NCBI GenBank assembly: GCA_949752745.1
Contig: OX457029.1
Coordinates: 45,060,500 to 45,124,499, forward strand
Source of the DNA: Protula sp. h YS-2021
Taxonomy: Eukaryota > Annelida > Polychaeta > Sabellida > Serpulidae
Length of the DNA stretch: 64,000 nt
Reading direction: 5' to 3'
A program made the position numbers and the translations under genes. The notes under the pieces are model-generated. The model was given only the letters and a program-made list of their open reading frames with translations. It was not told the DNA's origin and searched no databases. Within the stretch, counting starts at the first letter, position 1. Each line of letters opens with the position of its first letter. Shown here one piece after another: positions 1 to 64,000 of this stretch.

Positions 1-889
1 AACCTTGGTTGCTCAGTACGGAAATAGTATATATCTTTTCAAAATCAAGACAACGTGCTGCAAAACATTTATGTAATATTATGGAACATTACCTAAAAAT
101 ACCCCAATAACAATCGAGCTTCAAAAAATTAATTTGAAACACAATGTAATAATAGCCGAAGAACTAAATCTACCAATAGTTATGAAATACTTTCTAAAAG
201 TGGTCCTTTTTAAAGCCTGAATCTTAAAACAAGCAGATGGCAGTGCGCCAACTAAGTTACGTAGAGTTAATTACTTGAGTATTTTCTTCAGGTCCTTAAC
301 AACTGTCTCGTCAAGATGTGGCTTTCCGGATGTTGTCAGTGTCTCCACCTGGCCTTCCAGTACACGTATAAGTGTGGGGTCCACAATCGTGCACTCCATA
401 CTCCCAGACTTGCACTTCTAGCCTTTTATGACGTCATAAAAAGGACAACAAAGGTTAAACGATAGAACAAGACGTTCCATTGCAACCCCAAGATTTTAGT
501 TCTCACAAAAGCTAATCCAAATCTAGGTGTCATATTCCTTTCCGAGTCACAAAATTTCACTAATTCATTCATCTATCATTTTTATATTTACCATCGGTTT
601 TTTTATATAAAACATGGTAAACTACAGAGCACAATATTGTGGGGATTTTTCTTGGCTTGACTTTTTTCCATGACGTTCCGGGTGGGGTAAAATTGTTTGG
701 CAGTTCTTCGATTGTCATATTTAGCACATACAAACCCCTCCCTCAATCCCCAGGTGCACTGTGCGCATTTTAACCCCACATACACAAAACACACTCGCCA
801 GAAATCAATTTTAAATCGATCAAATAAAAGAACCAGAATGAATTTTACTTAGTTTTTTTTTCAAAATCTCTGAATGGATGCTGGATGGG
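1..889. other. AT-rich DNA without a supported gene
   Basis: I see no coding exon, RNA gene or recognisable transposon end here. The longest open frame (603-794, minus) has no familiar motif and low complexity at one end. Confidence 0.5.
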
Positions 890-939
890 GCAGCACGATC
901 CCTGGCGATGGTCGTGCTGCATATTTTTTTTTTTTTTTT
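890..939 (+). other. 11-bp hairpin followed by a long T tract
   Basis: Bases 890-900 pair with 910-920 (one G-T wobble), leaving a 9-base loop. A T run follows at about 925-939. The layout resembles a hairpin transcript ending at a Pol III-type T terminator, but no A or B box was found upstream, so function is unproven. Confidence 0.35.
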
Positions 940-1103
940 AGATTAACTAATTTTTCATACTCTTTCTTTGCAAATCTACTTGTAAATTTCTTCCTTATAA
1001 GCAAATTAATAACAAGTTCATTTCAATGATTGCTCCTTTGTCATCTTGATAAAAATGCCTTCAAATTGTGTCTCGGTTAAAGAAAAAAAAGTTTTAGTAA
1101 TGC

Positions 1104-1580
1104 TACACGAGTTAGTCCCAGTGGACCATTTCTGTCTTCCTAGGTCAGAAAGGGTCACAGTTCCTGTAATAGAAATGGCCATTAATTTCAACTTTCGTGG
1201 CTATAGATCTTTCAGCACACGTTCGAGGACTCCGAGGCTCGGACCAGCTGGCTTTTCCTTTAAAAGCACACTGAGAAGTATCCTGGTGCATTATTTTCGA
1301 CCTCGATCAAACTACCAAACTTGAGTACAGTGGTTTGGAACTGTAGATTCATTGTTGTTGTGGATGATAATGGAGGATTCTATATCCTGATCCAAAGAAA
1401 ACATCTATTTTTTTTTCAGTATAAAAATTGTTATTTGACCATAACAATTGTGCACCATAATTTATAACTGGACCATTTATGCGACGCACCCTTTTAGAAA
1501 ATAACGCCATTGCGCCGAGATTGGCAAAACTGAGACTGATGACATGTTCTATTGTAGGAACTATGACTCTTGCTGGGAAG
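1104..1580 (+). repeat. Dispersed repeat X, copy 1
   Basis: This stretch recurs in the same orientation at about 56845-57290. Shared landmarks include the block around GGTCACAGTTCCTG, the ACACTGAGAAGT block and the end near AACTATGACTCTTGCTG. In the second copy the segment sits inside repeat Y/Z, so X behaves as an independent mobile unit of roughly 450 bp. No coding capacity or family was recognised. Confidence 0.6.
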
Positions 1581-1756
1581 GAAGCAAGGGTCATCTACGA
1601 CTATAAGAGGGTGAAAAATACTCCAATTATCGCTAATTTTGCCACCTGTGCCGCTTTGCGATTTGATGAAGGTCAAGTGTTAGATAGAATACTGTTCTTT
1701 CTGCCCAACCTAGCTCCAAGAAGCGGTACGCTACAAAGCTTTTAGGCACCGCTTCA

Positions 1757-2660
1757 AAGCCTCGCTATATAACGATAAGCAAGTCAACTGCGCTCGCTTT
1801 GAGGCACTCCTGTGGCTACTTTGTGCGATATTCAACGACCCATAAGTCTTTATTGGCATTTGCTAAAGGCCCTCAAGGTACAACGGTAATGATATACAAC
1901 TTCTGTGTTACGCTTTCTTTAAAAGAAAATAATACGGAAAATAACCACAAATCTCCCGCAATAATTGACATTTGTTTGTATATAGGGAGTACTTTATTAC
2001 GTGAAAAAGTAACAATTATTTTTACAATTATCCACCAAAAATATTTTAAATTAAGATTTCAAAAAGAACGTAAAAAAGTCACATTGTGGGTGTACAAAAT
2101 AAATTTATACGTAATTCTGCATCTGTCAACTATTTTAGTTTATATTAATACACTATAGCCCCTTTATTTAAATTTTTGGTCACGTGACATTCAAAGGCCA
2201 GAATGTTAACAAACAATTCACAGGTGGATGCGGAAGTTAACTTTTCCGCACTTTTATGAACAAATAAAAGATATACAGCTTACTACAAATTGTGCCCGTT
2301 TTACATAAAGGGTATATTTGGCATCAGCTTTCTGTAAATATTCGAATAATAGGGGCTGGTATGCAGGATTATGCCTCAGAACTTTTGAAGTTGACTCCTA
2401 TTAGTGGAACGATGGAAGGCTACGTAGTTCTGACAGAGTGAAAACCGATGTTATACAAGTCAGAGCTGACTCGGAGCTAAACAATGGAAGGCTTCGTAGT
2501 TCTGACGGAGAGATATCCGATGTTATGCAAATCAGAGCTGACTCGGATCTATGCCCAACCTATAGCTCCAAGAAGCGACCCTCTACTAAGGTTCGGCGCA
2601 CCCGCTCTGACGGAGCGAAGCTATTTAACTCAGAGCTGACTCGGAGCTGGTCCAGTACAC
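1757..2660 (+). repeat. Dispersed repeat Y/Z, copy A
   Basis: Blocks here recur inverted at 57300-57915 (Y) and 56690-56835 (Z), and directly at 32695-33135 (Y) and 34995-35130 (Z). The motif GCCCAACCT-AGCTCCAAGAAGCG occurs just before the copy (about 1704) and again within it (about 2551), suggesting flanking direct repeats. The 119-codon open frame at 1799-2158 lies inside and looks like chance. Family unknown. Confidence 0.6.
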
Positions 2661-3137
2661 GAAATGTGTAATATTGCCCGCAGTTCTCTATTTTCACAGT
2701 TTCTTGCACTTACTGTACACGAAATGTGTATTATCGCCCGCAGTTCGCTATTTCCACAGTTTCCTGCACTTACTGCGTAGTCTATGAAATTGAGAGCTGA
2801 AGGTCTACTTTTCTCTGGCTGATCTAATATCATATACTTAATTTGCTTACAATGTGTTTAAATGAGTTGATATAACATGTCAGCAGTTTTTTTGTTTTGT
2901 TTAGGAACGAGCTACTTGTACAAAAGCTGTAACCAAAATCAAATTATGCAACACAGACACGTATAACTGCCAAGGTATTGTCACATTCGGCCCATCCAGC
3001 ATCCAGTACCACCAGAGTGTGTAAGCATAACTTTCAATGGTACACAGTAGTGAGATGCCTGACAATCACCCGAAACATTTTATTAATACTTCATCTGACT
3101 AGATCACCGTCCAGAGTCGAACATACTTTGCGACGGA
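2661..3137. other. Unassigned sequence between repeats
   Basis: This holds a short duplicated block (TACACGAAATGTGTA at about 2656 and 2716, each followed by CGCAGTTC) and the left flank of the giant inverted-repeat element. No gene is supported. Confidence 0.4.
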
Positions 3138-3443
3138 TAGTAGGGGAGAAACGGGGGTTCTAAAACAGGAAGTGACGTCATAGTGACGTCACATGGTGTT
3201 TTAAAACCCCCACGGGGGTTCTAAAACAGTGACGTCATATTGACGTCACTGTGGGGAAAACCCGATCGATAAATTTCAGAGTGCACTCGTACAGAGTGTG
3301 GGGGAAAACCGATCGATAAATTTTAGAGTGCACTCGTTCAAAGCGTGGGAACGATCAATAAATTTGAGAAGGAATGGGATTTTCAGCAGGATAAAAGTGT
3401 GGCTCCGAAAACAGGAAGTGACGTCATAATGACGTCACGAGGT

Positions 3444-3473
3444 GTTTTCGGAGCCCCATGGGGCTCCGAAAAC
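3444..3473. repeat. Perfect 30-bp palindrome, left arm
   Basis: This is a self-complementary block centred on CCATGG, flanked by TGACGTCA-like sites. A looser palindrome (TTTTAAAACCCCC / GGGGGTTCTAAAA) sits nearer the terminus at about 3198-3226. Terminal hairpins of this kind can serve replication or transposition; that is inference. Confidence 0.8.
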
Positions 3474-3539
3474 AGTGACGTGATTGTTTTCGAATTCGCA
3501 TGGGTATTTTGAAACAGGTAATCGAAAGAGCGCGCGCCC

Positions 3540-3722
3540 GTTCAATGACGTCATGATGACGTCATCATGACGTTATAATGACGTCATCATAATGACTTTA
3601 TAATGACGTCATCATGACGTTATAATGACGTCATCATCATGACGTTATAATGACGTCATAATGACGTCATCATGACGTTATAATGACGTCATCATCATGA
3701 CGTTATAATGACGTCATCATGA
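3540..3722. repeat. CRE-motif (TGACGTCA) tandem array, left arm
   Basis: Repeated ATGACGTCAT blocks alternate with ATGACGTTATA. TGACGTCA is the palindromic cAMP response element bound by CREB/ATF bZIP factors. More copies lie at 3170-3260 and 3420-3480. Confidence 0.8.
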
Positions 3723-3896
3723 TGTTATGGCATATTAAGACAGTTCTAAGCAGGATAACCCTAAGTCGCCTGTCAATCATCATGACGTCATTAGTCACGT
3801 GACCTGTCAATCATCATTGGTCACATGACCTGTCAATCATGTGTGATGTGATTCCAACCGCATATGAGGAATATTTTCCTGCTGATTAACCTTCTG

Positions 3897-3981
3897 GCCT
3901 GAATGGCTCAGTTGGTAGAGCAGAGGACCCGTAAGCGGACCCATGATCTGAAGGTCGGTGGATCGAACCCGCCCTCGGGCA
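3897..3981 (+). tRNA. tRNA-Met-like sequence in the left TIR (probable pseudogene)
   Basis: A 7-bp acceptor (GCCTGAA with CTCGGGC, one mismatch), a good D arm (GGCTCAGTTGGTAGAGC, matching the A box) and a T arm (GGTGG/CCGCC around ATCGAAC) can be drawn. The block CATGATCTGAAGGTC matches the anticodon-to-variable region of elongator tRNA-Met (CAT). An extra 12 bases before the anticodon and a T-loop starting with A instead of T argue against normal function. An identical-length copy lies in the right arm. Confidence 0.55.
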
Positions 3982-4016
3982 TCACTTTCATATCATGGGT
4001 CCTCAATCTTAGAAGA

Positions 4017-4240
4017 CCCCCCCCCCCCCCAGGATCAAGACATGACATGAATCGAACCCCACCCCCCCCAGGATCAAGACATGACATGAATCGGACCCCC
4101 CCCCCCCAGGACCAGGACATGACATGAGTTGACCCCCCCCCCCAGGACCAAGACATGACATGAATCGGACCCCCCCCCCAGGACCAAGACATGACATGTA
4201 TCGGACCCCCCCCCCGGACCAAGACATGGCATGTATCGGA
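4017..4240 (+). repeat. C-rich 34-bp tandem array, left arm
   Basis: About six units of a poly-C run followed by AGGACCAAGACATGACATGA. The poly-C length varies between units. The opposite strand has G-quadruplex potential. Confidence 0.8.
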
Positions 4241-4331
4241 CATAGTCATATAGCTATATGACTATGTAATTGCTATGTGAACATAATTAGTTTCAAGTAT
4301 GTATGTCATTATCAGATCGTTCAACAGTCAA

Positions 4332-4404
4332 GCCGCGATAGCTCACTTGGCAGAGCAAACGGCTAGCAACCTGAGAGTCCCGGAATCGATACCACATCGG
4401 GGCA
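4332..4404 (+). tRNA. tRNA-Ala-like sequence in the left TIR
   Basis: A 73-nt cloverleaf-like block: acceptor GCCGCGA with a TCGGGGC-type partner (one mismatch), D arm AGCTCACTTGGCAGAGC, anticodon loop CTAGCAA giving AGC (Ala), and a degenerate B box GGAATCGATACC. A T run follows directly, as at Pol III terminators. The anticodon stem pairs poorly, so it may be a pseudogene. The right arm has the counterpart at 10103-10175. Confidence 0.5.
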
Positions 4405-4508
4405 AACTTTTTTTTGGTTTTTTGTTCACTTTTATGACTCTGTGACATTATGTGACAACATGTGATTGTGACATCATGTGACTCTGTGACATTATGTGAC
4501 TGTGACTG

Positions 4509-4542
<34 letters not shown>

Positions 4543-4914
4543 AATGGTTATATTTCTATGTCTATTTTCACTATTATTATGATAATATTTAATTAGTCAT
4601 ATTTCAATGGTTCTAACCACACAGCATAGGAATACGTACATGTGTACAGAGTGTGGGGAAACCGATCAATAAATTTTAGAGTGCACTCGTTCAGAGTGTG
4701 GAGGAAACCGATCGATAAAATTTCAGAGTGCACTCGTTCAGACCGTGGGAACGATCGATAAATTTGAAAACATCAAAGGCCTAGACCGTGGGAACAATCG
4801 ATGAATTTGAAAACATCAAAGGCCTAGACCGTGGGAACGATCAATAAATTTCAGAGTGCACTAATTCAGAGCGTGGGAACGATCAATAAATTTGACAAGG
4901 AATGGGATTTTCCA

Positions 4915-5700
4915 CAACTCTATGTTTTATGTTATAGTAGTTGGAAAATGACACTTCTAAAGCACATTTAACAAATGTAGGTTTTTATAACATATAATAT
5001 ATAAAATAAGTTTGAACATTTTAGCATGCTACTTATTTAAATGTTCTAAAGTTATAGTAGTGGAAAAATGGTGGTTCTAGACCAACTTTAACAAATTTAG
5101 TTTTTAACACCATATGATATATAAAATAAGTTTGAACATTTAAGCATGCTACTTATTTGAATGTTCTAAAGTTATAGTAGTGGAAAAAATGATGGTTCTA
5201 GACCAACTTTAACAAATTTAGTTTTTAACACCATATGATATATAAAATAAGTTTGAACATTTTAGCATGCTACTTATTTGAATATTCTAAAGTCATAGTA
5301 GTGGAAAAATGATGGTTCTAGACCAACTTTAACAAATTTTGTTTTTTGACAAAATATGATGTATAAAATAAGTTTAAACATTTTACCATGGTGTAGTAGG
5401 GTAAAAATAAGGGTTCTAGACCAACTTTAACAAATTTAGTTTTTAACACCATATGATATATAAAATAAGTTTGAACATTTAACCATGCTACTTATTTGAA
5501 TGTTCTAAAGTCATAGTAGTGGAAAAATGGTGGTTCTAGACCAATTTTAACAAATTTTGTTTTTTGACAAAATATGATGTATAAAATAAGTTTGAACATT
5601 TTACCATGGTGTAGTAGGGTAAAAATAAGGGTTCTAGACCAACTTGAACAAATTTTTGTTTTTTTTGACAACATATGATGTATAAACAAATTTAGTTTTT
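4915..5700 (+). repeat. Roughly 140-bp tandem repeats, left arm
   Basis: Units share GGTTCTAGACCAACTTTAAC, a CATATGATATATAAAATAAG block and ACTTATTTGAATGTTCTAAAG. Five to six units, some shortened. Mirrored in the right arm. Confidence 0.85.
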
Positions 5701-5906
5701 TACACGTTTCAGACGATTCTACCACTTGGTTGGTTGGTTGATTGTTGGAAAATGGGAAGTGAAAATGTTGATAGTTATGTAGGAAAACTGCGCCTATTCA
5801 AAAGACGTGTTCGAATGGCAAGTCCATTTTAAAGACGTGTTCGAATGGCAAGCCCATTCAAAACACGTGTTCGAATAATTTTTGAAAGATATTACGTCGT
5901 GGTATT

Positions 5907-6141
5907 GTTCAACAAATTGTTCAACATGTTCAACACGTTCAACATGTTCAACATGTTCAACATGTTCAACAAGTTCAACATATTCAACAAGTTGTTCAAC
6001 ATGTTGTTGTTCAACATGTTGTTCAACATGTTCAACAAGTTCAACAAGTTCAACATGTTCAACTTGTTCAACAAGTTCAACATGTTCAACAAGTTGTTCA
6101 ATATGTTGTTGTTCAACATGTTGTTCAACATGTTCAACATG
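5907..6141 (+). repeat. 9-bp (GTTCAACAT) array, left arm
   Basis: Near-continuous GTTCAACAT/GTTCAACAA units end a few bases before the TATA box. Each unit junction forms AACATGTT. It is longer than the right-arm array by about 95 bp. Open frames through it (FNMFNMFN-like) are repeat artefacts. Confidence 0.9.
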
Positions 6142-6144
6142 TTG

Positions 6145-6153
6145 TATATAAAG
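6145..6153 (+). promoter_or_regulatory. TATA box of the left-arm promoter
   Basis: TATATAAAG lies just inside the 9-bp array, pointing into the core. The identical site sits in the right arm, so both element genes probably share a promoter carried by the TIR. A consensus donor (GTGTAAGT, about 6187) between this TATA box and the PC4 start suggests a spliced leader. Confidence 0.6.
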
Positions 6154-6205
6154 CTATGTTTAAAGACTTTCTCATCATTTGAATAGTGTAAGTTGAACCG
6201 AAAGG

Positions 6206-6265
6206 ATGTATACATGCAACATTTGTTCGAAATCTTACAATTGGCTGCAAAGTCGCATATGGTAA
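6206..6265 (+). pseudogene. Truncated zinc-finger start carried by the left TIR
   Basis: The left arm repeats the first 16 codons of the zinc-finger gene (MYTCNICSKSYNW then L for P), then leaves the repeat and stops after R-I-W. It is a by-product of the TIR reaching into the coding region of the opposite gene. In a transcript from the left TATA box it would act as an upstream ORF unless spliced out. Confidence 0.7.
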
Positions 6266-6412
6266 AATTATTTCTAAACATTTTAGGACATAGTGTGTCC
6301 AACCTCGAGTGTGGCAGCTACCTATAGAGCATAAAAGGTACCTGCCCTCAGACATAACGCACATTCTGTATCAAGATACTGAAGAGTATGTCTGCAGTAT
6401 GTCTCACTGAAC

Positions 6413-6955
6413 ATGTCTGCAGTGAGTGAACAACAACTACCATCTATGGCAATGCCTGCAGAAAATTTTATAGCAAAGCCTGAGACAATACCTACAGCAA
6501 AGTCTAAGGCAATGCCCATGGTAAAGTCTAAGGCGAAGTCACGTCAGCAGCGTCAAAAGCGACCACATATTAGAAAGATAAAAAGAGATGAGTTACCAGC
6601 TATGACGCCGCCGTGTAAAATGCGAAAAAATACGACAGAGCCTAATGTGAAACGAGAACCGGAGCGTAAAGCTGATACCACTATGAAGAAGATGCGTGTA
6701 GACGATTCACCGGTTATGATACCCATTAATGGAGAAACATATATTAAATTGGTGAATTATCAACAGAAAGTGATGGTTAACATTCGTAAATATATTACGA
6801 ATCATGCATCTGGGAGGTTATATCCTACCAAGAAGGGAATTTTGTTGTCATTGAAAGACTGGCACATGTTGAAGAAGCAAATGACGTCAGTGGATCTCAT
6901 GCTTCAGAAAATGGATCTGTATAAATGCAGTGACTGTCAGAAGATGGTTGAGTAG
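6413..6955 (+). CDS. PC4/p15-like ssDNA-binding protein encoded by the TIR element
   Basis: This is a 180-residue protein. Residues 1-100 are basic, Lys/Pro/Met-rich and low complexity (AKSKAMPMVKSKAKSRQQRQ). Residues about 103-170 match the PC4/Sub1/KELP fold: the ETYIKLVNYQQKVMVNIRKY strand pair and the YPTKKGILLSLKDWHMLKKQ block, which correspond to the V-x-I-R-x-Y and P-x-K-K-G-I-x-L-x-x-x-x-W-x-x-L family signatures. PC4 proteins bind single-stranded DNA as dimers and act in transcription or replication. This ATG was chosen because the earlier one at about 6388, within a duplicated ATGTCTGCAGT, stops after 13 codons. A short CxxC (CSDC) lies near the C-terminus. The gene lies in the core between the arms, convergent with the zinc-finger gene. 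Role in transposition is unknown. Confidence 0.8.
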   Translation: MSAVSEQQLPSMAMPAENFIAKPETIPTAKSKAMPMVKSKAKSRQQRQKRPHIRKIKRDELPAMTPPCKMRKNTTEPNVKREPERKADTTMKKMRVDDSPVMIPINGETYIKLVNYQQKVMVNIRKYITNHASGRLYPTKKGILLSLKDWHMLKKQMTSVDLMLQKMDLYKCSDCQKMVE

Positions 6956-7272
6956 ACAGCGAGATGACTGTATACAGTTTTAACAGCATGACGAGCTTAG
7001 TGGATGCTGTGATTTCATCACAGTGCAGAAGATTGGACCGACGGTTTTGAAGCTTGACAAGAACTTAGCTTTGACTCATATGGACATGTACATTTGATAT
7101 GTAGTTCAAATTAAATTGTCTTCATATGTAGATTATGAAATTAACTTTATCTATGTTCATGTGAAGTCAGTTGTTATAAAATTTTAAGTTTAGTTCTTCT
7201 GCACATGTATTAACATAATATGTATTTGAAATAGTTTTGTTTTTATCATAATTGTACATATTTGTAATGTTC

Positions 7273-7278
7273 AATAAA
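7273..7278 (+). terminator. Poly(A) signal of the PC4-like gene
   Basis: AATAAA about 320 bases after the stop codon, before an AT-rich minisatellite. Confidence 0.55.
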
Positions 7279-7321
7279 AACACATATGATGTTTTTCAAC
7301 TTTTTATTTTTCTCATATAAT

Positions 7322-7432
7322 ACTTGGATATAATACATAATAAAACAATACTTGGATATAATACATAATAAAACAATACTTGAATATAATACATAATAAT
7401 ACAATTCTTGAATATAATACATAATAATACAA
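7322..7432 (+). repeat. 28-bp minisatellite in the element core
   Basis: Four units of a TACTTGGATATAATACATAA-type sequence plus TAAAACAA lie between the two convergent genes. Confidence 0.85.
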
Positions 7433-7577
7433 AATTAACTATAATACCCAATATATGATATATGGTTTACGGGTCAATTAAAACCGTGTCAGGAACCTTA
7501 CGACTTTATATGTTGTAAAGCAAGACATATATTACACAACGCTTAAGTTAATAAAATATTACAACATTTATAAAGTC

Positions 7578-7583
7578 TTTATT
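7578..7583 (-). terminator. Poly(A) signal of the zinc-finger gene
   Basis: AATAAA on the minus strand, about 22 bases past the stop codon at 7605. Confidence 0.55.
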
Positions 7584-7604
7584 ATAAAGTTTAGTCAAAT
7601 AAGT

Positions 7605-8339
7605 CTATTTTTCTGCATCTGTTTCACTCTGTTCACTGCCCATGCCACTTTTGTTGTCACTGCTACCATCCTCCTCCTCCTCCATATCTAGTAGCTCTTC
7701 AAAGAATGCATTGTTTTTCCTTATAGCCGCCTTTAATGCCTTTGAATACTTATAATGTTTTTCATCAACAAAGTAATTAAAGTCCTCTAAAATCTTTTGA
7801 TAATGTTTGCTTTGTTGTAGACGCTGGGTATAGTTGAACAGTCTCATAAACAGTTGTTTTAGTCCATGCTTATAAATGGGTCGAAGGTCATAACTTGCTA
7901 TTTCACGCGCATCTTCAAGTCCTTGTTCTTCATATTCTGAAACCTTTTCTTGAAATATGTTATCATAGTCATCGTAGACGTCTTGAGCCATATCATGCCA
8001 AACAGAGTCTATTTCTGACTCACTTTCAGAGTCTGTTTCTGACTCACTTTCAGAACTCCTGTCATCAGCATCCGCACCACACTGCTCGATATGTTTGAGC
8101 AAAGCTTCTTCACTGTTGTATAATGCACCACATTCTGTACAACCATGTGCATTCTTTTCAGCTATGTTGACGCTTTGACTTTCCATAGAAGACTCATCTA
8201 AAGTTTCCGTGAAAGGTAGTTTTACAGGGTTTTCCATATCCGATTCTTCATCCTCTTCTGAAGCGTGAGCAACCTTTAAGTGTCTTTTAAGACTTTGCGG
8301 CCAATTGTAAGATTTCGAACAAATGTTGCATGTATACAT
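7605..8339 (-). CDS. C2H2/C2HC zinc-finger protein encoded by the TIR element
   Basis: This is a 244-residue protein. Finger 1 is a classical C2H2 (C4, C7, H20, H25). Finger 2 is C2HC (C67, C70, H83, C87). A long acidic Ser/Glu/Asp-rich linker (about 88-115) follows, then a helical domain (about 116-222, including IYKHGLKQLFMRLFNY) that I do not recognise by name, then an acidic tail. The first 16 codons lie in the right TIR and the rest in the core, so the coding region straddles the repeat boundary. A TATA box sits 53 bases upstream and a poly(A) signal just downstream. Binding to the TIR arrays is a plausible role, by inference. No nuclease motif is visible. Confidence 0.75.
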   Translation of the reverse strand: MYTCNICSKSYNWPQSLKRHLKVAHASEEDEESDMENPVKLPFTETLDESSMESQSVNIAEKNAHGCTECGALYNSEEALLKHIEQCGADADDRSSESESETDSESESEIDSVWHDMAQDVYDDYDNIFQEKVSEYEEQGLEDAREIASYDLRPIYKHGLKQLFMRLFNYTQRLQQSKHYQKILEDFNYFVDEKHYKYSKALKAAIRKNNAFFEELLDMEEEEDGSSDNKSGMGSEQSETDAEK

Positions 8340-8391
8340 CCTTTCGGTTCAACTTACACTATTCAAATGATGAGAAAGTCTTTAAACATAG

Positions 8392-8400
8392 CTTTATATA
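8392..8400 (-). promoter_or_regulatory. TATA box of the zinc-finger gene
   Basis: TATATAAAG on the minus strand, 53 bases before the ATG. It is the same site as 6145-6153 in the left arm. Confidence 0.65.
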
Positions 8401-8401
8401 C

Positions 8402-8541
8402 AACATGTTGAACATGTTGAACAACATGTTGAACAACAACATGTTGAACAACTTGTTGAACATGTTGAACTTGTTGAACATGTTGAACATGTTGAACATG
8501 TTGAACGTGTTGAACATGTTGAACAATTTGTTGAACAATAC
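8402..8541 (-). repeat. 9-bp array, right arm
   Basis: Inverted copy of the GTTCAACAT array, shorter than on the left. It lies directly upstream of the TATA box of the zinc-finger gene. Confidence 0.9.
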
Positions 8542-8719
8542 CAGGACGTAATATCTTTCAAAAATTATTCGAACACGTGTTTTGAATGGGCTTGCCATTC
8601 GAACACGTCTTTAAAATGGACTTGCCATTCGAACACGTCTTTTGAATAGGCGCAGTTTTCCTACATAACTATCCACATTTTCACTTCCCATTTTCCAACA
8701 ATCAACCAACCAACCAAGT

Positions 8720-9600
8720 GGTAGAATCGTCTGAAACGTGTAAAAAACTAAATTTGTTAAAGTTGGTTTAGAACCCTGATTTTGACCTTACTACACCATG
8801 GTAAAATGTTCAAACTTATTTTATACATCATATGTTGTCAAAAAAAAACAAAAATTTGTTCAAGTTGGTCTAGAACCCTTATTTTTACCCTACTACACCA
8901 TGGTAAAATGTTCAAACTTATTTTATACATCATATTTTGTAAAAAAACAAAATTTGTTAAAATTGGTCTAGAACCACCATTTTTCCACTACTATGACTTT
9001 AGAACATTCAAATAAGTAGCATGGTTAAATGTTCAAACTTATTTTATATATCATATGGTGTTAAAAACTAAATTTGTTAAAGTTGGTCTAGAACCCTTAT
9101 TTTTACCCTACTGCACCATGGTAAAATGTTTAAACTTATTTTATACATCATATTTTGTCAAAAAACAAAATTTGTTAAAGTTGGTCTAGAACCATCATTT
9201 TTCCACTACTATGACTTTAGAATATTCAAATAAGTAGCATGCTAAAATGTTCAAACTTATTTTATATATCATATGGTGTTAAAAACTAAATTTGTTAAAG
9301 TTGGTCTAGAACCATCATTTTTTCCACTACTATAACTTTAGAACATTCAAATAAGTAGCATGCTTAAATGTTCAAACTTATTTTATATATCATATGGTGT
9401 TAAAAACTAAATTTGTTAAAGTTGGTCTAGAACCACCATTTTTCCACTACTATAACTTTAGAACATTTAAATAAGTAGCATGCTAAAATGTTCAAACTTA
9501 TTTTATATATTATATGTTATAAAAACCTACATTTGTTAAATGTGCTTTAGAAGTGTCATTTTCCAACTACTATAACATAAAACATAGAGTTGTGGAAAAT
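8720..9600 (-). repeat. Roughly 140-bp tandem repeats, right arm
   Basis: Inverted counterpart of the array at 4915-5700, with the same GGTCTAGAACC and ACTTATTTTATA landmarks. Confidence 0.85.
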
Positions 9601-10102
9601 CCCATTCCTTGTCAAATTTATTGATCGTTCCCACGCTCTGAATTAGTGCACTCTGAAATTTATTGATCGTTCCCACGGTCTAGGCCTTTGATGTTTTCAA
9701 ATTTATCGATTGTTCCCACGGTCTAGGCCTTTGATGTTTTCAAATTTATCGATCGTTCCCACGGTCTGAACGAGTGCACTCTGAAATTTTATCGATCGGT
9801 TTCCTCCACACTCTGAACGAGTGCACTCTAAAATTTATTGATCGGTTTCCCCACACTCTGTACACATGTACGTATTCCTATGCTGTGTGGTTAGAACCAT
9901 TGAAATATGACTAATTAAATATTATCATAATAATAGTGAAAATAGACATAGAAATATAACCATTATGTTAAAAAAAAAAAACAAAAAAACAAAAAAAACA
10001 GTCACAGTCACATAATGTCACAGAGTCACATGATGTCACAGTCACATGTTGTCACATAATGTCACAGAGTCATAAAAGTGAACAAAAAACCAAAAAAAAG
10101 TT

Positions 10103-10175
10103 TGCCCCGATGTGGTATCGATTCCGGGACTCTCAGGTTGCTAGCCGTTTGCTCTGCCACGTGAGCTATCGCGGC
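10103..10175 (-). tRNA. tRNA-Ala-like sequence in the right TIR
   Basis: Inverted counterpart of 4332-4404, same length, with a few substitutions including one in the D arm (CACGTGAGC versus GCTCACTTGG on the other arm). An A-rich block on the plus strand gives the same downstream T tract. Confidence 0.5.
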
Positions 10176-10287
10176 TTGACTGTTGAACGATCTGATAATG
10201 ACATACATACTTGAAACTAATTATGTTCACATAGCAATTACATAGTCATATAGCTATATGACTATGTCCGATACATGCCATGTCTTG

Positions 10288-10487
10288 GTCCGGGGGGGGG
10301 GGGGGTCCGATACATGTCATGTCTTGGTCCTGGGGGGGGTCCGATTCATGTCATGTCTTGGTCCTGGGGGGGGTCAACTCATGTCATGTCCTGATCCTGG
10401 GGGGGTCCGATTCATGTCATGTCTTGATCCTGGGGGGGGGGGGGGGGTTCGATTCATGTCATGTCTTGATCCTGGGGGGGGGGGGTC
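10288..10487 (-). repeat. G-rich 34-bp tandem array, right arm
   Basis: Inverted counterpart of 4017-4240. Homopolymer G runs of 7-13 bases separate GACATGACATG-type spacers. Confidence 0.8.
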
Positions 10488-10520
10488 TTCTAAGATTGAG
10501 GACCCATGATATGAAAGTGA

Positions 10521-10605
10521 TGCCCGAGGGCGGGTTCGATCCACCGACCTTCAGATCATGGGTCCGCTTACGGGTCCTCTGCTCTACCAACTGAGCCATT
10601 CAGGC
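10521..10605 (-). tRNA. tRNA-Met-like sequence in the right TIR (probable pseudogene)
   Basis: Inverted counterpart of 3897-3981 with the same 12-base insertion before the CAT anticodon, so the insertion predates the arm duplication or is kept by gene conversion. Confidence 0.55.
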
Positions 10606-10710
10606 CAGAAGGTTAATCAGCAGGAAAATATTCCTCATATGCGGTTGGAATCACATCACACATGATTGACAGGTCATGTGACCAATGATGATTGACAGGT
10701 CACGTGACTA

Positions 10711-11170
10711 ATGACGTCATGATGATTGACAGGCGACTTAGGGTTATCCTGCTTAGAACTGTCTTAATATGCCATAACATCATGATGACGTCATTATAAC
10801 GTCATGATGATGACGTCATTATAACGTCATGATGACGTCATTATGACGTCATTATAACGTCATGATGATGACGTCATTATAACGTCATGATGACGTCATT
10901 ATAAAGTCATCATGATGACGTCATTATAACGTCATGACTAATGACGTCATGATGATTGACAGGCGACTTAGGGTTATCCTGCTTAGAACTGTCTTAATAT
11001 GCCATAACATCATGATGACGTCATTATAACGTCATGATGATGACGTCATTATAACGTCATGATGACGTCATTATGACGTCATTATAACGTCATGATGATG
11101 ACGTCATTATAACGTCATGATGACGTCATTATAAAGTCATCATGATGACGTCATTATAACGTCATGATGA
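10711..11170 (-). repeat. 230-bp tandem duplication with CRE arrays, right arm
   Basis: The block from ATGACGTCATGATGATTGAC through the TGACGTCA array occurs twice in a row with a 230-base period. The left arm has one copy. Confidence 0.85.
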
Positions 11171-11258
11171 CGTCATCATGACGTCATTGAACGGGCGCGC
11201 GCTCTTTCGATTACCTGTTTCAAAATACCCATGCGAATTCGAAAACAATCACGTCACT

Positions 11259-11288
11259 GTTTTCGGAGCCCCATGGGGCTCCGAAAAC
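11259..11288. repeat. Perfect 30-bp palindrome, right arm
   Basis: Same self-complementary block as at 3444-3473. Confidence 0.8.
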
Positions 11289-11949
11289 ACCTCGTGACGT
11301 CATTATGACGTCACTTCCTGTTTTCGGAGCCACACTTTTATCCTGCTGAAAATCCCATTCCTTCTCAAATTTATTGATCGTTCCCACGCTCTGAACGAGT
11401 GCACTCTAAAATTTATCGATCGGTTTTCCCCCACACTCTGTACGAGTGCTCTCTGAAATTTATCGATCGGGTTTTCCCCAAGTGACGTCAATATGACGTC
11501 ACTGTTTTAGAACCCCCGTGGGGGTTTTAAAACACCATGTGACGTCACTATGACGTCACTTCCTGTTTTAGAAGCCCCGTTTCTCCCCTACTACGGATGT
11601 TACGTGTTTATAAAAAATAATCAAATAAACCCCTTCGTAGTTTAGAGAACCATCAGGCAAAAAAAAAAACAAAAAAAAAAAACAAAAAACCTGTAACTTG
11701 GAAGGCCGAGAGTAAAAAGCCAAACAGATAAATGGGGAGAGAATTTCTTTAAAATTATAATGATTCATTTTTTCTTTTGAAAACCAATAACATAGAAGGA
11801 ATTTGTTAATGTTTCACATTTACTCAGCTTCACACAGGTGTACAAACTAGAAATCGCCACGTAGATTTCAATGAAAATTTTTCTTAATATTGTAGTAAAA
11901 ATGGTAAGATGTGTATATTTTGAAAAAAAGATATAATATTGTGATATTT

Positions 11950-11951
<2 letters not shown>

Positions 11952-12008
<57 letters not shown>

Positions 12009-12027
12009 CATATATATATATATATCA
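11952..12027. repeat. (TA)n microsatellite
   Basis: Almost pure TA dinucleotides with one ACATACA interruption. Confidence 0.95.
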
Positions 12028-15000
12028 TACAATCGTTAAAATAGCTCAAATATGCTTTGGTCAATTACTTCAAACTTCCAACGCTGGTGGATACCCCACA
12101 TGAACAACAAATGTGCTGTGTTAATAGCGTTAAACAATTGCAGTTGGCATTTCTTCGATCACTTTAAATTTAAATCATTAAGGTTATTTAATAAATAGGG
12201 AAAACTCCTCAACTTAATGGAAAATTTTAATAAAGATAAAGTATTCTAAAACTGTCTCTAAAATTGCATTGTAACAGACTCTAACAGAGAAAGCTTTTTT
12301 ATATCCTCTGATATGACATAAATACATATTTATGGTTAACAAAATGAGATTCCAGGCTGAAAATAAACTCTTTCTGGGATACATTACAGGTATGAGGTCT
12401 GTTTCATATCAATCATATTGAAGATTCCTTTAGCCACGTTTAGTTGTATTACATTCAACCACCCCATATACTATTGTATCTTATACATTTTGGCAATACA
12501 TTTCCCACTTGTCTGTTTCGGCCAGTTTCTATTAAAATAAGTTGCTAGGGCATTTTGCCATTTTGCATGTTATTATACTGGAGATATAAAAGTTTAATTT
12601 CTCTTGTTAATTTTCCATTGAGCAATATACTTTGACATATCGTGTTTTGTTTAACATTGAACATGGAGTTCCAGTATAATACGTTGGCGTTTTCAATTTA
12701 AGCTTTACAATCTTTTCATAATACATTATATTTTTAGACTTAAAGTTTACTCATCCGCCTTTTTAAAGACCAAACAAGTTCTTTTTGAAACTGACGTTAG
12801 GTTGATTGATAAGTGAGTCTTTCGGCCAATCACGAATAATTTTCATGGCATGCTTAATGCCGCTAATAACATCTCTGTATTTTAAGCAAAGCTGTAAGTA
12901 AGTCAAATTTATCTTTAAAATGCTGGAATGACAGCCACTACCCTTGTTCACCACATATCTTAATCATAAACTATATCACTCTCAAATCAGTCCGTATAAA
13001 AGTACTTCGATTTATTATGTTGTTCCATCAGTCATCCTCAGCACACTTATAAATACCTATTGTGCAACGTTGATCCAGTATTGCACAATTGTGGGAAAAT
13101 ATTATTGGGATTTGAAGATACGCTCTTTTAGATACATTTTAAAGAAAATTGTTTCTTTAAAATTGTGCCAGGATTGCCTTTTTTCTCTCTTTTTAAATGA
13201 TATTTCTTTAAATGAAAAAAGTTTTAGGCAATGCTGTTTCAACAGTTAATGCTTGGCTTTGATATCTATATATAAGACCATTTAACCACTTAAAACATCT
13301 GAAATTCAAATACAGATATCTCAATAAATGTTTGATGCTCAAAGGTCATTAAGCGATATTTGTGTTTTACTTGTTTTGGTTGGATATATCTAGGATTCAT
13401 TTAACGATCATTTGGATTCATGTTTTCGTGTTTATCACAATCCAGTATGCATCTAAATCAATTTAAGATGTCCTTGAAATTCTTCAGATTTCCTTAAATG
13501 TAAAGATATGTAAAATTCAAAACAGATATGTAATACTCAATATAAGATGCCTGTAAGTCAATTTTAATATATTTATTTTATCCTCATTTATTTCATCCAT
13601 TTTTAAACACCTCTAATTAATTTTAAACATCACTGTATGATTTTGATACCTTAAGATGTTCCTCACTGTTGAAACTATTAGTTTCAGGTATGTAAATGTC
13701 TAAGAATACGGAAAATGACTCCGTTATCTGAACATTAATCTTGAATTCGAGAAAACGTTTGAAAAAAGTGTTCTCCATCTGAACTCGTAAGATAAACCGC
13801 AATACGTCACAGCACAAAAGCAAACATTTTTAATCTAAAAGGACAGAAAAATATTTTCTCTTAAACGAGTGGGCAGTAGTTACCTTGATATCAACATATA
13901 GCAGAAAAAGATTCTAGTATTCACTATTATTATTATATATGTTGTACACAGATGAAACAGAAGCGTAAGCAGTTTTATTCACTAGGTGTGGCAACGAAGA
14001 TCTTAAATTTGGACATGGACACAAATTAGACATGTTTAGGAACTCATTTGGTAAAGCCTAAAAATTTCAATTCTGCCGAATCTACCGATGGAAGGGTAAA
14101 AAATTAATGTCGTGAAATTCAGCTCATTTCAGCAAATATGATATCTCATTAGAAAAAGATAGACTTCAGCATAGGGTAAAATACCAGTGTTTTATATGTT
14201 TATTTGTGATTAATATTATCGGTGTAAATATTTAGGTCTTCCGCGCAAAGAATACAAGAATACGGCTGTGTAAAATAAGTGCAGATTCTTGCTGATAATA
14301 GAATATTACTATTTTGTTGCTCTGATGACTTTGTCAGCGCACACCTTTTGATATTCCACGACTTTATCATTCAGACTGCTGTCTGATAAAACATCAAGTT
14401 GTTCGTGCAGTCGTTCAATTAGGACCTCCGTAGTAAACCCTTATTAATTACCCCATTAAAAGTACCAAAAAGTAGTGTATAAAGAACGGTTTTCTTTCTA
14501 ATTGACTTCACAACGGCACCAAAATTAAGTGCCTATACCCTAAATAAACTACGTTGAAATAACATTTCAAACTTCTCAATTTTCAATCCGAAATATCCCT
14601 GCAAAACTTAAATTTTCATTTCAAAACAACCCTACCCCCTCCCATTGCACAGCTTAGTACAATCACACTGGTTGCGCAGCTCTTCCACAAGGATTTAATA
14701 TGCAAGAGAATAATTGAAACCATGACTTGTTACAAAGATACGAGCCTCACACACTCCTATTAAAAAGTGTCCGAAGGCAGGATAAAAAAAGTTTTCGTAT
14801 TTTTCGTAATTTTTTGAGAAAAACCAAAAATAATTTCTCGTTGTGCAGAAAAGATGTACGCCTTTCTCTAAGTGCAAGAAGAGACTTGGACTTGTTGAGA
14901 TATAGGCCGTACAAACTTAATGTCGATAGCCGGAAACACAAATATCAACACCCGTTCCGCGTCGGCTGGGAAATAATGATAAACTATTCATTTTCATTCA

Positions 15001-16465
15001 CTTTATTCCTTTCCACTTCAAAGCAAAATAAATTTAAGAGTACTGAACATGTCAAACGTGTTTTTCTCACATGGGGCCACGGAACTCTTATTTCTTATCT
15101 ACCTTTTAATTCTACACAGTTAAATATATAATACATATACTATTAAATGCATTTTCAGTATTTCGGTATTTATTTACGTCCCGATCGTTACACAACAAAT
15201 ATTTCACAAGCTCAGCAAAATGCACCGAAAACATTTAAGGTTTAAATGAAGTCAAGTCAGAAGACAGATTTTAATATTTTTAGACCTCATAAAGAGTAGA
15301 CCTAAAGTGGGCCATATGAAAGTGTCACAATGGTCTGCAATTGAGTTTTACCTTTCTTTTACTTTCTATCAGTGCTCTCTTCTATATTATTCCATTATGC
15401 ACCGAAAACATTTAAGGTTTAAATGAAGTCAAGTCAGAAGATAGATTTTAATATTTTTAGACCTCATAAAGAGTAGACCTTAAGTGAACCATATGAAAGT
15501 GTCACAATGGTCTGCCATTGAGTTTTACCTTTTTTTTACTTTCTATCAGTGCTCTCTTCTATATTATTCCATTACGAAACAAGAAGATTAGGTCCGAAAG
15601 GAAGAGAGATAAATACAAAATACTTGAATCATTATATCGACTACTCATCACAATGAACTCACAACAAATCTATTGTCAGACCGCATCGAGAGCTGGTCAC
15701 ATGAATCACACGGAATTTTTCCCGCGCTTGACTTGATCTGTACGCGTGGGTGTCATATTTGTTTACCACAGATCATTGTGAAATAACATACAAACATGAA
15801 AATCAACGGTAATTTAAGGACTCGGAATTGTTAATTTTTTTTACAAACTATAATTTAAGACTTGTATTTACACAAAATCCTGATGTTCTCACCAGTAGCC
15901 TCCTGCACATTACGTATTCAAAAGAATTTTTTGGGCATATATTCTAATTAAAGCCAAAATCTTTACAAAATAAGCGGATAAAGCAAAACACGCCAAACAT
16001 CAACATTGTACGAGAAAACGTGACGCCTCAAGCAATACAACCACTCCTGTACAGGCGCTTGTTTTCTTTCGTTGCGTTCGACGCGCTGGTACGTAAGTAA
16101 CGCTAGCGTGATGTGACGTCACCAGCTGCCCAGATTTTCATATAAATCTGGCATAATGTACTGGGTTCACCTGGCGTGAGCAAACACATTTACATTATAA
16201 CTAATTACTTATCCGAACTAGAGTCCGAACTGGCTAAATTTCGAGTTAAATCTCGAGCCGGGCACATGTCTGTTTCGTGGTGTGATAACGTTGAAAGGGT
16301 AACTGCAAGAAACACACACATTTCCACCACGGATTAGTTCAAGAATCAGCCAAGCAATGACCAGCTCACACTGAGGTTTATGAGTCCATCACACTGATTA
16401 TCCGGCCACACTGATCCAGCTACGGTCCATGCTTAGCTCAGGCAAGCAGTAAGTTTGTTTTTTTT
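12028..16465. other. AT-rich intergenic DNA downstream of POLR2B
   Basis: No gene could be supported. A block of about 150 bp is tandemly repeated at 15218-15370 and 15395-15545 (GCACCGAAAACATTTAAGG start, TCACAATGGTCTGC end). Open frames of 100-134 codons (12944-13249, 14727-15131) have no recognisable motif and probably arise by chance. The 3' UTR of POLR2B must extend into the right part, but no certain poly(A) signal was identified. Confidence 0.5.
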
Positions 16466-31169
<14,704 letters not shown>

Positions 31170-32694
31170 ATCTGGTCACAGACAAATCAGCTGTCAGTTA
31201 ATATATATCGGGGAGAGCTTGGCGTATAGGTGGGTGCACAGAATAAAAAATTCTGATTTTGGTGAAAAGATACAGCTAGTTGATAAGAAACATAGTCTGC
31301 TACTGCCTGTTTAGTAAATCCACATCACGACACAAAGTGTGCTGCAAAAATTAATGACATTGCGTCGAAAAAGGACAACTGACCGACGTAAGTGTTTTAT
31401 ATTTCCAGACGAAATACAAAAACACGAATGCTATTAATAAACCGGTTCGCGGCGTACTGTTTCACGAAAGTAAGCCTTCAGCTGCACCAGCACTTTTGCT
31501 TTATTTATTTGCCAGACTGTTGCACCTTTCAGCATGCAAAATGATACATTTTAAACCCTTATATTTTGTTGATAAGGTGTTTAATTTCTCGATTACATCT
31601 TGTGGCAGCATTCTGGCCGCGACAAATTTATCAATACAGAGTGCACTTTTTGTGCGATGATTTCCGCAGTTACAAATAAATGAGTTCCTTATATCACGAC
31701 TGCATGGGGGTGGCGTGATTTTTTTATATATTTTTTATTCGATATCGTTAATCTTACCAAAAAAAATTTTTTCAGGTGTCACAATTCCTTCAAACTAAGC
31801 AATAAAACCGTTTGTTTATATATTTTTACCGATTATTTGACTAAGTTTCGTGTACTCAAACAGAGGAAATACTTGAAACTGAATTACTTTAACATCATTC
31901 ACCCTGCGTTATCTGAAGCGAAGTTTAGAAATATACGAAGTAAACAACAGGGAATCCAAAACCCTGCTTTGGAAATGCTTTAACCGAAAATATCTCACTT
32001 GACTATTTTAATAGTTTCTGTGCTTATTATTTCATGTTTAGTTGTGAATAACAAGCCATACGATCTACTAAACTTCTAAAAAGTCATTCTAATTTTAAAA
32101 AGCTGTACACTTAATTTCATTTCAACCAAATGCGATATGCTGTTCACTGTTGATGATGCGTGCCTCACAATGTTACACAAGTTTATGTTATGATTTTGCA
32201 ACGCGGTAATCAAACGTTAGCCTGTAATTCCGTATATATGACCTATACAGCAGGCACGGGGAAAGGTTACCAAAGTTCTCTGATGCTAGTTTCAAATATA
32301 CCAAAATGCTCAAGGCATGATTCCAAGAAACGTTCGTACTTACACCTATTTTAGTGCATGAAATGCCGCTTGACCATAGTCAGTCATTGGCCAATATAAA
32401 GTGAACTAATGCAAGAACCGTACATTATAATCAATAAGACGTTTTATTTCATACGCCTATTCACATTCCCCTGCCTTTAGACAGTCTCATGGATGCAAAC
32501 TAACCAAAACACTATTTACCCTGAACCTGCTCTGATTCCAAATCAAATAATTTAGGTTATGGCTGCTTACTTTCACTGTAAGCATACGATACTCACGTAG
32601 GGAGGCGCGAAGCTGCTGAGCAGTATATCGATCTTATTAAAACCTTCTTATGGGTCAGCGGACTGAATAGCCCGAAGTTTAACTCTTAAAGGTA
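31170..32694. other. Upstream flank of POLR2B, AT-rich
   Basis: A strong donor (CCCTAC|GTGAGT, boundary at 32597, minus strand) after a GC-rich stretch could end a 5' UTR exon of POLR2B. No ATG precedes it in a usable frame. Otherwise nothing is recognised. Confidence 0.35.
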
Positions 32695-33135
32695 CATAGC
32701 GATGTGCAAGTTAACTGTGCTCGCTTCGAGACCTCTGCAGTGACTTTGTGCGAGATTCAACGACCCACAATTCTTTTCTGAAATTTGCTTAAGGACCTCC
32801 AAGTACACCGATAATGATTTACAATTTCTGTGACACGCTTTCTTTACAAGAAAAGAATTTAAATACTATGGGTGAACAGAACAAAGTTATGCATAATTAT
32901 ACATATATCAATTATCTAAGTATACATTTTACAGATAATCTATAACTCCTTTATTTAAATTTCCGGTCGCTTGACATTGGTCACTTGACATTTAAAGGCC
33001 GGTATAATAACAAATATTTGACGGATGAGTGGGAAGCTCATTTTTCTGCGCTATAAAGAAGATATAAAAGATATGCAGCCCATTGTGCCTGTTTTACACA
33101 AAGGGTATGTTGGGAACAAACTTTCTGCAAATATT
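32695..33135 (+). repeat. Dispersed repeat Y, copy C
   Basis: Diverged direct copy of the Y block at 1757-2330 (GTGCGA-ATTCAACGACCCA, CCTTTATTTAAATTT and TTTTACA-AAAGGGTAT landmarks). Its continuation, block Z, lies at 34995-35130, beyond an insertion of about 1.85 kb. Confidence 0.6.
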
Positions 33136-33274
33136 CAAATTCAAAAAAGAAAAAATAATACAATTTAAAACAGTGTATGGAAAAGGTAGAGTAATGAAGT
33201 TCACACTTTTCTACTTGTAGTTACAAGGTCTTTAGTTGGTTAAATAGTCTTTCCGCATGCGCAAAGGGTCATAT

Positions 33275-33427
33275 TGTTGTGAAAATATGTGAGTCGCAAG
33301 CGGGGCTCGAACTGGGAACCTTTCGCTTGATAAGCGAGCGTGCTAACCACTAAGCCAAAAGCTGCAACTCATGGAAACAGCCAAGCACAAATGAACATGT
33401 AGTTACATGTTTGTATATATTCATTTT
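33275..33427 (-). repeat. tRNA-derived repeat, copy 1 (interrupted side)
   Basis: 153 bp that appear identical to 34608-34760. Read on the minus strand it has a tRNA-Asp-like region (GGCTTAGTGGTTAGCACGC, anticodon loop TTATCAA, GTTCGAGCCCC). It is a retroposon-type tRNA relic, not a functional tRNA, since no acceptor stem forms. Confidence 0.75.
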
Positions 33428-34222
33428 GGGTCTAGGACAGAACCCCCCGGGACCGAACCCCCCCCCGGGACCGAACCCCCCGCGCGCATAACCCCCCGAT
33501 CGGACCAAACCCCCCCTCTCAAAAAGCCAATATAATATGTCAAATTTAAACACACGTTTATTGAATCATGATTTTATAATTTGAGATGTAATTCATTTGT
33601 ACAACATTTTGTAAAAGCTGTTTTACTACGATGACTATAACTGACTAATGTCAACAGTCACTGTTGGTTTAAAACTGAATATTGTGAGCTATTCCTCTGA
33701 AAAAAAACCCAAGATGTTTCTGTTGCGAAAGTCACGAACAATGTGCGCTATCCTATTTCCTGTTTGGACACTTTGCTGTCGTCGTGGTTCTGGAAGGTGA
33801 TCTCCTATAATTTGGTTTATGGTGACATTGTTTAGGCTCTGTTCTCGTAGAGGAATGTCCAGGAACCGTCATAGATTGGGGTGTTGAGCGGCAACGGCAG
33901 CTTGCATGTTGCGGTGCCACCCAACAATAGTGTTGTTGGTCCTCGGTAGTTCCTCTTCAGTCCGATTGCTCATGTCCCACAAGCAATGGTCAAACTTTTA
34001 AGCAATTCTCTGGTTACGTCGCACCCGACCGATGTAGGTATCCTCAAAATATTCCGCAATCGGGGTTATTTCATCGGACAGTTCCTCTTGGAGCTCCTCT
34101 AAAGCGGGGGGTTTGGTCCTCTCCATATGGGGGGGGGGGTTTTGGCATTGGGGGGTTATGCGCGCGGGGGGTTCGGTCCCGGGGGGTTTGGTCGGGGGGG
34201 TTCGGTCCCGGGGGGTTCTGTC
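33428..34222. mobile_element. 795-bp element with C/G-rich inverted ends
   Basis: The ends GACAGAACCCCCCGGGACCG (from 33436) and its reverse complement (ending 34222) extend about 70 bp imperfectly, including a GCGCGCATAACCCCCC block. It interrupts the sequence TTCATTTT/CACAACACAC, which is uninterrupted in the paralogous copy at 34753-34770. No transposase is visible. Confidence 0.8.
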
Positions 34223-34607
34223 CACAACACACATTATGGATACCAACTTCACGACATTCTTCCCTGTTGTGTTTTTTTACCACCCATAGCCGCACGTGGC
34301 TTTTCACATGGCCTTCTTTCCATTCGTGTCAGTATAACACTACAGTGCTTGAACATCGTACGAATTTCTATAGTTTCTCCCGTCTTTTTCTCTTTAGGCC
34401 ACCCATAGCCGCACGTGGCTACTTTACTCCAATTTTCACACGTGCCCTTCTTGCCATTCGCACCCGCTTTAGCGTTGCACGAATATCTACCATACAACCG
34501 CGACAGGAACGTTCTCGTACACTTCTGGTACCAATGTTGTGAAAATATGTGAGTCGCAAGCGGGGCTCGAATGTCCGCGTGGGTTCGAACCCCACTTCTG
34601 GTACCAA

Positions 34608-34760
34608 TGTTGTGAAAATATGTGAGTCGCAAGCGGGGCTCGAACTGGGAACCTTTCGCTTGATAAGCGAGCGTGCTAACCACTAAGCCAAAAGCTGCAA
34701 CTCATGGAAACAGCCAAGCACAAATGAACATGTAGTTACATGTTTGTATATATTCATTTT
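34608..34760 (-). repeat. tRNA-derived repeat, copy 2 (empty-site side)
   Basis: Counterpart of 33275-33427. It continues without a break into CACAACACACATTATGGATA, giving the pre-insertion state. A 51-bp block around GGTACCAATGTTGTGAAAAT is tandemly repeated just upstream (34520 and 34593). Confidence 0.75.
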
Positions 34761-34994
34761 CACAACACACATTATGGATACCAACTTCACGACAAAATCA
34801 TGTGTTAACGGTAAAATTATACTCTTGACATGTAGTCTGATTTCCTTATGACATGGCATGTATTGTGAATGATTGTGCTGACGTATAATTCGGGAATACA
34901 GGTTAGTTAAGTATAAAAACCTTTTATTCACTTAACCTAACTTTACACTTAAAAATCCGCAGTAACGCAAGTTTGGAAAACCGAATACTGTATC

Positions 34995-35130
34995 ATCATG
35001 ACAATAATTTCGAACAATAGGGACTGGTATACAGGTATTAGCGGCAAAATGGAAGGCGTCGCAGCGCTGACAGAGAGATGTACCCAGTTAGTGTGAGGAA
35101 GAGATGACTCGGAACTGGTACTAATCCAGT
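34995..35130 (+). repeat. Dispersed repeat Z, copy C
   Basis: Matches 2345-2540 (AATAGGG-CTGGTAT-CAGG, GCTGACAGAGAGAT, GAGATGACTCGGA). Confidence 0.55.
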
Positions 35131-35758
35131 CCTGTCTTTTTTTTCTTTTGCAAAAATACGAATGTTTATATAAATAATCCGGTTTTTTTTCTGAAAACTA
35201 AAATTATCAATAATGCTATGTAAATGGTATTTTTAAGAGCTGCTACAATGGCATGGGGAGTAAGATCCAAAATTACTGCAAGTTCTACATTGCAGAAATT
35301 CTGCTGATTTTACAAAAATTACTTTCGATTTTGAGAGATTTTTCTCACCATCTTCTCCTCCAAACATTTTGGAAATGGAAATAAAATGTGTTCTTTAAAG
35401 GAGTGTGGGCCCTTGACGGGTGCAGAGGAAATATTTCTTTCGATGTTCTGTGATTTTCTCTGTTTCCTACAAACCTAAACCAACGACCGCCGCCATTATA
35501 AGCGGAAGTAAACATTTGCATTCGCTTTGGAAATAACGAGAAAAGGATGTAATACTTGTGCGTTCGAAACATTTGTTTACTGTTCAACTACTGAAAAAAA
35601 CCTGCCTATTGACAAACCTTATGAGGTGTAAAAAAGTTGAACATGTACAGAATATTTTAGTCCTTCTTAATTTTTCATTGGTTTCTAAATAAGAAAAGTT
35701 TGATTCTTCAGAAACAGTAGCAGGTTTATTGTACTGTATGAAAAACCTATATATATAT

Positions 35759-36028
<270 letters not shown>

Positions 36029-36044
36029 GATCTACTAGATGTAG

Positions 36045-36990
36045 TGTTTGGGGGCCCCGCAAGGCTCAATACTGGGCCCAATACCCTTTATTCTTTATAT
36101 AAATGATATTGTTAATGTGTCAAAACTATCACAGTTTATATTATTTACTGATGATAAAAATGTTTTCCATACCGATAAAAAGGTCTTTAAAATGGGTGAA
36201 ATTATAAGTAGCGAGCTTTTAAAATTAGATAGGTGGTTCAAGCTAAACAGGCTTTCGCTGAATGTAAAAAAAAACTAATTTCATGGTATTTGGTTATTCA
36301 TAATCATTAAAAGCTATCAACATTAATTTCAGTAACTCAAGTATTTCACGTGTCCATTGTACTAAATTTTTAAGAGTCGTAACTGATGATAAATTAAACT
36401 GGAAAAAACACATATTAAATGTAAGAAATAAGCTGTCACAGTGTATTTCTATACTGTTCAAAATTAATTCAATTGTTGATGAAAAGTTGTTGTTAATAAT
36501 CTACAATGCATTATTTTTGCAGTATATTCCGTATTGTTTAGACATTTGGGGTAACACGTTTCACAGTAATGTTAATTCAATATTTATCTTGCAAAAACAA
36601 GCATTGCGAATTGTAAACAAAGCCTGGCGTTTAGAACACACTACTTCTTTATTTTTGCAGTTTCGTGTATTAAAACTCATTGATTTTGTAAAATTTAAAA
36701 CACTTGCAATAATGCTAAAAACGAAGAAGATGTTACTGCCCAAAAACATTCAATCTTATTTTGGTCTTGTTGACAATAATAGAAAAACCAGACAACATGG
36801 AAATTTTGAATGCCGGTATTCAAGAACGTGTTTAAAATATCATTGTATCACTATAAGAGGTGTAAAACTATGGAATTCTCTGCCTCTGAAATGAAAGCAG
36901 AAACCGATGTTATCTCCTGTAAACAAAAGTTTAAAGAATATTTTACATCTTATTATGAAGTGGCTTGATCTCTAATCTGCACCTTGTGGT
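36045..36990 (+). pseudogene. 5'-truncated non-LTR retrotransposon RT fragment (Jockey/CR1-like)
   Basis: [20 protein letters not shown] is RT motif 4, followed by QFILFTDD, where the catalytic box should be F/Y-A-D-D. After a frame break near 36276 the thumb and C-terminal part continue (SQCISILFKINSIV, YIPYCLDIWGNTF) to GVKLWNSLPLK and a stop at 36892. The endonuclease and upstream RT are missing. The frame break and altered box make it inactive. Confidence 0.85.
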
Positions 36991-38715
36991 TGCAATAAGT
37001 GACATTTTGTCTTTGGTGTTAGTGACAGTCATTAGAACAGTTGTACATAAACGAACAAATGTAAGTCAATTGTTCTTAATATTGTGTGCAAAATATAAAA
37101 TATACAAGTATGGTTTATCTATTGTATTTTGACCAGCCTCCACAAGCTTTGTTTTTGCTGGGTCCCTTTTCTGAAACCAGTATAGTTGTCTCTGTAGTCT
37201 TGTTGAATGTGGATATTTGTACAATGCAACTTCAGAAAATAAACCTCGAAATCGAAAATCGAAACAGTTTCCGAATAGTGCTCTCGGAGGTATTATTTGA
37301 AAAAATACATCTTTAATTGAAATAATTAAAATAAGCATTTTCTGCTAGTAAAATACAATATCTTATTCAGTCAAGTCACGTTTCATTTTTTGCCAACCAC
37401 GAAGCGTTTTCCTACCTATCACTAACTCTCTGGAAGGCTTTGTTTAAGCTAGAGCCACAACTTAGTTTAACGCGTTTCAAAATTTTATATAAACGACTTT
37501 CTTTTACCCATTTTGTACCATATTGCTTTAAAACCGAGTGTAAATTTATTGCAAAATATCATCCCTTATATAGGGTTTAAGTGCTGCCGAGCCGTTGCAA
37601 AAACAGCTGGTAAATAAACAACACTTATGTTGTCACAGCGTTCCCACTGCCCAAACAATTAAGCTGTGTGCTGATTCGATGCATCTGCTCCTGGCATATG
37701 AGGCAGCTGTCACAACAATGTACCAACAATTTCATATTTTTGCATTGGGGCTCTATTAGGAAACAGCCTTCGGGTACAGTCATTTTCAAACCAAATAGAG
37801 CCCCCCACCGGAAGGGGGGCAATATACGGAAACACTTTCTTAACAGTGCCCCCGGGGCTTCTATTTGGGGTGCTTCTATTCGGAAACTCCGGTACTTTAC
37901 AACCTCCAAATTTACCAAAAAGCGAGATTCTACATTAAATAAGTGACCTTTCAACCCAAATGTGTTTGTCAGCCAACGCCCTATTCGTTACCTTTGACTT
38001 TAATTTGCTTATACAAAAAAACAGATCCACATGCCATAAGATTAGATGAGCTATTTCAAAAGCAATCCCTGACGCAAAATATAAAGTGTGTAGCTCACGC
38101 TGGCGGCAGCACACTATATTTGATCATCACACGTGAAAAATAACTAACTCTTTCGAATAATCTTTCTTTTATTGCCGACCATTATTAGTTGACTTTGTTG
38201 TGTCAATAAGTGTGACAGTCACAGCAAAACTATGCATGAATTTTCGCAAGACAAATGCAATAGATGCAAGAGCGTTTCAAGATGAGACCACAAACCTCTC
38301 GGTTCTTTGAAATGCACAAGATCAGTTATATGATCTTGTTATATTTCTAAACAGAGAACTTTGTGAAATTGTTTGACAAACACGCACCGATAATTACAAA
38401 ATAGATGACATCCTTAGCAAACTATGCTTGGTTCGACGACGTGGTTCAGTCACATGCTCCGCTGACGACGAAACTACCCGAGCTAGATGTTAAACGCATA
38501 GTTACGTCTTTACCGAGCAAAAGTTGCAGCCTGAACCGAACGCCCACTGACATTTTTAAGCATTGAATTGACACCAGTACAGTACACCAGTACAGTTAAT
38601 TGTCTCTTAAATCTTGATATTGCCTTTTGCGTATAAGCAAGTGATCCTTGAGACATTTTTAGATTGCCAGATCTGAATCCTCAGTTTAGATACTATCGAT
38701 CGGTTTCCAACTTAC
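36991..38715. other. Unassigned DNA after the LINE fragment
   Basis: Holds the AATAGAGCCCC-type repeat blocks at 37740-37890. No gene supported. Confidence 0.4.
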
Positions 38716-38761
38716 CTTTTAAGTCAAAGACATAGAAAGGGAAGTGAATGAGCAGATCCAT
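38716..38761 (-). CDS. Possible first coding exon (unproven)
   Basis: An ATG-started 46-nt segment encodes MDLLIHFPFYVFDLK plus one base and ends at an excellent donor (AAAAG|GTAAGTT). Its phase fits the acceptor before the POLR2B ATG, which would yield Asp at the junction. The peptide does not resemble known RPB2 N-termini, which begin MYD-, so it may belong to another transcript or be chance. Confidence 0.2.
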
Positions 38762-41823
<3,062 letters not shown>

Positions 41824-42086
41824 AGAGAGAGATGGAGGGGGGAGGTGGGAATCGCTCAGAAAGTGTAAAATAGTACACTTAAGTTGCGATAGCGGGATTT
41901 CAGAAAAATAATGGTATGAGAATCGGAGCAACCAACTGCATATGTTATTTACAATTCTTCTTTTAGAATCATATTAAAGCAAATAATCGCAAGTACATCG
42001 AGCCTATCGTCGGGCTGGTCTTATCACAGCACTAGAAGGGTGTCCGTCATCCGTAAGTGTGTGTGTACGTATGTAAACTTTTACTT

Positions 42087-42126
42087 ATAATGCTTCTTCT
42101 TCTTCTTCTTCTTCTTCTTCTTCTTC
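42087..42126. repeat. (CTT)n microsatellite
   Basis: About 13 CTT units. Confidence 0.95.
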
Positions 42127-42179
42127 AGTTTTGATTGAATTCCTTAATTCCTTAATTTTGCACAATTGTTCAATGGTCA

Positions 42180-43500
42180 GGCCTCTCTTGAAAAGTTACT
42201 TTTTTGGTGATCCACAAAAAATTGGCCAAATAGAGGGGGGAGGGGCACATAAAATTTTCGGTTGCGAGTTTTCAAAATGCTTCTTTTCCCACAAGTTTAA
42301 ATAGATTTTCTTCAAATTTTGTTCGAATATTTTCCAGGTAATCTTCTCTAGGAGTTTGTTTTTTTGACGATCCGCAAAAAATTAGCGAAATGGGGGCATT
42401 TTAATTTTTTTGGTATCTGACCTTCATAAGGCTTCTCCTCCTACAATTTTTATTGCATTCATTTTCATTTTCTCTTGAAGAATTTTTTCGCAATCCACCA
42501 AAATTTGGCCGAATGGGGGCATTTAAACTATTTTGGTTGAAATTTTCAAAATGATTATTCTGCTACAATTTCATACAGATTTTCGTTAAATTTTCTACGA
42601 ATGTTATTTACGAAGTTCTCTCTTGAAAAATTACTTATTTTGGTAAACCGCCGGAAATTGGCTAAATGCTGTATTCTTTCAATTTATTGGCTTGTACTTT
42701 CAAAATGCTTCTTTTCCCACAATTTGGAGGGGATTGCTTTCCAATTTCTACGATTGTTCATAGTTAGGTCTCTCTTCAAAACTACTCTTTTTGGCAATCC
42801 GCTAAAAATTGGTAAGATAGGGGGAGGGGTCAATTTTTGTAATTTACTGAAAGTCAATTTTCAAAATGCTTCATCTCCAACAATTTCGATCGGATTCATT
42901 TCCATATTTTGGGATTGTTCTCTTAATGATTCTCTCTTGAAAAGTAGCTTGTTTTGATGATTGGCCAACAATTAACCAAATGGGGGCATTTATAATTTTA
43001 TGGTTGCCAAATTTCAAAATGCTTCTTCTCCCACAATTTTGATTAGATTTTGTTTAAAATTTGTACTGATGTTCTTTAGATAGACCTGTCTTATACTTTT
43101 ACTTGTTTTACATGTAATTTTTTAAATGGGACATTTTTACTTTATTGAAAGCCAAGTTTTAAAATGCTTCATCCCCCACAATTTGGATTGAATTCTTGGC
43201 CTGTCTTTAAAAATTACTTTTTGGCGATCTGGCAAACAATAACCAAATGGAGGGGATTTGATTTTTTTAGTTGCCAGCTTTCAAAGGTCTTTTTCTCTCG
43301 AAATGTTAACAAAATATTTTCTTTAAAATTTGCACGAATGTTCTTTTGATAGACATCCCTTGCAATTTTATCCTTTTGGCGATCCGCCAAAAATTGCTTA
43401 AAGTGAGCATTTTTTAAAATTAGCTGATTGTTAATTTTTAAAAAGCTTCATCTGCCACAATTCGGATTGGATTTCTTTGCAATTTTACAATTTTAAGTTT
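42180..43500 (+). repeat. Degenerate satellite-like array, first block
   Basis: Recurrent diverged units carry TTTTCAAAATGCTTCTTCTC, CCACAATTTTGATTGGATT, CTCTCTTGAAAAGTTACTTT and GGCGATCCGCCAAAAATTGG in a fixed order, roughly every 120-190 bp. The same array in the same orientation resumes at 45740. Confidence 0.8.
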
Positions 43501-44793
43501 CAGAAATGAATGTAGGACTATAGCGTACCCTGAATTGAAACAGTGTGTGATAATCTAAATTAATGCCTTATTAAGCTCTATCCCGGCCGATTGATATCTG
43601 GCCGTAAGGTCTCCAAGGACACAAAATTTGTCGTTGTCAGAATATCGTGTTCAACGTTTTGGGATACGTCTGCTTTGTGGGAATGCGCAAAAGCGCCAGT
43701 CGATGCGATCGTTTCCTTCATGTGTTGTAAAGTCATGAATAAACTGTTTTGTGCGAGTAAATTGATCAGAAAACTGGTGATATGACAGTTTTGTTGCAAA
43801 GTGCGAAAGGACCGCGACGCTCATTGTAAGATGTAGGGGGATCTTGGTATGGTGAACGCAATGGAGTTAGTGTCAAGTTTATTTATGTCGTTTTGTAAGA
43901 TTTTAGGTCATTTAAAAATTTACTTATATGTCAAGTATACCGGATATCTTCAGAAGTCGATGTCGAAATTTCACAGTGTGTAGAACGCGTCAAGATTGTG
44001 TATATGGCAATATTTTTGTGTTTAAAAATTTCCATTTTGTCGGTTTGTGAGACGAGAAAAATTTTTGTGCTACCTAGCACAAACTTTTCGTGTAATTTGT
44101 AAATACCATAGATTATAACTAATAAAGCCTTTTTGTAGAAGAGTTCATGATCGTCATAAAAACATCACTTTTTTCCCAATGTCACTTGTAACATACGTTT
44201 TTGGTCAGCTATTTTCTCATTAGATCTTGGTTTATTCGCGAAGCTCTTTGATTGGTTACATTTATAAATGGCGGCGGCTGTTCTGCCAACAAGTATATAA
44301 GGAACTCGCTTACTGCACCATCAGCAATTGGTTTTTGGAATGCATGGAGGCCACACGTCAGGTGTGTGTCTGTTTATTACAAGATAAGACAGAAATAAGA
44401 CACAGCCTGATCGAAATGGGATGCAAAGGTTGTGTGCACCAAGAAAAAATAAAAAGGATTTAAAGAGGGTTTAATGACAGATAAATGGATATGTCTTTTT
44501 CGAATTAAAAGTATGAACAATGAATGGACAGTAAGATAAATCAGGTAATAGATGATATATGAATAAGTCAGACATGAAAAGAGAAAATAGAGCAAAACGG
44601 TGGATATTTGTGAACACAAGGTACGAAGCAGATAAAATAAATGTTATGGTGTTGAAAGGAGTTCGTTCTCATTATTGCCCAAATATTACACGTTTAACAG
44701 ATATCATAAAAGACACCAAATTGTCGGAAGATGACATAGCAAGCCCTATTGCTCTATATCGCACATTTTAGCATTATTTTGTTCGTCTTTTCG
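43501..44793. other. Sequence splitting the satellite, probably part of an LTR element
   Basis: A promoter-like TATATAAGGAAC lies at about 44296. If this is the 5' LTR of the gag-bearing remnant, its left end is not evident. Confidence 0.35.
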
Positions 44794-44859
44794 TTCCATG
44801 AGAGGCCATCGGCACCTACGCGCGGAGATCTCATAACCGTCACAACCCAAACTGTGACA
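44794..44859 (+). repeat. LTR 3'-end fragment, upstream copy
   Basis: 66 bp ending ACCCAAACTGTGACA, 60 of 66 identical to 45398-45463. Confidence 0.75.
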
Positions 44860-44862
44860 AAG

Positions 44863-44880
44863 TGGGGGCTCGTCCGGGAT
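44863..44880 (+). other. Primer binding site, tRNA-Pro type
   Basis: TGGGGGCTCGTCCGGGAT is complementary to the 3' end of tRNA-Pro, the primer used by many gammaretroviruses and some LTR retrotransposons. It lies three bases after the LTR end. Confidence 0.8.
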
Positions 44881-44903
44881 TTTCCGCCAAGAGTTAAACA
44901 ACC

Positions 44904-45397
44904 ATGCAGCAGAACTTGCTATCATTAATTGAACTGGGAGAGGCTGTTGGGTACAAAGATGAGGAGTTACGGAAATTTGTTGATGCTGAGCAGGCAAAAT
45001 CGGAGGAACGTGATCGCATTGCGAGATTCGTGCTCAGGAATTAGATGACCGGCAGAAAGAGCAAGAGCGGCATTATGAACTGGAACGCATACGCGAAGAG
45101 GCTCGCTTAGCCGAATTACGAGCAAATGCAGCTGTACCTCAAGCTGAAGAACGAGGCGAGAGTCACGTTGACAGCAGTCGCCCCAAACTGCCAAGGTTCG
45201 ATGAGAAGGTCGATGATATCGATGCGTTTCTCGAGCGATTTGAACGTTTCTCCCGTAGTCAGGGATGGCCGGAAGACACTTGGACCTTTAGTCTTAGCGC
45301 GATTCTTACCGGCAGGGCATTTGATGTACACAGCAGCATGCCTGTAGAACAAGTCGCCAATTTCGCGATGTTGAAGATGGCTATTCTCCAACTTTAG
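44904..45397 (+). pseudogene. Truncated, frameshifted Gag of an LTR retrotransposon
   Basis: Starts MQQNLLSLIELGEAVGYKDE, shifts frame near 45025 and continues with a charged coiled-coil (RQKEQERHYELERIREEARL) and the Gag-typical KLPRFDEKVDDIDAFLERFE, GWPEDTW, LSAILTGRAFDV and MPVEQ blocks. The reading is cut by a stop where the second LTR-end fragment begins, so the C-terminal gag, pol and most of the LTRs are gone. Confidence 0.8.
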
Positions 45398-45463
45398 TTC
45401 CATGAGAAGCCAACGGCACCTACGCGCGGTGATCCCATAACCGTCACAACCCAATCTATGACA
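45398..45463 (+). repeat. LTR 3'-end fragment, downstream copy
   Basis: Partner of 44794-44859. It abuts the truncated gag directly, which points to an internal deletion. Confidence 0.75.
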
Positions 45464-45592
45464 GTCGTACTGGAATCCAGGACAAAACGTCCGAGCCTTA
45501 AGGTGCCAAACGAATTAGAACCAAAATGTATCCAAAGGAAAAAATGTATGATAAATAGATTAAAGCTTTATTAAGCTTTACATTGTTTTAAC

Positions 45593-45639
45593 ATGCTTTC
45601 AAGGCATCAATTCAACAAGAATTGATGCCTTGAAAGCAT
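45593..45639. repeat. Perfect 21-bp hairpin with a 5-base loop
   Basis: 45593-45613 (ATGCTTTCAAGGCATCAATTC without its last base is 20 long) pairs exactly with 45619-45639 around the loop AACAA. It could be the tips of a foldback element or a small-RNA hairpin. Confidence 0.85.
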
Positions 45640-45739
45640 TGTCAAAAGTTGCCCAAAAATACGTTGAACCTAGTAACTGTGCGAGCCCCTGATTTACCTT
45701 ACACGGAGGATCCTGTCTCACTTAGACTCTTGTTCTGGG

Positions 45740-46860
45740 GCATTTTAAAAGTTTTCGTAACCAATTTTCAAAAGGGTTTGTGTCTACATTTTTGATCAGA
45801 TTACCTCTAATTTTAAATAAATGTTTACCAGGCTTTCTTCTCTTGAGAAGTTAGTTTTTTGGCGATCCAAAAGAAAACTGGCTAAATTGGGGGATTTAAT
45901 AGATATTTCAGGGCCAAATTTTGCACAAATGTTCACTAACCAGTCAATTCCTGAAAAGTTACTTTTGTGGCGATCAACGAAAAACTGACCAATTAAAGGG
46001 CAGAGGGGGTTATTGCATTTTTCGGTTTCCACAATTTTGATCGGATCGCCTCAAATTTTTCACAAATGTTCAATACGCAGTCCTCCTTTGAAAAGTTACT
46101 TTTCTCACGATCACGATTTGGCTTAAGGGGGTCATTTATAATTGTTTGGTTAGCAATTTTCAAAATGCGTTCTATTCCCATAATTTTTTCTCAGGTTACC
46201 TTTAAATTTTGTGCTATATTTTGTCTTGACAGACCTTTTTTGCAATCCACCAAAACTTGGCCAAAATTTCAAATGTTTTGTAGCCAATTGTCCAAAGGAT
46301 TTTTATCAAAGAGTTTTATTCAAATTTTGCATAAATGTTCACTAGGTGACGTACTTTCTTGGAAAGTTACTTTTCTACCGTTCCACAAAAATTGGCTAAG
46401 AGCATTTCGAGCATTTTTTATTAGCGAATTTTCAAAAATTCCTCTTCAACAATTTTGATCGAATTTCTTTCTTATTTTGAACGGTTGCTCTCAAGATGAT
46501 TCTGTCTTACCTTTCTGTTAATCCGTCAAAAAGTGTCTAAATGAGGGGTATTTTAAAATGTTTTTGTAACCAATTTTTGAAAGGTTTTTTCTTCCAAAAT
46601 ACTTCAGATTTTGCTTGCCATCTCTTGCAAACTGGCGATCCCCCAAAACTTGGTCAAATAGAGGGGGCACATTTTTCGGTAGCCAACTTTCAAAGCATGA
46701 CTTTTCATGATTTTAATCGGATTATTTTTATTTTCATCCGCCAAAAATGGCTAAATGTGGAGTATTTAAAGTAGCCAATTTATCAAAATGCTTCTTCTCC
46801 TACAATTTCGACCGGATTCCTTCTGTACAGATTTTCTACAACCGGCTTTAACCATTTTTT
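45740..46860 (+). repeat. Degenerate satellite-like array, second block
   Basis: Continuation of the array at 42180-43500 with the same unit order (GAAAAGTTACTTTT, GGCGATC, CAATTTTCAAAATGCTTCTT, CACAATTTTGATCGGAT). Confidence 0.8.
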
Positions 46861-48536
<1,676 letters not shown>

Positions 48537-49266
48537 AAAGAACGTAATTCTGTAATATTGTATTATTGGTTTCATTACAATTACAGAAAACACGAATTTG
48601 CTTTCTTGCTTTAATGATCTTCGTACGTGAATATTAAAGAATAACCTCACACTTAGTTTTTTTTATTGTCAAAGCAACGAATATGTTTGAACTTTTATTT
48701 ATAAAGCTAGATGGTTTATTCTTGAATAAAACCAAATTTAATACGGTTTCGGGGGTTTCACATGTGATAGCCTAATGATTGGCACCATATTTTTTAAGGA
48801 CTTTAACTCTGAGAAAATATATCAGTTGATAACTACATACACGCCTCATTTAAAAAGAAATAAAAATTCTAATAACATAGCAAATTAATAAAAAGAATGT
48901 AAGATTGAAGTTTAAGCAATGTTAAATGTACGGTATATATAAACTATACTTCTATAACTTATGAAAAACACTTATATCAACCTATGTAATTTCTAACTGA
49001 ACATAGAATTGAACATTTCATTGTGCATATTACAAAATGTCTATATACGTTAATATATTATCAGAATTCAAAATTGAAATTCCGAACACAGTTGAGCATC
49101 ACTCAGCTATGGAAGCTACAGATTAGTCCACATTATCACTAAGCTTACAGCACACACAATCTAAATTCTAAACGGATTATGTGACGATTACAAATTTTGC
49201 ATTAAAACTTTGATTACGTAAAACAAAGTTTTATTTCATGTAAAGGGAAAACCGTTCAAAGTACAT

Positions 49267-50060
49267 CCGGCTTTCTCACCCCGGCTACCTCAACATCGGC
49301 TGTCTCACCCTGGCTGTTTCATCCTTGGCTGTCTCACCACATAGGTCGGTTTAAACCGGCAAATTCACCCCTAAAAATAATAATAACTATTAAGTTGATT
49401 GTATTTTATTTCATTGGTCCATCTAATTTCTATCCAATAATTACAAATAGGCTGATTGCATTTTATCTGATTAGTTCAGCGAATTTAAAAATAGCATCAT
49501 ACACTGGATTCGATCATTGATGAATTCAAAATGTATATGCTTCATCAAGGTGCTGCACCGGGAACAAGCGCTTCGTGAGGTCGTTATCATACAAATTCTA
49601 ACCAGTCACCAACCAGGACTGCGCGATTGTGCGATTGTGCGTGACTGTGCAAACCGCCATGTAATGGATTTTCTCGGAGGAATAGCATATAATCTGAGTT
49701 TCTAAGTTATTAGACTAGTTGTTTAGATTTAGTAGTTATAATTGACAGTTAGTAGTAATTGTGGCGCAATGCATTTTGGCCACTGGTACAAATTTCCAAG
49801 TGGTACAGATATATGCAGGTACTGACAAGTGTACAATGACAGATTTTATTAGAAAGTTTAGTCATTCATGTTTAATTTATTTGAAATTATATTACTGTCG
49901 TAAGCGCAGACATCCACCAAAGGTTTCACTGAAAAAATATTACAAAACAAATGAGAGAAATAATATGAAAAAAATATATTACGGTGAACTAGCCTGGGTG
50001 AACTAGCTTATGGGGTGAGGTAGCCGTTGATGAAACAGCTGGGGATATGATAGCCCAGAC
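49267..50060. repeat. Possible element with loosely inverted CTCACC-rich ends
   Basis: GGCTACCTCAACATCGGCTG and GGCTGTTTCATCC near 49280 have inverted counterparts near 49985-50060 (GGTGAGGTAGCCGTTGATG, GAAACAGCTGGGG). Interior not recognised. The match is imperfect. Confidence 0.35.
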
Positions 50061-50133
50061 TCATATACATGGTTAAAACCAATTCAACCCAAAGTTTTAA
50101 TCTTACTGTTTATTGCTTTCATCTTATCACTTA

Positions 50134-51378
50134 CAGCGGCCCCAGTTAGTAACGAAATGGGTTACAACGAAGAATCGGTTATAACGAACAAAGTGGCTGG
50201 TCCCAACTTTTTCCCATTGACTTCATTGCATAAAATTCGTACTATCCGATAAAAGGTTATAACGAACACATATTGGGCCAACGCTTCTTTTTTTAATAGC
50301 GTGAAAGTCAACAGCGCATGCTGTGGGATTCTATTGACACGTCTTACTTTACTAATCCTTAAGGACAAGTCGCCGCGCTGTTAAGGCAAATAGAGTCATC
50401 AATCGCCTACCCCCTGTACCACTGATACCTAATGTGAATTTCAATTGCTATTGTTGGCATCTGAGCTTCTTGTGTCACGGGTTGCTTGCAAACAATACCA
50501 AAGCATCTCCCTCAAACAAAACTACCCAGAGTAGCTAATGCCCGTACGTAGCACAGTGTTTATAAAAGGCGATAAAAATTGCAATTGATATCAGTGCTCA
50601 AAATGGCTACGAAGCGAAAAATAACTGGGCATTCTTTAGAAATTAAGTACAAAGCAATTAAAAAAGTTGAAAAATGTGTAAAATCAATGGCAAAAATTGC
50701 AAACGAGTTTCAAATTCTTCCAAGCACTCTCAGTACCTGGTTGAGCAAAAAAGATTAAAGCAGTTTCGAACATTTCAAACGTTTCAGACAAGCTAAATTT
50801 GAGGGTGTCGAAAGTGCTTTGTACAAGTGGCTGTTGAGTGCAACGTCATAGGGCTTGCCAATTAGTGGGCCAATTTTGACAACAAAGGCCCAAGACTTCG
50901 CAGTTATGTTTGGGTACTCAGAGTAATAATGGTTGGCTTGAGCGCTTTCAAAATCGCCATAACATTCTTTACACGCAACAAACAATCGTCGACGTTTTTA
51001 CGAAGTTGCCAGGGAGAACTTGAAATTGATGAACTATTTTAGCAGACTAAAAGTTATAGCCAGTTAATATTTGATTTTCGAAAACAGAAAGCGCTTCATG
51101 TTATTATTGGTTCAGCATTTACTGAAAAAATGTTAAATATTAATAAATTGTCGTGATTTGTTTATTTTGTTTTTGTTTTAGTGATTCGTTTTAACAAGGT
51201 ACTGTATTTTAAACAAATAATTTCCAGTATTTTAAACAAATAATCACAAAGCACTCCTAAAGTTTAAGTCCCACATGGGCACATTGAAGAAACGTATAAT
51301 CAGGAAATTTGGCAAATATCGGTTATAGCGAACACTTTTGCCAGGTCCCACAAAATTAGTTATAAACGGTTTCCACTG
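50134..51378 (+). mobile_element. Tigger/pogo-type transposon remnant
   Basis: Begins CAG and ends CTG with TA on both sides (50132-50133, 51379-51380). Subterminal GGTTATAACGAAC motifs occur inverted at the right end. A CENP-B-like DNA-binding domain relic is inside. At 1245 bp it is too short for a full transposase with its DDE domain. Confidence 0.8.
50603..50758 (+). pseudogene. CENP-B/Tigger N-terminal helix-turn-helix fragment
   Basis: 51 codons: MATKRKITGHSLEIKYKAIK, ending PSTLSTWLSKKD and stop, match the first HTH of CENP-B/Tigger transposases. After the stop the second HTH continues in pieces (KRFRQAKFEGVESALYKWLL, GLPISGPILTTKAQDFA, MFGYSE). The catalytic domain is deleted. Confidence 0.8.
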
Positions 51379-51380
51379 TA

Positions 51381-54300
51381 TATGTTTGTTTTGTTTGCTT
51401 TTGTTTTCACATTCCTTTTTGACAAACCTTGACTTATAATCCAAGTTTGGTGAGGTTTTTGAAAAATTATTTCCTTTATATTACTTAGTGTTTAGTCGGC
51501 ATTTTGTGGTTTATTACTGTTTACAAGTTTAACATCTTTACGGTTTAGCATTGTTCTCATTAGTGTACCCAAATGGCTATTTTTTTCAAATTATAGCCTA
51601 AAAGTAGTAATAATTTTATCCAATTCTTTGCATAGTTTTGTAACATTAGTTGTTAGAATAGCTCGGCTTAGTCTGCGAAAGCGTCATCAGCGCTAAAGCC
51701 ACCTCAGCCTCATTATCAGTTGTGTCCTATATAATTGTTGTAACAACTACTGTTCTAAGATAAAGATTCTGCGTCTTCTATAACAAGTAGCAGGCAGCCA
51801 CACTAACTTCAACTTCCACCTTCGACATTCAGATTAAGCCATCATGGAGGTCTCTGTAACTATCGATAACTATGCAAGCTAATATGTCTATAGCAACCTC
51901 GAACGACTTTATTTGTGTTACTCAGAGGCGTGCGCCCTTCCGTTTAACAGCACTTTAGAATTTAAAGCCCAGCTACCTGTCCATATGTAGTCTCCGTTAG
52001 CTGATAACCACTTTCCTTTATGCTATCTTTCACCTAGAATTTTGTCGAAACAGATAGAAATAATGAATGATTAAATAAAGCCACATTACAAATAACAGAA
52101 TCTTTATGTTACTGACAGAGATTTGGATTGAGAATCACACTTTTACTTTACTTTTAAAATTCCAATATTGATAAATTCTATCGTTTTTTTATATTGTAGG
52201 ATTCATTGAAAGATTTCAGAATATATCTTGGTCTTCACTTTGGTGACCTGTTATTATGCAGGTGTTTTGTTTTGTTATTTCAAATGTTGTAGAATGAACA
52301 TAATTTTTACTTTCGCCATTCTTTATGAAAGGTTGCAAATGATAAGTTTGAAATAATTGCTATTTCTTGATTAACTGACTACTTCTGGGTATGAGATCAC
52401 CATTCTTAATTAGCCGTTTTTGTAAATCGCTGCTCAGATCGCTCAAAGTGATGCGATTCATTGATACTAAAACAGAATAATTTTTTGGTGTCCGCAACAC
52501 GTGAAATAGGATACATTAAATGTGAAACAGAAATCGTGTTGGCAAAATATTTCGTATTTTAACAAAACAGATTTCCTTGTTAATCAGTGATATTTGTATT
52601 TTCAAAGTGTTACATATTTTGTCATTCCATATTTTAAGCCCGAATCCATTTCACGTCGCGCAAAGGACAGGATGGAATCGGAGGAGAATCGATTTTTCAG
52701 CAGAATCTTCACAACACTAAGATGTATACTCCCAACGAAACCATTGCTGCAGTGCGTCCTGAGTTGTGTTAATTTTAAGTTCATTAAATGGTTACGGTTG
52801 AGTTCTAGAGCGTTTCTGGCCACAAGAACAAGGTGTTTGAAAATACCTTCCATTTACCAATCTTCACCGTTGAAGCCAAATGTCAAAGAAGGATTTGGAA
52901 ATTTCGATACAATAACCCTTGCATTATGGCTCGAATACATGAAATTGCAGGCACGACTCGTGCCAGACAATATCTCTGACCATACTTTTCCCCAATCAAA
53001 GGGATGAAAGCCAAAGCTACTGCAAACTCGTCGGTTGCCATAACATTGCTTAGCAGCATTGGTATTCCCGCTGAATGCGGAATCAAGAGTTCCTACAGAA
53101 GAAAAGGACTGTGTTTCTCGAGAAACTGACCAGGAAACTACTGTCAATAATTTCATTTCATGACACAGCCTTTCAAAATTTACATCAGTCCTTGTCACTG
53201 TTTGTTCATTTTTAGATGCCAGAACATCGAAAGGTGAAAGATTAGGCTGGCTAAGGCATGGATACGCCACCCCATGTAACAATCGCCAGAACCTGTCATC
53301 AATAAGCAACAAATAAGCACAAAGGGCCAGTTTATTCAATTTACACTTATTGTGCTTGCTCCGTTTACGATCAGAACAATAACACAAGAATGAATGATTT
53401 GTTTAGGTTTTGGAGTCATGTATTTTTCTACCAAAATAGTCAAGCTAAGGTGGTTACTTACAGATTTTTTTATTTAAATCAGTCCTTCTCAATCCTTTCA
53501 AAATAAATTACCTTACAAAGGCCTTTGTACTGTACAGTACATGGGGGAAGCGAGTCGAATTATTATGTTCTCCATATATTTTAATGTTCAAATTGCGTCG
53601 TTCTTTTGTTTGTTTGTTTTTTTTTCAAGTAGATACCAACAGGCACTGATTTCTCTTGTTATTGATTTTGCTTTCAAATTTTTTCCATGTGTTCAATCAG
53701 GTCAGAAAGTTATGAAATAAGCAGGATAGCAGCATTGGCTTTTTCATTAACCAATGCCTCGATAACTGCCTATTGAGGAATTCTCTTTGGGCACTGCTTA
53801 CTCTGCTTCTTTAGCAAAGCTTAATCCTGGTTCATATGGTCCTTGAAGAAACTGGAGTTTGTTGCTTTTTAGAGAAGATAATTCCTAGGAGATATTGACA
53901 ATTTTAGTCAAGACAAGTTTTTCAGCCCCCAACAGCAATAACAAGAAAATTATTTATATCTCAAGATCATGCAACGCTTTGTCTAATTGAATCTGTCTCT
54001 GAAGTTGGTTTTCGGCTGATGGTGTTAACATCTCCAACTTCTCTGTGTTATGTAAAGTCTTGCCATGTTCCGGGTTTCTGTTATCAGAACACAGCTGGAA
54101 CTATACTTTTTATATTAATGAAATGAAACTAGATTTATTTGCGTGTGGTATATTGGTCGAAATTTCTCAAAGGTCACGTGGTTAAGTATTTAGTTTGTAT
54201 TTGGACATTTTCCTCCTATATCTAGAAACAGGAGTACACCAATCAATGTAGCAATTTTTTCTTACACCTAGATATGCTCGGTTGCTAAACATGTTTGCGA

Positions 54301-56110
54301 ACTGTCTCAGTCGTCCAAGTTCTATTTACCTGTCTGCTCGTCTTAATCCGGGCATGTTTGCGATCAATGGCTAACTCTGTCTGCATCTGTTTGCATTTAA
54401 GCAGGCGTAAATCATGCTGTAACTTGATAAAAAATTTTGGATCAGAACCCATAGTGGCATATTTGGCTCGTGTTGTTCTCCCTGTACTGCCATTTTTTCC
54501 TTAGAGAAGCAGTTAGCATTTTCCTTTTCCCTTTTAGGTCTCCCACCGCTCCATTGTTGTCATGAACATCTTGTCTCTCTTTCGTTATCATCCATGAAGC
54601 ATTATTCTTTCTTCTTTAGACTGTGTTTTGGAATGTGGGGAGTCAATTCTCACGGATTTGACTAAAAAGGCCACTTCTGTAATAACAAATTTTCAGGCAT
54701 AGGATTGCAGAGGAGTTGCTATGTTTGTTGAGTTCTCAGCCCTCTTAATTTGTCCCTTTAAAGGGGTGCTGTATTCAAAAGCATCATACATATTGTCTTT
54801 TTTTTGGCGCTTTGTTCGACTTGATTCGATCTTTTGAGCCAAGACATCAAGCTGTTGCCTTCTTTCTTAATATACTGCGCTTTGATACTTTGAAACTGCA
54901 TACAGGCTGCCGTCCTCAATGTACCGCGTCGCTTTGCAACAGGGACTAATCCAAATCATAATAAAACAGAACAGATCTCTAAAAAGTGTGATTTTTCTAA
55001 TTACCTCAAATAGAACTGGTTATCAAAATATGGCGATACATACGGAAATGATACGGATGAATAAGGGCGGAAAATATGCTATGCTTCAGATCTTTGCTGT
55101 TGTTTTTACTTGGCAGTATTAGCTGTTTGTTGGCAGCTCGTTTCTTATCGCCCAATTACACTAGCAGATTGTTTTTAATCATTATATTCTGCCTTAAAAA
55201 AGAAATAAAACAGTGGTTGCACATTTTCGTCCACGGATTTGTGTGGAATTATTATACAGTTCTCGCCGACCTGCTATTGTCTCATAAATTGATGAATTCA
55301 TAGTCTATTCATAGATACTTTTGATCGAAATCGATGCCTTTAATTTATTGATACGCGTTTCATGAATAAAGTGTCTTTTAAATATAGAAACGATCATTGG
55401 GAGTGTACAGGATACCCTCCCACCAATTATGGATCGTAGTTCACGATAATTTATGACCATGTGTGTCACGTGTTACAATTGGCTGTTAGTTGTCAGCGAA
55501 TGGATAATTAGCACCTTTAGAGTAGTTCATGAATATATATATAATAAAATAAAAAAGGCACACTCAAGAAGTGTTAAGACCCTTTACTAAGTTAGACGCA
55601 TACAAGGGCTTGTTCTGTTTGTAACTTATTCCGATGTTGAAGTATTTTGTTTGCTATCTTTTGTGTCCCTTTATACTACACTTTGAATAACCCGATTTCC
55701 GGTGCTTCAAGCAATCTCGTCGCACTATTCCGATTATATGGACACTCTATGTTTCAATGCAATTGCCAAATAATTGTAAGTATACAAGAAATCCGATCAT
55801 GATAGGGTAAATATGCTACTTTACAATCGTGTAATATAAAGAAAATGTCCTTGTAAGTCCAGTTACGTTGCCTTTGTCCTGTTCCGTTCGTTAAAGTAAT
55901 AGAATACAATTCATTAAATCACTAATATATTATTAAACTGTTAATAATTAGAATACAACAAACTGAAAGAGGCAAAGAAACTTACAAACTTATAATTTTA
56001 GAACTTGCAACGAACCTTCTTCATTACTTTAATTATCTCTAAATGTTATTTTTTACATCAAGATGATAACAAGTAATGCATTTTTGTATATACCATGATT
56101 TTTCAACCTG
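51381..56110. other. AT-rich DNA without a recognised gene
   Basis: The longest frame is 177 codons (52854-53387, minus), with overlapping frames nearby. It matches no family I know and may be chance or a decayed element. Confidence 0.4.
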
Positions 56111-56165
56111 ACGGTTGCAATGAGTTTTAATAAATCTGATTCTGATTCTGAAAATCTGATTCTGA
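56111..56165 (+). repeat. LINE-type 3' tail with (CTGATT)n
   Basis: GGTTGCAATGAGTTTTAATAA followed by CTGATT units resembles the 3' end of CR1/Jockey-group LINEs. No coding part is seen upstream. Confidence 0.4.
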
Positions 56166-56689
56166 TTAATATTTTATTTATGCACAGGTAAACCTAATCC
56201 TTTCTGAAAATTTGTTGTTGAAAGAGAACATTCAGGCGCACTTTCATCTTTTCATTTTGAGTAGAGAAGCTGTATATGAAATATTCGTTTATTTAAAAAA
56301 TGCCGTAACGAATATGATTCGATTCTCCACCGAAAAGTTCAATGTAAAATATTCGTCATGAATTCCACAGGGACCCGAAGGCTTTGGCATATAGAGCTTA
56401 ATTGATTTAGCTTTTTGACTGTTTAGCCTTACCCGAACCAACCTGGAAAATCGAAGTGTTGGTAAACAAATACAGCCGTATGTGAGGGATAATAAGGGAT
56501 TTAAAAGAAAACTCGTTCAAGACCAGTTAATTGGTATTCATGTTACAAATGGAACTTTTTGAATCAAAAGACCACTATATTTTGCAATGGGGAGAACATT
56601 CGCTATGGTGTGGAAGAAAAGACGGTTCGATAGTTGCAAAACGAGGTAAGAATTGTTGTGGGCGTTGCTGTTCCATCCAGGCTAGCTCC

Positions 56690-57915
56690 GAGTTTAGCTC
56701 CAGGTCGGCTCTGACTTGTGTAACATCGTATATCTCTCTGTCAGAACTACGAAGCCTTCCACTTTTCCACTAATAGGGGTCAACTTCATATTCTGAGGCA
56801 CGAATCCTGCATACCAGCCCCTATTATTCAAATATTTACAGAAAGTGCATGCCTAGTCCCAGCGGACCCTTTCTATCTTCCAAGGACAGAAAGGGTCACA
56901 GTTCCTGCAATGGAAATAGCCATTGATCTCAATTTTCGAGGCTCTGGACACCGAGGCTCCAACTGCACACTGAGCACACTGAGAAGTACCCTGGCGCATT
57001 ATTTTCGATCTCAGCAAACTACGGTAGAGTAAAGCGTGGTTTTGCAACTAGTGATTCACCGTTATTGCGGGCGATAATGAGGATTCGCTATCCTGATCTC
57101 AAAAAAACATATTTTTCTCAGTAAAAAAAAGGTTATATGACCATAAAACTTGTGCGCCATAATTTATAATTGGGCCATTTATGTGTTGCACCTTTTCTAA
57201 AATAACGCCGTTGGCCCCAGTCGTGCGCCGAGATTTGAAAATTGACATCAATGACATTTCCTATCATAGGAACTATGACTCTTGCTGTCATAGGATGACC
57301 GCAAAAGTAATCTAGGACTAGTTCATGCCCAATATACCCTCTTCGTAAAACAGGCACAATTTTTAGTGCGCTGTATATCTTTTATTTGTTTATAAAAGTG
57401 CAGAAAAGTTAGCTTCCCCACCAACCTGTCAAATGTTTGTTTACATTCTGGCCTTTAAATGTCATGTGACCAAAGTCAAGTGCCAAAAAATTTAAATAAA
57501 GGGGTTATAGTTTATTTGTAAAATATATACTAAAATAGTTGATAGATGCAGAATTATGTATCAATTTATTTTGTACACCCACAATATTTGACGAACAATA
57601 TGTTCTTTTTGAAATACCATTTTAAAAGTTTTTTGGTGGATAATTGCAAAATTATTGTTACTTTTACACGTAATAAAGTATGCTCCCTGTATACAAACAC
57701 AGGTCAGTTATTGTGGGAGATTCGTGGTTACTTACGTATTATTTTCTTTTAAAGAAAGCGTAACGCAGAAGTTGTATACGATTACCGTTGTACTCTGAGG
57801 GCCTTTAGCAAATGCCAATAAAGACTTATGGGTCGTTGAATCTCGCACAAAGTAGCGACAGGAGTGCCTCAAAGCGAGCGCAGTTGACTTGCTTATCGTT
57901 ATATAGCGAGACATA
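56690..57915 (-). repeat. Repeat Y/Z copy B with repeat X inserted
   Basis: Z (56690-56835) and Y (57300-57915) are inverted relative to 1757-2660. Between them lies X (about 56845-57290), in the same orientation as 1104-1580. The Y-Z junction near 2335 of copy A is thus the insertion point of X here. Confidence 0.65.
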
Positions 57916-59004
57916 AGAAAAAGGCAAAGGGAAGAGAAGGATAAATGAACGATCATTCACGGTCGTGTATGCAATTATTGAATTAGCTTTTCACCTGTCC
58001 CAGCTTCAGCTCTTTCACTGTTCCATGGACTTGCATGTGCTATTCATCGCCCATTTAGTGCCTCTGCGTGCATTCGACAAAGTATACAAATGTAATAAAT
58101 GGATTCCGCTCTCCATGTGTTCCATAGACACCCAAACACCAGTACTTTTTCATTCGAAATCTGGCAGTGTTGTATATGTCAATCGATGTTCAATGTGTCT
58201 TATTGATAGCAAGAGCGAGCACTAATATATGGTACTCTGTGGAAACCATCGAGTGCCCTTTGCATAACAAGTCATCTAGACTATCAATGACGGCAACATT
58301 GACATGGAGATCTTATGAAAGCTCCACGGATGGATAGGTTTGGCTATGTTTTGCCAGTGAACAGATAAAAGACATTATTTCCCTATGGTCTGTGTTACTT
58401 TGAAGTTTTTGTTTCTTCTATGTAGTAACAATAATAATAATACTTGTCTTCAGTTGAACTTCCATATACAAATCTCTATAACCTTTTCCGTTTCCACTAT
58501 CGACACTTTTCTTTCACATTTATTACTATCGTTTGTGACATATTTCTAGTGATTTGTTGCTTTAAAACTATGAAAAAAAAACAGTAAAGCCCGGTAGTCC
58601 ATGGCAGAGAATAAAATATATTGCCTAAGCGGTGCTTATGAAAGATCACTGACAACCATCATGTACCATCAGTGCTTCATGACGGTTCCACGAATGAATC
58701 GATTTACAATGTATTTCAGCAAGCAGAGAAATAAACTATTTCCTCTGTCTGAAAATAACTATGGTATTTATCATCCGTCGAACTTCCATGTAAAAACTTT
58801 TCCAACTGATAACTATAGCATTCATGCACTTGTCACCTTGGTCTTTAACACTTACCGGTAACTGGGGGTCATGACAAAAACCGAGGATATACACAAGGCT
58901 TTCATAGCTTTCATAGAAATCTACCCCTGTCGTAATCTGTCTCTTACTTTTTCTCGAGTTTTAACAAGATTGTTTTGGCCACTATATTTCAGATCATCCA
59001 AATC
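57916..59004. other. No supported feature
   Basis: Only short open frames without motifs. Confidence 0.45.
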
Positions 59005-59850
59005 CTTGCTAAATACCTGATTTCCGGTGGAAAAGAATGAGTGGTATGGATTACACTCCAATATAGTCTAGGGAAAGTCGCAAGCAGCCTTTGCCTCAGG
59101 TCTTCATTTTGGGTGAATTTGCTGAACACTACTTTTTCCATCACCTCAATATCTGCTTCCTTCACTTTCTCGGATTGCACTCTATTCCCCATTCTTTTCA
59201 TCTGACCAGGATTGGTTTCCCGCATTATGCAGTCTGCTCTGTAAGCATCCCCTGCACGTCTGGCTCTGTGGTATTGAAAAGCTTGTTCCACACAGTTAAA
59301 AACTTCATTCTATGGTAACGTCGGATTTATAAAATTTGCTAAAGGGCAAAGGTACCCGTAGAAGCGAACTTGCGTGTCGTTTATGACTGCCGCTGTCCGA
59401 TATTGTGGCCTTATTTATGTCTGCTACGGAGTAAAATCTGCCTTCAATTTCAGTCTATCTGCAATCAATCTCACTTCTGAGCCCATCATCTTTGCACTCT
59501 TCAGAGACTACGACAGAAATTCTCGTTGCTTTGTGTAGGCTGATGGGGCATCTGGGTGTATTAAAATACAGGTACCACGTAGTGCTCTTCCGTTCTGCAG
59601 AACTCTGCTTTTATCCGTAATTGTGCAAAAGCGAGCAATAATTGACGCAGGTTGCTTAGGGGAGGATTTTGGGAATCTATGTGCAACGTCAACCGCACGC
59701 ACATTTAGATGCATCTTCTGGTGCAGCATAGTGTCTATAACTTGTTTACAGTCTTCCCCCGCTCTCTCCTCTACTCCGTCAAAGATTAGATTAATCTTTT
59801 GTTTTGTTTGAGGCGTCGAACCAAACATTGCTAATACATAGCACAAACAT
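59005..59850 (-). pseudogene. LINE ORF1-like and NADAR-domain relic
   Basis: From 59846 down, a transposase_22/ORF1-like reading (LIFDGVEERAGEDCKQVIDT, VRAVDVAHRFP, ASIIARFCTITDKSRVLQNG, then LRGTCILIHPDAP) runs to a stop at 59508. It resumes after frame breaks with GSEVRLIADRLKLKAD and FYGYLCPLANFYKSD, then NADAR/YbiA-type VEQAFQYHRARRAGDAYRA and FSKFTQNEDLRQRLLAT. NADAR enzymes hydrolyse N-glycosidic bonds in NAD/riboflavin-related or ADP-ribose substrates. At least three breaks make this copy dead. Confidence 0.7.
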
Positions 59851-59935
59851 TGCTAATACATAGCACAACAACTTCCTGGTATATAGAAATAAAATGTACA
59901 AAAGTATAAATTGTGTTTTTTTTTTCGCAAATGAC

Positions 59936-59958
59936 AAAAAAAAAAAAAAAAAAAAAAT
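59936..59958. repeat. Poly(A) tract
   Basis: About 20 A residues. May be a retroposon tail on the plus strand. Confidence 0.8.
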
Positions 59959-60314
59959 GCCGAAATGGAGGAATTTTAAAGATTTTGAAAAATTGTGTAA
60001 ATGTCTTTAAATACGTGAATCGTCAAAACCCAACCTCTCCAACATCCCTTTTCGGGTAGCTTCTACCCGGGAAACTCGTTTTTGTATATTAAATTATGAA
60101 AAAGTAACGTTCAGAAACATTTTTGTGGCCTAACAGTATTCGTTTCAGAGTTTTTCTCTTTTTCCTTGTTTGGTAACTCGGCTGGGTCATGTCCTTGGAC
60201 ATGCTGTTCAATTTTAGCCAGTAGCCTCTCTCGTAATCTCTTAACTAACAAACACGCCCCCTGTCTTTCACAGGAACAAATCGGACTGTGACATATAGTT
60301 AACAATACTGCTTC

Positions 60315-61304
60315 ATGGTGGGGCTGCGAGGCCGCCTACCTGAATTTATTAAAGTCTTTCTAGAAGACCGACGTTTTCGGGTCCGCCTTGGGGCCGTGTT
60401 CTCAGACTACTTCGAACAAGAGGAAGGTTTCCCCCAAGGATCCATCCTTTCCGTTCTTCTGTTCCTGATAAAAATAAATAGCATCCGACATAACATAAAA
60501 CAGGGGATAGACAGCTCACTCTTTGTTGACGATTTCGCAATATCTTGCAGAGCCAAGAATATGAAACTAATACAGCGACGCTTACAGCAGCACATACACT
60601 CACTGCAAACATGGGCTAACCAAAACGGTTTTAAATTTTCACAAACTAAAACAGTCTGCATGCATTTCTGCAATAAACGCAAACAACACGACGATCCCAT
60701 TCTATACATTTCTGGCATTCAAATACCTGTTGTTAAAGAAAACAAATTTCTGGGTTTACTCTTCGACTCCAAGCTAAGCTGTATCCCACACATCCAAGAA
60801 CTCAAACGAAAATGTCAAAAAGCACTCAATCTCGTAAGAGTAAAATCAGCCCATGACTGGGGCGTTGATCGGGATACAAAATTTATGCTTTACCGAGCCT
60901 TGATACGGTCTAGATTAGACTATTGCAGCATTGTCTATGGATCAGCAAGACCTTCATACCTAAAAATGCTAGACCCGATACAAAATCAAGGTTTACGACT
61001 GTGTCTAAACGCTTTTAGAACATCATCAGCAGAAAGCCTCCATGTGGAGGCAAATGAGCAGCCGCTTAACATTCGTCGAGTTAAACTCGCTATGCAGTAC
61101 ACAACAAAGCTTTATGCAAATAAGAAGAATCCCACCTACAACTCAGTCTTTGGATCAGATTTTTCTGGCTTCCATGAAAGAGGCCCTACCGTAATACCTC
61201 CATTTGGAGCGAGGGTTCAGCCTCACCTTGATAATGCTGACGTCACCATAGAGTCAATTGCAAAATACAGAGTACCAAAACTACCACAGTGGAAACTCAC
61301 CTAA
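60315..61304 (+). pseudogene. Reverse transcriptase part of the RT/RNase H LINE
   Basis: 329 codons open. EEGFPQGSILSVLLFLIKIN and SLFVDDFAISC (catalytic F-V-D-D) are RT motifs, then KTVCMHFCNKRKQHDDP, NKFLGLLFDSKL, IRSRLDYCSIVYGSARPSYL and FRTSSAESLHVEANE from the thumb. It starts within the palm, so fingers and endonuclease are lost. Confidence 0.88.
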
Positions 61305-61405
61305 CCTGTGGTACTAAAGAACCTTTCGGTCTATGCAAAGGAAACAACTAGCCCCTTTCTGTTTCGATCAAACTTTGCAGAGCTTAAGGAAGAATTTGAA
61401 GACTA

Positions 61406-61768
61406 CCATTTCGTCTACACGGACGGTTCAAAGCTCGACAACAAATCGGCAAATTGAAAACAAGACTTCCAAATGGTTCCTATATTTTCTCAGCCGAAAT
61501 TAAAGCTCTTCATCTCGCTATCCAGATAGTGAAGATCAGCCGATACAAAAAGTTATGTGTGTACTCTATGTCCGTACTGCAATCAATTGAAAACCTACAA
61601 ATATCAAACCCACTTATCCTTGACCTTCTGGAAAGGTATGACGAGGCCACCAAAGCTGGCAAAGACCTAGTGTTTTGGGTTCCAAGTCATGTGGATATCC
61701 GAGGAAACCTGCAAAAGAGGCTCTAAATGATAATTGTATCGATATGCTCATACCAGCCTCCGATTTTT
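61406..61768 (+). pseudogene. RNase H part of the LINE
   Basis: FVYTDGSKLDNKSAN is the first RNase H motif, followed by a stop. SAEIKALHLAIQIVKIS supplies the Glu motif, and VFWVPSHVDIRGN the His motif. Another frame break follows RGN. Confidence 0.8.
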
Positions 61769-61881
61769 AGGCCCCAACCCTTCGGATTGGGGCCTATAGA
61801 TTTGGGGTGTCCGTCCGTCTGTCCGTCCGTCTGTCCGTCATCGCTTTATACCCCTATGAATTTGGGGGGCGGTTGGGGCCT
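61769..61881. mobile_element. 113-bp MITE nested in the LINE
   Basis: Ends AGGCCCCAACC and GGTTGGGGCCT are inverted. Interior has a GTCC/GTCT tetranucleotide run. It interrupts the LINE between IPASDF and the KYHIRRYTKRLWQERWNK segment. Confidence 0.75.
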
Positions 61882-61904
61882 GCGTGTGTTTCACAAATAC
61901 TTAC

Positions 61905-62256
61905 TTGTAAATATCACATCAGAAGATACACAAAAAGATTGTGGCAAGAAAGATGGAACAAGCAAAGAAACAAGCTGTATGAAACAAGCCCGTTAGTCGG
62001 ACAAAAGCCCCCGCCACTTAACAGTGTTCGAGATGAAATGGTTTACCATAGAGCCAGAATAGGACATACATATATCACCCACAAACATCTTTTAAAACAT
62101 CCAAACATCTGTGTCGGGTGTCATGAACCTTACATCGTTAAACATATCTCAATAGACTGTACCAATTTCCAAGACGCTCGCTCACGTCATTTCAGAGCTG
62201 AGTCCTTGAGGCAGCTCTTTGATGAAGTAGAACCTAGCAAATTTATACATTTTTAG
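61905..62256 (+). pseudogene. C-terminal segment of the LINE
   Basis: KRLWQERWNKQRNKLYE, MVYHRARIGHTYITHKHLL, NICVGCHEPYIVKHISIDC: the Cys/His-bearing tail typical of RNase H-encoding I-group LINEs. Stops at 62254-62256. Confidence 0.82.
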
Positions 62257-62456
62257 AAATTAACCTGTATCAGTATTTCTAGTCGTTTTTTTACTTTATG
62301 ATTTTAGAATATACCTGGTTTTAGCTTACCTTGATTTTAACTTGTAGCATTGTCTTCTAGTCACTCATTACTGACATGTTCTGACACAATGTAACCCGCT
62401 AAGGGTCGGTCGTGTCGTTAAACAACTCATTTAACTAACTAACTAACTGTTTCTTG

Positions 62457-63845
62457 GTCCAGCTCCCGTATCTTTTGATTGGAAATGGAGTTAAAAGTAA
62501 CGTCTTACGTCAAGAAAAAGTTTTAGAAAATGTGAGAATTTGCTAAATATACCCATAAACATAAGCATTCTTATTACCTTAAAATATGTGGTTTCGTTCA
62601 ACATCCGATATCTTTAGAATGTTTTCGAATCGTTACGAATTCCAAAAGTGTTTTTAAACTTGGCTTTGAATTTCCCAATAAAATAATAAATTAAAATATG
62701 AAAACAAGCACGAAGCATTCTTTACAACGCATGAACGGCACAGTGCGTATTTTCCAGCGACGTTCCTAAGTATTCAAGGCCATGACGAAAGGCAATGACG
62801 TAGAGCGCACTGGATGATTAACAACATAACCCGACGTTTCAAAAGTTCATATTTGTTTGTATTGACGTCATGATGTCACCTCTCCACCTTTTTGGGCGGA
62901 GAGGTGAGCCGACCAAATTTTCTGTTTTTGTGCCAATAAGTTTTCAAATCAGTCCAATAAAAGTTCTTGACCAGAAAATATAATTTTTTCTTGAGTTGAA
63001 GTGCCGTATTCGCGAATATATTCTTCAAAGCCTTATTTTCTGCCAACTTTAGTTTTTTTTTAAAATTTTTTCTAAGTTATTTTCTACTTGTTCCAACTGA
63101 GCAAAAAAATCAAATCAAGGGGTTATTGTTTTTTCTCTAAAATATGCTAATAAACTGCAATATGCAGAAATAATAAATTTATTCCGTGCACCCTTAAAAT
63201 TTAAGGTGCTTTTTAGCCTAGCCGACTATCCAGCTATACTCATAACTCGTGGGGCATCAGTTTATTTTTTTTTTGGGGTGTTTTGCTTGCCTGTTATATC
63301 TTTAGTGCTGCTCAAGGTACATAATAATACTTGACAACTCGAACCTAGACCACTGGCACCTGAACAAGTGGCAGCTGACAGCTCGCACCCAGACACCTGG
63401 TCAACTCGCACCTGGAATATTTATTCTAAAAATATCAAGGGAGCGAAGGGGGTGGGTTGCACAGAGGAATCACAAATATATTTAAGACAAAAAGATATTT
63501 AAAATTGTTTACAATCTTTATTACTGCCATTGCAAATTATCTAACAGCTACATTACAATTTGTTTTGCAACTAGTCTTCAGCACTTTCTCCGTTTCAAAG
63601 TGATTCGCCTCTCTTTATTGCAGTTGCTGTTATTCCTCTATCTACACTGCAAACCTTTGTTATTTATTCATATTAATACTAATTATACAATAAACCAGTC
63701 AATCGCAGCATCTCACAAAGTTCGCACATGACGTGTCACTATCACTGTCAATCGTTTCCCTCTTGATTTTCTCTGTTTACTGTACGCCATCTAATGTTGT
63801 GCGCATTTGCAGTCCTTACAAATGCTTTGTATCTCGTAGCTTAAC
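62457..63845. other. AT-rich DNA without a supported gene
   Basis: A weak resemblance to repeat Y (GGGGTTATTG, ATTCCGTGCACCC near 63120-63200) is the only signal noticed. Confidence 0.4.
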
Positions 63846-64000
63846 CAGCCTCGGTGGCTTAGTGGTTAGAGTGTCTGCCTCGAGACTGGAAGATCGTGCG
63901 TTCAAACCCCGATCGGGTCATACCCAAGACTTTAAAATTGGGTTTCCTTGTTACTCTGTGAGGCACTCCACATGTAAGGGTTAGAAGGAGGGCTGGAATG
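63846..64000 (+). mobile_element. tRNA-derived SINE, cut by the window end
   Basis: Same family as 18241-18429: tRNA-like head with CCTCGGTGGCTTAGTGGTTA, GCGTTCAAACCCCGATC, then TGTGAGGCACTCCACATGTA and GGAGGGCTGGAATG. Confidence 0.9.

What the first reader, a model, noticed from the sequence alone, without database searches (positions are those of the whole stretch)
3138..11593. Large-TIR element with PC4-like and zinc-finger genes and no recognisable transposase
Over 75% of this 8.5 kb unit is inverted repeat. The arms carry promoters, tRNA-like genes and regulatory arrays. The unique part encodes only a PC4-type ssDNA-binding protein and a C2H2/C2HC protein with an unknown helical domain. 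I know of no named superfamily with this gene pair. It could be a non-autonomous partner of a larger element, or a replicative element with a novel mobilisation mode.
Basis: partly seen in the sequence, partly recalled or inferred. Interest (0 to 1): 0.88.

Follow-up and report, generated by a model that had tools for sequence, protein, structure and literature searches.

The report
Gene-carrying satellite of Polinton/Maverick transposons
The 8.5-kb palindromic unit belongs to a large family of mobile DNA elements that carry two genes of their own but no recognised movement enzymes, and part of this family shares its ends with virus-like Polinton transposons in the same genome, on which the elements very probably depend.

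Summary
The unit is real: element 3139-11592, arms 3139-6254 and 8291-11592 (76%), perfect 6-bp target duplication ACGGAT, ends AGTAG...CTACT, convergent PC4 and zinc-finger genes. It belongs to a large young family: all 150 scored PC4 matches (of 6,739 candidates) are 96-100% identical. Of 16 copies whose ends were set by sequence, 15 have 6-bp duplications and one 7 bp. This and the AGT ends are the Polinton/Maverick signature. The genome holds many Polintons: 111 scored integrase matches, and three copies of 18.7-19.1 kb with AGTAG ends and 6-bp duplications, one nested in a copy of this element. Decisively, 3.8 kb from an integrase of a second Polinton group lies an end matching two copies of this family at 98% over the 243 bp read, from nucleotide 1 (window copy: 79% over 110 bp). 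So this is a non-autonomous Polinton satellite with its own genes, not a new superfamily. Ends vary between copies but match within a copy (355 of 364 cells; permutations at most 296), as if one end templates the other. The role of the gene pair is inferred. Non-autonomous Polintons are known by name; a high-copy one with an intact private gene pair I did not find described.

The parts
3139..11592 (.). whole element, 8,454 bp, ends AGTAGGGGAGAAAC...GTTTCTCCCCTACT
   Evidence: further copies
3133..3138 (.). target-site duplication, left copy (ACGGAT)
11593..11598 (.). target-site duplication, right copy (ACGGAT)
3139..6254 (+). left arm of the terminal inverted repeat; its inner end mirrors the first codons of the zinc-finger ORF
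8291..11592 (-). right arm of the terminal inverted repeat
3153..3211 (+). terminal hairpin GGGGGTTCTAAAACA...TGTTTTAAAACCCCC around TGACGTCA sites
   Evidence: z -9.96 for the first 122 nt, 0 of 200 shuffles as stable
3544..3728 (.). array of TGACGTCA/TGACGTTA-type sites, left arm
10780..11188 (.). same array, right arm, doubled by a 230-bp tandem duplication (10705-11167)
3897..3981 (+). tRNA-like sequence, left arm
   Evidence: weak: 31.7 bits, E 0.011
10521..10605 (-). tRNA-like sequence, right arm
   Evidence: weak: 31.7 bits, E 0.011
4931..5663 (.). 121/218-bp tandem array, left arm; homologous to sequence beside a Polinton integrase
8797..9576 (.). same array, right arm
5905..6143 (.). 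TGTTCAACA-type array, left arm
8402..8525 (.). same array, right arm, one 102-bp unit shorter
6413..6955 (+). PC4-domain protein, 180 aa
   Evidence: PF02229 E 3.7e-10; 150 scored copies
7605..8339 (-). C2H2 + CxxC/HxxxC zinc-finger protein with acidic stretch and helical domain, 244 aa
   Evidence: relatives P0001-P0003; model

Best explanation
The unit is a non-autonomous satellite of Polinton/Maverick elements. Shown: its ends and 6-bp target duplications are of the Polinton class, and next to a Polinton integrase in the same genome lies an end that matches part of the family from nucleotide 1. Inferred: the helper's retrovirus-like integrase joins linear satellite DNA into the chromosome with a 6-bp stagger; the helper's protein-primed PolB copies the satellite from its hairpin-bearing terminal repeats, so that one end templates the other; the satellite's PC4 protein binds the displaced single strand and its zinc-finger protein binds the repeat arrays of the arms, to help its own copying or expression at the helper's cost.
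For: 6-bp duplications that differ from copy to copy: 15 of 16 copies whose ends were set by sequence (window; 13 of 14 fetched pairs and the nested-insertion host); two more, L042 and L043, were found by a search that required a 6-bp repeat. Ends AGTAG in 18 of 18. 6 bp is the recorded Polinton value and AGT/AG repeats the vertebrate Maverick end motif. Many Polintons in the genome: integrase with rve E 1.7e-13 and chromodomain; 111 scored integrase matches, 47 at 98-100%, 62 at 68-70%. The 18.7-19.1-kb Polinton has AGTAGTGGG ends and 6-bp duplications in 3 of 3 copies looked at. Shared terminus: C2:45819641, 3.8 kb from a 70% integrase, matches L042 97.9%, L045 98.4% and L044 95.1% over the 243 bp read, each from nucleotide 1, and the window copy 79% over its first 110 bp. 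Shared arm beside another such integrase: 78% over 1,251 bp to the window copy, 92% over 1,166 bp to L045. Ends match within a copy: 355 of 364 cells in 14 copies, permutation maximum 296 in 1,000 runs. The autonomous Polinton too has a PC4 gene (E 6.1e-12; 33% over 104 aa). Genes converge as Maverick modules do.
Against: The close terminal match is to other members of the family; for the window's own subtype it is 79% over 110 bp, and its exact helper was not found. The helper on C2 was read at one end only, without its target duplication, and only its integrase is known; the copy on C3 shows the arm but no end in the 5.5 kb read. The nested Polinton shares a 15-mer with the L010-type end (0 of 300 controls) but nothing above chance with the window's end (8-mer, 147 of 300), and no match with the satellite arms apart from simple repeats. 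Among copies the zinc-finger gene shows little constraint (singletons 38 to 9, ratio 0.94; 0.89-0.96 between subtypes), and 3 of 20 PC4 and 3 of 20 ZF genes are broken, so a function in the satellite is not shown. Nothing shows replication by PolB directly; gene conversion after insertion could also equalise the ends.
Confidence: 0.88

Rival explanations
1. Plain non-autonomous deletion derivative: the two genes are left-over accessory genes of the parent Polinton with no role in the element's spread.
For: Little constraint on ZF among 20 copies: singletons 38 N to 9 S (0.94), shared 4 to 2; PC4 shared changes only 4 to 4 (0.25); broken genes in 3 of 20 each. A PC4 gene is also present in the autonomous Polinton.
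Against: 142 of 150 scored PC4 frames have no internal stop, though scoring is best-first. PC4 ratio 0.52 for singletons (33 to 16) and 0.15-0.19 between the window and the L042-L045 copies (3 N, 4-5 S); against L010 it is 1.26 on six changes. The pair stays together while the outer ends differ. ZF relatives with the same layout exist in other records.
Confidence: 0.35
2. Element of a new superfamily whose zinc-finger protein is itself the recombinase.
For: The helical domain has no convincing match to a known fold, which says little.
Against: 6-bp duplications and AGTAG ends as in Polintons, and a Polinton end that matches the family's.
Confidence: 0.04
3. Assembly artefact or single fold-back event.
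For: Long palindromes are prone to such errors (general knowledge).
Against: 17 other copies with duplications of their own; arms with real differences.
Confidence: 0.01
4. A small integrated virus that replicates and packages itself independently of Polintons.
For: Hairpin ends, regulatory arrays, two likely DNA-binding proteins.
Against: No match of six Polinton proteins in 17 of 17 copies; ends are those of Polintons.
Confidence: 0.04

Closest known systems
Polinton/Maverick (polintovirus, adintovirus-like)
   Same: 6-bp target duplication, AGT/AG ends, terminal inverted repeats, convergent genes, a PC4 gene in the local autonomous copy; terminus shared by part of the family with an end next to a Polinton integrase
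   Different: no PolB, integrase, capsid or other core gene found; 8.5 kb instead of 12.7-24.6 kb (vertebrate range); arms 3.1-3.3 kb instead of 46-1,447 bp
Non-autonomous Polinton families such as Polinton-1N1_DR (name seen in PMC9341505)
   Same: by their name, elements moved by Polinton enzymes
   Different: I saw only the name in one passage; I cannot compare gene content
Virophages and phage satellites (helper-dependent gene-carrying elements)
   Same: works like them in keeping own genes while depending on a helper
   Different: analogy only; no homology tested, no packaging shown
Foldback elements (FB, Galileo, Tetris)
   Same: most of the element is a long inverted repeat with internal tandem arrays (recalled)
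   Different: end motif and 6-bp duplication point to Polinton; foldback duplication lengths are recalled, not tested

Membership tests
Polinton/Maverick | 6-bp target-site duplication | tested here: met
   15 of 16 copies with ends set by sequence, one with 7 bp; two more found by a search that required it
Polinton/Maverick | AG/AGT end motif | tested here: met
   AGTAG start in 18 of 18; vertebrate motifs (AGT)2 and (AG)3; the exact AGTAGT only in L014, L042, L043, AGTAGG (one end AGTAGA) in the others
Polinton/Maverick | terminal inverted repeats | tested here: met
   longer than the vertebrate range
Polinton/Maverick | protein-primed PolB gene | tested here: not met
   local PolB has no match in 17 of 17 copies
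Polinton/Maverick | rve-type integrase gene | tested here: not met
   local integrase has no match in 17 of 17 copies
Polinton/Maverick | capsid, ATPase and protease genes | tested here: not met
   ORFs of the local Polinton read as these have no match in 17 of 17 copies
Non-autonomous Polinton (satellite) | termini shared with an integrase-bearing Polinton | tested here: met
   for copies L042, L044, L045; weaker, 79% over 110 bp, for the window copy; one end of one Polinton copy
Non-autonomous Polinton (satellite) | mobilised in trans by Polinton enzymes | not testable with these tools
   inferred from ends and duplications
IS3EU / GingerRoot | 6-bp duplication with TA..TA (or TG..CA) ends | tested here: not met
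   ends are AG..CT; definition
Foldback (FB/Galileo/Tetris) | transposase or ends of the P superfamily | not tested
   only the general resemblance of long repetitive arms was noted

The most novel reading that the evidence does not exclude
A true satellite virus of animal-type Polintons: a helper-dependent linear replicon that keeps its own DNA-binding proteins, tracks helper groups by changing its outer ends while keeping the gene pair, rides in helper capsids and has multiplied massively in the genome.
Probability: 0.3. Interest if true: 0.87.

Novelty: new variant of a known kind. Interest (0 to 1): 0.68.

Why it matters
Satellites that carry genes are well known for phages and giant viruses (recalled; satellites are named in listings) but my searches found none described for Polintons. 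Here many near-identical copies lie beside many intact Polinton genes, so that the dependence on Polinton integrase and the protein-primed copying, which to my knowledge have hardly been shown directly, become testable with a short, high-copy substrate whose two ends carry natural marks.

Tried and rejected
First reading of the 27-kb locus as one autonomous element with the same repeats (notes) was wrong: one search showed a 19-kb Polinton nested in a copy, with its own duplication GTTTTC.

The 1351-aa PolB group (L034-L036) was first taken as possible helper; homology of L035 and L036 ends at ACTACT (positions, motif), its duplication was not tested. Locus L039 (1381-aa group) matched neither element nor nested Polinton. 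Stretches L048 and L049 showed no match to the satellites.

The count of changes (23 copies) held two loci twice (L009 with L033, L017 with L032) and one duplicated insertion (L015/L016); it is replaced (20 copies). The earlier ratios (PC4 shared 0.17, ZF shared 0.78) should not be used. The end-agreement count (381 of 390, 15 copies) is repeated without L016.

Paper searches. 'Non-autonomous Polinton/Maverick' and like phrases gave 0 papers, 'Polinton-1N' one. Only open-licence PubMed Central papers are searched, so this does not show that nothing is in print.

Not done: count of all copies, an empty-site comparison, the left end of the C2 helper, a tree of many copies. Whole-genome searches for the zinc-finger protein, the capsid protein and PF00665 did not complete.
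Full report
What is there. The element spans 3139-11592 and is flanked by a perfect 6-bp repeat, ACGGAT. Its arms, 3139-6254 and 8291-11592, are nearly identical and rich in tandem arrays. Between them lie two convergent genes: a PC4-domain protein of 180 aa and a protein of 244 aa with an N-terminal C2H2 finger, a second CxxC/HxxxC finger, an acidic stretch and a helical domain. TATA-like sequences stand upstream of both genes (by eye); tRNA-like sequences are weak. The terminal 122 nt fold as single-stranded DNA far better than shuffles (z -9.96).

Family. The terminal 263 bp gave 40 long matches, all 40 scored of 2,287 candidates, at 97-100%. Of these I fetched 14 inverted pairs and one pair 27 kb apart; the window holds two ends, and the partners of eight single ends were not followed. 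The PC4 protein gave 150 matches, all that were scored of 6,739 candidates, at 96-100%, 142 of them without an internal stop; scoring is best-first, so this favours intact copies. Lengths of the 14 pairs are 7.5 to 9.4 kb. Thirteen have a 6-bp duplication, one 7 bp. L015 and L016 have the same flanks in opposite orientation, so they are one insertion duplicated.

Four further copies were chosen by their PC4 gene, not by their ends. Two gave a pair of ends in a search that required a 6-bp repeat (L042, L043); L044 and L045 showed one end each. Their outer ends differ from the window's: L042 79% over 110 bp, L043 only short matches, although PC4 is 98% and ZF 95% identical. So the gene pair has been kept while the ends changed. 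No copy among 17 (window, L009-L022, L042, L043) matches the integrase, PolB or four other proteins of the local Polinton at E 1e-3.

Polintons. The 27-kb pair is a copy of the element (duplication AGTACA) with a 19,040-bp Polinton inserted in it (duplication GTTTTC). That Polinton encodes a protein of 1,396 aa read as PolB, others of 457, 227, 141 and 214 aa read by me as capsid, penton, protease and ATPase (by eye; no Pfam match), an integrase with rve and chromo domains, and a PC4 protein. The 1,396-aa protein did not match the DNA_pol_B_2 profile; two loci that did match it proved to be copies of the same family (L037, L038: 99.5-99.6% identical over most of the part read, the L038 gene broken). 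Both have 6-bp duplications, CTCAGT and GCCGTC.

The helper link. The integrase search gave 111 matches, all scored of 9,352 candidates: 47 at 98-100%, 2 at 82-86%, 62 at 68-70%. Beside one of the 70% integrases (C3:1106951) lies a stretch homologous to the satellite arm: 78% over 1,251 bp to the window copy, 89-92% to L043 and L045, with a tRNA-like sequence and arrays of the same kind. Beside another (C2:45814738) I read the end itself at C2:45819641: over the 243 bp available it matches L042 at 97.9%, L045 at 98.4%, L044 at 95.1%, each from nucleotide 1, and the window copy at 79% over its first 110 bp; L043 matches only further in. This is the strongest single result. Its limits: one end of one copy, no duplication tested, no other gene of that copy read. 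The C3 copy showed no such end within the 5.5 kb read.

How it works. A 6-bp duplication and AG ends point to integration by the Polinton integrase. About eight nucleotides just inside AGTAG vary between copies; the first 20 nt are the same at both ends in 12 of 14 copies. Over the outer 400 bp of 14 copies (L016 left out), 26 informative sites agree between left and right end in 355 of 364 cells; permuted pairings gave 239.5 on average and at most 296 in 1,000 runs (with L016, 381 of 390 against at most 318). The simplest reading is that one end is copied from the other in each round, as protein-primed replication through a panhandle would do; gene conversion after insertion would also do it. 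That PolB of a helper does this is inference.

The genes. In 20 copies, PC4: singletons 33 N to 16 S (0.52), shared 4 to 4 (0.25); ZF: singletons 38 to 9 (0.94), shared 4 to 2 (0.45); broken in 3 of 20 each. Between the window and L042-L045, PC4 is 0.15-0.19 and ZF 0.89-0.96; PC4 against L010 is 1.26 on six changes. The counts are small; PC4 looks constrained, ZF hardly. ZF relatives P0001-P0003, from short ENA contigs, share the helical domain at 34-46% identity, two of them also the fingers. I infer that PC4 binds single strands and ZF the arrays; neither is tested.

Known or new. Membership in Polinton fails on gene content, so it is not an autonomous Polinton; it is a non-autonomous one. 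Such families are named in print (Polinton-1N1_DR, passage of PMC9341505 seen). Of the papers I read passages (PMC2836005, PMC8097293, PMC10045372, PMC4028283, PMC9341505, PMC6431247) and section 7 of PMC8097293 in full; the others were seen as listings only. A gene-carrying, high-copy Polinton satellite was not found.

Noticed in passing
C7:33177740-33186350 (L015) and C7:32607700-32616310 (L016): Two copies with the same flanks in opposite orientation about 570 kb apart: a large inverted duplication of host DNA or an assembly feature.
   Followed up: no
C5:28717970/28723094 and C3:98126045/98130443: Two PolB matches in opposite orientation within a few kb at both places: palindromic or paired Polintons.
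   Followed up: no
outer 100 bp of copies W, L009-L022: Sites in the two strands of the terminal hairpin stem come in two forms that seem to change together (TTCTAAAA with TTTTAAAA, TTTGAAAA with TTTTCAAA), alike at both ends of a copy.
   Followed up: partly
L025 3765-4400 (-) and L046 3-431 (-): Polinton ORFs of 211 and at least 143 aa that look alike and faintly PC4-like by eye; no Pfam match for the first.
   Followed up: no
L023 8506-9057, L024 1356-2027: Two RING-like proteins ahead of PolB in the nested Polinton (weak RING matches for the first, none for the second).
   Followed up: no
window 60315-61304 (+): ORF of 329 aa that reads like part of a non-LTR retrotransposon reverse transcriptase (by eye).
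   Followed up: no
window 21154-22455: Dense tandem repeat array of about 1.3 kb.
   Followed up: no
window 1761-2324 and 57325-57910: Dispersed repeat in inverted orientation, 86% over 588 bp.
   Followed up: no
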